A DNA stretch of 64,000 nucleotides, taken from positions 62,001 through 126,000 of the forward strand of contig NZ_JACGWT010000003.1 in NCBI RefSeq assembly GCF_014137855.1, read 5' to 3'. Both the position numbers and the translations under genes were made by a program. This stretch comes from Microlunatus kandeliicorticis (GTDB taxonomy: Bacteria; Actinomycetota; Actinomycetes; Propionibacteriales; Propionibacteriaceae). How positions within the stretch are numbered: the first letter of the stretch is position 1; each line of letters starts with the position of its first letter. The notes under the pieces are model-generated. The model searched no databases. It saw nothing but the letters and a program-made list of their open reading frames with translations, and was not told the origin of the DNA. This document shows, piece after piece, positions 1-64,000 of the stretch.

Positions 1-258
1 CGACAGACCCTCGATGAAGTCGACGTCCGGCTTGTCCATCTGCCCGAGGAACTGACGGGCGTAGGCGGAGAGCGACTCGACGTAGCGGCGCTGCCCCTCG
101 GCGAAGATGGTGTCGAAGGCGAGGCTCGACTTGCCCGAACCCGACAGCCCGGTGAACACGATCATCGCGTCGCGCGGCAGGTCCAGCGACACGTTGCGGA
201 GGTTGTGCTCGCGCGCGCCGCGGATCTGGAGCCGGGAGATGAGGGAGCCGTCAGTCAC
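1..258 (-). CDS. uvrA: UvrA excinuclease ABC subunit A, N-terminal 86 residues (runs off the window)
   Basis: UvrA is the damage-sensing ATPase of nucleotide excision repair. The visible part has the UvrA opening [11 protein letters not shown], the Walker A loop GLSGSGKSS (residues 37-45) and the family block [20 protein letters not shown]. The gene continues beyond base 1, so the C-terminal part is not seen. An in-frame ATG lies at 267, but a TAGCAT -10 hexamer covers 266-271, so that ATG would be inside the promoter. The GTG at 258 lies 7 nt downstream of the hexamer and fits a leaderless start, as for uvrB in this window. It is divergent from the isomerase gene at 302. Confidence 0.95.
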
Positions 259-265
259 GCCCGCC

Positions 266-287
266 ATGCTATGACCCACCACCGACA
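266..287 (-). promoter_or_regulatory. DNA-damage type (PafBC-like) promoter of uvrA
   Basis: On the minus strand TGTCGGTG (280-287) is followed by exactly 8 nt and then TAGCAT (266-271). This fits the mycobacterial LexA-independent damage promoter consensus tTGTCRgtg-N8-TAnnnT. The uvrB promoter matches it over 21 aligned bases with three differences. The divergent + strand -10 candidate TAGGTT (289-294) abuts it, so the two promoters share about 30 bp. Confidence 0.7.
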
Positions 288-301
288 GTAGGTTGGGCCT
301 C

Positions 302-1081
302 ATGAGCACGCCGGACGCCGACGGCCAGCCCGCCCCCGACGGCCCCGCCGAGGACGGTCCGGGGACCGGCCCGCTCAACACCGTCCGCGGCCTGCTGGCC
401 GCCGCCACCCAGCGACTGCTCGGCGACACCATCACGCTCGACGACGACGGCTGGCGGGCTCCGTCGCGGCTGCCGGGCTGGTCCCGCGGGCACGTGGCCA
501 GCCACCTCGCCCGCAACGCCGAGGGGATGACCCGACTGGCGACCTGGGCCCGCACCGGCGAGCGCCAGGAGATGTACCCGTCGCGGGAGCAGCGCGACGC
601 CGACATCAATGCAGGCGCCGGACGTTCCGGCCTCGACCTCCAGGTGGACCTGGACACCACGGCCGGCGCCCTGGACGCCGCGCTCGCGGCGCTGGCCGAC
701 GCGGACCGCTGGGACGCCGCGATCGAGATCCGCGGCGAACCCCAGCCGGCCCGGCTGCTGCCGCTGCTGCGGCTGTCCGAAGTGGCCCTGCACCACGTCG
801 ACCTCGATGTCGGCACCGAGCTCGCCGACCTCGACCCCGAGCTGGTCGGCTGGCTGCTCGAGCTCGTCGCGGTGCGGCTGCACAACCGCGAGGACTACCC
901 GGCGCTCGAGCTCCGCACCGACGCCGGCCACCACGCCGTGCTCGGCCGCCCCGACGCGACCCCGACGGTGGTCGGCGGTCCGGACGCCGCGGTGCTGGGC
1001 CGGCTGACCGGACGCACCACCGCCGGATCGGCCGACGGCGTCAGCGGGCTCGACGGGATCGAGCTGCCCGCCTTCGCGTGA
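302..1081 (+). CDS. Mycothiol-dependent maleylpyruvate isomerase family protein
   Basis: A 259-residue DinB-fold enzyme of the mycothiol maleylpyruvate isomerase N-domain family (TIGR03083-like). The family signature [19 protein letters not shown] spans residues 57-75. By analogy with the Corynebacterium enzyme, the metal ligands would be H68 and the E160/H164 pair in SEVALHHVD. These proteins use or recognise mycothiol, the actinobacterial thiol; the substrate here is unknown. A TTG lies three codons upstream, but the ATG at 302 follows a TAGGTT hexamer by 7 nt, which suggests a leaderless start. It heads a short + strand group with the MBL hydrolase and ADP-ribosylglycohydrolase genes. Confidence 0.85.
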
Positions 1082-1167
1082 GCGGCGGCGCCGACGCCCG
1101 GTCCCTGCGACCACGACCCCCGAACCACCACGAGAACCGTCACCACATCGATCCGAGGAGTGTCCCG

Positions 1168-1830
1168 ATGCCCGGTCTGCACCACGTCGATCCCGGCGGT
1201 CGCCCGCTCCGGCTGGCCCTGTCCGACCGCGTCGGGCTGACCAAGCTGTCGGTCGGCCCGATGGACAACAACGCCTACCTGCTGCGGGCGCCGGGTGGGT
1301 CGCTGCTGATCGACGCCGCCAACGATCCCGAGCGGATCGACGCCGCGGTGGAGGGCGAGCCGCCGGCGACCGTCGTCACCACGCACCGGCACGGCGACCA
1401 CCTGCAGGCGCTCCCCGACCTCGCCGCCCGCTGGAGCAGCCGGCTGGTCGCCGGTCGCCCGGACGTCGCCGCGATCGCTGAGGAGACCGGGGTCCCCGAG
1501 CCCGACGGCGTCTGGGACGGCGACACCCTGGCGTTCGGCGACGCGGTGGTCGAGGTCGTCGGCCTGGTCGGCCACACCCCGGGATCGATCACCCTGGTGT
1601 TCCGCCCGGAGAGCGGGCCGGTGCACCTCTTCACCGGCGACAGCCTGTTCCCCGGCGGCCCCGGGAAGACCTGGTCGACCGAGGACTTCGGCAGCCTGAT
1701 GGACGACCTCGAGACCAAGGTGTTCGGCGTCTTCGACGACGACACCGTGGTGCACCCCGGGCACGGCGACGCCACCACCCTCGGCATCGAACGACCGCAG
1801 CTCGCCGTCTGGCGCGCCCGGGGCTGGTGA
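1168..1830 (+). CDS. MBL-fold metallo-hydrolase (glyoxalase II-like)
   Basis: A 220-residue metallo-beta-lactamase fold hydrolase. Metal ligands are visible: the HxHxDH motif THRHGDH (residues 72-78), H136 in GHTPGS, D158 in TGDSLF and a final His in HPGHG. This layout is typical of small glyoxalase II-like thioester or lactone hydrolases; the substrate cannot be named. An in-frame GTG at 1078 would add 30 poorly conserved residues. The ATG at 1168 has GAGGAG seven bases upstream and is preferred. A gene for a mycothiol-type enzyme precedes it, so thiol-adduct hydrolysis is possible but unproven. Confidence 0.88.
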   Translation: MPGLHHVDPGGRPLRLALSDRVGLTKLSVGPMDNNAYLLRAPGGSLLIDAANDPERIDAAVEGEPPATVVTTHRHGDHLQALPDLAARWSSRLVAGRPDVAAIAEETGVPEPDGVWDGDTLAFGDAVVEVVGLVGHTPGSITLVFRPESGPVHLFTGDSLFPGGPGKTWSTEDFGSLMDDLETKVFGVFDDDTVVHPGHGDATTLGIERPQLAVWRARGW

Positions 1831-1840
1831 GGAGACCCCG

Positions 1841-3193
1841 ATGACCGTCCAACCGCTCGCGGCCCGGTTCCGCGACCACCGCAGCACCTTCGACGCACTC
1901 GTCCCCGCCGACCTGCTGGTCGACGAGCTCACTCAGCGCGAGGAGTCCGGCTACGACCTGACCGGCGTCCGCGCCGAGGTGGAGGCCGTCGACCTCGGCG
2001 ACCGCGACGCGGTGCTGGCGCTGCTCGACCGGCTGTCCGACCTGCCCCGTCGGCCCGACTGGGCCCACGACGAACCCGACGCGCTGGAGGCCATCGAGGC
2101 GGCCGCCGCCGGAGCCACCGCCCGGCCGTACGACCGGGCCGGCGCGGCCTACGCCGAGCGCCTGCACGCCGCCTGGCTCGGCCGCATCGCCGGGTGCAAC
2201 ATCGGCAAGCCGGTCGAGGACGGCGACCACTGGACACCGGCCCACCTGCGCGACTACCTCGAACGCGCCGACGCCTACCCGCTCGCCGACTACGTCCCCG
2301 CCCTCGAGCCGATGCCCGAGGGCTTCCTGTTCCGCGACAACTGGCCGGAGACCACGCGCGGACGGGTGAACGGCTCGGCCCGCGACGACGACATCGACTA
2401 CGCGATCCTCGCCCTGCACCTGCTCGAGACCCACGGCGCCGGCTACACGACCGAGCAGGTCGGCGCCGCCTGGCTGCGGCTGTTCCCGGTGCTGCAGACC
2501 TACACCGCCGAGCGCGCGGCCTATCTCAACCTGACCGACGGCGTCCCGGTGCCCGCGACCGCGTCCTACCGCAACCCCTACCGCGAGTGGATCGGCGCGC
2601 AGATCCGCGCCGACGTCTTCGGCTGGGTGCATCCCGGCGACCCAACCGCGGCCGCCCGGCTCGCCTACCCCGACGCCCGGCTCTCGCACACCGGCAACGG
2701 CATCTACGGCGAGCTGTGGTCGGCCGCGCTCAACGCGGCCGCGTTCGTGGCCGCCGACGCCGCCGAGGCACTCGAGATCGCGCTCGGGGTGGTGCCGGAG
2801 CGGTCACGGCTGCACGACGTGCTGACCGGGGTCACCGCGCTGCACGAGCGCGGGCTCGACTGGGAGCAGGCGCTCGAGGCCCTGCACGCCGAGCACGGCC
2901 ACTACGCCTGGATCCACACCCTGAACAACGCGGCCGCCGTGGCGGCGGCGCTGCTCTGGTCGGAGGACTGGATGGGCGCGGTCGGCAAGGTGGTGATGAG
3001 CGGCTGGGACACCGATTCCAACGGCGCCACCGTCGGCTCGGTGGCTGGGGTGCTCTACGGACGCGAGGGGTTGCCCGCCCACGTCGTCGATCCGCTGCAC
3101 GACCGCACCCGGTCGGCCCTGTTCGGCTTCGACCACTCGGTGATCTCCGACCTGGCCGACCGGACGGTCGCGGTGGCCCGCCGGATCGGCTGA
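1841..3193 (+). CDS. ADP-ribosylglycohydrolase family protein
   Basis: A 450-residue protein whose C-terminal ~300 residues match the ADP-ribosylglycohydrolase (DraG/ARH) all-helical fold. Visible family blocks are AWLGRIAGCNIGKPVE, the acidic ARDDDIDYA segment and the C-terminal metal motif GWDTDSNGATVGSVAG. These acidic motifs normally bind two Mg or Mn ions and cleave ADP-ribose from proteins or small molecules. The first ~90 residues lie outside the core. The start is supported by GAGGAG overlapping the stop of the MBL gene 10 bp upstream, so the two are probably cotranscribed. Its target is unknown. Confidence 0.87.
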   Translation: MTVQPLAARFRDHRSTFDALVPADLLVDELTQREESGYDLTGVRAEVEAVDLGDRDAVLALLDRLSDLPRRPDWAHDEPDALEAIEAAAAGATARPYDRAGAAYAERLHAAWLGRIAGCNIGKPVEDGDHWTPAHLRDYLERADAYPLADYVPALEPMPEGFLFRDNWPETTRGRVNGSARDDDIDYAILALHLLETHGAGYTTEQVGAAWLRLFPVLQTYTAERAAYLNLTDGVPVPATASYRNPYREWIGAQIRADVFGWVHPGDPTAAARLAYPDARLSHTGNGIYGELWSAALNAAAFVAADAAEALEIALGVVPERSRLHDVLTGVTALHERGLDWEQALEALHAEHGHYAWIHTLNNAAAVAAALLWSEDWMGAVGKVVMSGWDTDSNGATVGSVAGVLYGREGLPAHVVDPLHDRTRSALFGFDHSVISDLADRTVAVARRIG

Positions 3194-3218
3194 ACCGGCC
3201 GGCGGCTGCCCCCCGCGG

Positions 3219-4229
3219 TCAGTGCGCCGCGGTGGCGTCCTCCTTCTCCGAGACGTCACCGCGGGACTTGACCAGACTGGCCACGGTGGTGACGGCGAGC
3301 ACGCCGACGATCACCGACAGCGACAGCCAGATCGGGATCTCGACGGAGAAGGGCAGTCCGAGCTTCTCGTCCAAGTGGTACTCGTGCACCGCGTGCAGCA
3401 CGAGCTTCACCCCGATGAAGGCGAGGATCACCGACAGCCCGAGCGAGAGGTAGACCAGCCGCTTGAGCAGCCCGCCGATCAGGAAGTACAGCTGGCGCAG
3501 ACCCATCAGGGCGAAGACGTTGGCGGTGAAGACCAGGTAGGGCTCCTGGGTCAGGCCGTAGATCGCCGGGATCGAGTCGAGCGCGAACAGCAGGTCGGTG
3601 CTGCCCAGCGCGAGTATGACGAAGAGCATCGGGGTCAGGTGGCGCACACCGTCGCGCTTGACCGTGAGATGGGTGCCCTCGAAGTCCTCGGTCGCCCGGA
3701 ACCGCTTCTTGACCAGCCGGACGGCGAAGTTGTCGCCGGAGTCGTCGTTGGACGGATCGTCGTCGTTGTGCTTGCGGTAGTCGATGACGAGCTTGACCGC
3801 GGTGTAGATGAGGAACGCGCCGAAGAGGAAGAAGATCCAGCTGAACAGGCTGATCAGGCCGGCGCCGAGGGCGATGAAGATCGCCCGGAAGATCAGCGCG
3901 ATGACGATGCCGACCAGCAGCGCGAACTGCTGCAGGTGCCGGGGCACCTTCAGCTTGGTCATGATGATGACGAAGATGAAGAGGTTGTCGACCGAGAGGC
4001 TGTACTCGGTCACCCAGCCGGCGAAGAACTGGGCGGCGTAGTCGCCACCGGAGACGAAGTAGACGCCGATGCCGAAGGCCACCGCCAGCGCGACGAACAC
4101 CGCGATGGCGAGCCCGGCCTCCTTCATCGAGGGCTCGTGCGGACGCCGACCGATGATGAAGATGTCGACGGCCAGGATCACCACCATGATCGCCACGGTG
4201 ATGATCCAGGCATACAGATGAACGTCCAC
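3219..4229 (-). CDS. TerC family integral membrane protein, probable manganese exporter
   Basis: A roughly 336-residue polytopic protein of the TerC/Alx family with about nine hydrophobic segments. Acidic residues typical of the family lie in membrane segments (VDIFIIGRR, SVDNLFIFV, LFALDSIPAIYG). Bacterial TerC/MeeF-type proteins have been linked to Mn efflux and metallation of secreted proteins. I place the start at GTG 4229, which has GGAGG four bases upstream. An ATG at 4256 lies inside the riboswitch-to-SD linker and lacks a ribosome site. The gene stands alone, is convergent with the ADP-ribosylglycohydrolase gene, and is headed by a manganese riboswitch, which supports a role in Mn homeostasis. 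Confidence 0.92.
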   Translation of the reverse strand: MDVHLYAWIITVAIMVVILAVDIFIIGRRPHEPSMKEAGLAIAVFVALAVAFGIGVYFVSGGDYAAQFFAGWVTEYSLSVDNLFIFVIIMTKLKVPRHLQQFALLVGIVIALIFRAIFIALGAGLISLFSWIFFLFGAFLIYTAVKLVIDYRKHNDDDPSNDDSGDNFAVRLVKKRFRATEDFEGTHLTVKRDGVRHLTPMLFVILALGSTDLLFALDSIPAIYGLTQEPYLVFTANVFALMGLRQLYFLIGGLLKRLVYLSLGLSVILAFIGVKLVLHAVHEYHLDEKLGLPFSVEIPIWLSLSVIVGVLAVTTVASLVKSRGDVSEKEDATAAH

Positions 4230-4265
4230 GGGGCCTCCGAGAGCGCGTACGGGCATGACGACGTG

Positions 4266-4384
4266 TCTCGGAGGTCTCTCCCACCGGGTCGGACGCTGTC
4301 CGGTCTCCGGTCGACGGCCCCGGGCGCCGGTGTGAACCGGGCGCCGTGATGACGATGCCGCCGCGAGCGGGATACTCCCCTCCG
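4266..4384 (-). promoter_or_regulatory. yybP-ykoY manganese riboswitch in the terC leader
   Basis: The transcribed strand has the two conserved internal-loop strings of this class: GGGGAGTA (4373-4380) near the 5' end and GAGAGACCTC (4271-4280) near the 3' end. A six-pair P1 helix closes it, CGGAGG (4379-4384) with CCTCCG (4269-4274). Between them lies CGTCATCACGG, the usual metal-binding side, and a GC-rich arm. The P1 3' strand can instead pair over nine bases, CCTCCGAGA (4266-4274) with TCTCGGAGG (4234-4242), the latter holding the terC Shine-Dalgarno. This predicts that ligand-stabilised P1 frees the ribosome site (translational ON). Class membership is firm; the mechanism is inferred. 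Confidence 0.87.
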
Positions 4385-4505
4385 CCGATGAAGTATTCCA
4401 CCCGGGGGGAACCCAGGGAAATCCTCGTGCGTTCCGCTGCCGCCCGGTCTCGAGGGAACGGGCGCGACGCGCGGGACCCGGCCGAGCGGTCAGCCGGGCC
4501 GGGAC

Positions 4506-6599
<2,094 letters not shown>

Positions 6600-6606
6600 G
6601 TCGTCG

Positions 6607-6628
6607 AGCCTATGCCCGGCCACCGACA
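6607..6628 (-). promoter_or_regulatory. DNA-damage type (PafBC-like) promoter of uvrB
   Basis: Minus strand TGTCGGTG (6621-6628), then 8 nt, then TAGGCT (6607-6612), with the ATG 7 nt further on. The spacing and sequence equal the tTGTCRgtg-N8-TAnnnT consensus known for LexA-independent damage promoters in mycobacteria. No LexA palindrome is visible nearby. Confidence 0.72.
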
Positions 6629-6662
6629 GTTTCACCCGGTCGGCGGCCGGGCCCGGGGATGG

Positions 6663-7667
6663 TCAGCCGGCCTGGCCCTTGAGCATCGAGTTGACCATCG
6701 TGGCGAAGTCGCTGGAGAGCTGGTCGGTGTCGCTCGACGGGCTGAAGTAGACCGTCCCGACCACGGTCACGCCGTCGCTGCTGCGGACCGAGGCGACCGA
6801 GTAGATCACCACCTGACTGGTCCCCGACCCCCCGCTCGAGGTGCCGGTCATCGACCCCTTCGCGCCCTTCAGCTTGCTGCTGCCGAGGTCGGTGCTGGTC
6901 GCCTTGGTGTACTTGACGTCGGTGAGGTTCTTGGCCAGCTGCTGGTGGTAGCTGTCGACCACCTGCCGCGGGTCGTCACTCCCCGACAGCTGGGCGACCT
7001 GGCCGACGAAGATCTCGTCGCCCTTGGTCAGCACCGCCAGGTTGGTCTTCTGCGACTCGACGTCCCAGCCCTCCGCCGGGGTGAGCGAGATCCCCTTGCC
7101 CAGCTCGATCGCGCTGCCGCTCTGGCCGCCACCTCCGCCGCCACCGGTCGGACTGCTGCTCGGCTCCGGCGAGCTGCCGCCGGTCGGGCTGGCGGTGGCC
7201 GGCGGCGGACCCGAGGCGTCCGGGGTAATCGGCGCGGTCGGGTCCCCGCCCGCGCTGTTCCCGCCGCTGCCGAGGGCGATGAAAATGCCGCCGACGGCGA
7301 CCAGCAGCACCACCGCGGCCGCGACGATCCCGAGGATGAGCAACGGGCTCTTGCGGCTGCTCGGGCCGGGCGGCGGCCCGGCGTACCCAGGCCGGCCGTA
7401 CGGCGGCTGACCGTAGGGCTGCTGCTGTCCGTAGGACTGCTGCCCAGGAGCCTGCCCGTACGGCGGTTGTCCTGGTTGCTGCTGCCCGTACGGCTGCTGC
7501 CCGTACGGTTGCTGGCCGTACGGTTGCTGCCCGTACTGAGGCTGGCCGTACTGGGGTTGCCCGTACTGGGGTTGCCCGTACGACTGCTGGCCGGAGGGCT
7601 GGCCCTGACCCGGCTGGCCCGGCTGGTCCCCGTGCGGCGGACCACCCCAGCTGCCCTGGCCGCTCAC
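6663..7667 (-). CDS. Hypothetical membrane protein with YGQP repeats
   Basis: A 334-residue protein I do not recognise by function. Residues ~1-95 are a Gly/Gln/Pro/Tyr-rich cytoplasmic tail with many YGQPQ and YGQQP units. A single membrane helix follows ([20 protein letters not shown]), then a Ser/Pro/Gly-rich linker and a ~150-residue extracytoplasmic domain. Such tail-TM-domain proteins are common in actinobacteria. Its ATG overlaps the stop of the upstream PrsW-like gene by 4 bp, so the two are translationally coupled. The tail is of the kind that can form condensates or multivalent contacts, which is inference only. Confidence 0.75.
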
Positions 7668-9052
7668 CGGTCACCCCACGGGTCGTCGCCGGACCGGGCC
7701 GGGGGGTCGCCCGCCTGCCCCTCGGTGCCGCCGGCGTCGCGTGGCCGGGAGAGCGGCGTCGGCTGGGAGCGTTCGGGGGGCGGGTAGTCGGTCCAGGCGG
7801 GAGCCTCGGTGGACGGCGACAGCGCGTCACCGGCCGAGCCAGGGCCGGTCGGGACGGCACCGGTCACCGGGCCGGGCGCGCTCTCGGCGCCCACCCCGGC
7901 CGGGGTGCGCGGCACCGGCCGCTTGGCCCGGGCGCGGACCGCGGTGCCGCAGGCGTTGCAGAACGCGGCGCCGGCCAGCAGCGGCATCTCGCAGTGCGCG
8001 CAGAAGTCGAGCTCGCCGTCCTCACCCACCCCGCGGTCGCGGGCGCTGCGTTCGAGCGCCGCCTCCATCAGTCCGGTGTGCAGCACCACCCGCACCCGCA
8101 GGATCAGCACCGCCAGGATCAGCAGGCCCCAGCCGAGGTTGAGCAGCACCCCGAGCGACGGGGTGAGGAAGCTGAACAGGTAGCTGCCGGCGGCGAACGC
8201 GATGTTCGCGACGACGGCCTCGGCGACGCCGCGGGCGTAGCGCAGGCTGAAGCCGTCGTAGCCCCGGCCGAGGCCGGAGAACTCGGCGCAGGCGATCCCG
8301 GTGGCGGTGCCCATGATCAGCGGCTTGACCAGGCCCTCGAGGAAGATCAGCGTGACCCAGAAGCCGGGGTCACTGGTGCCGGCCAGCCCGCCGAACAGCT
8401 GGTCGCCGTGCCGGACCAGGGTGTCGAAGGTGGCGTAGGCGACGCCGGAGATGACGCCGAAGGTCAGCCCGTCCATGAGGTCGTCGAACCGGGGCCGGCT
8501 GGCCAGGAAGCACGGGCCGAGCTGGCGGATCGCCTCGCCGACGATCGGCACCAGCACCGCCACCAGCAGGAAGGTGCCGACCCGCGGGCCGGACTCCGCC
8601 GCTCCGCCGAGGTCGGCGACGTGCAGGCCGGGATCGGCGAACTGCGTCCAGATCAGGGTGAACGCCAGCGCGAGCACCCCGGTCAGCACGAACGCGGCCC
8701 CGGTCACCGGGACGGGTTCATCCTCCCAGAGGTTCACGTCGTAGAGGTAGACGATGTAGACGATCGGGACCGCGAAGGCCGCGACCAGCACCGCGATGGG
8801 CAGCGCCCCGAAGATCGCCGCGATCAGCGCCACGGTGAGCGCGATGACCAGCGCGATCCGGTAGGTCTGCGGCCGCTGCCCGGCGCCCCGCGGCATGATC
8901 GTCGAGATCAGCGCGAAGGAGGCCACCGGCTCGTCGGGGCGGGCGGCGAACGACCTCCGCCGCGCCTGGTCGGGGGTCCTCAGGTCCAGTCCGCAGGTCT
9001 GACAGAAGTGCGCGACCTCCGGCAGCTCGGCCCGACAGCGTGGGCACTCCAC
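7664..9052 (-). CDS. PrsW-like intramembrane protein with two zinc ribbons; catalytic motifs degraded
   Basis: A 462-residue polytopic protein. It opens with a four-Cys zinc ribbon (C3, C6, C17, C20), has about eight membrane helices of the PrsW/RseP-like glutamic-type protease family (family landmarks [10 protein letters not shown] and [11 protein letters not shown]), and carries a second ribbon (CAHC and CNAC) near residue 355. The family's catalytic EExxK motif reads VGEAIRQ at 171-177, and the later Glu and His motifs are not evident, so it may be a pseudoprotease. The start is GTG with GGAGG eight bases upstream. It is coupled to the YGQ-repeat gene by a 4-bp overlap. Confidence 0.78.
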
Positions 9053-9179
9053 CCGTTCGTCCTCCGCTCCCCCGGCCGGGGTCGGATCTCGGGGGATCGG
9101 GCCGGGACGCGCTAAGCGTGTCCGAAAGCGGGCTCACAGGCAACGACGACCGCGCCGCCCCGGACCGGTCGGTTCGGTC

Positions 9180-9791
9180 TCAATTCGGTAACGCCCAGCG
9201 CTGGGCGAGGTCGTCGACCTGGCGGTGCAGGTCGTCGAGGTCACCGTCGTTGTCGATCACCACGTCGGCCGCCTCGAGCCGTCGGGACCGGTCGACCTGG
9301 GCGGCCAGCCGCTGCCGCGCGGCGTCCGGATCGAGCCCGTCCCGGTCGCGCAGCCGGGCCAGCTGGGTGCGTTCCTCGACGTCGACCACCACGCAGACGT
9401 CGAAGTCGTCGGCCTGCCCGGTCTCGACCAGCAGCGGGATCACGTGCACCACCACCGCGTCGGCCGGTGCCGCTGCCTCCAGCTCGGCGGCCCGGGCGCG
9501 GACCGCGGGGTGGACGATCGCCTCCAGGTCGCGCCGGGCCGCGGGGTCGGCGAACACCAGCCGTCCGAGAGCCGGTCGGTCGAGCACCCGACGGCCGTCC
9601 TCGTCGGTGCCCAGCACCGCGGGGCCGAACCGGCGCTCGATCGCCGCCAGCCCCGGGGTCCCCGGCCCGACCACCTCGCGGGCCAGGCGGTCGGCGTCGA
9701 TCACCACCGCGCCACGCGCGGCGAGCCGGTCCGAGACCGCCGTCTTGCCCGAGGCGATCCCGCCGGTCAGTCCCACCCGCAACCGCGCCAT
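9180..9791 (-). CDS. coaE: Dephospho-CoA kinase
   Basis: A 203-residue P-loop kinase that phosphorylates the ribose 3'-OH of dephospho-CoA, the last step of coenzyme A synthesis. The P-loop is LTGGIASGKTAVSDRL (residues 8-23), followed by DADRLAREVV and the IVHPAV block typical of CoaE. It lacks the C-terminal GrpB/UPF0157 domain fused to the mycobacterial enzyme. It lies downstream of rpsA, as in Mycobacterium. A TAGCCT hexamer lies 6 nt before the ATG, so a leaderless start is plausible. Confidence 0.96.
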   Translation of the reverse strand: MARLRVGLTGGIASGKTAVSDRLAARGAVVIDADRLAREVVGPGTPGLAAIERRFGPAVLGTDEDGRRVLDRPALGRLVFADPAARRDLEAIVHPAVRARAAELEAAAPADAVVVHVIPLLVETGQADDFDVCVVVDVEERTQLARLRDRDGLDPDAARQRLAAQVDRSRRLEAADVVIDNDGDLDDLHRQVDDLAQRWALPN

Positions 9792-9838
9792 GGCCGGAGG
9801 CTACCGGGCGGCTCCGGGGGACGCGGGTCCGGAGACGA

Positions 9839-9874
9839 CGGATCCCCCGCCGGCCGAGACCGACGGGGGATCCG
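9839..9874 (-). terminator. Intrinsic terminator-like hairpin after rpsA
   Basis: An 11-bp perfect stem, CGGATCCCCCG (9839-9849) with CGGGGGATCCG (9864-9874), sits between the rpsA stop and coaE. There is no U tract, which is usual for actinobacterial terminators. Confidence 0.65.
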
Positions 9875-9908
9875 GGGACGTGCTCCGCTCGCGCGGGCCG
9901 ATCAGCGG

Positions 9909-11402
9909 TCAGTGACCGCCGGTCAGCTTGTCGCGCAGGGCCTGCAGCGCCTCGTCCGAGGCGAGCGAGCCCTCCGGGGCGTGCGGGACCGCCGGGGCGG
10001 AGTCCGACGAACCGGACGCCGCGCCACCGGTGCTGCCGCCCGAGGAGTACGTGGTCGGCGCGGACGCCGCAGCACCTTCGGCCGCCTCGGCCTCCTCGAC
10101 CTGCTTCTTGTGCGCCTCCCAGCGGGCGTGGGCCTCGGCGTACTGGCTCTCCCAGGCCGCGCGCTGCTCCTCGTAGCCCTCGAGCCACTCGCCCGTCTCC
10201 GGGTCGAAGCCCTCCGGGTAGAGGTAGTTGCCCTGGTCGTCGTAGGACGCCGCCATGCCGTAGAGCGTCGGGTCGAAGTCCTCGGCGTTGGTGTCGACAC
10301 CCTCGTTGGCCTGCTTGAGCGACAGCGAGATCCGCCGACGCTCGAGGTCGATGTCGATGATCTTCACCATCACGTCGTCGTTGACCTGGACGACCTGCTC
10401 GGGGATCTCGACGTGACGCTCGGCCAGCTCGGAGACGTGCACCAGACCCTCGATGCCCTCCTCCACCCGGACGAACGCACCGAACGGCACCAGCTTGGTG
10501 ACCTTGCCCGGGACGATCTGACCGATCTGGTGGGTGCGGGCGAAGGCCTGCCACGGGTCTTCCTGGGTCGCCTTGAGCGACAGCGAGACGCGCTCGCGGT
10601 CCATCTCGACGCTCAGCACCTCGACCGTGACCTCCTGGCCGACCTCGACCACCTCGGACGGGTGGTCGATGTGCTTCCAGGACAGCTCGGAGACGTGCAC
10701 CAGACCGTCGACCCCGCCGAGATCGACGAAGGCGCCGAAGTTGACGATCGAGGAGACCACACCCTTGCGGATCTGGCCCTTCTGCAGCTGGGTGAGGAAG
10801 TTCTGCCGGACCTCGGACTGGGTCTGCTCGAGCCACGCGCGGCGCGACAGCACCACGTTGTTGCGGTTCTTGTCCAGCTCGATGATCTTGGCCTCGAGCT
10901 CCTGGCCCACGTAGGGCTGCAGGTCGCGGACCCGACGCATCTCGACCAGCGACGCCGGCAGGAAGCCGCGCAGCCCGATGTCGAGGATCAGACCGCCCTT
11001 GACGACCTCGATCACCTGACCGGTGACCACACCGTCCTCGTCCTTGATCTTCTCGATCGTGCCCCAGGCGCGCTCGTACTGAGCCCGCTTCTTGGACAGG
11101 ATCAGCCGGCCTTCCTTGTCCTCCTTCTGCTGGACGAGGGCTTCGACCTCGTCACCGACGCTGACCACCTCGAAGGGGTCGACGTCGTGCTTGATGGAGA
11201 GTTCCTTCGAAGGGATGACCCCTTCGGTCTTGTAGCCGATGTCGAGCAGGACCTCGTCCCGGTCGACCTTGACCACGGTGCCGGTGACGATGTCACCGTC
11301 GTTGAAGTACTTGATGGTGGCGTCGATGGCCGCCAGGAACGCTTCGGGCGAATCGAAGTCGTCGACCGCAACCTGCGGAGGTGCCTCGAGTGAGGACGTC
11401 AT
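9909..11402 (-). CDS. rpsA: 30S ribosomal protein S1
   Basis: A 497-residue S1 with four OB-fold S1 domains (about residues 35-105, 120-190, 207-277 and 292-364), the actinobacterial arrangement rather than the six of E. coli. Each repeat shows the GxVxxI-FGAFVxL-GLVHVSEL pattern. S1 binds mRNA leaders and helps initiation. The C-terminal ~110 residues are acidic and low complexity, beginning EGFDPETGEWLEGYEEQ. The start is ATG 11402 with GGAG upstream; a longer in-frame extension is untranslated leader. Transcription starts about 195 nt upstream. Confidence 0.97.
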   Translation of the reverse strand: MTSSLEAPPQVAVDDFDSPEAFLAAIDATIKYFNDGDIVTGTVVKVDRDEVLLDIGYKTEGVIPSKELSIKHDVDPFEVVSVGDEVEALVQQKEDKEGRLILSKKRAQYERAWGTIEKIKDEDGVVTGQVIEVVKGGLILDIGLRGFLPASLVEMRRVRDLQPYVGQELEAKIIELDKNRNNVVLSRRAWLEQTQSEVRQNFLTQLQKGQIRKGVVSSIVNFGAFVDLGGVDGLVHVSELSWKHIDHPSEVVEVGQEVTVEVLSVEMDRERVSLSLKATQEDPWQAFARTHQIGQIVPGKVTKLVPFGAFVRVEEGIEGLVHVSELAERHVEIPEQVVQVNDDVMVKIIDIDLERRRISLSLKQANEGVDTNAEDFDPTLYGMAASYDDQGNYLYPEGFDPETGEWLEGYEEQRAAWESQYAEAHARWEAHKKQVEEAEAAEGAAASAPTTYSSGGSTGGAASGSSDSAPAVPHAPEGSLASDEALQALRDKLTGGH

Positions 11403-11602
11403 GTAGTAGGGCTCCGGAAGTGGATTGAGTTGGACGTGGCGCCGCAGCCCGGTCCGTAGCGAGGGCGCAGGAACGAGGTCCCCGCGCGGTCGTCGCCGTG
11501 CTCTCAAACCACCCCGGCCGGGATCCGGCGGAGTTGCCCAACAGTCGACCTACGAGCGCGACCTGCTCTGTCCGAAGTCGCACAGGCCACAGCGCACAGA
11601 CA
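11403..11602 (-). other. Long rpsA 5' leader (about 195 nt), no gene seen
   Basis: Between the predicted transcription start near 11596 and the rpsA ATG there is no credible coding frame. Several GC-rich helices are possible, but I recognise no known cis-regulatory RNA. Such a long leader is unusual in a window where many genes look leaderless. Confidence 0.5.
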
Positions 11603-11632
11603 AGCCTACCCGCGGTCACGGAAGGCGGTCAA
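11603..11632 (-). promoter_or_regulatory. Strong sigma-A promoter of rpsA
   Basis: Minus strand -35 TTGACC (11627-11632) and -10 TAGGCT (11603-11608) are separated by 18 bp. Both hexamers are near consensus for the principal actinobacterial sigma factor. Confidence 0.75.
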
Positions 11633-11798
11633 AAGCCACCGCGGGCCGCACGGGCCCGCCGTCGTCGTGGACGGGCCTCGCGCGTGGAGGGCGCCGTCAG
11701 CAGAGGACAACGGTACGGGGCCGAGGCTGGTTCCCGGAAGCCCGGGAGCCGTCCCGGCGCGGCGGGGCCGTGCGGGCGCGGGTGGCAGGATCGCCGCC

Positions 11799-12131
11799 AT
11801 GACGGAGTCCCGTTTCGTGGTCCGCGACGCCGCCGGCACGGTGGTCGACCCGGTCCTGCCCGAGTCGCTGCACCCCTTCCTGCTCGACCGCGCCGGCACC
11901 CCCGGCGAACGGGTCGCGCTGACCGAGCACGAGGACGGTGCCGACAGCGCCGAGCCGCGGCGGAGCGCCGTGGCCGAGCCGGAGCCCGACGGCGGGTGGC
12001 GGGTCCGCGTCGATCACGACGGCGGGATCGTCGCCCGCGCGGTCAACACCGACGCGGTCTATGACCTGCTGCGGTCCTGGGCCGCCGACGACGACTGGTG
12101 GCTCGAGGCCTTCGGCTGGGAGCGCGGCTGA
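11799..12131 (+). CDS. Hypothetical small protein
   Basis: A 110-residue acidic protein with no membrane segment or motif I recognise. It contains WRVRVDHDGGIVARAV and ends with LRSWAADDDWWLEAFGWERG. Codon usage is strongly G/C at third positions, supporting a real gene. A longer in-frame start at 11667 would add 44 Arg/Gly/Pro-rich residues and is unlikely. It is convergent with the response regulator gene, whose stop is 6 bp away. Confidence 0.7.
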   Translation: MTESRFVVRDAAGTVVDPVLPESLHPFLLDRAGTPGERVALTEHEDGADSAEPRRSAVAEPEPDGGWRVRVDHDGGIVARAVNTDAVYDLLRSWAADDDWWLEAFGWERG

Positions 12132-12137
12132 CGACCC

Positions 12138-12842
12138 TCAGCGGTCGCCGAACACCTCGAGGGCCAGCCGCACCGCGTGCGGCCGGTCGCGGAGCCGGAG
12201 CTTCGCGAAGAGGTTGTTGATGTGGGTCTTCACCGTCGAGGTGCTGACGAACAGCCGCTCGGCGATCTCGGTGTTGCTGAGCCCCTCGCCGATCAGCCGG
12301 AGCACCTCGCGCTCGCGTGCGGTCAGCTCGGCGGTCCGCGGGTCGTCGGTCGGACGGCCCGGCACCGGCCCCGACGCCGACGGCGTCGCCGGTGACGGCT
12401 GCGTCGGCCCCGGAGCGGCGGCCAGACCGGAGATCAGCCGGGCCGAGACCACCGGGTCGAAGGTGGCCTGCCCGCGGGCCACCGCCCGGATCGCCACCGC
12501 GATGTCCTCGCGCGAGGCGTCCTTGGTCAGGTAGCCCCGGGCGCCGGCCCGCAGCGCCCGGGCGATCGAGGTGTCGTCGGCGTAGGTGGTCAGCACCAGC
12601 ACGGCGACCTCGGGCTGCTCGGCGAGCAGCGCCGCGGTCGCGTCCGCGCCGTCGAGCACCGGCATCCGCAGGTCCATCAGCACCACGTCGGGCCGGGCGC
12701 TGCGGCAGAGCTCGACGGCGGCCCGCCCGTCGGCGGCCGAGCCGACCACCTCGAGATCGTCGAGCAGGCCCAGCACGGTCACCAGCCCGTCGCGGACGAT
12801 GTCCTGGTCGTCGGCCACCAGCACCCGGATCGGCTCGCTCAC
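12138..12842 (-). CDS. NarL/FixJ-family two-component response regulator
   Basis: A 234-residue regulator: an N-terminal receiver with acidic pocket D11/D12, phospho-acceptor D57 (VVLMDLRMP), T84/T85 and K106, a Pro/Ser-rich linker (~140-170), and a C-terminal LuxR-type helix-turn-helix (LTAREREVLRLIGEGLSNTEIAERL). The start is GTG 12842, whose TG overlaps the kinase stop by 4 bp (GTGA), so the pair is translationally coupled. The signal and regulon are unknown; no cell envelope or transporter gene lies next to it to hint at one. Confidence 0.93.
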   Translation of the reverse strand: MSEPIRVLVADDQDIVRDGLVTVLGLLDDLEVVGSAADGRAAVELCRSARPDVVLMDLRMPVLDGADATAALLAEQPEVAVLVLTTYADDTSIARALRAGARGYLTKDASREDIAVAIRAVARGQATFDPVVSARLISGLAAAPGPTQPSPATPSASGPVPGRPTDDPRTAELTAREREVLRLIGEGLSNTEIAERLFVSTSTVKTHINNLFAKLRLRDRPHAVRLALEVFGDR

Positions 12843-14212
12843 CGCAGCTCCCCCACCGGTCGGGTCGACCGGTCCTCGTCGGTCGTCGGGGTGTCGGCCA
12901 CTGGTCCGGCCGACCGCGGCTCCGGCGGGACCGGGCACTCGGCGGCGAGCACCCAGCGTCCGCCCTCGCGCCCGGCCCGGAGCCGGCCGCCGACCAGCGC
13001 CAGCCGTTCGCGGAGCCCGGGCAGTCCGGCGCCGGCGCCGGTATCGGCCAGCGCGGGATCTGCCAGCCCGGGGTCGGCCAGGCCGGGGGCGGTTTGGCCA
13101 GGGGCGGTCAGGCCGGTGCCCGTCGCGCCCCCGTCACCGGCGCCGGGCTCGACCAGGGCGTTCACCAGCTCGAGCAGGACCCGGTCGGTGGCGAACACCA
13201 GGGTGGCCGAGCCGCGACCGCCGGGCGCGTGCTTGTTGAGGTTGGTCAGCCCCTCGCGGGCCACCGCCGCCAGCGTCTCGGCGACGGGGCCGCCCACCGG
13301 CCGGGGGTCGCCGACCACGTCGAGCTCGATCCCGAGCTGGACGCCGACCGGGCCCTGCAACACCGCGCGGACGGCGTCGACCAGGTCGACCGGACCGCGC
13401 TCGGCCGGCTCCGCTCGGAGCTCCTGGACCGCGGCGCGGGCTTCGCGGAGCCCCTCGACGGCCAGTGCGCGCGAGGCGCGGAGCCGGGCTGCGGCCTCGT
13501 CGGTGCGGCCGCGTTCGAGCTCGGCGCCGGCCGCGTCGAGCTGGACGACCAGACCGCCGAGCGCGTGCGCCAGCAGGTCGTGCAGGTCGCGGGCGATCCG
13601 GCTGCGCTCCTCGAGGGCCGCGGCGCGGGCCGCCTCCTCGCGGGTGCGTGCGGTCTGCGCCGTCAGGGCCGCCTGGCGCTCCTTGAGCTGGGCGTTGCGT
13701 TCGGCGAGCGTCAGCTCCTGCTGCCGGCGCAGCACCCGCTGCCGCCGGTTGGTGCCGAAGAGCACCACCGCGGCGACGCCGGCGGTGTTGCCGAACACCG
13801 AGCTCCAGTGCACGCCGTGGACCAGGCCGGTGAGGACCAGCGCCACCCCGAGGACGGACGCCCAGATCACCCCGGTCCGGACCCGGACCTCGGGCTGGCC
13901 GACGAGCATGATGCCGCCGATGACGTAGTAGACGCTGCCGAGCGAGCTGATCCACGGGTTCGCCGCGATCGCGGCGGTCATCATGACCAGGGTGAGGGCG
14001 AAGGCGAGCCGGTCGTAGCGACGCCGCACCCTCAGGAGCATCAGGGCGAAGGCCAGGGCCACGCAGAGGCTGGTGCAGAGTGCCACCCAGAGCGGCCCGG
14101 AGAAGGCGCCGTCGCGCCAGAGCAGATAGCCGAAGGCGCTGTTCCCGACCAGGCGGACGAGCAGCCGGACGGTGCCGTTCCCGCCGCCCCAGCGATCGTC
14201 GACCGCCTCCAT
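12839..14212 (-). CDS. Two-component sensor histidine kinase (HisKA_3 type)
   Basis: A ~457-residue kinase. Residues ~15-155 hold six or so membrane helices with little outside loop, then a coiled stretch (160-200), the HisKA_3 phospho-acceptor region EERSRIARDLHDLLAHALGG with H211, and a HATPase_c domain (EGLTNLNKHA as N-box). Between the N-box and the G-box (GLPGLRERLALVGG) is an odd insert of repeated GLADP-like units. The start is either ATG 14212 or GTG 14221. It is coupled to the response regulator gene. Membrane-buried sensing resembles kinases that detect envelope stress, but that is inference. Confidence 0.92.
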   Translation of the reverse strand: MEAVDDRWGGGNGTVRLLVRLVGNSAFGYLLWRDGAFSGPLWVALCTSLCVALAFALMLLRVRRRYDRLAFALTLVMMTAAIAANPWISSLGSVYYVIGGIMLVGQPEVRVRTGVIWASVLGVALVLTGLVHGVHWSSVFGNTAGVAAVVLFGTNRRQRVLRRQQELTLAERNAQLKERQAALTAQTARTREEAARAAALEERSRIARDLHDLLAHALGGLVVQLDAAGAELERGRTDEAAARLRASRALAVEGLREARAAVQELRAEPAERGPVDLVDAVRAVLQGPVGVQLGIELDVVGDPRPVGGPVAETLAAVAREGLTNLNKHAPGGRGSATLVFATDRVLLELVNALVEPGAGDGGATGTGLTAPGQTAPGLADPGLADPALADTGAGAGLPGLRERLALVGGRLRAGREGGRWVLAAECPVPPEPRSAGPVADTPTTDEDRSTRPVGELR

Positions 14213-14364
14213 CCAGCTCACCGGAGCGATCCTAGGCAGATCGGCCGGTCGGGGACGTCGGCGCACGAGCCGTGCCCCGGCTCCCGTCGCCCCGACCCCG
14301 ACCGGGGTGGCGACGACGGGGACCGGGGCACGGTGCTGACCGGGGACACGGCGGTGGGTGGGCG

Positions 14365-14883
14365 TCAGAACCCGACGGCGGCGTACTCGCGCTGCCGCTC
14401 GGCGGCCTGGTGCCGGTCGATGCGCTCGCGGATCATCAGCGCCTGGACCGTCTTGATGACGGCGACGACGATCAGGATGGTGCCGGTCTGCTCGGCCAGT
14501 CCGGCGTCGACCACGTGGGCGACGACCGCCAGACCGATGCGCACCACCAGGAAGCCCAGCCAGACCCCGATGCCGGCCGCGCCGAGCCGGGACTTGAGCT
14601 GGTCGCCGAACCGGCGGATCTGGGTGAACCGACCCATCAGCCAGCCGGCCAGCAGCCCGAGCGCCAGCTCGGTGCCGATGATCAGCACGTCGACCGCGCC
14701 GACGTGCAGGTGGCTCAGGGCCCGGGCGCCGGTGACCAGGCTGACGACGCCGATCAGGCCGAAGATCACCGGCATCCGCAGCAGTCTGGTGAGGTTGACC
14801 GTCTGCCAGACGCTCTGCCGGACGGTGATGAAGGCGATCACCAGGACGGCGATGCCGATGGTCTCCAGGGTGTCCATGTTCAT
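14365..14883 (-). CDS. Small four- to five-helix membrane protein of unknown function
   Basis: A 172-residue integral membrane protein with five hydrophobic stretches (starting IGIAVLVIAFITV, MPVIFGLIGVVSLV, VDVLIIGTELALGLLAGWLMG, IGVWLGFLVVRIGLAVVAHVV, TILIVVAVIKTVQALMI) and a charged C-terminus. It resembles DUF1453-like or CcdC-like membrane proteins, but I cannot assign it. The ATG has GAGGAG seven bases upstream. A 37-bp inverted repeat just upstream of that site suggests it is regulated separately from the downstream kinase operon. Confidence 0.75.
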   Translation of the reverse strand: MNMDTLETIGIAVLVIAFITVRQSVWQTVNLTRLLRMPVIFGLIGVVSLVTGARALSHLHVGAVDVLIIGTELALGLLAGWLMGRFTQIRRFGDQLKSRLGAAGIGVWLGFLVVRIGLAVVAHVVDAGLAEQTGTILIVVAVIKTVQALMIRERIDRHQAAERQREYAAVGF

Positions 14884-14900
14884 GGTCGTGCTCCTCGTTT

Positions 14901-14937
14901 CCGTTTCTCGACGACGACCTCAGTCTTCGAGAAACGG
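14901..14937 (-). promoter_or_regulatory. 11-bp perfect inverted repeat, candidate operator or leader hairpin
   Basis: CCGTTTCTCGA (14901-14911) and TCGAGAAACGG (14927-14937) are exact reverse complements around a 15-nt spacer. The repeat ends 17 bp before the ATG of the membrane protein gene and abuts its GAGGAG. It could be a repressor site or an RNA hairpin beside the ribosome site. Confidence 0.5.
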
Positions 14938-15006
14938 CTCCGGGACCCCACCACCCAAGGATGGAATCCCGGGTGGAGACGCGGGTGGAGAAACCGGGTG
15001 GAGAAC

Positions 15007-15152
15007 GCGCTTCGACAGGTTCAGCGGTCGTCCCAGTGCGCTTCGACAGGCTCAGCGCGCGTCCCGGGTGCGCGCCGACAAGCTCAGCGGTCGTCCCCGT
15101 GCGCTTCGACGGGCTCAGCGCGCGTCCCGGGTGCGCTTCGACAGGCTCAGCG
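15007..15152. repeat. Five copies of the TTCGACAGGCTCAG repeat upstream of the polA stop
   Basis: Five imperfect copies of CTTCGACAGGCTCAGC, alternating with GGTCGTCCC or GCGCGTCCCGGGTGCG spacers. They lie between the membrane protein gene (start 14883) and the polA stop (15162). Copies differ by single bases (AGGTT, GCCGACAAG, GACGGG), showing drift. The same core occurs near 34.6 and 55.1 kb. Confidence 0.85.
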
Positions 15153-15161
15153 GCCGGGGCG

Positions 15162-17975
15162 TCAGTGGGCGGCTTCGTGCCAGGAGCGGCCGACGCCGAC
15201 CGACACGTCGAGCGGGACCTGGAGCTCGACGGCGTGACCCATCTTGTCACGGACCAGCGCCTCGAGCGCCTCACGCTCGCCCGGCGCGACCTCGAAGACC
15301 AGCTCGTCGTGCACCTGGAGGAGCATCCGGCTGGCCAGTCCCGCCTGGTCGATCGCCGTCTCGACGTCGAGCATGGCGATCTTGATGATGTCCGCGGCCG
15401 AGCCCTGGATCGGGGCGTTGAGGGCCATCCGCTCGGCCATCTCGCGACGCTGCCGGTTGTCGCTGGTCAGGTCGGGCAGATACCGGCGACGACCGAGCAG
15501 GGTCTCCGTGTACTCGGTCCGCCGGGCGTCCTCGACCAGGGAGCGCAGGTAGTCCCGCACGCCGCCGAACCGCTCGAAGTACTCGTCCATCAGCTCCTTG
15601 GCCTCGGACGTCGAGATGCCGAGCTGTTGGCTGAGCCCGAAGGCGCTGAGTCCGTAGGCGAGCCCGTAGTTCATCGCCTTGATCTTGGCCCGCTGCGCCG
15701 GCGTGACGTCCTCGGCCGCCACCCCGAAGACCCGCGAGGCGGTGATGGTGTGGAAGTCGAGCCCGGAGTGAAACGCCTCGATCAGCCCGGCGTCGGCGCT
15801 GTTGTCGGCCATGATCCGCATCTCGATCTGGCTGTAGTCGACCGACATCAGCGAGTCGTAGCCCGGCCCGACCACGAAGGCCTCGCGGATCCGTCGACCG
15901 GCGTCGGTGCGGATCGGGATGTTCTGCAGGTTCGGGTCGGTGCTCGAGAGCCGCCCGGTGGCCGCGATCGTCTGCACGTAGGTGGTGTGGATCCGGCCGT
16001 CGTCGGCCACCGACTTGAGCAGCCCCTCGACGGTCTGCTTGAGCCGGATCGCGTCGCGGTGGATCAGCAGCTGGGCCAGGAAGGGGTGCTCGGTCTTGGC
16101 GTAGAGACCCTGGAGCGCGTCGGCGTCGGTGGTGTAGCCCGACTTCGTCCGCCGGGTCTTCGGCATGTCGAGCTCCTCGAACAGCACCACCTGGAGCTGC
16201 TTGGGAGAGCCGAGGTTGATCTCCTTGCCGAGCACCCGGTAGGCCTCGTCCGCGGCCTGAGTGACCACCGCACCGAACGAGCTCTCCAGCGCGTGCAGGT
16301 GGTCGAGGTCGACGGCGATGCCGATCCGTTCCATCCGGGCCAGCGTGCGCTGCAGCGGCATCTCGACCTCGCGCAGCAGCCGGGTGCCGCCGCGGGTGTC
16401 GATCTCGGCCTCGAGCGCCTCGGCGAGGTCGACCACCGCACGGGCGCGGACCATCGAGGCCTCGGCGGCCAGCTCGGTGCCGCTGTCGTCGTCGCCGAAC
16501 TCGAGCGCCAGCTGGTTCGCGTCGGCCTCGTCGGCAGCCTTCGGGTCCTCGACCTTGAGCTCGCGCTTGAGGTAGCGGACGGTCAGGTCGGCCAGGTCGT
16601 AGGTGCGCTGGTCAGGCCGGGTCAGGTAGGCGGCGAGCTGGGTGTCGGACACCAGCCCGTGGAGGTCCCAGCCGCTGGCCCAGGCGGCCAGCATCGGCCC
16701 CTTGGCGTCGTGGACGACCTTGGCCGCCGACGGGTCGGCCAGCCAGTCGGCCAGGGCCGCGTCGTCCTCGGGGGTCAGGTCGGCGAGCACCACGTAGCCG
16801 GCGGTGGCGGCGGGGCTCGCGGCGTCCTCTTCCGTCCCCGGGTCACCGTCGCGCGGCTCGGCGGTGGCGAACGCCAGCGCCTCGAGGTCGCCGGTGCCCG
16901 AACCCCAGTGCCCGATGACGTCGACGCCGGTCCGCCGACCCGGGGTGTGCTCGGCCAGCCACCCAGCCAGGCTGCCGGGCGCCAGGATCGTCCCGGACAG
17001 GTCGAACCCGCCCTCGGGCAGCTCCTCGCCGTGGTTGGGCAGCGCCTCGAGCAGCCGGTCGCGGAGCACCCGGAACTCGAGCCCGTCGAACAGCTGGTGG
17101 GTGGCCTCGCGGTTCCAGTCGCGCCGGGCCAGGTCGTCGATGGACAGGCCGAGCTCGAGGTCGCAGACCAGCCCATTGATCTGCCGGTTGAGCCGGACGT
17201 CGGGGATCCGTTCGCGGAACGCCTCGGCCGCCTTGCCCTTGAGCTCGCCGGCGTGCTCGATCAGGTTCTCCAGACCGTCGTAGGTGGTCAGCCACTTGGC
17301 CGCGGTCTTCGGTCCGACCCCGGGCACGCCGGGCAGGTTGTCGCTGCTCTCCCCCACCAGCGCGGCGATCTCCGGGTAGCGGGCCGGCGGCACGAAGTAG
17401 CGTTCCTCGACCGCCGCCGGGGTCATCCGGGCCAGGTCGGAGACGCCCTTGCGGGGGTAGAGGATCGTCACGTGGTCGTCGACCAGCTGGAAGGTGTCGC
17501 GGTCGCCCGAGCAGATCAGCACGTCCAGCCCGGCCGCGGTGGCCTGCTTGGTCAGCGTGCCGATGACGTCGTCGGCCTCGAAGCCCTCCTTGTCGAGGTA
17601 GACGATGTTGAGGGCGTCCAGTACCTCCTTGACCAGCGCCACCTGGCCGCTGAACTCGGCCGGTGAGCTCGACCGGTTCGCCTTGTACTCGGTGTAGACC
17701 TCGGAGCGGAACGTCTGCCGGGAGACGTCGAAGGCGACCGCCAGGTGGGTCGGGGCCTCGTCGCGGAGGACGTTGATCAGCATCGAGGTGAACCCGAAGA
17801 CGGCGTTGGTGTGCTGGCCCGTCTGGGTGGAGAAGTTCTCCACCGGCAGCGCGAAGAAGGCCCGGTAGGCGATCGAGTGGCCGTCGATCAGCAGCAGCTT
17901 GGGCCGGGCCGGCTCGCTCGACGCGGCGCTCGCCGCCTTCTTCGCGGCGGTCTTCTTCGCGGTCGTCGCAGGCAC
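15162..17975 (-). CDS. polA: DNA polymerase I
   Basis: A 937-residue family A polymerase for gap filling in repair and Okazaki processing. Residues ~25-320 form the 5'-3' exonuclease with a helix-hairpin-helix (GVPGVGPKTAAKWL). Residues ~335-520 form a 3'-5' exonuclease-like domain lacking the DEDD carboxylates, so proofreading is probably absent. The polymerase has motif A SVDYSQIEMRIMA, motif B KIKAMNYGLAYGLSAFG and motif C LQVHDELVFEV. A Tyr stands at the position of E. coli F762. The Ala/Lys tail at 1-20 is unusual. The start is GTG 17975, 6 nt after TAGAGT, so it may be leaderless. Confidence 0.97.
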   Translation of the reverse strand: MPATTAKKTAAKKAASAASSEPARPKLLLIDGHSIAYRAFFALPVENFSTQTGQHTNAVFGFTSMLINVLRDEAPTHLAVAFDVSRQTFRSEVYTEYKANRSSSPAEFSGQVALVKEVLDALNIVYLDKEGFEADDVIGTLTKQATAAGLDVLICSGDRDTFQLVDDHVTILYPRKGVSDLARMTPAAVEERYFVPPARYPEIAALVGESSDNLPGVPGVGPKTAAKWLTTYDGLENLIEHAGELKGKAAEAFRERIPDVRLNRQINGLVCDLELGLSIDDLARRDWNREATHQLFDGLEFRVLRDRLLEALPNHGEELPEGGFDLSGTILAPGSLAGWLAEHTPGRRTGVDVIGHWGSGTGDLEALAFATAEPRDGDPGTEEDAASPAATAGYVVLADLTPEDDAALADWLADPSAAKVVHDAKGPMLAAWASGWDLHGLVSDTQLAAYLTRPDQRTYDLADLTVRYLKRELKVEDPKAADEADANQLALEFGDDDSGTELAAEASMVRARAVVDLAEALEAEIDTRGGTRLLREVEMPLQRTLARMERIGIAVDLDHLHALESSFGAVVTQAADEAYRVLGKEINLGSPKQLQVVLFEELDMPKTRRTKSGYTTDADALQGLYAKTEHPFLAQLLIHRDAIRLKQTVEGLLKSVADDGRIHTTYVQTIAATGRLSSTDPNLQNIPIRTDAGRRIREAFVVGPGYDSLMSVDYSQIEMRIMADNSADAGLIEAFHSGLDFHTITASRVFGVAAEDVTPAQRAKIKAMNYGLAYGLSAFGLSQQLGISTSEAKELMDEYFERFGGVRDYLRSLVEDARRTEYTETLLGRRRYLPDLTSDNRQRREMAERMALNAPIQGSAADIIKIAMLDVETAIDQAGLASRMLLQVHDELVFEVAPGEREALEALVRDKMGHAVELQVPLDVSVGVGRSWHEAAH

Positions 17976-18040
17976 GGTCCGACTCTAGTTGTGGGGTCGG
18001 ACACCGCGGGCGCCCACCGAGCCACGGCTAGAGTCCGGCC

Positions 18041-19071
18041 ATGGCACAGATCCACCGGGCCACGCTTGACCCCGGCAAGCTCGACCTCGTCGAGGCCTGG
18101 CTCTCCCGGCAGCCGTGGGCCACCCTCGCCGGGGAGCTGACCCGGGTCGGGGCGTACCGGTTCGACGACCCGGCCGGCGAGGTCGGGGTGGAGACCTTCC
18201 TGGTCCGCTCCGGCGACGTCGTGCTGCAGGTCCCGATGACCTTCCGCGGCGCCCCGCTGGACGGCGCCGAGGCGTTCCTGATGGGCACCACCGAGCACTC
18301 GGTGCTCGGCACCCGGTGGGTCTACGACGGCTGCGGCGACCCGGTCTGGGCGGCCACCCTGACCGCGGCGATCCGGGACGGGGGCCGGCAGGCCGAGGAG
18401 CTGGTCGAGACCCCGGACGGACCCGAGGCGCGGGTCCCGACGGTCTTCGTCGCCGGGCACCCGCCGACCACCTCGGGCGGGGCCGGGACGGAACCGGCCG
18501 ACGGGACGCTCCCGGCGGTCGAGCAGCGCGACGGGCTGACCGTGGTCCGGCACGCGGGCGTCGAGCTGACGCTGGCCCGCACCGCGGGCGCCCTCGGCGA
18601 CGAGCCCCGGCCCGGCACCCTGGTCGGGCACTGGGCCGACGGCGACGGCGTGCTGGCCGTGCTGCGGACCGGCCCGGCGGTGCCCGACTGGTACGGGCAG
18701 CTGTCGAGCGCGCTCGACACCCGGATGGGGTTCGAGGTGCTCGAGCTCGGCGCCGAGCGGGTGGTCGGCCGGATGCCGGTCGAGGGGAACACCCAGCCGA
18801 TGGGACTCTGGCACGGCGGGGCGTCCTGCGTGCTGGCCGAGACCCTGGCCTCGATCGGGGCGGTCGCGCACGCTCTCCCCGACCGGCTGGCGGTCGGGGT
18901 GGACCTCAACGCCACCCACCACCGCTCGGTCCGGTCCGGCTGGGTCACCGGGACCGCGACCGCGCTGCGGCTCGGCCGGACGGTGGCGATGTACGAGGTG
19001 GTGCTGGTCGACGACGACGGCCGCCGGGTCTGCACCGCCCGGGTCACCTGCCAGCTGGTGGCGGGGCCCGG

Positions 19072-19090
<19 letters not shown>
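18041..19090 (+). CDS. Fusion of a maltokinase N-terminal cap-like domain and a hotdog thioesterase
   Basis: A 349-residue protein with two unrelated halves. Residues 1-210 resemble stand-alone actinobacterial maltokinase N-terminal cap-like (CG0192-type) proteins: VGAYRFDDPAGEVGVETFLV, FRGAPLDGAEAFLMGTTEHSVLGTRWVYDG. Residues ~214-345 are a PaaI/DHNA-CoA type hotdog thioesterase: RMPVEGNTQPMGLWHGG, with catalytic E267, and NATHHRS. Thioesterases of the second type commonly neighbour polA in actinobacteria, so the cap half looks like the acquisition. The frame is continuous with no stop or slip. TAGAGT lies 6 nt before the ATG. Its 3' end overlaps the convergent livF end by 19 bp. Confidence 0.8.
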
Positions 19091-19779
<689 letters not shown>

Positions 19780-19780
19780 G

Positions 19781-20638
19781 TCAGGCCTCCTGCTGTTCGT
19801 CGTGGTGGCCGTCGGTCTGCGCAGCCTCGTCGGTCTCGGGACCCTTGCCGATGTAGGCCTCGATCACCCGCGGGTCGGACTGCACCTCGTGCGGGGTGCC
19901 CTCGATCAGCGCCTTGCCCTGCACCAGGCAGAGCACCCGGTCGCAGAGGTTGAAGATGAAGCGCATGTCGTGCTCGATCACCACCACGGCGAGCCCCTGG
20001 TCGCGGATCTTGAAGATCAGCTCCTCGGCCTGCCGGGTCTCCTGCGGGTTCATCCCGGCGGTCGGCTCGTCGAGCAGCAGCAGCTTGGGGTCGGTGGCCA
20101 GCGCCCGGGCGATCTCGAGCCGCCGCTGGTCGCCGTAGGGCAGGTTGCGGGCCAGGCTCTCGGCCGTCCCGTCGAGCCCGACGAACTCGAGCAGGGCCTG
20201 GGCCCGGGCCCGGGTCTCGGCCTCCTCGCGCCGGAACTTCGGCCCGCGGATGATGGAGGTGAACGGCCCCGCCGACGTCCGGCAGTAGCGCCCGACCATG
20301 ACATTCTCGAGCGCGGTCATGTTGGCGAACAGCCGGATGTTCTGGAACGTCCGGGCCATCCCGGCCTTGACCACCCGGCGCGGCTTGGGCGGCAGCACCG
20401 ACCCGTCGAACAGCACCCGCCCCGAGGTCGGCAGGTACAGCCCGGTCAGGCAGTTGAAGAAGGTGGTCTTGCCCGCACCGTTCGGGCCGATCAGCCCCAT
20501 GATCTCGCCCGGGTAGACCCGGAAGTCGACCGAGTCGACCGCGACCAGACCGCCGAACCGCATGGTCACCTGTTCGGCGGCCAGCAGCGGCTCCCTGCGG
20601 TCGAGCTCGGCCACCCGGTCGGTGTCCACCGCGGTCAT
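19781..20638 (-). CDS. livG: Branched-chain amino acid ABC transporter ATP-binding protein LivG
   Basis: A 285-residue ABC ATPase of the LivG group with Walker [15 protein letters not shown], the LivG-typical [12 protein letters not shown] after the Q-loop region, signature [15 protein letters not shown] and Walker [14 protein letters not shown]. An ~18-residue N-terminal and ~20-residue acidic/Gln C-terminal extension flank the domain. The ATG overlaps the livM stop by 4 bp. It works as a heterodimer with LivF. Confidence 0.95.
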
Positions 20639-22362
20639 GCCTGACCTCCCACCGGCACGACGCCGGTCGCCTCGCGTTCGTCGATGTCGCTCTGGATCTT
20701 CTCGGCCAGCTCGTCGTCGTCGTCGTGGAACTCGAGCTGGCGGCGCTTGCTGGCCACCAGGCCCTCCGGCCGGAACCGCATCATCACCACGAGCAGCAGC
20801 CCGAAGATCAGCAGCCGGTACTCCTCGACGAACCGCAGCTTCTCCGGCATCAGCTTGAGCAGGGTCGCCCCGACCAGCACGCCGAGCACGGTGCCCATGC
20901 CGCCCAGCACCACGGCGGCCAGCAGGAACGCCGACTCGAGGAAGATGTACTGGTCGGGTGTCACCGAGACGTCGTGGTGGGCCTTGATCGACCCGGCCAC
21001 CCCGGCCAGGAAGGCGCCGCTGGCGAAGGCGAACAGCTTGAGCCCGAAGACGTTGACGCCCATCGCCTCGGCGGCCTTCTCGTCCTCGCGGATGGCCACC
21101 CAGCCGCGGCCGATCCGCGAGTTGTTCAGCCGGACGAAGATCAGGATCACCACCGCGATCAGCACCAGCAGCAGGAAGTAGTAGTTGGCGAACCGGCCGA
21201 GCTGGATGCCCAGCACGGTGTGGGTGTCCTTGAAGTCGAGCCCGAACAGGTTGAGGTCGGGCACCCCGGGGATGCCGTTCGAGCCGTTGGTCAGGTCCGG
21301 ACCGTCGGTGCCGTCGAGGTTGATCATCCCGAACCGGAAGATCTCCCCGAAGGCCAGCGTGACGATGGCCAGGTAATCCCCGGAGACCCGCAGCGTCGGG
21401 GTGCCGATGATCAGGCCGAGGGTGCCGGAGACGGCACCGCTGATCAGCACCACCACGATGAACGGCGGGTGCCAGTCGACCGTGGAGAACACCGAGTTCG
21501 ACAGGATCGCCGCGGTGAAGGCCCCCGCCCCGAGGAAGGCGATGTACCCGAGGTCGAGCAGCCCGGCGAGGCCGACCACGATGTTCAGCCCGAGGGCGGT
21601 GACGGCGAAGATCAGCACCTGGGTGGCGATCGACATGTTCTCGTCCGAGCCGTTCTGGGTGAACGGGAAGGCGAACGCGGTCAGGAAGGCCGCAAAGATC
21701 AGCACCTTGCGGTGCCGACCGGAGACCGCCGAGAGCCAGCGCATCACGCCGAGCCGGAACAGCACCGCCACGGCGCCGATGGCCACCACCACGAACGAGA
21801 CGAAGCCGCCGGCGTCCTCCTGGTCGAGGCCGTAGTAGGCGGCGTAGAGCACCACGGCCATCGCCGCGGCGATCGACAGGATGCCCAGCCAGGCCGGCGG
21901 CACCCGGCGGGCCAGCCGGGGCGGCCGGCCGCTGACCAGCAGCCGGCTGCCGACCAGCGCCACCAGCGCACCGACCAGCGCCACCCAGCCGCCGTAGACC
22001 ACGTTGACCAGACCGCCGAGCTCGAGGCCGATCGAGCCGAGGATGACCACCAGGTAGACGGCAGCGGCGACCGAGGCGGTCTTGGCGCCGCGGGTCCAGC
22101 CGACGACCTGGCGCCCGTCACCGCGGGCCAGCCGGCGACCGAGGAAGGCGAAGACCGCGGCCCCCAGCCCGAACCCGGCGGCGTAGAGCTGCAGGGTCGA
22201 CGGGTAGCCGAGGATCGTCATGTCGTCGAGGGCCGCGCTCGAGTAGGCCCAGGGCAGGAACGTGGAGGCCAGCAGCACCAGCCCGCCGACCACGGTGAGC
22301 ACGGTGCCGATCGGGTGCAGCCGCTGCTGCTGCTCGGGACTGACCAGCTGCGGGATCCTCAT
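20635..22362 (-). CDS. livM: Branched-chain amino acid ABC transporter permease LivM with long N-terminal membrane extension
   Basis: A 575-residue permease. The C-terminal ~330 residues are a standard LivM (ALGLNIVVGLAGLLDLGYIAFLGAGA; TPTLRVSGDYLAIVTLAFGEI; SRIGRGWVAIREDEKAAEAMGVN). The first ~240 residues add about six membrane helices, well beyond the usual length of 300-420. The C-terminus ends in an acidic tail. The ATG at 22362 overlaps the livH stop by 4 bp. The extra helices may be a docking or regulatory module; the role is unknown. Confidence 0.93.
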   Translation of the reverse strand: MRIPQLVSPEQQQRLHPIGTVLTVVGGLVLLASTFLPWAYSSAALDDMTILGYPSTLQLYAAGFGLGAAVFAFLGRRLARGDGRQVVGWTRGAKTASVAAAVYLVVILGSIGLELGGLVNVVYGGWVALVGALVALVGSRLLVSGRPPRLARRVPPAWLGILSIAAAMAVVLYAAYYGLDQEDAGGFVSFVVVAIGAVAVLFRLGVMRWLSAVSGRHRKVLIFAAFLTAFAFPFTQNGSDENMSIATQVLIFAVTALGLNIVVGLAGLLDLGYIAFLGAGAFTAAILSNSVFSTVDWHPPFIVVVLISGAVSGTLGLIIGTPTLRVSGDYLAIVTLAFGEIFRFGMINLDGTDGPDLTNGSNGIPGVPDLNLFGLDFKDTHTVLGIQLGRFANYYFLLLVLIAVVILIFVRLNNSRIGRGWVAIREDEKAAEAMGVNVFGLKLFAFASGAFLAGVAGSIKAHHDVSVTPDQYIFLESAFLLAAVVLGGMGTVLGVLVGATLLKLMPEKLRFVEEYRLLIFGLLLVVMMRFRPEGLVASKRRQLEFHDDDDELAEKIQSDIDEREATGVVPVGGQA

Positions 22363-23303
22363 GCCCGGTCCACCACCCGCGCGCCGAGCAGACCCTGGGG
22401 CCGGAACACCAGCACCAGGATCAGGATGATGAAGGCCCAGACGTCCTTCCAGGCCGATCCGCCGAAGACACCGGGCACGTAGGTCACCGCCATCGACTCG
22501 GCGACGCCGAGCACCAGCCCGCCGAGCACCGCCCCGTAGATGTTGCCGATGCCGCCGAGCACCGCGGCCGAGAAGGCCTTGAGCCCGGCGATGAAGCCCA
22601 TCCGGAAGTTGATGTTGTGGTTGAGCAGGCCCTGGGCCATGCCCGCCACCGCGGCCAGCGCCGCGCCGAGCGCGAAGGCGATCATGATGATCTTGTCGAT
22701 GTCGATGCCCATCAGCCGAGCGGTGTCCGGGTCCTGCGAGGTCGCCTGCATGGCCCGCCCCAGCCGGGTCCGGTTGACGAAGCCGTAGAGGAAGATCGTG
22801 CAGATCACCAGGGCGACCACGGTGAACACCGCGGCCCGCTGGATGGTGACCCCACCGATCACGAACGGCGACCCCGTGACCCCCTGGATGTTGGGGAACT
22901 GGACGTTCGACTTGGCGTCCGGGAAGCCCGGGATCCGGCCGTAGAACAGCCGGACGGCCTCCTGGAGGAACACCGAGATGCCGATCGCGGTGATCAACGG
23001 GGCCAACCGCGGTGCGTTGCGGAGCGGCCGGTAGGCCAGCCGCTCGGTGGCCAGCGCGACCAGCACCGCGGCGACGATGCCGCCGGCGAGCATGATCGGC
23101 AGCACCCACCAGGCGAGCGTGCCGCCGCCCAGGACGACGAAGGTGGCCACCGCACCGAACGCGCCGACCATGAAGATCTCACCGTGGGCGAAGTTGATCA
23201 GCTGCACGATGCCGTAGACGACGGTGTAGCCCACCGCGATCAGCGCGTAGAGCGAGCCGAGCGTCAGCCCGTCGGCCAGCGCTTGGAAGAAGGACTGGGT
23301 CAT
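22359..23303 (-). CDS. livH: Branched-chain amino acid ABC transporter permease LivH
   Basis: A 314-residue permease with about eight membrane helices and LivH landmarks: LGSLYALIAVGYTVVYGIVQLINFAHGE near the N-terminus, ATERLAYRPLRNAPRLAPLI, and GGIGNIYGAVLGGLVLGVAES. The ATG at 23303 has GGAGG eight bases upstream. It is separated from livK by a strong hairpin that may lower its expression relative to the binding protein. Confidence 0.95.
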   Translation of the reverse strand: MTQSFFQALADGLTLGSLYALIAVGYTVVYGIVQLINFAHGEIFMVGAFGAVATFVVLGGGTLAWWVLPIMLAGGIVAAVLVALATERLAYRPLRNAPRLAPLITAIGISVFLQEAVRLFYGRIPGFPDAKSNVQFPNIQGVTGSPFVIGGVTIQRAAVFTVVALVICTIFLYGFVNRTRLGRAMQATSQDPDTARLMGIDIDKIIMIAFALGAALAAVAGMAQGLLNHNINFRMGFIAGLKAFSAAVLGGIGNIYGAVLGGLVLGVAESMAVTYVPGVFGGSAWKDVWAFIILILVLVFRPQGLLGARVVDRA

Positions 23304-23368
23304 GCGACGACCTCCCCGAGGTCCGGGCCCGGTGCGTCCGGGCGGCCGACAAGCAGGTGACACGGAAC

Positions 23369-23402
23369 GGGCGCCCGACCCCCTCGCGGGGGCCGGGCGC
23401 CC
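23369..23402 (-). terminator. Hairpin between livK and livH, probable attenuator
   Basis: A 15-bp stem with one mismatch: GGGCGCCCGACCCCC (23369-23383), loop TCGC, GGGGGCCGGGCGCCC (23388-23402). It lies 6 bp after the livK stop and 65 bp before livH. Partial termination or mRNA protection here would give more binding protein than permease. Confidence 0.7.
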
Positions 23403-23408
23403 GGCCGG

Positions 23409-24641
23409 TCACTTGAACTCGTCGGTCTTCTCGGCCTTCCACTCGCCGTTGTCGACCTTGTAGACGGTCAGCACGCGGGTGGTGGCGTCGCCGTACTGGT
23501 CGAAGCCGACCTTGCCGGTGGCACCCTCGAAGGAGACCGAGCTCATCGCCTGGATGGTCGCCTGACGGGCCGACTTGGCGTCCGAGGCGTTGGCCAGGCT
23601 GGTCTTCAGCGCGTTGATGATCGCGTTGGCCGAGTCGTAGGCGTAGGCCCCGTACGCGCCGTAGGGATCGCTGTACCCGCCGGCCTTGTAGTCGGTGACG
23701 AACTGCTTGGCCGAGGCCAGGGTGTCGGTCGGCGCGCCGACCGAGGTGGCCAGGTCACCGTCGGCGACCTTGGCGCCGCCGGCCTGCTTGATGTAGTTCG
23801 GGTCGTAGATGCCGTCGCCACCCATGAGCGGGATGTCGAGGTCGGCACCCTTCATCTGCTGGCTGAGCGGGCCGGCCTGCGGGTACTCGCCGCCGTAGTA
23901 CAGGGCCTGCGGGGCGCCCGGCTTGATCTTGCTGATCACCGGGCCGTAGTTCGAGTCGTCCGGGTTGATCGTCTCGGCGTCGGTGATGGTGCCGCCGAGC
24001 TTCTTGAACTCGGTGGTGAACGCCTCGACCAGACCCTGGCCGTAGGCCTTCTTGTCGTGCACCGTCGCGACCTTCTTGATCCCGACGCCGAACAGGTACT
24101 GGGCCGCGAACGGACCCTGGATGCTGTCGGTGGTGCAGGTGCGGAAGTAGTTCGCGTACGGCCGCTTCGGGTCGTCGAGGTTCGGACCCTTGGTCAGCGT
24201 CGGGTTGGTGTTGGCCGGCGAGACCTCGACGATGTTGGCCGAGTTGAGCACCGGCTGGACGGCCTGGGCCACCGACGAGTTCAGCGTGCCGACGACCCCG
24301 ACGACCTCGTCGTCGGCGGCCAGCTTGGTGGCGGCGTTCCGACCGGTGTCCGGGGTGGCGGTGTCGTCCTCGGCGTCGATCTCGAGCTTCCAGCCCGGGA
24401 TCGTGCCCTTCTCGTTGGCCTGCTTGATGGCCAGGTCGACCGAGTTCTGGATGCCGAGGCCGAGCGGCGCGAGGTCACCGGTCAGCGGAGCGATGACGCC
24501 GATCTTGGCGACCTTCTGGCTCCCGCTGCCGGAGCCGCCGGCCTGACCACCGGTGTCCGCGCTGCGAGTCCCGCAGCCGGTGATCGTCAAGGTGGCCGCG
24601 AGCAGGGTCGCTCCCGCGATGACAAGGCGCTTGTTCCGCAC
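23409..24641 (-). CDS. livK: Branched-chain amino acid ABC transporter substrate-binding lipoprotein LivK
   Basis: A 410-residue type I periplasmic-binding-fold protein exported as a lipoprotein: a basic start, a hydrophobic core and lipobox TITGC with C23, then a Gly/Ser linker. The receptor body begins KIGVIAPLTGDLAPLGLGIQ and contains VVGVVGTLNSSVAQAV and VATVHDKKAYGQGL, typical of Leu/Ile/Val or amide-binding receptors. The start is GTG 24641 with AGGAGG upstream. A TAGAGT hexamer at 24681-24686 is a -10 candidate for the whole liv operon. Confidence 0.95.
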   Translation of the reverse strand: MRNKRLVIAGATLLAATLTITGCGTRSADTGGQAGGSGSGSQKVAKIGVIAPLTGDLAPLGLGIQNSVDLAIKQANEKGTIPGWKLEIDAEDDTATPDTGRNAATKLAADDEVVGVVGTLNSSVAQAVQPVLNSANIVEVSPANTNPTLTKGPNLDDPKRPYANYFRTCTTDSIQGPFAAQYLFGVGIKKVATVHDKKAYGQGLVEAFTTEFKKLGGTITDAETINPDDSNYGPVISKIKPGAPQALYYGGEYPQAGPLSQQMKGADLDIPLMGGDGIYDPNYIKQAGGAKVADGDLATSVGAPTDTLASAKQFVTDYKAGGYSDPYGAYGAYAYDSANAIINALKTSLANASDAKSARQATIQAMSSVSFEGATGKVGFDQYGDATTRVLTVYKVDNGEWKAEKTDEFK

Positions 24642-24680
24642 ATTTCCTCCTGGGTGTTCGCGTCTGTCGCGAGCAGGAGG

Positions 24681-24686
24681 ACTCTA
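24681..24686 (-). promoter_or_regulatory. -10 candidate of the livKHMGF operon
   Basis: TAGAGT on the minus strand lies about 40 bp upstream of the livK GTG, in the gap after the pdtaR stop. No clear -35 is seen, so confidence is limited. Confidence 0.4.
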
Positions 24687-24779
24687 CGACGAGCACACCG
24701 GGTTGAGAGGGCGCTGAGTGCCGATTCGACCGTTCGTTACCCGATCGCAAACTGCGCGTCCCGACCCGCGGGAACCGAA

Positions 24780-25508
24780 CTATTTGGCGGCTTTGGTTCC
24801 GTGCGCGATGACGCCTTCGGCGACCTCGCGCATCGACTTACGCAGGTCCATCGCGGTCTTCTGGATCCAGCGGAACGCCTCCGGCTCGGTCAGCCCGAGG
24901 CCGGTCTGCAGCAGCGACTTGGCCCGGTCGACCGCTTTGCGCGACTCCAGCCGCTCCTCGAGGTCGGCGACCTCGGCCTCGACCGCGCGGATCTCGGCGT
25001 AGCGGGAGATGGCGATCTCGATGGCCGGCACCAGGTCGGCCTTGCCGAACGGCTTGACCACGTAGGCCATCGCCCCGGCCTGGCTGGCGCGGTCGACCAG
25101 CTCGCGCTGGCTGAAGGCGGTCAGCATCACCACCGGCGCGATCCGCGCCTCACTGATCTTCTCCGCCGCCGAGATGCCGTCCATCTTGGGCATCTTGACG
25201 TCGAGCACCACCAGGTCCGGCCGGTGCTCGGTGGCCAGCGCGACGGCCTGCTCGCCGTCGCCGGCCTGCCCGACGACCTGGTAGCCCTCCTCGGTGAGCA
25301 TCTCGACCAGGTCGAGCCGGATCAGCGCCTCGTCCTCGGCCACCACCACCCGCGGGCCGCGACCGGCCTCGGGAGCGGCGTTCTCGCTGCTCGGCGCGTC
25401 CGCCGCGTCCGGGGCGGGACCGGTGTTGCTCGCCACCGTCGCGGGGGTGGCCTGCGGCTCGCCGGGGGCGGCCGCGGGCTTCTTGCTGGTGCTGCTCGAC
25501 TCGGTCAC
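24780..25508 (-). CDS. pdtaR: ANTAR-domain response regulator, PdtaR (Rv1626) type
   Basis: A 242-residue regulator: a disordered N-terminal stretch of ~50 residues, a receiver domain with D103 (VVLDVKMPKMD), T130 and K152, and a C-terminal ANTAR RNA-binding domain (residues ~175-235: ESRKAVDRAKSLLQTGLGLTEPEAF). Rv1626 responds to the PdtaS kinase and binds two-hairpin RNA motifs to cause antitermination. No kinase gene is adjacent. It lies directly upstream of livKHMGF in the same direction. The start is GTG 25508, 6 nt after TAAGGT, so probably leaderless. The name rests on architecture and synteny with polA and pyk. Confidence 0.9.
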   Translation of the reverse strand: MTESSSTSKKPAAAPGEPQATPATVASNTGPAPDAADAPSSENAAPEAGRGPRVVVAEDEALIRLDLVEMLTEEGYQVVGQAGDGEQAVALATEHRPDLVVLDVKMPKMDGISAAEKISEARIAPVVMLTAFSQRELVDRASQAGAMAYVVKPFGKADLVPAIEIAISRYAEIRAVEAEVADLEERLESRKAVDRAKSLLQTGLGLTEPEAFRWIQKTAMDLRKSMREVAEGVIAHGTKAAK

Positions 25509-25651
25509 CCGACCACCTTAGAGCAGCCCGACGGGGGCGAAGACCGGTGTCACTCAGCCGTCACACCGGCGGTACGGGCGGTGCCGGACGGCCGCCGGAT
25601 CGGGTCGGGGGGACGCGCCGCTGTGACAGAATGACGGTCGCTTCGCGCCCG

Positions 25652-25737
25652 GCCGGGGTGGCGGAATGGCATACGCGGACGGCTCAAACCCGTCTGTCCG
25701 AAAGGACATGGGGGTTCGACTCCCCTCCCCGGCACCA
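25652..25737 (+). tRNA. tRNA-Leu (anticodon CAA), CCA encoded
   Basis: A class II tRNA of 86 nt including the CCA end. The acceptor strands GCCGGGG (25652-25658) and CCCCGGC (25727-25733) pair fully. The anticodon arm is GACGG-CTCAAAC-CCGTC with CAA at 34-36, reading UUG. A variable arm TGTCCGAAAGGACA and a T loop TTCGACT are present. Confidence 0.97.
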
Positions 25738-25754
25738 GCCTCGGCGGCGCGGCC

Positions 25755-26486
25755 TCAGCCGTGCCGGCAGGCCTGCCCCGCCCAGGAGTCGTCCGGCGCG
25801 CGGGCCCCCAGGTCCTGCGTCCCGAGCCGGCAGAGCACCGCCCCCTGCGCGGCAATGGTGCTGAAACTGCTCCACCGCCCGGCGGACGCCCGCCAGAATC
25901 CGTCCTGGCACCAGCGCAGCGACCACCGACCGCTCCACCGGGTCCGACCGGTCCAGGCGACGTAGCGCCGGGTCAGGTCCACCCGCCCCTCGGGCAGCCG
26001 GATCCGGCGGTCTGCGGTCGGAGTGGTCGCGCCGGGAGCGGCGAGCGGCGTGCCGATCCGGTGCCCGGCCTCGATCAGCACCTGCTCGGGCGTGGTGGTC
26101 ACGGCGCCGGTGACGGTGACACCGGCCCGCAGCACGGTGGAGGCCGGGACCGTGGCCGGGCGGTCGGGGCCGGCCCCGGCGGGCACCGTGACGGTGCTGA
26201 GGCCCGTGAACACCTGGCTCGACACCGCGGTGATCCCCCAAGCGGCCGCCCCCGTTCGGCAGGTGCCGAAGTGGTCGTCCGCGCCGGTGCCCTCGGACCC
26301 GCCGGACGTGGCCAGCCGGATCGGACCGAAGGTCGGCCGCGCCGTCGCCGGCGGTCGGTCGGGCTCGGAGCGGGATCGTCCGGTCAAGTCGAGACCGGCC
26401 AGGTTCACCGCGACCAGCACGCCGACTGCGACGGCTCCGACGGCGGGATAGCCCCACCGCCGGGCCAGCGATCCGCCGCGGCTCAC
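25755..26486 (-). CDS. Hypothetical secreted or membrane-anchored protein
   Basis: A 243-residue protein with an N-terminal hydrophobic segment (VGAVAVGVLVAVNLAGLDL) acting as a signal or anchor, then an extracytoplasmic domain with four Cys (GTCRTGA, RWCQDG, VLCRLG, GQACRHG) likely to form two disulfides. I recognise no family. It starts at GTG 26486, downstream of pyk on the same strand with a 36-bp gap, and may be cotranscribed. Confidence 0.65.
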   Translation of the reverse strand: MSRGGSLARRWGYPAVGAVAVGVLVAVNLAGLDLTGRSRSEPDRPPATARPTFGPIRLATSGGSEGTGADDHFGTCRTGAAAWGITAVSSQVFTGLSTVTVPAGAGPDRPATVPASTVLRAGVTVTGAVTTTPEQVLIEAGHRIGTPLAAPGATTPTADRRIRLPEGRVDLTRRYVAWTGRTRWSGRWSLRWCQDGFWRASAGRWSSFSTIAAQGAVLCRLGTQDLGARAPDDSWAGQACRHG

Positions 26487-26522
26487 CGGACGATCATGCT
26501 CCTCGGGCGGAGCACCCGGCGC

Positions 26523-27938
26523 TCAGAGCGGGTTGCCGATCCGCCGCACCCGGATCATGTTGGTGGTGCCGGCCACGCCGGGAGGCGAACCGGCCACGAT
26601 GACCACTCGCTCGCCGTCCTCGATCAGCCCGGACTCGGTGAGCGCCTTGTCGACCTGGCGGATCATGTCGTCGGTGTGGGTGACCATCGAGGTGAGGATG
26701 GTCTCGGCTCCCCACAGCAGGGTCAGCTGGCTGCGGGTGGTCTCGAGCGGGGTGAAGAACAGCATCGGGATCTGCGACCGGAGCCGGGACAGCCGGCGGG
26801 CGGAGTCGCCCGAGTGGGTGAAGGCGACCAGATAACGGGCACCGACCCGGTCGGCCACCTCGGCGGCCGCCTTGGCGATCACGCCCGAGACGGTGTGCGG
26901 GTCCCAGTCGATGGCGTGCATCTCCGCCATCCCGTGGGCCTCGGTCTCCTCGACGATCCGGGCCATCGTCTGGACGGTGACCACCGGGTACTGCCCGACC
27001 GAGGTCTCGCCGGACAGCATCACCGCGTCGGCGCCGTCGAGGATCGCGTTGGCGACGTCGGAAGCCTCGGCCCGGGTCGGGCGCGGAGCGGAGATCATCG
27101 ACTCGAGCATCTGCGTGGCCACGATCACCGGCTTGGCCCACCGACGGGCCGCGGTGACGATCCGCTTCTGGACCAGCGGCACCTCCTCGAGCGGCAACTC
27201 GACGCCGAGGTCGCCGCGGGCCACCATGAAGGCGTCGAAGGCGTCGATGATCTCGTCGAGGTTCTCGACCGCCTGTGGCTTCTCGATCTTGGCGATCACC
27301 GGGACCCGGCGACCCTCCTCGTCCATGATCTTGTGGACCTCGTCGATGTCGGAGGCGCTCCGGACGAAGGACAGCGCGATCATGTCGACGCCGTTGCGGA
27401 GCGCCCACCGGAGGTCGGCGGAGTCCTTGTCGCTCATCGCCGGGACGCTGACCGCGACACCGGGCAGGTTGATGCCCTTGTTGTTGCTGACCGGGCCGCC
27501 GACCACCACGGTGGTGGTGACGTCGGTCGCGCTGACCTCGGTGGCGCGGAGGGCGATCCGTCCGTCGTCGATCAGGATCGTGTCGCCGGGGTGGACGTCA
27601 CCCGGCAGTCCCTTGAACGTGGTCGAGCAACGGGTCACGTCGCCGGCGCAGTCGTCGACGGTGATGGTGAACGAGGCCCCGACCTCGAGGTTGACCTTGT
27701 CCTCGGCGAACCGGCCGAGCCGGATCTTCGGGCCCTGGAGGTCGGCGAGCACCCCGACCGGGCGGCCGACCGCGTGCGCGGCGGCACGGACGTTCTGCAG
27801 GTTGGTCTCGTGGTCGGAGTAGTCGCCGTGACTCATGTTGAGCCGGGCCACGTTCATCCCGGCGTTCACCAGCTCGATCAGGCGCTCGGGGGCCGAGGAG
27901 GCCGGGCCGAGCGTGCAGACAATCTTCGCTCTACGCAC
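26523..27938 (-). CDS. pyk: Pyruvate kinase
   Basis: A 471-residue pyruvate kinase converting phosphoenolpyruvate and ADP to pyruvate and ATP. Visible are the N-terminal MRRAKIVCTLGPASS, NVARLNMSHGD, the active-site signature IAKIEKPQAVENLDEII with the catalytic Lys, and MVARGDLGVELPLEEVP. The length and three-domain pattern (A, B insert, C) are normal. The start is GTG 27938, 6 nt after TAGGGT, suggesting leaderless translation. Confidence 0.98.
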   Translation of the reverse strand: MRRAKIVCTLGPASSAPERLIELVNAGMNVARLNMSHGDYSDHETNLQNVRAAAHAVGRPVGVLADLQGPKIRLGRFAEDKVNLEVGASFTITVDDCAGDVTRCSTTFKGLPGDVHPGDTILIDDGRIALRATEVSATDVTTTVVVGGPVSNNKGINLPGVAVSVPAMSDKDSADLRWALRNGVDMIALSFVRSASDIDEVHKIMDEEGRRVPVIAKIEKPQAVENLDEIIDAFDAFMVARGDLGVELPLEEVPLVQKRIVTAARRWAKPVIVATQMLESMISAPRPTRAEASDVANAILDGADAVMLSGETSVGQYPVVTVQTMARIVEETEAHGMAEMHAIDWDPHTVSGVIAKAAAEVADRVGARYLVAFTHSGDSARRLSRLRSQIPMLFFTPLETTRSQLTLLWGAETILTSMVTHTDDMIRQVDKALTESGLIEDGERVVIVAGSPPGVAGTTNMIRVRRIGNPL

Positions 27939-28024
27939 GTCTCGACCCTAGCCGAGCGCTTCTCGGCCCCGCCCGACCACTGCGGCCGGTGGACTGGCCG
28001 CGGGGCGGTGGTCGTGGCTGGTTC

Positions 28025-28948
28025 TCAGACTTCGCTCACGATGCGGAGCGCGCGCTCGAGGTCGGGCGGGTAGGGCGAGGAGAACTCGAGCCACTCGCCG
28101 GTGGCCGGGTGCCGCAGACCGAGCCGGACCGCGTGCAGCCACTGCCGGGCCAGCCCCAGCTGTTCGGCCAGCACCGGGTTCGGCCCGTAGGTGGGGTCGC
28201 CGACGCAGGGGTGCCGGATGGCGTCCATGTGCACCCGGATCTGGTGCGTGCGACCGGTCTCGAGCTTGACCTCGAGCAACGTGGTGCCGACGAACGCCTC
28301 GAGCGTGCGGTAGTGGGTGACGCTCGGCCGGCCGCCCTCGAGCACCGCCATCTTGTAGTCGTGGCCGGGGTGTCGCCCGATCGGCGCGTCGATCGTGCCC
28401 TCGAACGGGTCGGGGTGGCCGCGGACCAGCGTGTGGTAGGTCTTGTCGACACTGCGGTCGCGGAAGGCCTGCTTGAGCACGGTGTAGGCCAGCTCGCTCT
28501 TGGCCACCACCATCAGCCCGGACGTCCCGACGTCGAGCCGCTGGACGATGCCCCGCCGTTCCGGCACCCCGGAGGTCGAGATGCGGTACCCGGCCCCGGC
28601 CAGGTGGCCGAGCACGTTCGGTCCGGACCAGCCGACGCTGGGGTGCGCGGCGACGCCGACCGGCTTGTCCACCACCACGATGTGGTCGTCGTCGTAAACG
28701 ATCCGGAGATCCTCGACGAGCGCGTCACCGACGTCCGCGCGGCGCTCGTCGGGGAGCTCGATGTCCAGCAGCACTCCGGCGGCGAGCCGGTCGGACTTGG
28801 CCGCCGGGGCGCCGTCGAGCCGGACCAGCCCGTCCGCGGCGAGCTCGGCCACCCGGCTGCGCGAGAGCCCGAGGAGCTTGGCCACCCCGACGTCGACCCG
28901 CTCGCCGGCCAGGCCGTCGGGGACGAAGACGGTACGCGAGTCGGTCAC
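28025..28948 (-). CDS. Ribosomal large subunit pseudouridine synthase, RluD family
   Basis: A 307-residue enzyme with an N-terminal S4 RNA-binding domain ([21 protein letters not shown]) and a RluA-family catalytic domain; the catalytic Asp is D139 in RLDVGTSGL. Other family blocks are [22 protein letters not shown] and [13 protein letters not shown]. It would isomerise uridines in 23S rRNA. The GTG at 28948 overlaps the lspA stop by 4 bp, the usual lspA-rluD coupling in actinobacteria. Confidence 0.94.
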
Positions 28949-29625
28949 TCGCTCCTCTGCTCGGCGGGGGTGTGCTCGCTGGGGCTCTGCTGATCGGGGC
29001 TCTGACCGCTGGAGCCCTGACCGCTGGGGCTCTGATTGCTGGGGCTCTGGGCGCCGGCCGCCGGCGCAGGACGCGGCTGGCGGGTGTGCACGACGCCGTC
29101 GAGTCCGACGCCCTTGACGATGGCCAGCACCACGATGAACACCGCCGCGCTGCTGATGCACATGTCGGCGACGTTGAAGATCGGCCAGTGCGGCAGCTGG
29201 AGGAAGTCGACCACGCGTCCCCGCAGCGGCGCGGGTTCGCGGAAGATCCGGTCGCTGAGGTTGCCGGCGACCCCGGCGCTGAGCAGCCCGAGCGCCACCG
29301 CCCAGCCGCGGTGGGCCACCCGGGGGATCAGCCGGACCAGGACGAAGAGCAGCACCAGCAGCGACAGCACGGCGAAGACCGCGGTGACGTTCTCGCCGAG
29401 GCTGAAGGCGGCACCGGAGTTGCGGATCAGCTGCAGCCGCAGCAGCCCACTGGCCAGCACCACCGGGTTCTGCGGGTCGAGCAGGTCGACGGCGAGCAGC
29501 TTGGTGACGACGTCGAGGCCGAGCCCGGCCAGCGCGACCACGGCGAAGAGCGGACGAGCCACCCGCCGCCGGCGCCGCAGTCGTTCGGGGTCCGGGCCTA
29601 CCGACGTTCCTCGCGCTGCTTGCAT
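28945..29625 (-). CDS. lspA: Lipoprotein signal peptidase II with Ser/Gln-rich C-terminal tail
   Basis: LspA cleaves the signal peptide of prolipoproteins such as LivK. The 226-residue protein has four membrane helices and both catalytic Asp motifs, GNLSDR (D125) and FNVADMCIS (D154), plus NSGAAFS. A C-terminal tail of about 45 residues made of SPSGQ/SPSNQ-like units is extra and encoded by degenerate 15-bp DNA repeats. The start ATG 29625 lies inside the 3' end of the traR/dksA gene (28-bp overlap). A GTG three codons upstream is the alternative. Confidence 0.93.
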
Positions 29626-30575
29626 GTCACGCACAGTGTGGCACGCGGGAACACCTGCAACCGTCCCTTGCCGATCGGCTGACCGCAGTTGTCACAGACG
29701 CCGTAGGTGCCCTGCTCGATGTGCTTCAGCGCCAGCTGCGACTGCTCGAGCATCACCCGGGCGTTGTTGGCCAGCGACATCTCGTGGTCGCGCTCGAAGT
29801 TGGTCGAGCCGACGTCGGCGGCGTCGCGGCCGGCGCCGTCGCTGCCGTCGCGGAGCAGGCCGACCAGCTCGGCGTTCGAGGTCTCGATCTGGCCGGAGAG
29901 CCGTTCGACCTCCTGCTCGAGCTCGGTGCGGACCTCGTCGAGCTCCTCGGCGGTCCACGGGTCCTCACCCGGGCGGACCGGCAGGTCCTCGGGCCGGACC
30001 GTGGCGCGGCCGCGGCTCCTGGTCTTGGTGGTGCCGGGCGACGCGGTGCCGGTGGGCAGGCTGTCGGTCTCGGCGCCGGCGGTCGCGGTACGACCCGCGG
30101 TCGCGGTCTTCTTGGTGGTCACTCTGTCCTTCTCGGAGGTCTGCTGGGTCGGCGGGTCGGCCGACCTCGTGGTCCCGGCTCGGGTCGTGCCCGACCGGGT
30201 CGTCGCGCCGGTGTGCTTCGGCGGATGTCCATTCGTCGCCGACGGCCCGCCGGACGCAGCGGTGGCGGTCTTCTTCGCCGTGGTCTTCTCAGCCGACGCC
30301 GTCGTCGGTGCCTTCTTCGCCGGTGTCTTCTTCGCCGAGGCCGTCTTCGCCGGCGCGGCGGCCGGGGTCTTCTTGGCGGCTGCTGTCGTCTTCGCGGCTG
30401 CTGTCTTCTTCGCGGCCGCTGTCTTCTTCGCGGCCGGCGTCTTCTTGGCGGCTGGTTTGGTGGCTGGCGCCTTCGCCGCCGTCTTCTTCGCAGCCGGGGT
30501 CTTCTTCGCGGCCGGCGTCTGCTTCGCGGCTGTCTTGGCGGCCGGCGCCTTCGCCGCCGTCTTCCTGGCAGTCAT
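29598..30575 (-). CDS. TraR/DksA-family zinc-finger protein with long histone H1-like Lys/Ala tail
   Basis: A 325-residue protein. Roughly the first 105 residues are [10 protein letters not shown] repeats like the tail of histone H1 or mycobacterial HupB, followed by a Thr/Gly-rich linker to ~180. The C-terminal part is a DksA/TraR coiled-coil and C4 zinc finger ([23 protein letters not shown]-x2-C). DksA-like proteins act in the RNA polymerase secondary channel; the tail predicts nucleic acid binding. Comparable proteins sit between lspA and divIVA in Streptomyces. The start is ATG 30575, about 50 nt after a good promoter. Confidence 0.88.
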
Positions 30576-30630
30576 CGTCGACCCACGCCCTGTCGTCGTC
30601 ACGGCCGTCGTCCCGGCCGCCGGTGCGCAG

Positions 30631-30659
30631 ACAGTAGGGCTCGGGGCGCGCGGGTTCAA
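30631..30659 (-). promoter_or_regulatory. Sigma-A promoter of the traR/dksA-lspA-rluD operon
   Basis: Minus strand -35 TTGAAC (30654-30659), 17-bp spacer and -10 TACTGT (30631-30636). The transcription start would be near 30624. Confidence 0.7.
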
Positions 30660-30730
30660 TGACCCGAGGGCAAATGTTTCCTGACCGATGTTTCTCGAGG
30701 CGTTCCTCGACGGCGCTCCGTCGATAGACG

Positions 30731-30762
30731 CCGACGCCCGACCGCGAGCGGTCGGGCGTCGG
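30731..30762. terminator. Perfect 15-bp hairpin after wag31
   Basis: CCGACGCCCGACCGC (30731-30745) and GCGGTCGGGCGTCGG (30748-30762) pair exactly around a 2-nt gap. It lies just after the wag31 stop and before the traR/dksA promoter, so it separates the division cluster from the next operon. There is no U tract. Confidence 0.75.
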
Positions 30763-30810
30763 TGTGGTGGTCGATCGGTGCGGGTGGGGTCGGTCCCCCG
30801 CTCGGCCGGA

Positions 30811-31707
30811 TCAGTGCTGGTCGCCGAGCAGCGCGTCCAGTCGCGGCGTGTCGCTGGTCTGACCGTTCGCGCCGTGGTCGCCCTGGTCGGCGGCGCCGTC
30901 CTGGTGCTGGGCGGTGTCCGGGGCGTCCCCGTGGGCGGCAGTGCCGGACGGCTGCGCAGCCTGGTCGAGCAGCGCCGGGTTGCCGGCCGGGCGCGCCGAG
31001 TGGTTCTCGACCGTCTCGAGCTGCTGGCGCAGGTGGGTGCGCAGGTTGTCGCGGTACTGCTGCTCGAACGAGCGGAGCTCGGCGACCGACTGGGTCAGCC
31101 CCTCGCGCTCGCGCTCGAGCTGACCGAACAGCTCGGACCGCTTGCTGTTGGTCTCCTGGTCGAGCTGGTCCGCACGCTGCTGGGCCTCGGTGCGGACGCG
31201 GTCGGCGTTGACCCGGGCCTCGCTCTCGATCCGCTCGGCGCGGGTGCGGGCGCCGGTGGTCACCTGGTGCGCGGTCCGGTTGGCCTCGTCGCGGATCCGC
31301 TTCGCGTCCTCCTCGGCCTCGCTGACCAGCTTCTCGGCCTGGTCGGTGGAGAGCTCGACGAGCCGGACGACGGCGGCGCTGGCTTCCTTGCTGGTGGTCA
31401 CCACGATGGTCTCGCGGCCGGCCGGGGCCGGGGTCTGCGCGACCGGCTGCTCGGTCCGGGTCTCGACCTCCGGCTCAGGCTTCGGCTCAGGCTTCGGCTC
31501 GGGCTTCGGCTCAGGCGCCGGCGCGGCCTGCTCGGCCGGGCGCCCGCCCTCGGCGACCTGCTTCTTGAGGTTCTCGTTCTCCTCGAGCAGCCGGGCCAGG
31601 CCCTCCTCGACGTGGTCGACGAACTCGTCGACGTCGAGCACCTCGTACCCCGAGCGCTTGGCCATCCGGAACTTGATGTTCCGCACCTCGTCCAACGTCA
31701 GCGACAT
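30811..31707 (-). CDS. wag31: DivIVA/Wag31 polar growth and septum protein
   Basis: A 298-residue coiled-coil protein. The N-terminal DivIVA membrane-binding domain reads LTLDEVRNIKFRMAKRSGYEVLDVDEFVDHVEEGL, followed by a Lys/Glu/Pro-rich spacer (PEPKPEPKPEPEVE) and a long coiled coil with many Arg/Glu/Ala heptads. Wag31 marks curved membrane at poles and septa and recruits wall-synthesis enzymes. The start ATG 31707 has GAGG upstream. The 220-bp gap before it holds a TAACGT -10 candidate but no clear -35. Confidence 0.93.
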   Translation of the reverse strand: MSLTLDEVRNIKFRMAKRSGYEVLDVDEFVDHVEEGLARLLEENENLKKQVAEGGRPAEQAAPAPEPKPEPKPEPKPEPEVETRTEQPVAQTPAPAGRETIVVTTSKEASAAVVRLVELSTDQAEKLVSEAEEDAKRIRDEANRTAHQVTTGARTRAERIESEARVNADRVRTEAQQRADQLDQETNSKRSELFGQLEREREGLTQSVAELRSFEQQYRDNLRTHLRQQLETVENHSARPAGNPALLDQAAQPSGTAAHGDAPDTAQHQDGAADQGDHGANGQTSDTPRLDALLGDQH

Positions 31708-31927
31708 CTTCCACCTCGAACGGTCCGTCAACTCTGATGTGCGCCGCACGGATCCGCGCAGAGCGGGTCGACGTGCGGTCGCAGGATGCGGCATCCCCCC
31801 GACGCACCCCGGCGGCCAACGTTAACCGATGGCTCAGGTGCACTGCACGGCAGCACCGCGCGCACTGCCCGCACGCTCAGCCGAGCCGGCGGGAGCGGGC
31901 GGGTGGTCCGACCGGATCAGGCGAGGA

Positions 31928-32224
31928 TCAGCGGGCGAAGAAGACGTAGGAGTTGATCCGCATCAGCACGCTGACGAGGATCGCCAGCCCGATGAAGGCC
32001 AGGTCGAGCATCATGTTGCCGATCCGCACCGGCGGGAGGATCCGGCGGAGCGCGCGGAGCGGCGGGTCGGTGATCGTGTAGATCACCTCGGCGACCACCA
32101 GGAGGGCGCCGCGCGGCTGCCAGTCACGCACCAGGACGGGCACCCAGGACAGGATCATCCGGCCGAACAGCACCAGCAGGAAGATCCACAGGATCCAGTA
32201 GATGATCGTTCCGATGATGAGCAC
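31928..32224 (-). CDS. YggT family membrane protein
   Basis: A 98-residue protein with two membrane segments (IIYWILWIFLLVLFGRMILSW and LAFIGLAILVSVLMRI) and the family hallmark ITDPPLRALRRILPP. YggT/YlmG proteins sit beside sepF in most Gram-positive bacteria and influence nucleoid and septum organisation. It starts at GTG 32224, about 86 bp after sepF. Confidence 0.9.
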   Translation of the reverse strand: MLIIGTIIYWILWIFLLVLFGRMILSWVPVLVRDWQPRGALLVVAEVIYTITDPPLRALRRILPPVRIGNMMLDLAFIGLAILVSVLMRINSYVFFAR

Positions 32225-32310
32225 TTGCGGTCGTGCCTCGCGTCCTTCGTCGGGGTGACCGGGCGGTCCGGCCGTGGAACCTCGTCACCGGCCGGCGCGC
32301 AGGCTGCGGC

Positions 32311-32895
32311 TCAGCTCTGGTTGAAGAAGCCGCCGGCGATGCGCTCCTTGTCCTCCGCAGCCACGTTCACGTTCTGCGGCGACAGCAGGAACACCTTGCT
32401 GGTGACGCGTTCGATAGTGCCACGCAGACCAAAGATGAGACCAGCCGCGAAGTCGACCAGGCGCTTCGCGTCGACGTCCTCCATGCCGGAGAGGTTCATG
32501 ATGACCGGGACGCCGTCGCGGAAGTGCTCACCGATCGTGCGCGCCTCGTTGTAGGTGCGCGGGTGCACGGTGACGATCCGCGACAGGTCGGCGCGCTGCG
32601 GGGTGGCCGGCGCCGCCGGCGGGGTCGGACGACGCGGTTCGAGCGTGGTCACGCTGGCGCTCCGGTTCTCGGGACGGCCGTAGAGCTCGGCCGAGGACGC
32701 GGCGGCCGGTGCCGTCTCGCGCCCGGTCCCCCGGATCGGCTGCGAGGGCTCGTCGAGCAGCTCGTCACGGTTGACGCTCTCGGTGTTCTCGTTGTCGTCC
32801 GGGTAGTCCGCGTAGCGATCGTCGGCGTAGTCGGGGTAGCGGTCGTCGGTGACCAGACCCAGCCACGCCGCTGCCCGCTTCAGCCGTTCCGCCAT
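32311..32895 (-). CDS. sepF: Cell division protein SepF
   Basis: A 194-residue SepF, the membrane anchor of FtsZ in actinobacteria, which lack FtsA and ZipA. An amphipathic N-terminal helix ([15 protein letters not shown]) is followed by an acidic Asp/Tyr-rich linker and the C-terminal dimer domain ([31 protein letters not shown]). The gene directly follows ftsZ: pgeF and yggS, normally in between, are missing. Confidence 0.95.
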
Positions 32896-33049
32896 GTGTG
32901 TTGCCCTCTCCTGCCGCGGTTCCCGGGGTCACCCGGGCCGCCCGAACCTCCGACGCGTCGAGGCTACCGGCCGGGGCCCGGTCCGCCGCCCAACGGGACG
33001 GGACGACACGCCAGGAGTTGACCGGTTCGCCGTGCGCCCGGAACGCGGA

Positions 33050-33082
33050 CGGCCCGGTCCCCTCGGGTGAGGGGCCGGGCCG
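33050..33082 (-). terminator. Hairpin after ftsZ
   Basis: CGGCCCGGTCCCCTC (33050-33064), loop GGGT, GAGGGGCCGGGCCG (33069-33082): a 14-bp stem with a single bulge 46 bp after the ftsZ stop. It would separate ftsZ from sepF. Confidence 0.65.
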
Positions 33083-33127
33083 GGCGTGGCTCGAGCCGGA
33101 CTGCTCGGACGGACGACCTGTCTCGGA

Positions 33128-34372
<1,245 letters not shown>

Positions 34373-34575
34373 GAATTCCGCCTCTTTCGCCTCGGGTACG
34401 TCCGGTCGCACGCCAAGTCTCAACCTGAGGTCCATGGGGAAGAGACACACACTGCATCTGACCGGCGCGCTGGTCAGGCTATGAGAAAGCCGAGAAGGGT
34501 GTCCAACAGATCGAGCGTGTCCCGGCGGTGACCTGGAAAAGGCCGGAATTGTCTCGACGTGAGGTTGACCCTGAT
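34373..34575 (-). other. ftsZ upstream region, candidate promoter
   Basis: This part of the ftsQ-ftsZ gap has no credible gene. On the minus strand TTGGAC is followed 19 bp later by TAGCCT, a weak sigma-A promoter candidate about 100 nt before ftsZ. Base composition is less GC-rich than the neighbouring coding DNA, as expected of a control region. Confidence 0.4.
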
Positions 34576-34770
34576 GCGCTTCGACAGGCTCAGCGCGCGG
34601 AAGGGAGCGGCTCAGCGCGCGGGAGCGCTTCGACAGGCTCAGCGCGCGGGGAGCGCTTCGACAGGCTCAGCGCGCGGGGAGCGCTTCGACAGGCTCAGCG
34701 CGCGGGGAGCGCTTCGACAGGCTCAGCGCGCGGAAGCGCTTCGACAGGCTCAGCGCGCGGAAGGAGCCGC
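34576..34770. repeat. 28-bp tandem repeat array in the ftsQ-ftsZ gap
   Basis: Copies begin at 34625, 34653, 34681, 34709 and 34736 (steps 28, 28, 28, 27), with an outlying copy at 34576 and a degenerate remnant between. Each holds GCGCTTCGACAGGCTCAG followed by CGCGCGGGGA or a close variant. Adjacent copies are identical, which points to recent amplification. Confidence 0.92.
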
Positions 34771-34793
34771 TCAGCGGGTGGAGCGGAGTGAGG

Positions 34794-35537
34794 TCAGCGC
34801 CGGATGGCCGGGAAGTCCGGAGCGGAGACGTCGTAGCGGGAGCCCTTGTGGTCGAGCAGGGCGGCCAGCACCCGCGCCTTGTCGGCGTTCCGCTCGGCGT
34901 CGCCCCAGAAGACGGTCCGGTTGCGGGTCAGCTGCAGGGTGATCGAATCGACGGTGGTCGCGCCGACGGTGTCGACCTGGCGGGCGATGTCGGGCGGCAG
35001 CGAGCCCATCACGGTGGCGACCTGGGTGAGCAGGGTCGCGTTGCCCGGGTCGACGGTGGCCAGAGCGGTGCCCGCGGGCCGGTCGGCCTGGACCCGGTAG
35101 GCGACGCCGTTGGCGTCGATCAGCACGTACCCGGCGGCCTGCTGGACGACCAGCGCCGGCGTCCGCTCGGTCACCGTGATCACCACGGTGTCGGGCCAGG
35201 ACCGCTGGACCCGGGCGTTCGCGACCTCGCGGAGCGCATCGACCCGGCGGGTGATCGCGCCCAGGTCGAGCCGGGCCAGCGAGACCCCCGGCGGCACCGC
35301 CGCGGCGCGGCGGACGTCGGCCTGGGTCAGCACCCGGGTGCCGTGCACCTCGACGGTGCGGGCGGCGAACAGCGAGCTGAAGCCGACGACCACGATCGCG
35401 GCGGCGACCAGCACCAGCGCCAGCAACGGGATCAGCACCTTGAGCAGCAGCCGCCGCCGACCCCGCCGACGGCGCCAGTCGAGGGCGACCGTCGCGTCGG
35501 TGACCGGCTCGCGGTTCTTCGTCGCCACCGGGCTCAT
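34794..35537 (-). CDS. ftsQ: Cell division protein FtsQ
   Basis: A 247-residue bitopic protein: a basic cytoplasmic start, one membrane helix (VLIPLLALVLVAAAIVVVGF), an extracytoplasmic POTRA domain (TVEVHGTRVLTQADVRRAAAV) and the FtsQ/DivIB beta domain (VQRSWPDTVVITVTERTPALVV). It scaffolds FtsL and the divisome outside the membrane. The ATG overlaps the murC stop by 4 bp. Confidence 0.95.
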   Translation of the reverse strand: MSPVATKNREPVTDATVALDWRRRRGRRRLLLKVLIPLLALVLVAAAIVVVGFSSLFAARTVEVHGTRVLTQADVRRAAAVPPGVSLARLDLGAITRRVDALREVANARVQRSWPDTVVITVTERTPALVVQQAAGYVLIDANGVAYRVQADRPAGTALATVDPGNATLLTQVATVMGSLPPDIARQVDTVGATTVDSITLQLTRNRTVFWGDAERNADKARVLAALLDHKGSRYDVSAPDFPAIRR

Positions 35538-37111
35538 CGGGACTCCCCTCGGTCGGCGCGGGACGGGTCGCCGGACGGACCGGCACCGGACGGACCGGCA
35601 CCGGACGGACCGGCGGTCTCCGGATCGGTGGTCGCGGCCGCGAGCGCCGTCTCGGCGGCGGCGAGCTGCTCGACGATCAGCGGCGCGATCTTGGTGACGT
35701 CACCGCAGCCGAGCGTGACCACCAGGTCCCCGGGCCGGGCCAGTCCGGCGACGGTGGCCGGGGTCGCGGCCCAGGTCGGTTCGTAGGTCACGTGCGCAGT
35801 GCCGGGCGGCACCGCGTCGGCCACCAGGGCGCCGGTGATCCCGGGGATCGGGTCCTCGCGGTCGCCGCAGACGTCCATCACCACCGCCTCGTCGGCGGGC
35901 ACCAAGGCCTGGCCGAACTCGGCGAAGAAGTCCCGGGTGCGGGTGTAGAGGTGCGGCTGCATGACCGCGATCAGCCGGCCGCCGTCGAGCCCGGTCCGGG
36001 CCGCGCGGACGGTGTTGGCCACCTCGGTCGGGTGGTGGGCGTAGTCGTCGAAGACCCGGACGCCCGCCGCGGTGCCGACCAGCTGGAAACGGCGGTAGGT
36101 GCCCGGGAAGTGGCTCAGCGCGTCGCGCACCTCGGCGTCGGGGTGGTCGAGCCAGCGCGCGACCGCGTAGGCGGCCGCGGCGTTGGAGACGTTGTAGTCC
36201 CCCGGCACCGCCAGCCGCACCTCGCCGCCGGTCCCGGGGACCCCGAGGGCACCGGTGGCGTCGGTCAGCCGAAACGCCGAACCGGTGCCGCGGTAGCTCT
36301 CGTCGGTGATCCGGACGTCGGCGTCGGCGGCCCGGCCGAAGGTGACGATCCGGGCGGCGGTGCCGCGCTCGCGGAGCCGGCCGGTCAGCTCGACCGCACC
36401 GGGTTCGTCGGCGCTGACCACCAGCAGCCGGAGCCCGGGCGCAGAGGCGAACCGGGCGAATCCCTCGCGGTAGTTCTCGCCGGTGCCCCAGTTGACCAGG
36501 TGGTCGGGGTCGACGTTGGTGACCACCGCGACCTCGACCGGGTACTGGAGGAACGACCCGTCGCTCTCGTCGGCCTCGACCACGAAGTCGGGACCCGCGC
36601 CGTGGTGCCCGCCGGTCTTGCTGCCGCCGACCCGGCCCGGGTGGTAGAGCGCGCCGCCGATCACGTACGACGGGTCCGCGTCCAGCCGGGTGAGCACCTC
36701 GGCGATCATCCCGGTGGTGGTGGTCTTGCCGTGGGTACCGGCCACGGCGATGCCGCGCTTGCCACGGACCAGGGCGGCCAGCGCGACGCTGCGGTGCAGC
36801 ACCGGCAGCCCGCGACGGCGGGCCTCGGCCAGCTCCGGGTTGTCCTCGCGGATCGCCGAGCTGGCCACCACCGCGCGGGCGTCGCCGAGCTGCTCGGCGG
36901 CGTGACCCACGTGGGTGCGGACGCCGGCCGCGGCCAAACTGCGCAGGTAGTCCGAGTCCTGCCGGTCGCTGCCGCTGACTGCGATCCCGCGCTGGGCGTA
37001 GACGGTCGCGACACCGTTCATCCCGGAGCCGCCGATGGCGATGAAGTGCAGCGGGCCGAGGGCCTCGGGGTCGGGCAACCGGTCGACCGGCACCGGGTCG
37101 ATCAGACTCAC
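35534..37111 (-). CDS. murC: UDP-N-acetylmuramate-L-alanine ligase MurC
   Basis: A 525-residue Mur ligase adding L-Ala to UDP-MurNAc. An N-terminal Rossmann part (HFIAIGGSGMNGVA) is followed by the ATP loop AGTHGKTTTTGM and the central DESDGSF and VTNVDPDHL motifs. The last ~30 residues contain repeated GPSGA units encoded by an 18-bp DNA repeat and are not part of the fold. The GTG at 37111 overlaps the murG stop by 4 bp. Confidence 0.97.
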   Translation of the reverse strand: MSLIDPVPVDRLPDPEALGPLHFIAIGGSGMNGVATVYAQRGIAVSGSDRQDSDYLRSLAAAGVRTHVGHAAEQLGDARAVVASSAIREDNPELAEARRRGLPVLHRSVALAALVRGKRGIAVAGTHGKTTTTGMIAEVLTRLDADPSYVIGGALYHPGRVGGSKTGGHHGAGPDFVVEADESDGSFLQYPVEVAVVTNVDPDHLVNWGTGENYREGFARFASAPGLRLLVVSADEPGAVELTGRLRERGTAARIVTFGRAADADVRITDESYRGTGSAFRLTDATGALGVPGTGGEVRLAVPGDYNVSNAAAAYAVARWLDHPDAEVRDALSHFPGTYRRFQLVGTAAGVRVFDDYAHHPTEVANTVRAARTGLDGGRLIAVMQPHLYTRTRDFFAEFGQALVPADEAVVMDVCGDREDPIPGITGALVADAVPPGTAHVTYEPTWAATPATVAGLARPGDLVVTLGCGDVTKIAPLIVEQLAAAETALAAATTDPETAGPSGAGPSGAGPSGDPSRADRGESR

Positions 37112-38292
37112 CGCTCCCCCTCCGTGTTCCCCGTCGTGGTCCGTCGGCCGGGCGTCCCGCCGGCGGCGACCTCGAGGGTCAGCCGGGCCAGCCGCTCGGC
37201 CGCGTCGACCACGGCGACACTACGGGTCGCCGTCGCCATCGCGGCCAGCTGTTCGCGGTCGGTGATCAGCCCGGGCACCAGGTCGGTCAGCCGCTCGGCG
37301 GTGCAGTCGGCGTCGGGCAGCAGGCGACCACCGCCGACCCGGACCACCGCGACCGCGTTCTTGGCCTGCTCGCCGTTGCCGACCGGGTAGGGCACGAAGA
37401 GGGCCGGCAGCCCGGCCACCGCGGTCTCGAGCACCGTGCTGGCCCCGGACCGGCAGAGCACCAGGTCGGCGGCGGCGTAGGCCCGTTCCATCCCGTCGAC
37501 GTAGCCGACCGGACGGTAGGCCGCCCCGGTGCCGGGGTCGACCACCTCGACGTCGGCGGCGGTGACGTTCTTGCCGCCGAGCACGTGCAGTACCTGGATG
37601 CCACGGGCCAGCAGCTGCTCCTTGGCCCCGAGCACCGCGGTGTTGATCGACCGGGCCCCCTGCGACCCGCCGGTGACCAGCAGCAGCGGCTGGTCGTCGC
37701 GGAAGCCCCAGTCGGTCCGGGTCTCGCGGCGGAGCGCGGCGCGGTCGAGTCCGGGGTCCGCCAGCGCGGTGATCGCGGTCCGCAGCGGGAGCCCGAGGTG
37801 CCGGGCGTGCGGCAGCGGGGTGTCCGGGAACGAGGTGGCGACGTGCTCGGTGAACCGGGCGGCCAGCCGGTTGGCGAGCCCGGGGACGGCGTTCTGCTCG
37901 TGGATGACGATCGGCACCCGGAGCCGTCGGGCGGCCAGGTAGACCGGGGTGGAGACGTAGCCGCCGAAGCCGAGCACCACGTCCGCCTCGACCCGCCGGA
38001 GCACCGCGGCGGCGTCGGCGACGGCACGGCGGAGCCGGCCGGGGACGGCGAGCAGGTCGGGGCCGGGTCGGCGCGGCATCGGCACCGGCGGGATCAGCTC
38101 GAGCGGCAGCCCGGCGGCCGGGACGGTGTGGGTCTCGAGCCCGCGGGCCGTGCCGACGGCGGTGAGCCGGACGCCGGGCGCCAGCACCCGGAGCTGTTCG
38201 GCGGTGGCGATCAGCGGCGAGGTGTGGCCGGCGCTGCCGCCGCCGGCCAGCACGACGCTCACCGGCGGCACCGAGGGGGTCGGCTCGCTCAT
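37108..38292 (-). CDS. murG: UDP-GlcNAc:lipid I transferase MurG
   Basis: A 394-residue GT28 glycosyltransferase making lipid II from lipid I at the inner membrane face. The N-terminal glycine loop is VVLAGGGSAGHTSPLIA, with family blocks GFGGYVSTPVYLAA, HEQNAVPGLANRL, VTGGSQGARSIN and the donor-site motif CRSGASTVLE. The ATG at 38292 overlaps the ftsW stop and its own stop overlaps murC, so the three are coupled. Confidence 0.97.
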   Translation of the reverse strand: MSEPTPSVPPVSVVLAGGGSAGHTSPLIATAEQLRVLAPGVRLTAVGTARGLETHTVPAAGLPLELIPPVPMPRRPGPDLLAVPGRLRRAVADAAAVLRRVEADVVLGFGGYVSTPVYLAARRLRVPIVIHEQNAVPGLANRLAARFTEHVATSFPDTPLPHARHLGLPLRTAITALADPGLDRAALRRETRTDWGFRDDQPLLLVTGGSQGARSINTAVLGAKEQLLARGIQVLHVLGGKNVTAADVEVVDPGTGAAYRPVGYVDGMERAYAAADLVLCRSGASTVLETAVAGLPALFVPYPVGNGEQAKNAVAVVRVGGGRLLPDADCTAERLTDLVPGLITDREQLAAMATATRSVAVVDAAERLARLTLEVAAGGTPGRRTTTGNTEGER

Positions 38293-39599
38293 CGGCGACG
38301 GCCACCCCGGCTACCGACCACGGTGGTCATCGCCGGCCGGTGCTTGGCGCGACGGGCGCCGAGCGCCTCGAGCGCCGCCGGCTCGCGCCGGGCGCAGCTG
38401 ACCAGCAGGCCGAGGGCCAGGGTGTTGGCGATCAGCGCCGAGCCGCCGTAGGAGACCATCGGCAGCGGGACGCCGGCGATCGGCATCAGCCGGAGCACGA
38501 CGCCGAGGTTGATCAGCGCCTGGACCATGAACCAGGCGGTGATCCCGGCCGAGACGTAGCGGTTGAAGCTCTCGGTCGAGCGCAGCGCGATCCGGATGCC
38601 GGCGTAGCCGAGGACCAGGAACAGCAACAGCACCATCAGGCTGCCGACCAGCCCGAGCTCCTCGCCGATCACGGCGAAGATGTAGTCGCTGTAGGCGACC
38701 GGCAGGCTGCCCCACTTCTGCCGGCTGGCGCCGAGCCCGAGCCCCCACCAGCCGCCGGAGGCGATCGCCAGGGTGGCTACGGTCGACTGCAGGTTGGTCC
38801 CGTCGACGTCGTGGGTCGGGTTGAGGAACGCGTTCAGCCGGGCCATCCGGTTGGGGCTGGTGACGAAGAGCCCGACCACGCCGAGCCCGCCGCCTACCCC
38901 GAGACCGAGCAGCACGCGGGTCGGCGCCCCGACGATCCACAGGATCGCTGCGACGATCCCGGCGACCACCACCGCGGTTCCGGCGTCGCCCTGGAAGACG
39001 ATCAGCAGGATGACGATCGCCGAGACCGGCAGGAACGGGATCAGCAGGTGCTTGGGCTGGTCGAGCAGCTTCTCCTTGCGGGCCAGCACGTCGGCGGCCC
39101 AGACGATCAGCGCGAGCTTGGCGAACTCCGAGGGCTGGATCTGCAGCGCGGCGGTGCCCAGCCGGAGCCAGTTCCGGTTGCCGCCGACGGTCACCCCGAG
39201 CGGGGTGTAGGTGAGGATCAGCAGCACGCAGGCCAGGAACAGCGCGGGCCAGGCGACCAGCCGGATCCTGGACGGCGGCAGGGTGGCGGCGACCACCGCG
39301 CCGACCAGCCCGACCAGCAGGAAGACGACCTGGCGCTTGACGTAGTAGTAGGCGTCGCCGAACGACTCGAGCGCGACCACGCTGGAGGCGGAGAGCACCA
39401 TCAGCACCCCGAGACCGAGCAGCAGGCCAGCGGCCGCGACCACCAGGTGGAAGCTGGTCATCGGCCGGTCGAGCACCGCGCGGACCCAGCCCCAGACGTC
39501 GGCCCGGCCGGTCTCCGGACGGGTGGCCAGCCGATCGGTGTCGCCGCCCTCGCCGCGGACCCGGCCGCGGACTCCGGGTGATCCGCTGGTCAACGTCAC
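38289..39599 (-). CDS. ftsW: Lipid II polymerase FtsW
   Basis: A 436-residue SEDS-family glycosyltransferase that polymerises septal peptidoglycan with FtsI. About ten membrane helices follow a ~50-residue cytoplasmic start. SEDS landmarks are present: NRNWLRLGTAALQIQPSEFAKL, the extracellular loop with GGWWGLGLGASRQKWGSLP and the catalytic-region Asp in AYSDYIFAVIGEELG, and PMVSYGGSALIAN. The start is GTG 39599, 39 bp after the murD stop. Confidence 0.96.
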   Translation of the reverse strand: MTLTSGSPGVRGRVRGEGGDTDRLATRPETGRADVWGWVRAVLDRPMTSFHLVVAAAGLLLGLGVLMVLSASSVVALESFGDAYYYVKRQVVFLLVGLVGAVVAATLPPSRIRLVAWPALFLACVLLILTYTPLGVTVGGNRNWLRLGTAALQIQPSEFAKLALIVWAADVLARKEKLLDQPKHLLIPFLPVSAIVILLIVFQGDAGTAVVVAGIVAAILWIVGAPTRVLLGLGVGGGLGVVGLFVTSPNRMARLNAFLNPTHDVDGTNLQSTVATLAIASGGWWGLGLGASRQKWGSLPVAYSDYIFAVIGEELGLVGSLMVLLLFLVLGYAGIRIALRSTESFNRYVSAGITAWFMVQALINLGVVLRLMPIAGVPLPMVSYGGSALIANTLALGLLVSCARREPAALEALGARRAKHRPAMTTVVGSRGGRRR

Positions 39600-39638
39600 G
39601 GCGTCACTCTCCTGATCTGCGAGGCGGCCCCGACGCGG

Positions 39639-41144
39639 TCAGCGGACACCGTCGGCGTTGCCCACGGCCCCCTCGTCGAGGTCGTTCACGGCGGCGGCGA
39701 ACGCGTCCCCGCGTGCGGCGTAGCTGGCGAACATGTCCAGGCTGGCGCAGGCCGGTGCGAGCAGCACCACGTCGCCGGGACGGGCCCGGGACGCGGCTGC
39801 CGCCACGGCCTGGGCCATGGCCCCATCCTCCGGTGCGTCGACGGTGATCACCGGGACCTGCGGCGCGTGTCGGGCCAGCGCCTCGGCGATCAGCGCGCGG
39901 TCCACGCCGAGCAGGACGGCGGCCCGCAGCCGGTCGGCGTGACGGCGGACGAGCTCGTCGAAGCCGACCCCCTTGGCCTGGCCGCCGGCCACCCAGACCA
40001 CCGGGTCGAAGGCGGACAGCGAGGCGTCCGCGGCGTGCGGGTTGGTGGCCTTGGAGTCGTCGACGAACCGCACCCCGGCGAGGGTGCGGACGGTCTCGAT
40101 CCGGTGCCCGGGGACGTCGGCGGCGCGCAGCCCGTCGCGGACCGCGGTGGCCGGCACCCCGAAGCTGCGGGCCAGCGCGGCGGCCGCGAGGGCGTTGGTC
40201 ACGTTGTGCGGGGCGGCCGGGCTGACGTCGGAGACCCTGGCCAGCTCGAGCGCGGAGTCGCGGCGCTGGCTGATGAAGGCCCGGTCGACCAGCAGGTCGT
40301 CGACCACGCCGAGCATGGAGACCGCCGGCACCCCGGCGGTGAAGCCGATCGCCCGGGCGCCCTCCACCACGTCGGCCTCCTCGACCATCCGCTCGGTGGC
40401 GGGGTCGGTGACGTTGTAGACGCAGCTGTGCTCCACCCCGGCGTAGATCCGGGCCTTGTCGGCGGCGTACGCGGCGTAGGCGGCGTCGCGGTCCCCGCCG
40501 GCCGGGTCGTACCACTCCAGGTGGTCGGGCTGCAGGTTGAGCACCACCGCGCTGTGCAGGCTGAGCCGGTCGGCCCAGTGCAGCTGGAAGCTCGACAGCT
40601 CGACCGCGAGCACGTCGTAGCGGGTCTCGGTGTCGAGCACGGTCTCGGTCACCGGCCGGCCGATGTTGCCGACCGCGGCGGTGCTCAGCCCGGCCGCGGT
40701 GAGCATCGAGGCCAGCATCGTGGTGGTGGTGGTCTTGCCGTTGGTCCCGGTGATCCCCAGCCACGCCGGGGCCGGCCGACCGGGGCGGCTGCGGGCCAGC
40801 CGGAAGGCCAGCTCGGGCTCGCTCCACACCGGCACCCGCCGGGCCAGCGCCTGGCTGAGCAGCGGTGAGGTCGGCGGCCAGCCGGTGGTGACCACCAGGT
40901 CGACGCCGTCGGGCAGCGTGGCCGAGCTGCCGGGACCGATCCGGACCTCGGCGCCGAGCACCCCGAGCAGCTCGCCCTTCTCGACATTGGCCTCGCTGGC
41001 CACGTCCTCGAGCACCGTCACCCGGGCGCCGAACTCGATCAGCGCGTCGGCCGCGGCGAACCCGGCGACGCCGACGCCGGCGACCACGGCGTGCAGCCGG
41101 GTCCAGTCCGGGATGAGCTCGCTGATCACCGCACGTGCGTTCAC
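39639..41144 (-). CDS. murD: UDP-N-acetylmuramoylalanine-D-glutamate ligase MurD
   Basis: A 501-residue Mur ligase that adds D-Glu. Visible are the N-terminal nucleotide fold [16 protein letters not shown], the ATP loop [31 protein letters not shown] and the C-terminal [12 protein letters not shown]. The GTG at 41144 overlaps the mraY stop by 4 bp. Confidence 0.97.
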
Positions 41145-42229
41145 TGGCTGCCCGTCACCCATTCCGCGTAGAAGAGGCCGAGTCCCCCGGCCACGAAGAG
41201 CCCGGCGATGATCCAGAACCGCATGACGATGGTCACCTGGGCCCAGCCGAGCAGCTCGAAGTGGTGGTGGAACGGCGTCATCTTGAACAGCCGTCTCGGG
41301 GTCCCGGTGATCCGCCTGGTGAGCTTGAAGTAGCTGGTCTGGAGGATGACCGAGCCCACCTCGATCACCAGCAGCCCGCCCAGGATGATCAGCAGCAGCT
41401 CGGTGCGGGTGAAGATCGCCATCCCGGCCAGCCCGCCGCCGAGGCTGAGCGAGCCGGTGTCGCCCATGAAGATCTTCGCCGGCTCGGCGTTCCACCACAG
41501 GAAGCCGAAGCAGGCGCCGGCGAGCGAGATGGCCACCACCGCCAGGTCGTAGGGGTTGCGGACCTCGTAGCACTTCGGCCCGGCCACGTCGGCGAACCCG
41601 CAGTACTGGTTGTACTGCCAGATGTTGACCAGGGTGTAGGCGCCGAAGATCATCACGCAGGCCCCGGCGGCGAGCCCGTCCAGCCCGTCGGTGAGGTTGA
41701 CGCCGTTGCTGGCCGCGGCGATCAGCAGCAGCACCCAGACCACCGCGAGCACCAGCGGCAGGGTCAGCGGGTCGATGTCGCGGAGGAACGAGATGGCCCG
41801 GGACGCCGGGGTGATGCCCCGGTCGTCGGGGAACTGGAAGGACAGCACGGCGAAGATCACCGCGACGATCGACTGGCCGGCGATCTTGGCCTTGCTGCGC
41901 AGCCCGAGCGAACGCTGCTTGCTGATCTTGATGAAGTCGTCGACGAAGCCGACCACGCCGAGCCCGGTGAACAGGAACAGCACCAGCAGTGCGGAGACGG
42001 TCGGCGGGGTCAGGGTGACCAGGTGCGAGACGGTGTAGGCCAGCAGCACCGAGGCGATGATCACCAGCCCGCCCATGGTCGGGGTGCCGCGCTTGGTGTG
42101 GTGACTGGTCGGCCCGTCGTCGCGGATCAGCTGCCCGTAGCCCTTGCGGACCAGCACCCGGATCGCGTACCGGGTGCCGATCAGGGTCCCGAGCAGCGAG
42201 ATGACGCCGGCGAAGACGATCAGCTTCAC
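41141..42229 (-). CDS. mraY: Phospho-MurNAc-pentapeptide transferase MraY
   Basis: A 362-residue integral membrane enzyme with ten predicted helices that makes lipid I from UDP-MurNAc-pentapeptide and undecaprenyl phosphate. Family motifs are GTPTMGGL, the Asp pair in [18 protein letters not shown] and the HHHFELLGW loop near the C-terminus. The GTG at 42229 overlaps the murF stop. Confidence 0.98.
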
Positions 42230-43692
42230 GCGCTGCTCCCCTGCTCCGGCCCGTCACCCAGCAGCGCGTCGGCGACGGTCTCGAGCCCGATGGCGCGGGA
42301 GGCCTTGACCAGCACCACGTCGGTGCTCGCGACCTCGGCGAGCAGCGCCTCGCGCAGGGCGTCGACCGTGTCGAACACCGCCGTCTCCTCCCCGCCGAGA
42401 CCGGCCGCACGCGCTCCCTCGCGGATCACGTCGGCGTGGTCGCCCACCGTCAGCAGCCGGTCGATCCCGAGCTCGGCGGCCAGCCGCCCGACCGCCGCGT
42501 GCTCGTCGGCGGCGCTGTCCCCGAGCTCGAGCATCTCGCCCAGCACGGCCACGGTACGGGTCGGCTGGCCCGCCGCCCGGCGGGACGCACCGAGACCGGC
42601 CAGGGTGCGCAGCGCCGCGGACATCGAGCCGGGGTTGGCGTTGTAGGCGTCGTTGACCACCAGCAGGCCGTCGGCGCGCCGGTGCGTCTCCATCCGCCAG
42701 CGCGACCGCGGGCCGGCCGCGCTGAGCGCCTCGGCCACCGCCGCGGGTGCGAGCCCGAGCGCGGTGGCGGCGGCCGCGGCGGCGAGCGCGTTGCCGATCT
42801 GGTGGGCCCCGAGCAGCCGCAACCGCACCGGGTGGGTCTCCCCGGTCCCGGAGTCGCGCAGCCCGAAGCTCCAGCAGCCGGCGTCGTCGGCGGTCGGGTC
42901 GACCGCGCTGACCAGCCGAGCGGCGACCCGGAGCGCGGCCGCGTCGGGCTCGGCGTCCGGTTCGAGGAACCCGACCACCGCGGCCCGGGTCCGGGTGTGC
43001 ATCGCCGCGACCAGCGGGTCGCCGAGGTTGAGCACCGCGACGCCGTCACCGGGCACCGCCTCGGCCAGCTCGCCCTTGGCCTGGGCGATCGCCTCGCGGC
43101 TGCCGAACATGCCGAGGTGCGCGAAGCCGACGTTGAGCACCATCCCGACGTCCGGCGGGGTGAGCTCGCAGAGATAGCGGATGTGCCCGATCCCGCGGGC
43201 GCCCATCTCGGAGACCAGGAACCGGGTGTCCGGACCGACCCGGCAGGCGGTCAGCGGGACACCGATCTCGTTGTTGAACGAGGCGACCGGCGCCACCGTG
43301 GGCGCCTGCGTCTCGAGCACCTGGGCCAGTAGGTCCTTGGTCGAGGTCTTCCCCTGTGAGCCGGTGATCCCGGTGACCCGCAGCCCTTGCGGGCGGGCCA
43401 GGTCGACCGCGAGCCGGCCGACCCGGCCGAGCGCCTGCTGGGCGTCCGGCACCACCAGGCAGCGGACGCCCGGCACCGGCCGGGTGGTCAGCGCAGCGAC
43501 CGCACCGGCCTGCGCCGCGCGCGCGACGAAGTCGTGCCCGTCGACGTGCTCGCCGGGCAGCGCCACGAACAGCGAGCCCGGCTGCGCCTGCCGGCTGTCG
43601 ACCACCACCGAGGTCACCTCGGCGTCAGGGCCGGCACCGGTGAGCTCGGCACCGACCGTCTCGGCCAGCCGGCCGAGCCCGACGGCGATCAC
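42226..43692 (-). CDS. murF: UDP-MurNAc-tripeptide-D-Ala-D-Ala ligase MurF
   Basis: A 488-residue Mur ligase completing the pentapeptide stem. The ATP loop is [14 protein letters not shown], with [29 protein letters not shown] and [12 protein letters not shown] typical of MurF. The start is GTG 43692, overlapping the murE stop by 4 bp. An in-frame upstream extension would read through murE. Confidence 0.97.
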
Positions 43693-45392
43693 CGGGACCC
43701 TCGGGCGGTCGGAACCGGCGCTGCTTCGCTCGGGACCGCCGGTTCGTCGGCCAGCTCGGCCCACAGCTCGGCGACCACCGCCGCGTCGTCGAACGGGTGC
43801 ACCACGCCGGCGACCTCCTGCCCCTGTTCGTGTCCCTTGCCGAGCACGGCGACCACCGCGCCCGACGTCCGCGCCCGGCGCAGCGCCAGCGCCAGCGCGG
43901 AGCGCCGGTCACCGCCGTCGACCACCTCGGTCGCCGCGCCGGTGCGGGCCAGCTCGTCGCGGGCACCGGCCAGGGTGGCGGCCCGGATCGCCGCCGGTTC
44001 CTCGCCGCGCGGGTTGTCGTCGGTGATCACCACCAGGTCGGCACCGCGGACGGCCGCCGCGCCCATCGATCCGCGCTTGGCCGGATCGCGGTCGCCGCCG
44101 CAGCCGACCACGCAGACCACCGGACGCCCGTGCGCCCGCGGGGCGAGCGCCGCCAGGGCCGAGGCGACCGCCTGCGGGGTGTGGGCGAAGTCGACGTAGA
44201 CCTGCGGCGTGCGCGCGTCGGGGTGGTCCGCGAGCGGCACCGGCTGCATCCGTCCGGGGACGGTCACCGCGCCGATCCCGGCGATCGCGCGGTCGCGGTC
44301 GAAGGCCGGCCCGGGCCCCGGGGCAGCGTCGGCGGTCAGCAGGTCGACGGCGGCCAGCGCGCTGACCGCGTTGTGCGCGTTGTGGTCGCCGGGCAGCTTC
44401 AGGTCCATCCGGACCGTCCCGGCCGGGGTGCCGACGGTGAGCCGGGTGACCGGCCCGTCGGCGTCGAGCTCGAGCAGCCGGTAGTCCGCCGCGGTCCCGT
44501 CGGCGGTGCCGGTGGTGACGACGGCGAGCCCCTCGGCCCGCGCCTGCGCGACCAGCGCGGGGCCGCGCGGGTCGTCGAGGTTGATCACCGCCCGGCGCGC
44601 CCGGGCGGCGGTGAACAGCGACGCCTTGGCCGCGAAATAGGCCTCGAGGGTGCCGTGGAAGTCGAGGTGGTCGCGACCGAAGTTGGTGAACACGGCGACG
44701 TCGAAGACCACCGCGTCGGCGCGGCCGAGTGCCAGCGCGTGCGAGGACACCTCCATCGTCACCGCCTGCGCGCCCGCCTCGCGGAGGGCGGCGAACAGCC
44801 CCTGCAGCTCGGCCGACTCCGGGGTGGTGACGGTGGTCCGGGGGCCGTCGAGCGGACGGTCGTCGATCCGGTAGCCGAGGGTGCCGATCAGCCCGGTGTG
44901 CCAGCCGCCGGCCCGCAGCCCGCCGTCGACCAGGAAGCTGGTGGTCGTCTTGCCGTTGGTCCCGGTGATCCCGACCGTGCGGAGGGCCCGGGCCGGGCGG
45001 TCGTAGACCTCCGCGGCCAGCCCGGCCATCAGCGCCCGGGGCCGGTCGACCACCACCACCGGGACGTCGGGGCCGAGGCTGCCGTCCCCCTCGAGCAGGG
45101 CGGCGCCGGCGGCGTCGGTGAGCACCGCGACCGCACCGGCCCGGACCGCCTGGGCGGCGAACCGGGCGCCGTGGGTCCGGTCGCCGGGGAGGGCCAGGTA
45201 GAGGTCGCCGGGTCCGGCCAGCCGCGAGTCCGAGGCCACACCGGTCACCGCCGGCAGCGGGCCGCGGCGCGGCCGGTCGTCGGCGAGGGCCCCGTCCGCG
45301 GCGAGCGCGGTCGCCAGGGCGTCGGCGAGCGGGACGGGACGACCGCGGTGCGGGCGGTGCGGGTTGCCCTGCCCTCCTGGTACGGCCGTCAC
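43689..45392 (-). CDS. murE: UDP-MurNAc-L-Ala-D-Glu-diaminopimelate ligase MurE
   Basis: A 567-residue Mur ligase adding the third stem residue. The ATP loop is [14 protein letters not shown], with TTPESAELQ and NFGRDHLDFHG following. The specificity loop reads TDDNPRGEEP: DNPR is the diaminopimelate-type motif, so the wall should contain DAP rather than lysine (meso or LL cannot be told). The start is GTG 45392, 82 bp after the ftsI stop. Confidence 0.97.
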   Translation of the reverse strand: MTAVPGGQGNPHRPHRGRPVPLADALATALAADGALADDRPRRGPLPAVTGVASDSRLAGPGDLYLALPGDRTHGARFAAQAVRAGAVAVLTDAAGAALLEGDGSLGPDVPVVVVDRPRALMAGLAAEVYDRPARALRTVGITGTNGKTTTSFLVDGGLRAGGWHTGLIGTLGYRIDDRPLDGPRTTVTTPESAELQGLFAALREAGAQAVTMEVSSHALALGRADAVVFDVAVFTNFGRDHLDFHGTLEAYFAAKASLFTAARARRAVINLDDPRGPALVAQARAEGLAVVTTGTADGTAADYRLLELDADGPVTRLTVGTPAGTVRMDLKLPGDHNAHNAVSALAAVDLLTADAAPGPGPAFDRDRAIAGIGAVTVPGRMQPVPLADHPDARTPQVYVDFAHTPQAVASALAALAPRAHGRPVVCVVGCGGDRDPAKRGSMGAAAVRGADLVVITDDNPRGEEPAAIRAATLAGARDELARTGAATEVVDGGDRRSALALALRRARTSGAVVAVLGKGHEQGQEVAGVVHPFDDAAVVAELWAELADEPAVPSEAAPVPTARGSR

Positions 45393-45474
45393 GACACCAG
45401 ACCGTACCGAGTCCGGACCACCGGTGCCCGGTGGCCGCGCGGGGCGCGGCCGCTCGGTCGCCCCATCGCCCGGG

Positions 45475-47640
45475 TCACCAGGTCAGCGGGAGCGTGTACT
45501 GGGCGGCCTGGTCGGCGAAGTCCTTCTGGTCCGGCTCGACCCCGTACCGCGGCAGCGCGAACTGCATGATGTCGTTCGCCACCGGGGCGGCGTTGCCGGT
45601 GCCCGTCGGGTTGCCCTGGCGCGGGTTGTTGATCACCACGTAGGTGAGGATGCTCGGGTCGTTCAGCGGCGCGAAGTTCACGTAGCTGGTGACGTAGCCG
45701 CGGTAGCAGCCGCACTTCGGGTCGGCCCGCTGAGCGGTGCCGGTCTTGCCGCCGGTCTGGTAGTGGTCCATCGACAGGCTCGAGCGGCTCTTGATCCCGT
45801 AGACCACGGCCTGCATCAGCCCGCGGACCTCGGCCGAGGTCTGGGCCGAGACCACCCGACGCGGAGCCGGCCGGTTGAGGTCGGCCGGGGTGCCGTCCGG
45901 GCTGGTGGCCGAGGCCACCACGGTCGGCGCGTGGTAGATCCCGCCGTTGATGATGCCGGCGATCGCGGCCGCCTCCTGGACCCCGGTGACGCTGAGTCCC
46001 TGGCCGAAGGCGATCTGGTCGCGGCTGTAGTCCGGCATCGAGGCCGGCGGGACGGTCCCCGAGGCCTCGGCCGGGAGCTCGATCCCGGTGGGCTGCCCCA
46101 GCCCGAAGCTGGACAGGTAGTTCACCAGGGTCGCCTTGGGCAGCTGCCGGGTCAGCAGCAGCATCCCGATGTTCGAGGAGTGGGCGACGATGCCGCGCAT
46201 CCGGTAGTCGACCGTGCCGTGGTCCTCGACGTCCTTGATCAGCCCGCCGCCGGAGGCGACCCGGTTGGGCACCACGACCTTGGTGTCCGGGTTGGCGGTG
46301 CCGGAGTCGATCAGCGCGGCCGAGGTGAGGATCTTCTCCACCGAGCCCGGTTCGTAGGTCTCCTGGACCGCGCGGTTGCCGCGGTCGGCCGGGTCCGAGG
46401 CCCCCGGGTCGGAGGCGTCGTAGGACGGGGCGTTGGCCAGCGCGAGGATCTGCCCGGTGCGGACGTCCATGGTGATCGCGAAGCCGTAGTCGGCCTTGAG
46501 CTTGCTGACCTGGGCGGCCAGCCGCTGCTCGGCCACCCACTGCAGCTCGGAGTCGATGGAGAGCTGGTAGCTGACGCCGTTCTGCGCCGGGGTCACCACG
46601 CTGGTGCCGAGCGGGATCTTCGAGCCGTCGGGTGCGGACTCGTAGGACTCCTTGCCCTCGACGCCGGCCAGCTGCTTGTTGCGGGCGTACTCGAACCCGG
46701 CCACGCCGTCGTTGTCGCCGCCGACGAAGCCGACGATCCCCGCGCCGACCGCGCCGGCCGGGTAGGTGCGGATCGGGTCGCTCTCGCGGAAGACGCCGTA
46801 GTAGCCGGCGGTCGACAGGTCCTGCGCGATCTGGGTGTAGACCGCGGCCGGCACCTTCTTGGCCACGTAGGCGAACCGGGTGTTCGGCTTGGTCAGCGCC
46901 GCCACCGTCTGTCCCGGGTCCTGGTCGACGTAGCGGTCGATGATCGCCGCGATCGCCTGGGCGTTCTTGCTGGTCAGGGTGGGGTCGGCGGTGATGTCGA
47001 CCGCGGGCTCGGTGGAGGCCAGCACCACCCCGTTGCGGTCGGTGATCTCACCCCGGGCGGGCAGTAGGGCCAGCGTGCGGGTCAGCTGCTCGGTCGAGGC
47101 GGCGGCGTAGGCCGAGGAGTCGAAGCCCTGCAGCTGGAGCAGCCGGCCGGCGCACAGCGAGACCGCCATGGCGATGACCAGCAGACCGATCCGGAGCCGG
47201 CGGGTCGACGACCCGAGCGGGATCCGCAGCGTGCGGCGCCGTCGGACCGGGGGCCGGCGCCCTCCCTCGGGCAGCCCGAGCCAGGAACCGAGCCGGGTGC
47301 TGCCGGCCGCGGTCGCGCCGGGCCGGGCCGACGGGCGACCTTGGGCCGGACGCCGCTGCGCGGGGCGCGGCTGGGCGGAACGGGACTGGCTGGTCCGGGA
47401 CTGGCTGGTCCGGGACTGGGCGGTCCGGGACTGGGCGGTCCGGGACTGGGCGGTGCGGGACTGGCCGGCGCGGGACTGGGCCGGGCGCGGCTGGCCGGAG
47501 CGGGGTGCCGCCGGTCGGGGCTCCCGGTCCGACCGCGGGTGGACGCCCTGCGGAGCACGAGCGCGCGAAGCCGCGGAACCGGTCGTGCGCGACCGGGTCG
47601 GACGCGGCGGGTCGGGCGGGGTGCGGCGGTCAGCGGGCAT
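45475..47640 (-). CDS. ftsI: Septal peptidoglycan transpeptidase FtsI (PBP3) with extended repeat-bearing N-terminal tail
   Basis: A 721-residue class B penicillin-binding protein. A 150-residue cytoplasmic tail, rich in Arg/Gln/Ser/Pro and carrying AQSRT units at ~50-100, precedes one membrane helix (151-168). Then come the pedestal domain and the transpeptidase with SxxK in EPGSVEKILT, SxN in AHSSNIGML and KTG in YQTGGKTGTAQ. It cross-links septal peptidoglycan with FtsW. Typical actinobacterial tails are much shorter. It starts 4 bp after the ftsL stop. Confidence 0.96.
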   Translation of the reverse strand: MPADRRTPPDPPRPTRSRTTGSAASRARAPQGVHPRSDREPRPAAPRSGQPRPAQSRAGQSRTAQSRTAQSRTAQSRTSQSRTSQSRSAQPRPAQRRPAQGRPSARPGATAAGSTRLGSWLGLPEGGRRPPVRRRRTLRIPLGSSTRRLRIGLLVIAMAVSLCAGRLLQLQGFDSSAYAAASTEQLTRTLALLPARGEITDRNGVVLASTEPAVDITADPTLTSKNAQAIAAIIDRYVDQDPGQTVAALTKPNTRFAYVAKKVPAAVYTQIAQDLSTAGYYGVFRESDPIRTYPAGAVGAGIVGFVGGDNDGVAGFEYARNKQLAGVEGKESYESAPDGSKIPLGTSVVTPAQNGVSYQLSIDSELQWVAEQRLAAQVSKLKADYGFAITMDVRTGQILALANAPSYDASDPGASDPADRGNRAVQETYEPGSVEKILTSAALIDSGTANPDTKVVVPNRVASGGGLIKDVEDHGTVDYRMRGIVAHSSNIGMLLLTRQLPKATLVNYLSSFGLGQPTGIELPAEASGTVPPASMPDYSRDQIAFGQGLSVTGVQEAAAIAGIINGGIYHAPTVVASATSPDGTPADLNRPAPRRVVSAQTSAEVRGLMQAVVYGIKSRSSLSMDHYQTGGKTGTAQRADPKCGCYRGYVTSYVNFAPLNDPSILTYVVINNPRQGNPTGTGNAAPVANDIMQFALPRYGVEPDQKDFADQAAQYTLPLTW
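47340..47490. repeat. 15-bp tandem repeats inside ftsI encoding AQSRT units
   Basis: On the + strand GGACTGGGCGGTCCG-type units recur every 15 bp, five to seven times with small changes (GGCT for GGGC). The step of 15 keeps the frame, giving the Gln-Ser-Arg-Thr-Ala repeats of the FtsI tail. Copy number can vary without breaking the gene. Confidence 0.85.
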
Positions 47641-47644
47641 CGGG

Positions 47645-48286
47645 TCAGTTCCGTCCGTTCTGGGCCGTGCTGGCGTTCTGGCCCTTCTGGTTCGTGCTCT
47701 TCCCGTTCTTCTGCGACGACTGCTTCGCCTTGGCCTGCTGCGCCTTGGCCTGGGCGGCGGCCTCGGCCGCAGCCTGCTTGGCCGCCGCCTCCTTGGCGGC
47801 CTGGGCGGCGGCCGCCTTGGCCGCGGCGGCCTTCGCCTCGGCCTGCAGCTGCTCGGGCGTCTTGACGATCTGGGTGGGCTCCTCGTTGCCCTGGACGACG
47901 TCCGGGTAGCCGATGATCTTGCCGTCGCTGGTGCGGATGAACGCAGGGTAGGGGTCGGCCCGCATCCCCAGCGCCGAGGCGCGCCGGGCGAGTTCCTGAG
48001 GAGCCTCGACCTGCTGGAGCTGCCGGGAGAGCGAGGCCTGCTCGTAGGTGAGCACGGTGGCCTGGTTGTTGAGCTTCTGGGCCTGGACGGCCTGGTTCTG
48101 CAGCGTGGTGTTGAGCATCAGCAGCCCCGCCATGCCGAGCCCGAAGATCACGATCAGCACCAGCACGAACGGGGTCCGCGCCATCCGCTGGCGGCGCCGC
48201 GGGACGGCCCGCAGCCGGCGGCGCGGCTGTTCGTCGGCGACCTCGTCGGACCAGTCGGGGGTCTCGGCTTCCCACACGGCGCTCAT
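47645..48286 (-). CDS. ftsL: Cell division protein FtsL with long Ala/Lys/Gln helical tail
   Basis: A 213-residue bitopic protein: a basic cytoplasmic part, a membrane helix (39-57, PFVLVLIVIFGLGMAGLLML), a short coiled coil (NQAVQAQKLNNQATVLTYEQ) and the FtsL/DivIC-like PQELARRASALGM segment. Residues ~150-213 add an Ala/Lys/Gln-rich stretch (AKAAAAKAAAAQAAKEAAAK) outside the membrane, not found in compact FtsL. FtsL works with FtsQ and DivIC to activate FtsWI. The position between rsmH and ftsI settles the identity. The start ATG 48286 has GAGGAG upstream. Confidence 0.88.
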   Translation of the reverse strand: MSAVWEAETPDWSDEVADEQPRRRLRAVPRRRQRMARTPFVLVLIVIFGLGMAGLLMLNTTLQNQAVQAQKLNNQATVLTYEQASLSRQLQQVEAPQELARRASALGMRADPYPAFIRTSDGKIIGYPDVVQGNEEPTQIVKTPEQLQAEAKAAAAKAAAAQAAKEAAAKQAAAEAAAQAKAQQAKAKQSSQKNGKSTNQKGQNASTAQNGRN

Positions 48287-48377
48287 CGGTTCTCCTCGGG
48301 CCTGCTGGTCGGGGGTGTGCTGGTCGGGGTCGTGCGGGTCGGGCTCAGGCGGGTCGGACTCACGCGCGTCGGGGCGG

Positions 48378-49469
48378 TCATGCCGCCTCGGCGATCCGGA
48401 CGGCGGCACGGAGCCGGGCGGAGGCGGCGCGCGGGTTGCGGCCGGCCTCGGTGGCGTCCGGCCGTTCGGCGCCACGGGTCAGCAGTTCGAGCTGCGGCCG
48501 GAGCTCGGGCGGCACCACCGGCAGGTCCCGCGGGGCCCGGTCGGTCGCGCCGTCCCGGAACGTCTGCTTGACCAACCGGTCCTCCAGCGAGTGGTAGGCC
48601 AGCACGGCGATCCGGCCGCCGACCGCGAGCGCGGTGACCGCGTCGGGCAGCACTCGGGCCAGGGCGTCCAGCTCGCGGTTCACCTCGATCCGCAGCGCCT
48701 GGAAGGTCCGCTTGGCGGGGTGTCCGCCGGTGTGCCGGGCCGCGGCCGGGATCGCGGCGGCGATCACCTCGACCAGGCGTCCGGAGGTGGTGAAGGGACG
48801 GCTGGCGCGCTCGGCGACGATCCGGCGGGCGATCCGGTCGGCGAACCGCTCCTCGCCGTAGCGGCTGAGGATGCGGCGCAGCTTGGCGGCGTCGTAGCTG
48901 TTGACCACCTCGGCCGCGGTGATCCCCTGCGTGCCGTCCATCCGCATGTCGAGCGGGGCGTCGGTGGCGTAGGCGAACCCGCGCTCGGTGCGGTCGATCT
49001 GCAGCGAGGACAGCCCGAGGTCGAGCAGCACGGCCTGCACCCGGCGGACGCCGAGCCGGTCGAGGACGTCGGCCAGCTCGTCGTAGACCGCGTGGACCAG
49101 GGTGACCCGGTCCTCGAAGCGGGAGAGCCGGCGGCCGGCCAGGTCGAGGGCCTGCGGGTCGCGGTCGATGCCGATCAGCCGGGCCTCGGGACAGGCCTCG
49201 AGCAGGGCCTCGGCGTGACCGCCGAGGCCGAGGGTGCCGTCCACCACGGTGAACCGGGACGCTTCCCCGGACGCCTCCCCGGACGCCGGGCGGGTGTGTC
49301 GGTCGGGCTGGGGGTGCAACGCCGGGGCCAGCAGGGCGACGATCCGCTCGACCATCACCGGCACGTGCACCGGCTCCCCGGAGGGAGCGGGCGCCGGCCG
49401 GTCGGGCACGGGCGGGGTGGGAGGTACGGACGCGTCCGTCACCGGTTCCCCTGTCGCGGCATCTGTCAT
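48378..49469 (-). CDS. rsmH: 16S rRNA (cytosine-1402-N4)-methyltransferase RsmH (MraW)
   Basis: A 363-residue SAM enzyme. After a Pro-rich N-terminal ~34 residues the fold begins [14 protein letters not shown]; the SAM motifs are [16 protein letters not shown] and [11 protein letters not shown]; later blocks are [24 protein letters not shown] and [15 protein letters not shown]. It methylates the ribosomal P site. An in-frame Ser/Gly-rich insert (residues ~53-71, GEASGEAS) follows the first helix. Confidence 0.97.
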
Positions 49470-49578
49470 CCCGGGCTGTCGTTTCGCGGCGCTGCCCCCG
49501 CAGCCTGACCTGCGAGCCTCGCGTCATCCCCCCGACGGGTCACGCGGAGCTCTGCGGCGGCAGCCGGTGCGGCTCGTG

Positions 49579-49670
49579 CCCCGAGGTTTCAGCCCGAGAC
49601 CCTGGATGGCCCACCTGGCACCGGGGAAGGTGCGCCAGGGAGACCGGGTCTCGGGGCTGAAGCCCCGGGA
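49579..49670. repeat. Long imperfect palindrome between mraZ and rsmH
   Basis: The outer arms GGTTTCAGCCCGAGACCC (about 49586-49603) and GGGTCTCGGGGCTGAAGCC (about 49646-49664) pair with one bulge and extend into CCCCGAG/CCCCGGG. A second, inner palindrome (CCTGGCACC / GGTGCGCCAGG) fills the loop. This is a folded element rather than a simple terminator and resembles REP-type palindromes. Confidence 0.7.
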
Positions 49671-49727
49671 CACGGGCCGCGCCCGTCTGGCTGTCGCCAG
49701 CTCCCGGGCCTGTGCCGCCCCCACGGA

Positions 49728-50156
49728 TCACAGGCCCGGGAAGACCTCTTCGTTCATCTCGGCGAAGGCCGATTCCTGCTCGGCGGAGTAGGCCTCCCAC
49801 GCGGCGGCGTCCCAGACCTCGACCCGGTTGATGGCCCCGACCACGACGCACTCCCCGGTCAGGCCCGCGTAGTTCCGCAGCTGCGGCGGAATGGTGATGC
49901 GGCCCTGCTTGTCCGGTTTCTCGTTCGAGGCCCCGGCCGCCAGCATCCGCTGGAAGTCCCGGACCTGCTTGACGCTGGTCGGTGCACTGCTCATGGACTT
50001 GGTCATCTCGACGAACGTCGCCTCGGGGTAGATCGCCAGACACCGGTCCTGGGCCCGGGTGATGACCAACCCCTCGGCGAGCTCCTCGCGAAACTTCGCC
50101 GGCAGGAAGAACCGCCCCTTCTCGTCGATCTTGGGGGTGTGGGTTCCGAGGAACAC
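49728..50156 (-). CDS. mraZ: Transcriptional regulator MraZ
   Basis: A 142-residue protein with two SpoVT/AbrB-like swapped-hairpin domains ([21 protein letters not shown] and [20 protein letters not shown]). MraZ forms a ring that binds repeated boxes upstream of its own gene and controls the dcw cluster. Starting at GTG 50156 gives [11 protein letters not shown], matching the mycobacterial MFLGTYTPKLD start, with GGAGG five bases upstream. The GTG two codons earlier overlaps that ribosome site. Confidence 0.95.
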
Positions 50157-50190
50157 GCCCACCTCCAGGCTCCACGATCGGACCGATCTC

Positions 50191-50230
50191 CTCCACTGCG
50201 CTCCACTCTACTCCACTTCGCTCCACCAAG
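50191..50230 (-). promoter_or_regulatory. MraZ operator: four GTGGAG boxes with 10-bp period
   Basis: GTGGAG occurs on the minus strand exactly every 10 bp: as CTCCAC on the + strand starting at 50191, 50201, 50211 and 50221. The array lies 35-70 bp upstream of mraZ. MraZ in other bacteria binds such regularly spaced TGGGN- or GTGGA-type boxes on one DNA face. A TAGAGT hexamer (50205-50210) lies inside the array and could be the -10, so bound MraZ would block the polymerase. Confidence 0.85.
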
Positions 50231-50423
50231 CACCCTTTCGGCGCTCCCAATCGCCCCGCCGGACGGCGGTCGGCGCGAGCCGGGCGTCCGGCGGCGGTGC
50301 TGAAGAGTTCGGCAAGGTCGGGGGCCGGCCCGCTCGCGAGCCCGGCGGGGGCACGGGTGGGCCGCATAGCATGGCGAGCGACCGCGTGGCGATCAGGCAC
50401 GCGACCCGGCACCGAGGGGAACC

Positions 50424-51434
50424 GTGACGCTGAGCTACGACGCCACCACCGGGACGGACCGCGCGGAGCAGCGCGACGTCCCGCCGCTCTCCCTGGACGA
50501 CGTCGTCCGGGTCAGCGGCCAGGTCCGGACCGCGATCGAGCAGGTGATCGAGGGCAAGCGCGCCTCGATCGACCTGGCCCTGGCCGTGCTGCTGGCCGAG
50601 GGGCACCTGCTGGTCGAGGACGTCCCCGGGGTCGGCAAGACGATGCTGGCCAAGGCGCTGGGGCGCTCGATCGACTGCGCGGTGCGGCGGATCCAGTTCA
50701 CGCCCGACCTGCTGCCCTCCGACATCACCGGGGTGAGCATCTTCAACGCCGAGACCCGCGAGTTCGAGTTCAAGCCGGGCGGCGTCTTCGCCAACATCGT
50801 GGTGGGCGACGAGATCAACCGCGCCTCCCCCAAGACCCAGTCCGCGCTGCTCGAGTCGATGGAGGAGCGCCAGGTCAGCGTGGACGGCACCACCTACGCG
50901 CTGACGCCGCCGTTCATGGTGGTCGCCACCCAGAACCCGATCGAGATGGAGGGCACCTATCCCCTCCCCGAGGCGCAGCGGGACCGGTTCATGGCCCGGA
51001 TCGAGATGGGCTACCCGACGCCGACCTCCGAGCTCGACATGCTCGACACCCACGGGTCGGCCGACCCGCTGGCCGAGCTGCCGCCGGTCACCGACGGGGT
51101 GGTGGTCAGCGGACTGATCGAGGCGGTCAAGGCCGTCTACGTCGCCCCGGCGGTCAAGCAGTACCTGGTCGGCATCGTCAACGCCACCCGCAACTCCCGC
51201 GACCTCCGGCTCGGCGCCTCACCGCGAGCCACCCTGCAGCTGCTGCGGATCAGCCGGGCCTGGGCCGCGCTGGCCGGGCGCGACTACGTCAGCCCCGACG
51301 ACGTCGCCGAGCTGGCCGTCCAGGTGCTCGCCCACCGGGTGATCCCCTCGGCCGAGGCCCAGCTGGCCCGGCGGACGGCCCCGGACATCATCGCCCACCT
51401 GGTCCGGGCGGTCCCGCTGCCCGACCGGCGCTGA
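50424..51434 (+). CDS. MoxR-type AAA+ ATPase
   Basis: A 336-residue MoxR ATPase: Walker A VEDVPGVGKTMLAKAL, Walker B region NIVVGDEINRASPKTQSALLE, the sensor block MVVATQNPIEMEGTYPLPEAQRDRF and a C-terminal lid (GASPRATLQLLRISRAWAAL). MoxR proteins act as chaperones, usually with DUF58 and VWA proteins. It starts at GTG 50424 with GAGGGG upstream and heads the + strand operon with the DUF58 and transglutaminase genes, divergent from mraZ. Confidence 0.93.
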   Translation: MTLSYDATTGTDRAEQRDVPPLSLDDVVRVSGQVRTAIEQVIEGKRASIDLALAVLLAEGHLLVEDVPGVGKTMLAKALGRSIDCAVRRIQFTPDLLPSDITGVSIFNAETREFEFKPGGVFANIVVGDEINRASPKTQSALLESMEERQVSVDGTTYALTPPFMVVATQNPIEMEGTYPLPEAQRDRFMARIEMGYPTPTSELDMLDTHGSADPLAELPPVTDGVVVSGLIEAVKAVYVAPAVKQYLVGIVNATRNSRDLRLGASPRATLQLLRISRAWAALAGRDYVSPDDVAELAVQVLAHRVIPSAEAQLARRTAPDIIAHLVRAVPLPDRR

Positions 51435-51445
51435 CGGGCGCCCCG

Positions 51446-52735
51446 GTGGGGAGGTTCTGGCGGCTGCTGACCCCGCGCGGCCGGGTGTTCCTGGTGCTCG
51501 GGCTCGGGGTGGTGGTCGGCGCGATGCTCGCCGGTCAGCGCGACGTGATGCGGCTCGGTCTGCTGCTGGCGGCACTCCCGGTGGTCGCCCTCGTGCTGGT
51601 GGCGGTGGCGCGGCTTCGGCTCTCCTGCGAGCGCTCGGTCGAGCCCGACCAGGTGCAGCTCGGCTCGGCCATGCACGGCCGGATCGTCCTCGGTCAGGAG
51701 GGCCGGCTGCCCGCCGGTCTGGTGCTGATGGAGGACCAGGTGCCGCACGAGCTCGGGACCGCACCCCGGTTCTGCGTCGACAAACCGGGTCAGGCCTGGC
51801 AGCGCGAGGTCGAGTACCCGCTGCTCGGCCGGGTCCGCGGCCGGTTCCACACCGGTCCGCTGACCGTCCGCACCGCCGACCCGTTCAAGCTGGTCCAGCT
51901 CGACCGCCGGTTCGTGGCCACCTCCGAGGTGCTGGTCACCCCGCAGATCGTCCCGCTGGCCAGCCTGCGCGGCGCCGGCGGCGTCGGCAGCGCCGGTGAC
52001 GCCCAGCCGCACCGGATCGGTGTGGTCGGCCAGGACGACGTGCTGGTCCGCGAGTACCGCCAGGGCGACGACGTCCGCCGGGTGCACTGGCGGACGACCG
52101 CCCGCCGCGGCGAGCTGATGGTCCGGCGCGAGGAGCAGGCCTGGGACCCGAGCGTCAGCATCGTCCTCGACTCCCGCACCGGTGCGCACGCCGGCGAGGG
52201 CATCTGGTCGTCGTTCGAGTGGTCGGTCTCGGCGGCCTGCTCGATCGCGCTGCACTTCATCGACGCCGGCTTCGGAGTGGAGATCTTCGAGGCGGGCGGG
52301 TCGTTGCGGATTGCCACCACCGCCGGTCAGCCGGCGGTCGCCCGGCAGGCCGTGGTCAGCCGGCTCACCGACCTGCGGTCGCGGTCGACCCGCACCCTGC
52401 AGTACGCGGTCAACGCGGCCACGCTCGAGCGGTCGGGTCAGCTGGTGGTGGCGATCTGCGGCCGGTTGACCGTCGAGGACGCCGAGGGGCTCCGCCGGCT
52501 GCGCCGGAACCGGGCCCAGGGCATGGCCCTGCTGCTCGACGTGGACAGCTTCCGCGACGGGCCCGGTGGCCAGGGACAGGAGGGCGGGGCGCAGCTCGGG
52601 TGGCCCGGTGCCGCGCCCGGGGTGGCCGAGGACCTGCTCCGCGACGACGGCTGGAAGGTCGTCCCGGTGCGCTCCGGCCTCGGGGTGGCCGACGCCTGGG
52701 CGGCGTTCGACTCGGCCGCGGCGGGTGCCCGGTGA
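51446..52735 (+). CDS. DUF58 domain-containing membrane protein
   Basis: A ~429-residue protein with two N-terminal membrane helices (VFLVLGLGVVVGAML and LGLLLAALPVVALVLV), an external beta region (RFHTGPLTVRTADPFKLVQL) and the DUF58 signature VREYRQGDDVRRVHWRTTARRG (split here only by length), followed by a VWA-like fold. It is the usual partner of MoxR. GTG 51446 is the likely start, 11 bp after moxR, though its ribosome site is poor. Confidence 0.9.
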   Translation: MGRFWRLLTPRGRVFLVLGLGVVVGAMLAGQRDVMRLGLLLAALPVVALVLVAVARLRLSCERSVEPDQVQLGSAMHGRIVLGQEGRLPAGLVLMEDQVPHELGTAPRFCVDKPGQAWQREVEYPLLGRVRGRFHTGPLTVRTADPFKLVQLDRRFVATSEVLVTPQIVPLASLRGAGGVGSAGDAQPHRIGVVGQDDVLVREYRQGDDVRRVHWRTTARRGELMVRREEQAWDPSVSIVLDSRTGAHAGEGIWSSFEWSVSAACSIALHFIDAGFGVEIFEAGGSLRIATTAGQPAVARQAVVSRLTDLRSRSTRTLQYAVNAATLERSGQLVVAICGRLTVEDAEGLRRLRRNRAQGMALLLDVDSFRDGPGGQGQEGGAQLGWPGAAPGVAEDLLRDDGWKVVPVRSGLGVADAWAAFDSAAAGAR

Positions 52736-52766
52736 CCGGCGGACACGACCAGGACGGAGGGACCCG

Positions 52767-55013
52767 GTGAAGGACACCGACCGGAGCGCGCTGGCGGTGG
52801 CCATCGCGATGGTGCTGGCCTCGTTCGTCCTGCACCCGCTCACCCAGGACTCCAGCTACCTCGGACTCAGCTGGGTGCTGATCGTGCTGCTCGGGGTGGT
52901 CAGCGTGGTGCTCCGCCGGCTGCACGCGAACTCGGCGGTGGTCTTCGGCGCCCAGCTCGGGGTGTGGGCGGTGGCCACCCTGGTGATCGCCGCGCAGCTG
53001 CCCGCGGTCCGCAGCGAGACCGGGCTGTTCGACCACGTCGGCGCGCTGTTCGGCTCGGCGGTCGGGCACATGCAGACCCAGTCGGCACCGATGACGCCCA
53101 ACGACGGCGTCAAGCTGCTCTTCGTCAGCTGCCTCGCGCTGATCGCGGTGCTGACCGACCTGCTGGTGCTCGGGCTGCGCCGGCCGGCCCTCGGGCTGGC
53201 CCCGACCGCCACCGTCTTCCTGATCCCGGCGCTCGGGCTCGGCCAGGACACCGGGATCGGGCCGTTCCTGCTGATCGGCTTCGGCTACCTGGCGGTCCTG
53301 ATCGCCGAGGGCCTGAACGCCAATGCCCGGTGGACGCGCGGCCTGAGCCGCGACTCGGCCGACGAGCACGGCACCGCCGACCCGGTGGTCTGGCGGGCCG
53401 CGGCCTACATCGGGCTGCCCGCGCTGGTGCTGGTGACCGTCCTCGGGATGCTGCTGCCGACGATCTCGCTCGGCGGTTTCGGCTTCGGCAACGGGCCGGG
53501 CAACGGCGGCGGGCCGATCCAGCTCGCCGACCCGACCCTCGACCTGAAGCGCAACCTGACCGAGCCGCGGAACCGGCCGGTGCTGGAGTACCGGACCGAC
53601 AACAACGACCCGCTCTATCTGCGACTGGCCTCGCTGCCGGCGTTCAGCCGGGCCGGCTGGACCAACGCGCAGACCCCGCTGCAGCAGGGGCCGGACTTCC
53701 CCGCGGTGCCCGGCATGGCCGACACCGACACGCGTCAGCGGAGCACCCGCATCACGGTCACCGACTTCGCCTCGGAGTACCTGCCGATGCCCTACGCACC
53801 GCGCAGCGTCGACGTCCAGGGCAGCTGGGGCATCGACCCGAACTCGCTGGTGATGGTCTCGTCGAACCGGAACCCGCGGGCCCGGGCCGACGCGAGCAAC
53901 GGGCTGACGTACACGGTGCAGAGCGTGGACATCGACCCGACGGCGGCCGACCTGGCGGCGTCCGGGGTCGGCACCCCGGTGGACTCGGAGACCACGCTCG
54001 CGGTGCCGAGCGACCTGCCACCGCGGATCACCGAGCTCGCCAAGCGGATCACCGCCTCCGGTGACACCGCCTCGGCCAAGGCCGCGCTGCTCCAGGCGTA
54101 CTTCCGCAGCACGAAGAACTTCACCTACAGCACCGCCCCGCAGCCGGGCAGCGGCTACCAGGCGCTGACCAACTTCCTGTTCGAGGACAAGAAGGGCTAC
54201 TGCGAACAGTTCGCCGCCTCGATGGCGCTGATGGCCCGGATCGTCGGGATCCCGAGCCGGGTGGCGGTGGGCTTCCTGCCCGGCGAGCGCGACGGCGACC
54301 ACTGGACGGTGTCGGTCAAGGACATGCACGCCTGGCCCGAGCTCTACTTCAGCGGGTACGGCTGGGTCCGCTACGAGCCGACCCCGAGCTCGGTGACCGG
54401 CACCGCGCCGGCCTGGTCCGTCCGCGGCACCACCCCCAGCCAGAGCGAGTCGGACAGCGAGCCGTCGACCCGGGCCACCACCCGCTCGCAGCCCAGCGCC
54501 CCGGCGTCCAACCGGGCCAACGAGCAGCAGACCGCGCCGGTCACCCAGGCGCCGACCCACCCGCTGCGGAACGTGCTGATCGGCCTGGCCGTGTTGGTCG
54601 GGCTGGCCGTCCTGGCCGCGCCGGCCTCGATCCGGATCCGCCGACGCGGCCACCGGTTCGACCGGGACCGGGAGCCGTCGGAGCAGGTCGAGGGTGCCTG
54701 GTCGGAGGTGCGTGACACGGTGATCGACTACGGCGGCAGCTGGCCGTCCGGGTCGCCGCGGACCATCGGCGCCCAGGTCGGTGACCGGCTCGAGCCGTCG
54801 GAGTCGGAGGCGATGGGGCGGCTCGCCGTCCTGGTCGAACGCTCCCGCTATGCCCAGACCTTCGACGACGACCTCGACCGGGAGCTCTCCGCGATGACCA
54901 GCGAGATCCGACGAGGACTGGCCGAACCCCAGCCCTGGCACCGGCGTATGGCCGCCCTGCTGGTCCCACGTTCGGTGTTCCGCGGGCTGCTCCGGTTCCG
55001 CCGGCGCACCTGA
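52767..55013 (+). CDS. TgpA-type transglutaminase-like membrane protein
   Basis: A 748-residue protein. An N-terminal TgpA membrane domain (~6 helices, residues 1-225) is followed by an extracytoplasmic transglutaminase-like domain with catalytic C479 in KKGYCEQFAAS and H521 in DMHAWPEL; the third residue is Glu rather than Asp in VRYEPTP, as in many TgpA proteins. A Ser/Pro/Gln-rich linker, one further membrane helix and a basic cytoplasmic tail close it. The start is GTG 52767 with GGAGG six bases upstream. It forms a conserved trio with MoxR and DUF58; the substrate is unknown. Confidence 0.92.
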   Translation: MKDTDRSALAVAIAMVLASFVLHPLTQDSSYLGLSWVLIVLLGVVSVVLRRLHANSAVVFGAQLGVWAVATLVIAAQLPAVRSETGLFDHVGALFGSAVGHMQTQSAPMTPNDGVKLLFVSCLALIAVLTDLLVLGLRRPALGLAPTATVFLIPALGLGQDTGIGPFLLIGFGYLAVLIAEGLNANARWTRGLSRDSADEHGTADPVVWRAAAYIGLPALVLVTVLGMLLPTISLGGFGFGNGPGNGGGPIQLADPTLDLKRNLTEPRNRPVLEYRTDNNDPLYLRLASLPAFSRAGWTNAQTPLQQGPDFPAVPGMADTDTRQRSTRITVTDFASEYLPMPYAPRSVDVQGSWGIDPNSLVMVSSNRNPRARADASNGLTYTVQSVDIDPTAADLAASGVGTPVDSETTLAVPSDLPPRITELAKRITASGDTASAKAALLQAYFRSTKNFTYSTAPQPGSGYQALTNFLFEDKKGYCEQFAASMALMARIVGIPSRVAVGFLPGERDGDHWTVSVKDMHAWPELYFSGYGWVRYEPTPSSVTGTAPAWSVRGTTPSQSESDSEPSTRATTRSQPSAPASNRANEQQTAPVTQAPTHPLRNVLIGLAVLVGLAVLAAPASIRIRRRGHRFDRDREPSEQVEGAWSEVRDTVIDYGGSWPSGSPRTIGAQVGDRLEPSESEAMGRLAVLVERSRYAQTFDDDLDRELSAMTSEIRRGLAEPQPWHRRMAALLVPRSVFRGLLRFRRRT

Positions 55014-55028
55014 GCCCGGCCCCCGCGC

Positions 55029-55354
55029 CCTTCGACAGGCTCAGGGCACCGTGGTCGAGAGACGCGCCCTGAGCCTGTCGAAGCGCTCGCGCAGCCGAAT
55101 CCCACTCCCTTCGACAGGCTCAGGGCACCGTGGTCGAGAGACGCGCGCTGAGCCTGTCGAAGCGCGCCCGCAGTCGACTCCCCCGCCCTTCGACAGGCTC
55201 AGGGCACGGGGATGGGGCTCAGGGCGCCGTGGTCGAGAGACGCGCGCTGAGCCTGTCGAAGCGCGCCCGCGCAGCCGAATCCCACGCCCTTCGACAGGCT
55301 CAGGGCACCGTGGTGGCGTTCGCAGCGAACGCGCGCTGAGCTTGTCGAAGCGCT
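55029..55354. repeat. Cluster of inverted TTCGACAGGCTCAG repeats forming hairpins
   Basis: Four units of CTTCGACAGGCTCAGGGC are each followed, after a spacer such as ACCGTGGTCGAGAGAC, by the reverse complement CTGAGCCTGTCGAAGCG. Each unit can fold into an 18-bp or shorter stem. They fill most of the 405-bp gap between the convergent transglutaminase and DUF3040 genes and could end both transcripts. No gene is seen in the gap. Confidence 0.9.
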
Positions 55355-55418
55355 CGCGCGCAGAAACGACGAAGCGCGCGGCCGGAAGCCGCGCGCTGGC
55401 GTCGAAGAGTGAGATCGG

Positions 55419-55844
55419 TCAGAAGCCGGATTCGTCCCGGCGGCGCTTCCAGCGCTCTTCCATCTTGTCCATGAAGCCCTGGCCGGAGGTGCCGGTCGAG
55501 GAGCCCTGGGGCTTCGGGCGGTCGTTGGACCGGCCCGGGACGGTCTGCGCGCCGGTCACGTGCTGCCAGGCGTAGATCGCGGTCACCGCGGCGGCGACCA
55601 TGACCACGAAGCCGACGACGCTGACCAGGATGCCGACGACCGGGTGGTTGGACATCCCCACCGCCATCCCGCCGACCAGCATGCCGAGACCCAAGAAGAA
55701 GCCGACGCCGGCGATGGCTGCACGCCGTCGGTGCACCCGTCGGGTCCCCTTGCCGCTCAGCGTGTGAACGAGCTTCGGGTCCTCGGCCGCGAGCGCCGCC
55801 TCCATCTGCTGGAGCAGTCGCTCTTCGTCTTCTGAGAGGGCCAC
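55419..55844 (-). CDS. DUF3040 domain-containing membrane protein
   Basis: A 141-residue protein: a cytoplasmic start (VALSEDEERLLQQMEAALAAEDPK) typical of DUF3040, two membrane helices, and a Gly/Ser/Lys-rich tail ending FMDKMEERWKRRRDESGF. GTG 55844 has GGGAGG seven bases upstream and aligns with the family start; a longer reading from 55874 does not. Similar genes lie near mraZ in Mycobacterium (Rv2169c). Function is unknown. Confidence 0.87.
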   Translation of the reverse strand: MALSEDEERLLQQMEAALAAEDPKLVHTLSGKGTRRVHRRRAAIAGVGFFLGLGMLVGGMAVGMSNHPVVGILVSVVGFVVMVAAAVTAIYAWQHVTGAQTVPGRSNDRPKPQGSSTGTSGQGFMDKMEERWKRRRDESGF

Positions 55845-56112
55845 GGGCCACCTCCCACGCGTCTCGTCGGTCACCGCGGTCGACGGATCCTCCGGAGCCT
55901 GGACGGGACCGGCGGGTTCGACTGCAGACCACCGGTGCCGGTGGTCATTCGTCAGTCTAGGCGCGCCCTGGGTCCAGCGAAACCCATCGGCCCTTTATCT
56001 CGCCGCGGCCGTCGACCCGGGGTTCAGCCTGCTCACACGCTGGCCCCGTCCTCGACGCTGTCGCGCCTCGTCGGGGCTCTGTACTGGGCTCTGCTCGGGG
56101 CTCTGTCCGGGC

Positions 56113-57309
56113 TCACTCGGGGGCTGCGAACGGGCTCAGCCGACGTCCGGTGCCGGCCAACGCGGCCCGTTGCACCGCGCCGGGCCCGAACCGGGCGACC
56201 GCCGCGTCGACCGCCTGCTCGGCCTCCCGCCAGCCGTGTTCGGGGTCGGTGAGGAACGGCTGCCGGCTGGTCCGGTCGGCCTCGACCACGTTCTCGACCC
56301 GGACGCCCACCCGACGGATCCGGGCCTTCGGCACCTGGAGGGCGCGATAGAGCCGGACGGCCTCGGCGTGGATCTCGGTGGTGACGTCGGTGGGCGTGGT
56401 CAGCGTGGCCGACCGGGTGATCGCGCGGAAGTCGGCGAACCGGATCCCGAGCGTGACCGTCCGGCCGAGCAACCCGGCCTTGCGGAGCCGTCGCGCGGTC
56501 CGGGCGGCCATCCGCAGCAGCTCGCGCTCGACCACGGCGGGGTCGTCGGTGTCGGCGCCGAGCGTCTCCTGCGACCCGACGCTGCGTTCGCGTGGGCCGG
56601 TCACCACCCGGCGGCCGTCGCGCCCCCAGGCCAGGTGCTGGAGATAGATGCCCTGGTGCGGCCCGAAGGTGTTCCGCAGCGCGTCGCGCGGGGCGTGCGC
56701 GAGGTCACCGACCGTGAACAGCCCCAGCCGGTGCAGCTTCTCGGCGGTCGGCTCGCCCACCCCCCACATGTCCTCGACCGGGCGCGGGTGCAGGAAGGCC
56801 GTGACCTGGTCGGGCGGCACCTCGACCAGTCCGTCCGGCTTGGCGGCGCGCGAGGCCACCTTGGCCACGAACTTGGTCGGGCCGATCCCGACCGAGCAGG
56901 TGATCTGCTGCTCGTCGGCCACCGTCGCCCGCAGCCACTCGCCGATCTGGGCCGGCGGCCCGAGACGGCGGATCGCTCCGGTCAGGTCGAGGTAGGCCTC
57001 GTCGATCGAGGCCACCTCGACGGTCTCGGTCAACGTCTCGAAGATGGCGGCGATCGCCTTGGACACGGTGGTGTAGGCGTCGAAGTCGGGGTGCAGCACC
57101 ACCGCGTTCGGCACCAGCCGCATGGCCCGCGCCATCGGCATGCCCGAGGTCACACCGAACCGCCGGGCCGGGTAGGTCGCCGACAGCACCACCCCGCGCC
57201 CCTGCCCGCCGACCAGCACGGGGGCGTCCCGCAGATCGGGCCGACGGCGCAGCTCGACCGAGGCGTAGAACGCGTCCATGTCGACGTGCATGATCACCGG
57301 GGCGCTCAT
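56113..57309 (-). CDS. dinB: DNA polymerase IV (DinB), Y-family translesion polymerase
   Basis: A 398-residue Y-family polymerase. Catalytic acids are D10 in HVDMDAFYASVE and D103/E104 in ASIDEAYLDLT; the helix-hairpin-helix thumb is MWGVGEPTAEKLHRLG, and a little-finger domain follows. It copies past lesions with low fidelity. It is third in a minus-strand series after the HEPN and methyltransferase genes, 76 bp after the methyltransferase stop. The far-upstream promoter carries both PafBC-like and LexA signals. Confidence 0.96.
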   Translation of the reverse strand: MSAPVIMHVDMDAFYASVELRRRPDLRDAPVLVGGQGRGVVLSATYPARRFGVTSGMPMARAMRLVPNAVVLHPDFDAYTTVSKAIAAIFETLTETVEVASIDEAYLDLTGAIRRLGPPAQIGEWLRATVADEQQITCSVGIGPTKFVAKVASRAAKPDGLVEVPPDQVTAFLHPRPVEDMWGVGEPTAEKLHRLGLFTVGDLAHAPRDALRNTFGPHQGIYLQHLAWGRDGRRVVTGPRERSVGSQETLGADTDDPAVVERELLRMAARTARRLRKAGLLGRTVTLGIRFADFRAITRSATLTTPTDVTTEIHAEAVRLYRALQVPKARIRRVGVRVENVVEADRTSRQPFLTDPEHGWREAEQAVDAAVARFGPGAVQRAALAGTGRRLSPFAAPE

Positions 57310-57385
57310 GACCGGTCGTCCGCCGGCCGTGACGACGACCGCTCGGGTCGTTGGGGTCGTCCGGCCGGCCGGTGCGCGGACGGGC

Positions 57386-58165
57386 TCAGCCGGCCAGCTC
57401 GGCGAAGACGTGCACCGCCGGCGCCAGCGCCCGGAAGGCCGGGTCGGTGCTCAGCGCCCGTTCCAGCGTGGCCAGCTCCTCGTGCGCCGCTGCGTCGGAC
57501 TCGACCAGCGCCTCGGGGACGTAACCCGCGACCGCCCCGACGCCCTCGGAGGACACGATCCGGAAGCCCGCCTCGACCACCAGCTCCTCGACCTGCTCGA
57601 GGTCGAAGCGTCGCCGGTCCTGCCAGGTCCGCAACGCCGAACCGAGGTGGCCGGCCAGCGCCTGCCCGAGCACCACCGAGCGTCGCAGCCCGACCACCAG
57701 GCTCAGCGCACCCCGGGGTCGGAGGGCGGCCGCCACCGCGGTCAGCGCCTGCTCCGGGTCGTCGACCACCTCGAGCACCCGGTGGCAGACCACCACGTCG
57801 GCCGCGCCGGCCCCGACCAGCTCGACCAGCTCGCTCGCGTCGCCCTGGACTCCCCGGATCGACCCGGTCGCCCCGGCTCCGGCACCCCGGGCCCACTCCG
57901 TCGCCCGGCGCTCCAGCGAGGCGAGCGCGTCGAGGTTCGGGTCGATCACGGTCAGCGCATGGCCCTGGTCGGCCAGCTGCGAGGCGAAGGTGCCGGTGCC
58001 GCCGCCGAGGTCGATCACCCGGCAGGGCAGTTCCGGACGGGTCCGGGCGGTCCAGGCCGCGAGCTCCTCGGTCAGCCGCTCCATCAGCACGGTGTCGGCC
58101 ACCGGACGGCGCCGACCTGCTGACCCGCGCCGCGAGCCCGGCGCTCCGGCTGCTGGCTGGATCAC
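57386..58165 (-). CDS. Class I SAM-dependent methyltransferase
   Basis: A 259-residue methyltransferase: SAM motif I VIDLGGGTGTFASQLA, motif II acidic residue in LTVIDPNLDAL, and motif IV region ADVVVCHRVLEVVDDPEQAL. The substrate is unknown. GTG 58165 has GGGAG about eight bases upstream; a GTG at 58102 is the alternative. A TAGGCT hexamer near 58246-58251 may give it a promoter of its own, in addition to read-through from the HEPN gene. Its position between HEPN and dinB genes suggests a nucleic-acid or stress role, which is inference. Confidence 0.88.
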   Translation of the reverse strand: MIQPAAGAPGSRRGSAGRRRPVADTVLMERLTEELAAWTARTRPELPCRVIDLGGGTGTFASQLADQGHALTVIDPNLDALASLERRATEWARGAGAGATGSIRGVQGDASELVELVGAGAADVVVCHRVLEVVDDPEQALTAVAAALRPRGALSLVVGLRRSVVLGQALAGHLGSALRTWQDRRRFDLEQVEELVVEAGFRIVSSEGVGAVAGYVPEALVESDAAAHEELATLERALSTDPAFRALAPAVHVFAELAG

Positions 58166-58329
58166 TCGCGGTCTCCCGTCGGCTCCGGCCGCGCTCCCGG
58201 CGGCCGGCTCCGACGGCGTCCGGACCGGCGTGCGGCTCCGGGCGCCAGCCTAGCCACGGCGGGACCGGGTCCGGCCGTCGACGCGTCCGCGGCCCGCCGC
58301 GCCGGCCCACGGCGGGTTCGGCGGTGGCG

Positions 58330-58878
58330 TCAGCGGTGGCCACGACCCACGCCCGGAAGGACCACCGAGAGCGCCGAGGTCGGGGAGGACGTGGCGGACC
58401 AGGAGGTCGACGGCGGCGGCGAGACCGGACCGAGCCGTTCGACCATGGCCTCGGCCAGGGTGCAGAACGAGGAGGCGTCCCGGGCCAGGTCGTCCGCCTC
58501 GCGGGCGGTCACCCGGGAGCGGTCCCCCTGCTCGACGGCCAGCCGCCGCGGCTGGAGGGCCGCGAAGTAGGCGGCCCAGCCGGTCAGCTCCGGTGCGGCC
58601 GCCGCCAGCAACGACCAGACGTCCCGCGGCGCGGCGACCGACGGACCGGCGCTCCCGCGGCCGGCGACCTCCGGTCGGCGACGGAGCGGACGCACCGAGA
58701 GCACCACCGCCGCGACCCGCATCGCCGCGCGGTGCGCCAGCACGTACCGGGTGTCGGTCTCGGGGGTCAGCAGCGCGACATCGGCGGCCACCCGGGCGCG
58801 GCGCAGGTCCGCGTCGAGCCGTGCCTCGGGGGCCTCCGTGCGGCCGCCGGTCGGGGTCAGGCTGTCCAGCACGGTCAC
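58330..58878 (-). CDS. SAV_6107-family HEPN domain protein
   Basis: A 182-residue all-helical protein resembling the SAV_6107 HEPN family: RARVAADVALLTPETDTRYVLAHRAAMR-type start (R44 and H49 fit an R-x4-H spacing), then DVWSLLAAAAPELTGWAAYFA and VTAREADDLARDASSF. HEPN domains are often RNases or nucleotide-binding partners; activity here is not proven and this R-x4-H is not at the usual C-terminal site. GTG 58878 has AGGAGG five bases upstream and overlaps the stop of an upstream 90-codon frame by 4 bp. Confidence 0.82.
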   Translation of the reverse strand: MTVLDSLTPTGGRTEAPEARLDADLRRARVAADVALLTPETDTRYVLAHRAAMRVAAVVLSVRPLRRRPEVAGRGSAGPSVAAPRDVWSLLAAAAPELTGWAAYFAALQPRRLAVEQGDRSRVTAREADDLARDASSFCTLAEAMVERLGPVSPPPSTSWSATSSPTSALSVVLPGVGRGHR

Positions 58879-59127
58879 GGTGCCTCCTGGTCGCTCTCCG
58901 GTCTCGGTGTTCGCGACGGCGACCGCCGGTCCGCTGCCCTTGGCCACCCGGTGCGGCGCAGCGCACAGGGCGCCGCTGACCGGCGGAGGACGTGGGAAGG
59001 CCGACCGGCGACCCCGGGCGGACGGGGGTCGAGTCCGTCCCGCCCGGGGTACCGCCGTGTGCGCAGGCCGCGAACGCTGCGCCTCGTCGGGGTGCCGGCG
59101 CGACCGATCTTCCCCAAGTCAGCCGTT
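58879..59127 (-). other. Leader region before the HEPN gene with an uncertain 90-codon frame
   Basis: An open frame on the minus strand runs from GTG 59147 to a stop at 58875 that overlaps the HEPN start as GTGA. Its product is Arg/Pro-rich with no recognisable domain, and by hand count only ~80% of codons end in G or C, below neighbouring genes. I see no other gene here. It may be plain untranslated leader or a translated leader peptide. Confidence 0.3.
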
Positions 59128-59143
59128 TCGAACACCCGTTCGA
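59128..59143. promoter_or_regulatory. LexA binding site (SOS box)
   Basis: TCGAAC-ACCC-GTTCGA is a perfect 6-4-6 palindrome matching the actinobacterial/Gram-positive LexA consensus TCGAACN4GTTCGA. It lies 9 bp downstream of a TAGATT -10 hexamer reading toward the HEPN-methyltransferase-dinB genes, a position where LexA would block transcription. Confidence 0.85.
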
Positions 59144-59152
59144 ACACCGATC

Positions 59153-59174
59153 AATCTACACGCGGCCTCCGACA
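59153..59174 (-). promoter_or_regulatory. PafBC-like damage promoter upstream of the HEPN-dinB group
   Basis: Minus strand TGTCGGAG (59167-59174), 8-nt spacer, TAGATT (59153-59158): the same architecture as the uvrA and uvrB promoters with TG changed to AG at the end of the first block. A TTGACG at 59178-59183 is a possible -35 but would need a 19-bp spacer. Confidence 0.6.
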
Positions 59175-59248
59175 GTCCGTCAAGAGCCGCCGTCGGCGGG
59201 TCGCGAGCCGCTCGCCGGTCCGCGATCCGGGCCGGGCACCGGTCCGGC

Positions 59249-60010
59249 TCAGCCGTCGCTGAGGTCGATCACCTCGAACAGGGTCGCCCGGGGCGCGTCG
59301 AACCGGGTCGCGGCCTGTCGGGCCAGCCCCTCGAGGAACTCCTCGGGGTCGAAGGCGTAGCTCAGGCCGTCGATGTAGGCGCGGTGGGCCTGCAGCGAGG
59401 CCACCCCGCGGTCGTAGGTGGCGGTGATGTCCACCCCGTGCGTGGGCCGGGCCGACCCGGCTACCCAGACCTGCCGGACACCCGCCCACGGCTCGATCCC
59501 GGTGCCCGGGGCGACCTGGTCCCGGAAGACCCACCGGTTCGCGGCGTCGCGGACCGCGTCCAGGGTGGCTCGGCCGACGGCGATGTGGTCGGCCTGGTTG
59601 AGCGGTCCGTCGTCGCCCCAGCGGGGTCCGAAGTTCTGGGTGATCACGATCTCCGGGCGGTGCCGACGGATCGCGTCGCACAGCAGGGCGCGCAGCAGGA
59701 CGCCGTACTCGACGACGCCGTCGGGCAGCCCGAGGAACTCGACCCGGTCGACGCCGACCACGGCCGCCGACTGTCGCTCCTCGGCCTCGCGGAGCGGTCC
59801 GCACTCCTCGGGGGCGATCGCGTCGATCCCGGCCTCACCGCTGGTGGCGAGCGCGTAGACCACCCGCTTGCCCTGACCGGTCCAGCGCGCGACCGCGGCG
59901 GCCGATCCCCACTCGAGGTCGTCGGGGTGGGCGACCAGGCAGAGCGCCCGCTCCCAGTCCTCGGCCACCGGCGGGAGCTTCGCGGGAGCGGGTGCGGCGG
60001 TCTCGGTCAT
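59249..60010 (-). CDS. PIG-L family deacetylase
   Basis: A 253-residue zinc deacetylase of the PIG-L/MshB family. The metal motif is LVAHPDDLEWG (AHPDD), with the second His probably in LNQADHIAVG. Relatives remove N-acetyl groups from GlcNAc-containing molecules, including mycothiol precursors and conjugates; the substrate here is unknown. ATG 60010 lies 7 nt after TAGCGT, which suggests a leaderless start. It is divergent from the oxidoreductase gene with a 60-bp shared control region. Confidence 0.9.
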   Translation of the reverse strand: MTETAAPAPAKLPPVAEDWERALCLVAHPDDLEWGSAAAVARWTGQGKRVVYALATSGEAGIDAIAPEECGPLREAEERQSAAVVGVDRVEFLGLPDGVVEYGVLLRALLCDAIRRHRPEIVITQNFGPRWGDDGPLNQADHIAVGRATLDAVRDAANRWVFRDQVAPGTGIEPWAGVRQVWVAGSARPTHGVDITATYDRGVASLQAHRAYIDGLSYAFDPEEFLEGLARQAATRFDAPRATLFEVIDLSDG

Positions 60011-60041
60011 GGCGGTCACGCTAGCGCCGCGGTCCTTCGGC

Positions 60042-60063
60042 TGTCGGCGCTCGCACCTAGCAT
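60042..60063 (+). promoter_or_regulatory. PafBC-like promoter candidate of the FAD-type oxidoreductase gene
   Basis: TGTCGGCG (60042-60049), 8-nt spacer, TAGCAT (60058-60063), then 7 nt to the GTG at 60071. It differs from TGTCRGTG at one base. The gene has no known repair role, so this tests how specific the motif is. Confidence 0.45.
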
Positions 60064-60070
60064 CGTCGCC

Positions 60071-61390
60071 GTGCCGAGACCGACCACGCCCGCCGTGGTG
60101 CTCGGCGACGGCCTGGCCGGGATGGCCGCCGCCGCCCGGCTGGCCAAGAACGGCCACGCGGTCACGCTGATCGGCAACGGCCGCCTGGGTGACCGCTGGG
60201 CACCGGCCGACGGGCCGGCGCCCGACCTCTCGCCGACGGTGCTGTCGTTCCCGGCCCCGTGGCGCGACCTGTTCCGCAAGTCCGGGCGACCGCTCGAGGA
60301 GGAGCTCCGCCGGTCCGGGCTCGAGCTGGTGCCGGCACCGCCGACCCGGCACCTGCTCGCCGACGGCTCCGTGCTCGACCTGCCGGTCGGCCGGGCCGAT
60401 CAGCTCGACGCGGTCCGCCGGTTCGCCGGCGACCGCGCCGCCACCGCCTGGCGGGACCTGGTCGACGGCCTCGGCGACGTCTGGCAGGCGCTGCGGTTCC
60501 GTGGGGTGGAGACCCCGCTGGCCGACGCCCGCACCCTCGACCCGCCGACGCTCGCCGCCCTGTGGGCCGACCGGGCGGTGGCCGACCTGGCCGCTGCGCT
60601 GCCGGACCGGCGACTGGGGGCGCTGGTCGCCGCGACGGCCACCGAGGCCGGTTCCGACCCCGCCCGCACCCCGGCGCTGGTCGCCGCCGGGCTCTTCGTC
60701 GAACGCACCTTCGGCCGATGGTGCCTGCGCCGACCCGAGCAGCCCGGCCGGCCGGTGCCGCTGTCGGTGCTGGTCGGTCTGCTCACCGACCGGCTCGCCC
60801 TGCGCCGGGTGGTGGTGCGGACCGGTGCGCTCGAGGCGGTGCAGACCGACCGCGACGGCATCGCGGGCGTGCTGCTCACCGACGGCACCCGGCTGCCGAC
60901 CCGGCTGCTGGTGGCCAGCGGCGGTCTGGACGCGGTGACCTCGCTCTGGGCCCGGCTGCCGCTCCGGCTGACCGAGCGGAGCGCCCGGGCCGAACGCCGT
61001 CGGCTCGGCCGGTGCCGACCGGCCCCCGTCCCGGCGTCCCGTCCCGGCCCCTGGCCCGACGAGCGCGCCGAGGACCGCACCGGCGGGCTCCGGTCCGCGT
61101 CACCGCTCGAGTGCCGCGCGTACGGGCCGGACGGGGGCGCGCTGCTCCGGGTCCTGCACCGCCGCCCGGACGCCGAGGCGGTGGTGACCGACCACACGAC
61201 CGCGGCCGGGGACGGGATCGGTCCGGTCGGGGTGGCCTGGGACGGACTGGACGGCTGGCTGGACCGGCCGCCGACGGTCAGCGCCGTGCCCGGGTTGCGG
61301 CTGGCGGGACCGGTCTCCCGATCCGGTTCCGGACCGGACCGCGAGCTGCTCAGCGCCGCGCTCGCGGCCACCGCCGACGCCGCCCGGTGA
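60071..61390 (+). CDS. FAD/NAD(P)-binding oxidoreductase-like protein (amine oxidase/phytoene desaturase fold)
   Basis: A 439-residue protein with an N-terminal dinucleotide-binding loop VVLGDGLAGMAAAARLAKNGHAVTLIG, so it should bind FAD. The middle resembles the NAD(P)/FAD-dependent desaturase or amine oxidase superfamily, but the canonical C-terminal FAD motif is weak. The C-terminal third is Arg/Pro-rich and low in conserved features. Substrate unknown. Leaderless start at GTG 60071; the gene ends 44 bp before helD. Confidence 0.72.
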   Translation: MPRPTTPAVVLGDGLAGMAAAARLAKNGHAVTLIGNGRLGDRWAPADGPAPDLSPTVLSFPAPWRDLFRKSGRPLEEELRRSGLELVPAPPTRHLLADGSVLDLPVGRADQLDAVRRFAGDRAATAWRDLVDGLGDVWQALRFRGVETPLADARTLDPPTLAALWADRAVADLAAALPDRRLGALVAATATEAGSDPARTPALVAAGLFVERTFGRWCLRRPEQPGRPVPLSVLVGLLTDRLALRRVVVRTGALEAVQTDRDGIAGVLLTDGTRLPTRLLVASGGLDAVTSLWARLPLRLTERSARAERRRLGRCRPAPVPASRPGPWPDERAEDRTGGLRSASPLECRAYGPDGGALLRVLHRRPDAEAVVTDHTTAAGDGIGPVGVAWDGLDGWLDRPPTVSAVPGLRLAGPVSRSGSGPDRELLSAALAATADAAR

Positions 61391-61392
61391 CG

Positions 61393-61398
61393 TAGAGT
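61393..61398 (+). promoter_or_regulatory. -10 hexamer candidate upstream of helD
   Basis: TAGAGT at 61393-61398, just after the oxidoreductase stop. No good -35 and no 19-bp rifamycin-associated inverted repeat is seen. A start near 61405 would give a ~30-nt leader to the TTG at 61435. Confidence 0.45.
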
Positions 61399-61434
61399 GT
61401 TGTGTTCGGTTTTTCTGCGAAAGGGAATCGGTCG

Positions 61435-63810
61435 TTGACCTCTCACCGAGACGAGCCGGTCGGGCAGCCCGCCCGCGACGCCCAGCCTTCGGGTGATCGT
61501 TCCGGACACGACGGCACGCTGAGAACCCACCAGGGTGACCAGCCGGACCGCCCCACCGGCCCCGCCCCCGCGGTGGACACACCCCCCACGGACAGCCCCG
61601 CCGCTCCCGACGGCGTCTCCCCCGACGTCTTCGAGCGCGAGCTCGCGGCGGAACAGGCACACGTCGACCTGGTTTACGCGCGGTTGGCCGAGGCGACCCG
61701 GTCGGCCCGCCAGGTCGCCAACCAGGGCCGCGCGCTCTACCAGTCCGACCGGCAGACGGTGGTCCGCGAGGAGGACGGCACCGGCCTGTTCGAGCGCGAC
61801 GTCTTCGCCTTCCAGGCCGCCCGGCGGCTGGCCACCCTCGACGCCGAGCACGAGGGCCTGGTCTTCGGCCGGCTCGACCGCACCGACGACGAGATCCGCT
61901 ACGTCGGCCGGATCGGCGTCCGCGACGCCGACTACGAGCCGTTGGTGATCGACTGGCGCGCGCCCGCCGCCGAGCCGTTCTACCGCGCCACCCCGGCCAA
62001 CCCGATGGAGGTCGTCCGGCGCCGGGTGCTGCGCTGCCGCGGCGTCCGGGTGGTGGGGATCGAGGACGACCTGATCGACTCCGAGGCCGCCGACGACGAC
62101 CTGGTGGTGATCGGCGACGGCGCGCTGCTGGCCGCGCTGTCCCGGGCCCGCGGCCACACCATGCGCGACATCGTGGCCACCATCCAGGCCGAGCAGGACG
62201 AGGCCATCCGGGCGCCGTACCAGGGCGTCACCCTGATCACCGGCGGTCCCGGGACGGGCAAGACCGTGGTGGCCCTGCACCGGGCCGCCTACCTGCTCTA
62301 CTCCAACCGCCGCCGGTTCGAGAGCGGCGGTGTGCTCGTGGTCGGCCCGAGCCGGCTGTTCATGAACTACATCGAGCGGGTGCTGCCCAGCCTCGGAGAG
62401 GAAGCGGTCACGCTGCGGTCGGTGGGTTCGGTGGCCTCCGACGTGGTCGACCTGACCGGCGAGCGGCACGACAGCGCCGAGGTCGAGCGGATCAAGGGCG
62501 GGCTGGCCATGGTCGACGTGCTGGCCCGGCTGGTCGCACGGCCGCCGACCGGCTCGCCCACCGAGCTCCGGCTGCTGGTCAAGGGCGAGCCGATCACCCT
62601 GCGGGCCGAGCAGCTGAGCCGGATCCGGCGCGAGGTGCTGGCCCACAACCGGGTCAACACCGGCCGGGCCGCCGCCGAGACCGCGCTGCTCACCGCGCTC
62701 TGGCGGGCCAAGCCGGCCGACGTCGACCTCGACCGCGAGGCCTTCGACGACCTGGTCACCGACCTGGCCGCGTACAAGATGTTCTGTCACGCCTGGTGGC
62801 CGCACCTCAGCCCGACCGACGCGCTGGCTCGGCTCGCCGACCCAGCCACCGCGGCCGAGCTCACCGCCGGTCTGCTCGACCCGGCTGACGCCGCTCTGCT
62901 CGCGCAGAGCCTCCGCGAGGCCGACCTGGCCCGCGGCGGCGAGCCGAGCGTGGCCGACGGCGCGCTGCTCGACGAGCTGGCCGACCGGCTCGGCCCGCTG
63001 CCGGAGGTCGAGGAGGAAGCGCCGCTGTTCCTCGAGGACGGTCGGCAGGTCGAGGAGGTCGTCACCACCCTGGACCGGATGGCCCCGATCCGCGAGGCCG
63101 ACCCGTTCGCCGACCCGTACACCACCTACGCCCACGTGCTGGTCGACGAGGCCCAGGACATCTCACCGATGCAGTGGCGGATGCTCCGCCGGCGCGGCCA
63201 GCGGGCCTCCTGGACGATCGTCGGCGACCTGGCGCAGAGCTCCTGGCCGGATCCCGAGGAGGCCCGCCGGGCGATCGAGCAGACCATCGGCTCGGCCCCG
63301 CGGCGCGAGTTCCGGATGAGCACCAACTACCGCAGCCCGGCCGAGGTCTTCACCCTGGCCTCGCAGGTGGTGACCGCGGTGTACCCCACGGCCGATCTGC
63401 CGACGGCGGTCCGCTCGACCGGCATCGACCCGCTGCTGCGGGTGGCCCCGGCGCCGGACCGGCTGGCCGAGGAGGTGCTGGCCGCGACCCGCGAGGTGCT
63501 CGGTCAGGTCGAGGGCACGGTCGGGGTGATCGCCGCTCCGGACCGGGCCCGCGGGCTCTCCGAGCTGCTCGCCGACGAGCTCGACGGGGAGGACGCGACC
63601 CGGGCCACCGTGGTGCTGCCGCTGCAGGCCAAGGGCCTCGAGTACGACGCGGTGGTGGTGGTCGACCCGGACGAGATCGTCGCCACCTCACCCGGCGGCG
63701 TCCGGGTGCTCTACGTGGCGCTGACCCGGCCGACGCAGCGGCTGGTCACGGTCGACGCGAACCCGGGTGCAGCCTGGCGTAGATCTCTCGGGTCGCCCGC
63801 GACCGGTTGA
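61435..63810 (+). CDS. helD: HelD-like RNA polymerase-associated SF1 helicase
   Basis: A ~791-residue UvrD/Rep-family ATPase of the actinobacterial HelD type. An N-terminal coiled region (FERELAAEQAHVDLVYARL) would probe the RNA polymerase secondary channel. Motif I is ITGGPGTGKTVVALHRAAYLLY (residues ~268-289, key GxGKT), motif II LVDEAQDISPMQW (~570), and motif IV-VI regions are STNYRSPAEVF and LYVALTRPTQRL. HelD recycles stalled polymerase and can protect against rifamycins. The start is uncertain: TTG 61435 has AAGGGA upstream; GTG 61402 would overlap the promoter. Its 3' end overlaps metF by 65 bp. Confidence 0.9.
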   Translation: MTSHRDEPVGQPARDAQPSGDRSGHDGTLRTHQGDQPDRPTGPAPAVDTPPTDSPAAPDGVSPDVFERELAAEQAHVDLVYARLAEATRSARQVANQGRALYQSDRQTVVREEDGTGLFERDVFAFQAARRLATLDAEHEGLVFGRLDRTDDEIRYVGRIGVRDADYEPLVIDWRAPAAEPFYRATPANPMEVVRRRVLRCRGVRVVGIEDDLIDSEAADDDLVVIGDGALLAALSRARGHTMRDIVATIQAEQDEAIRAPYQGVTLITGGPGTGKTVVALHRAAYLLYSNRRRFESGGVLVVGPSRLFMNYIERVLPSLGEEAVTLRSVGSVASDVVDLTGERHDSAEVERIKGGLAMVDVLARLVARPPTGSPTELRLLVKGEPITLRAEQLSRIRREVLAHNRVNTGRAAAETALLTALWRAKPADVDLDREAFDDLVTDLAAYKMFCHAWWPHLSPTDALARLADPATAAELTAGLLDPADAALLAQSLREADLARGGEPSVADGALLDELADRLGPLPEVEEEAPLFLEDGRQVEEVVTTLDRMAPIREADPFADPYTTYAHVLVDEAQDISPMQWRMLRRRGQRASWTIVGDLAQSSWPDPEEARRAIEQTIGSAPRREFRMSTNYRSPAEVFTLASQVVTAVYPTADLPTAVRSTGIDPLLRVAPAPDRLAEEVLAATREVLGQVEGTVGVIAAPDRARGLSELLADELDGEDATRATVVLPLQAKGLEYDAVVVVDPDEIVATSPGGVRVLYVALTRPTQRLVTVDANPGAAWRRSLGSPATG

Positions 63811-64000
63811 GCGTGTAGAGGTGCAGGCCGGGGGCTCCCCCGGCCAGCAGCTCCTCCGACAGCTCGGCGGCGATCTCGACGCCGACCCGGCTGACCGCGC
63901 CCGGCTCGTCGCCGGCGCCCTGCAGCCGGGCCACCACCGCGGGCGGCAGATCGGCGCCGGACAGCTCGGCGAACCGCCGGATCTGCCGGAGCTGGGTGAC
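63746..64000 (-). CDS. metF: Methylenetetrahydrofolate reductase, C-terminal 84 residues (runs off the window)
   Basis: The minus-strand frame enters from base 64000 and ends at 63746. It reads QLRQIRRFAELSGADLPPAV, GVEIAAELSEELLAGGAPGL and HLYTLNRSRATREIYARL, which match the end of the MetF TIM barrel; HLYTLNRS is the family's closing strand. MetF makes 5-methyl-THF for methionine synthesis. The rest of the gene lies beyond the window. Its last 65 bp are convergent and overlapping with helD. Confidence 0.9.
   Translation of the reverse strand, partial: VTQLRQIRRFAELSGADLPPAVVARLQGAGDEPGAVSRVGVEIAAELSEELLAGGAPGLHLYTLNRSRATREIYARLHPGSRRP

Follow-up and report, generated by a model that had tools for sequence, protein, structure and literature searches.

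Two routes to damage-inducible transcription meet at a few actinobacterial genes. Mycobacterial recA is read from two promoters, P1 by PafBC and P2 by LexA (PMC5656591, PMC11804915), and dual regulation by LexA and PafBC has been described for recA, uvrA and uvrC (PMC8223512). The published -26/-10 consensus for PafBC is tTGTCRgtg-8nt-TannnT (PMC5656591). Among inducible targets, the ImuA'-ImuB-DnaE2 mutasome is a damage-inducible error-prone polymerase module (PMC10421592). HEPN proteins are a separate matter: RNase activity is common among them, and a survey of the superfamily lists the SAV_6107 family as actinobacterial and marks it as lacking the catalytic motif (PMC3710099). Our literature search found HEPN_SAV_6107 as one table row of that survey only, and no damage-response link was met in the passages retrieved.

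Here we examined a stretch of 64,000 nucleotides from Microlunatus kandeliicorticis (the window), in which a HEPN_SAV_6107 gene heads an operon with a DinB polymerase. Our main reading, to which we give a probability of roughly 0.7, is that one promoter is read by both actinobacterial damage systems, so that a two-key gate and a leader RNA would govern a damage-tolerance operon.

Anatomy of the locus

The features below are given in window coordinates.

59178..59183, minus strand: -35-like element TTGACG, from the sequence, 19 bp upstream of the -10
59167..59174, minus strand: PafBC-type (RecA-NDp, -26) box TGTCGGAG, by match to the published consensus
59153..59158, minus strand: -10 hexamer TAGATT, 8 nt from the -26 box
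59128..59143, minus strand: predicted LexA operator TCGAAC-N4-GTTCGA, 9 bp below the -10, spanning the expected start site
59101..59126, minus strand: leader RNA hairpin P1, loop with CUUGGGGAAG, by covariation, coordinates set by eye from the sequence
59061..59083, minus strand: leader RNA hairpin P2, loop UUCGCGG, by covariation
59012..59049, minus strand: leader RNA core hairpin P3, loop CUCGACCC, by covariation
58330..58878, minus strand: HEPN_SAV_6107 protein, profile match to PF18726 (E 7e-23), start GTG at 58878
57386..58165, minus strand: class I SAM methyltransferase, profile match to Methyltransf_23, with a weak CmoM resemblance below cut-off
56113..57309, minus strand: DinB, DNA polymerase IV, PRK03858 above cut-off
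55419..55874, minus strand: DUF3040 / SCO2097 family protein, profile match, downstream neighbour

An earlier note on this DNA had described a perfect LexA palindrome 9 bp below a TAGATT hexamer that belongs to a longer promoter element, followed by genes pointing one way. All of this is present: TCGAACGGGTGTTCGA lies at 59128-59143, exactly 9 bp from TAGATT; TGTCGGAG-N8-TAGATT occupies 59153-59174 of the minus strand; and the HEPN, methyltransferase and DinB genes, like the DUF3040 gene, are all on that strand. The palindrome is the single zero-mismatch LexA site among the 9 matches with up to two mismatches in the window (mean of 2.50 in shuffles). AGGAGG precedes GTG 58878, which is the best placement of the HEPN start, and DinB scores 371.6 bits against NCBIfam PRK03858 (cut-off 367). 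As for a terminator or separate promoter that would isolate the distal genes, a consensus scan between the genes returned 0 terminator-like and 0 promoter-like sites; it allowed promoter spacers of 16-18 only, so the composite promoter is itself invisible to it. Given the 164-nt gap upstream of the methyltransferase gene, a second promoter may lie there.

Both box types recur in the host genome. LexA-type sites with at most one mismatch number 42, against 10 for the reversed pattern; next to another of them (L002) stands a putative ImuA'-like gene, with no Pfam match. The window's CTGTCGGAG agrees with tTGTCRgtg at 7/9 positions, an A replacing the consensus T in TGTCGGAG, and its spacing of 8 nt to TANNNT is that of PafBC / RecA-NDp promoters. 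There are 31 PafBC-type sites in the genome (0 for the reversed-pattern control), including sites upstream of recA, of a UvrD helicase gene and of genes read as uvrA, uvrB, uvrC and ligA; at 19 of the 30 sites that were read, no more than 9 nt lie between the -10 and the start of the longest frame downstream. At the host recA, a LexA site with one mismatch and the PafBC-type box are 66 bp apart, the LexA site being the upstream one. Tandem WYL genes adjoin at 446.6-447.9 kb of contig C4; we take them to be putative pafB and pafC, although an NCBIfam search gave them no name and no pafA was recognised next to them.

Conservation and proposed logic of the composite promoter

The composite pattern, allowing up to three mismatches, has one exact site in the host genome and one 3-mismatch site before a different kind of gene (reversed, 0). 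Built from promoter letters only, it was found in 74 of 394 genomes of the class, at one site per genome, and in 0/394 when reversed; 28 of 30 composite loci returned from this class search have a HEPN_SAV_6107 gene downstream. Five pattern loci with no HEPN (L063, L071, L076, L077 and L089) were taken as chance. Every one of the 20 genus genomes carries the composite, with a spacing of 8 to 10, at most two mismatches in the box and at most one in the LexA site. HEPN was detected in 10 of these 20; in the other 10, composite promoter and leader stand directly before methyltransferase-DinB. The cross-genome comparison that the earlier note had proposed thus finds the upstream box and its HEPN linkage recurring, with DUF6504 and DnaE2 joining the operon in relatives. 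The earlier observation holds and extends beyond what the note described, with the structured leader and the detection of HEPN in 10/20 genus genomes added to it.

Searching from the HEPN side, we found the composite in 36 of 44 named loci outside Streptomyces, and LexA without a good PafBC-type box in 7 more. Over all promoter segments, the PafBC-type box is present in 93/98, and TTGAC, which was in none of the search patterns, in 65 of these 93, with a spacer of 19 in 58 of the 65. The frequent TTGAC and the 7/44 loci with LexA alone would suit an ordinary LexA-repressed housekeeping promoter (TTGACG-N19-TAGATT), the PafBC-like box being a by-product of promoter composition. Three observations make this very unlikely. 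TGTC and the following G are held at a near-fixed distance across families; a spacer of 19 bp is long for a housekeeping promoter; and in Streptomyces, 35 of 36 HEPN loci have the PafBC-type element TTGTCAGTG (at most one mismatch), none of these 35 showing TTGAC within the preceding 15 bases, and 35/36 lack the LexA palindrome. The Streptomyces loci also supply evidence for a PafBC-type element in that genus; the M. smegmatis PafBC motif had seemed unconserved when S. venezuelae was first searched for it (PMC9380542). The near-fixed register across families and the return of HEPN_SAV_6107 by a search with promoter letters support the earlier interpretation that both signals probably act on one promoter.

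How the two signals would combine is a further question. Under OR logic, as in the case of mycobacterial recA, LexA and PafBC would each bring about part of the induction, and the common start would set amplitude only. The dual control already described for recA, uvrA and uvrC (PMC8223512) and the response of both systems to single-stranded DNA speak for it, but at this promoter a single -10 serves both activator box and operator, and the LexA site appears to lie over the expected start, so that bound LexA should block PafBC-driven initiation. We regard OR logic as rather unlikely, and favour a gate that needs both signals. PafBC, activated by single-stranded DNA, would enable the housekeeping polymerase to work from the -26/-10 element, and LexA across the start site would block transcription until its RecA-driven cleavage. 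Because PafBC activation would be needed and LexA would block the start, we infer an AND gate, in which initiation requires activation and derepression together. This gate would be stricter than that of the host recA, where 66 bp separate the two sites. The transcript would open with a folded leader RNA with CUCGACCC in its core hairpin loop, and continue into the genes of a damage-tolerance module: HEPN, the methyltransferase and DinB, with DUF6504 and DnaE2 occurring in relatives.

A covarying leader RNA

The leader, about 250 nt between promoter and HEPN, holds a covarying structured RNA. Our model R1 matches the window at 59004-59131 (G000:C3:121004-121131) with E 8e-11, the window sequence being itself part of the model. 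Each genus genome has one strong match, and a multicopy RNA was rejected on that ground; weak matches at L053 and L058, without a LexA box, were taken as chance. Both-side changes affect 22 of 35 pairs, against 9.0 in shuffles (0/500 as good), for a structure predicted from the same alignment as was tested; they fall in 5/7 pairs of helix 1 (P1), 4/10 of helices 2 and 3 together (P2) and 13/18 of helix 4 (P3).

The core hairpin, with CUCGACCC in its loop, also turns up in further families. Over 62 sequences (alignment A4, 8 of 70 rows dropped as near-identical), its covariation was 0.445 versus 0.197 and its further pair types 48 versus 32.3, with 0/500 shuffles as good in either case; both-side changes in 12 pairs versus 10.9 do not discriminate, as 64/500 shuffles reach 12. 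A comparison of own with swapped arms, leaving out L115 and L170, gave 0/10000, while arms slid by -1 still pair at 63.6%. Not every locus has this hairpin: in many composite loci HEPN follows the LexA box directly, and Pseudonocardia and Actinomycetospora have a different hairpin. Alone, the window leader folds modestly better than shuffles (z -1.49, 17/200 as good), and its single-sequence fold draws P1 differently from the P1 assigned. A universal pseudoknot between the loop and downstream sequence was rejected: the complement occurs in 33/70 loci within 90 nt (5.8 expected) and in 26/70 within 45 nt, and is absent in the window.

The conserved leader could also be an operator acting at the DNA level, or a short coding frame, since inverted repeats may be protein sites and a 90-codon frame opens within the window leader. 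This is highly improbable: stem letters vary while pairing is kept, which is not expected of a typical DNA operator, and the 15 genus leader segments range from 113 to 140 nt with no three-base rule. An RNA structure is thus preferred, and most likely it would tune the translation or stability of the message.

A known Rfam family was rejected as well. Matches at gathering score were zero for the window leader, as were matches at E up to 1 for 10 genus loci; in 13 further loci the two matches both fell outside the core hairpin, one to mraW RNA in L161 and one, below threshold, to Xoo5 in L073 (E 0.24). The leader is a new covarying RNA without Rfam match. Separate from it, the window contains an mraW RNA (RF01746) at 49564-49681.

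The HEPN protein and related systems

The AlphaFold2 model of the HEPN protein has a mean pLDDT of 83, and its best solved neighbours include HEPN domains (Foldseek probabilities of 1.00 for 2hsb, 0.97 for 3o10 and 0.97 for 4nqf, all E-values at least 0.001). When solved structures were searched by sequence, just two matches came back, with E of 0.5 or above and unrelated names. The gene is also found in C. glutamicum, and may be the one known there as cg2381; cg2381 belongs to the LexA regulon and is induced by ciprofloxacin (PMC5055667).

An R-x4-H string, a candidate for the catalytic Rx4-6H motif, lies in helix 2 of most members; in alignment A3 the Arg is invariant and the His is kept in 24/29 rows. 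This string, and the many HEPN proteins that are RNases (PMC3710099), would fit an RNase effector, restrained by an operon partner, whose role is to stop growth when damage is heavy. We judge such an effector unlikely, given the replacement of the His by Tyr or Gln in 5/29 rows and the survey's listing of the family without catalytic motif (PMC3710099). Most likely the protein is a non-catalytic partner that binds the lesion-bypass machinery.

It is quite possible, although we propose it tentatively, that HEPN_SAV_6107 is the signature of a damage-tolerance module of actinobacteria not described before (DUF6504-HEPN-DnaE2/methyltransferase-DinB), with a two-key AND promoter and a structured leader of a new class, through which mutagenesis would pass a third checkpoint after transcription. 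Both the integration of LexA and PafBC at a single start site and the role of HEPN_SAV_6107 become directly testable, and a double lock on error-prone polymerases in many actinobacteria would be of general interest, as such polymerases create mutations.

Among known systems, the protein shares family and fold with the SAV_6107 branch (PF18726) of the HEPN superfamily, for which the literature found holds no damage-response link. The mraW RNA (RF01746) is likewise an actinobacterial cis-regulatory RNA, but a separate element at another position. With the PafBC / RecA-NDp regulon the locus shares TGTCRGTG-N8-TANNNT, of which the host has 31 sites, many upstream of repair genes; it differs by its operator and long leader, whereas host regulon frames often start near the -10. 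The mycobacterial recA region is alike in placing one gene under both damage pathways with the same types of box, but through two separate promoters, an arrangement that the host recA resembles with its LexA and PafBC-type sites apart, whereas the HEPN operon has one -10 for both signals. Finally, the ImuA'-ImuB-DnaE2 mutasome is also an error-prone polymerase module, and relatives of the HEPN operon carry DnaE2, but the accessory genes differ, being here DUF6504, HEPN and the methyltransferase.

A composite promoter upstream of HEPN_SAV_6107

The HEPN operon of the window is preceded by a promoter region, bounded upstream by a PIG-L deacetylase gene with its stop at 59249.

Promoter elements (read from the sequence) and genes of the locus
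59178-59183, minus: TTGACG, -35-like
59167-59174, minus: PafBC-type box TGTCGGAG
59153-59158, minus: -10 hexamer TAGATT
59128-59143, minus: perfect LexA palindrome
58330-58878, minus: HEPN_SAV_6107 (PF18726 by Pfam)
57386-58165, minus: class I methyltransferase
56113-57309, minus: DinB
55419-55874, minus: DUF3040/SCO2097-family gene

The box, hexamer and palindrome described in the earlier note were all located; a leader of about 250 nt separates the palindrome from HEPN_SAV_6107, which the other three genes then follow. A consensus scan, weak for such organisms, found no terminator-like or sigma-70-like site within 55000 to 60200.

The note had also proposed that LexA and PafBC-like signals act on one promoter, and this dual-signal reading is supported by sequence comparison: an exact class-wide search (spacing 7 to 10) found the composite of box, -10 and palindrome once apiece in 74 of the 394 genomes, belonging to 32 of 137 genera, and the reversed pattern in none. 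Within the genus, a search at spacing 9 with up to three mismatches returned 14 of 20 genomes (control 0). Three matches with three mismatches each (L032, L040, L041) were judged by their content to be due to chance and, since L032 was the sole match of its genome, 13 genomes are real in this search; all 20 carry the composite when the spacing is 8 to 10 with at most two box mismatches and one LexA mismatch. Bases outside all search patterns are conserved as well, such as GGTG immediately 5' of the -10, and TTGAC, also absent from the patterns, occurs at a spacer of 19 in 58 of 93 promoters.

Thirty of the 74 class matches, not a random draw and including at least four already known under other locus numbers, were inspected with 1.5 kb of flank each. 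Comparison of HEPN order and upstream box across actinobacteria, suggested in the note, found HEPN_SAV_6107 downstream in 28 of these 30, DUF6504 in 11 and DnaE2 in 8. At two loci from very small genomes (L237, L238), the composite lies upstream of a short LysM-domain protein, with no HEPN; this protein may resemble the division suppressors whose genes adjoin lexA elsewhere among actinobacteria.

The converse search covered the best 80 of 529 confirmed HEPN candidates. Outside Streptomyces it gave 44 loci, of which 36 carry the composite (at most two mismatches in the PafBC-type box, one in LexA), seven have LexA alone, and one, with a short upstream stretch, has neither. In Streptomyces, where an initial motif search had suggested no PafBC-type element, TTGTCAGTG (at most one mismatch) lies upstream at 35 of 36 loci, the exception (L159) having just 153 bases upstream, and the LexA palindrome (at most one mismatch) is absent at 35 of 36. 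An element CAnnAT stands behind TTGTCAGTG, upstream of the HEPN gene, at 35 of the 36 (among L099-L167). Taken together, the composite-first and HEPN-first counts indicate that, in the samples studied, HEPN_SAV_6107 is the constant partner of the promoter, and the PafBC-type element is the wider control, to which LexA is added in many families.

The AlphaFold2 model of this PF18726 protein (mean pLDDT 83, from 29 sequences) has HEPN domains among its best solved Foldseek neighbours: 2hsb (probability 1.00), 3o10 and 4nqf, all with E-values of at least 0.001. A 2013 HEPN survey lists the family as actinobacterial and without catalytic motif (PMC3710099). An R-x4-H string occurs in helix 2, its Arg invariant. 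Because the survey lists no motif and the His is present in just 24 of 29 rows, we lean to a non-catalytic role beside bypass polymerases, probably in nucleic-acid or protein binding, as the gene company suggests.

A covarying leader RNA

The leaders of 15 genus genomes align (alignment A1) with three hairpins. RNAalifold predicts 35 pairs, of which 22 keep pairing with changes on both sides, compared with 9.0 in shuffles (0 of 500 reach 22); sliding the partner collapses the pairing score, in a test that favours the structure because it was predicted from A1 itself. A search with model R1 gave every one of the 20 genomes in the genus a single strong hit, at E-values between 2.6e-21 and 6.4e-9; since 15 of these genomes built the model, five of the hits are independent. 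Nine extra weak matches (E 0.04 to 0.77), three overlapping a strong match on the opposite strand, are probably chance. HEPN was detected in 10 of the 20 genomes; the remaining 10 have methyltransferase and dinB immediately behind promoter and leader.

Over the 394 class genomes, R1 (E up to 0.1) matched 11, of which two belong to the genus and two are chance; the other seven come from a different family of the order. All seven of these carry a perfect LexA palindrome, and their leader is much shorter, with the last hairpin alone retained. The palindrome combined with CTCGACCC occurs in 33 of 394 genomes (control 0), with HEPN at 25 of 30 loci read. For this core hairpin, arms from the same locus (70 of 72 loci taken) pair at 11.5 of 12 positions versus 9.1 when swapped, a total reached by 0 of 10000 permutations. 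Among 62 non-redundant sequences, pairing cells (77.4% versus 61.4%), covariation (0.445 versus 0.197) and further pair types (48 versus 32.3) were reached by 0 of 500 shuffles, and double-changed pairs (12 versus 10.9) by 64 of 500; slid by -1, pairing is still 63.6% and covariation 0.288. Against a structured leader stand the unremarkable single-sequence folding energy of the window leader (z -1.49) and the absence of the core hairpin from many families with the composite promoter. No Rfam 15 model matches the leader, a covarying RNA of no known family.

A loop complement of at least 7 nt, GGGGTCGAG, lies within 90 nt downstream at 33 of 70 loci (5.8 expected) and within 45 nt at 26, at some within the first codons, which makes a pseudoknot plausible in part of the leader family; the window leader lacks this complement. 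Four Pseudonocardia and Actinomycetospora loci (L151, L161, L166, L169) have the same operon with a different leader hairpin and GGGGAAG in its loop; in L161 and L166, CUUCCCCA, complementary to that loop, follows downstream. The window also holds an mraW RNA (RF01746; 49564-49681, minus) at gathering score.

Proposed dual control in this genome

PMC5656591 gives the PafBC consensus as tTGTCRgtg-8 nt-TannnT. TGTCRGNG-N8-TANNNT has 31 exact matches in the genome and its reverse none. Thirty sites were read for downstream genes, two of them without a frame. Three of the genes have Pfam matches above cut-off that support their reading: recA, one for a UvrD helicase, and a GIY-YIG gene taken as uvrC. 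Further genes, which we take, partly by sequence resemblance, to be uvrA, uvrB, ligA, radA, xseA and mfd, have consistent Pfam matches, but several are general or below cut-off, and the mfd fragment has none. In the window, exact PafBC-type promoters at 266-287 and 6607-6628 (minus) precede the genes read as uvrA and uvrB, whose start codons fall about 7 nt past the -10. Another box (60042-60063, plus) lies immediately upstream of a frame opening near 60071 that resembles an FAD/NAD-binding oxidoreductase and is possibly an unrecognised damage-inducible gene. Two adjoining WYL genes, named by NCBIfam in neither case, resemble pafB and pafC; no adjoining pafA was recognised. LexA palindromes (at most one mismatch) number 42 versus 10 for the reversed pattern, which supports the LexA reading.

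PafBC is switched on by single-stranded DNA and directs the housekeeping polymerase to promoters with a -26 motif (PMC11804915). With LexA bound to the start site, initiation would be expected to fail regardless of upstream elements; because box and LexA site share the -10, expression of the HEPN operon would need both PafBC activation and LexA removal. Such a double requirement would fit a mutation-prone polymerase module that should open late, and the leader RNA would set translation or stability once the gate opens. The HEPN_SAV_6107 family gains a strong, putative damage-response assignment.

Genes with both LexA and PafBC motifs are known (PMC8223512); the portions of open-licence full text searched contained no description of a single shared promoter, nor of a HEPN_SAV_6107 link to one. 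Judged by its sequence, the promoter varies this known dual control in a new way: recA of the same genome has two separate sites, with LexA upstream of the PafBC-type box at a distance of 66 bp, and could respond to either signal, whereas the HEPN operon promoter would require both.
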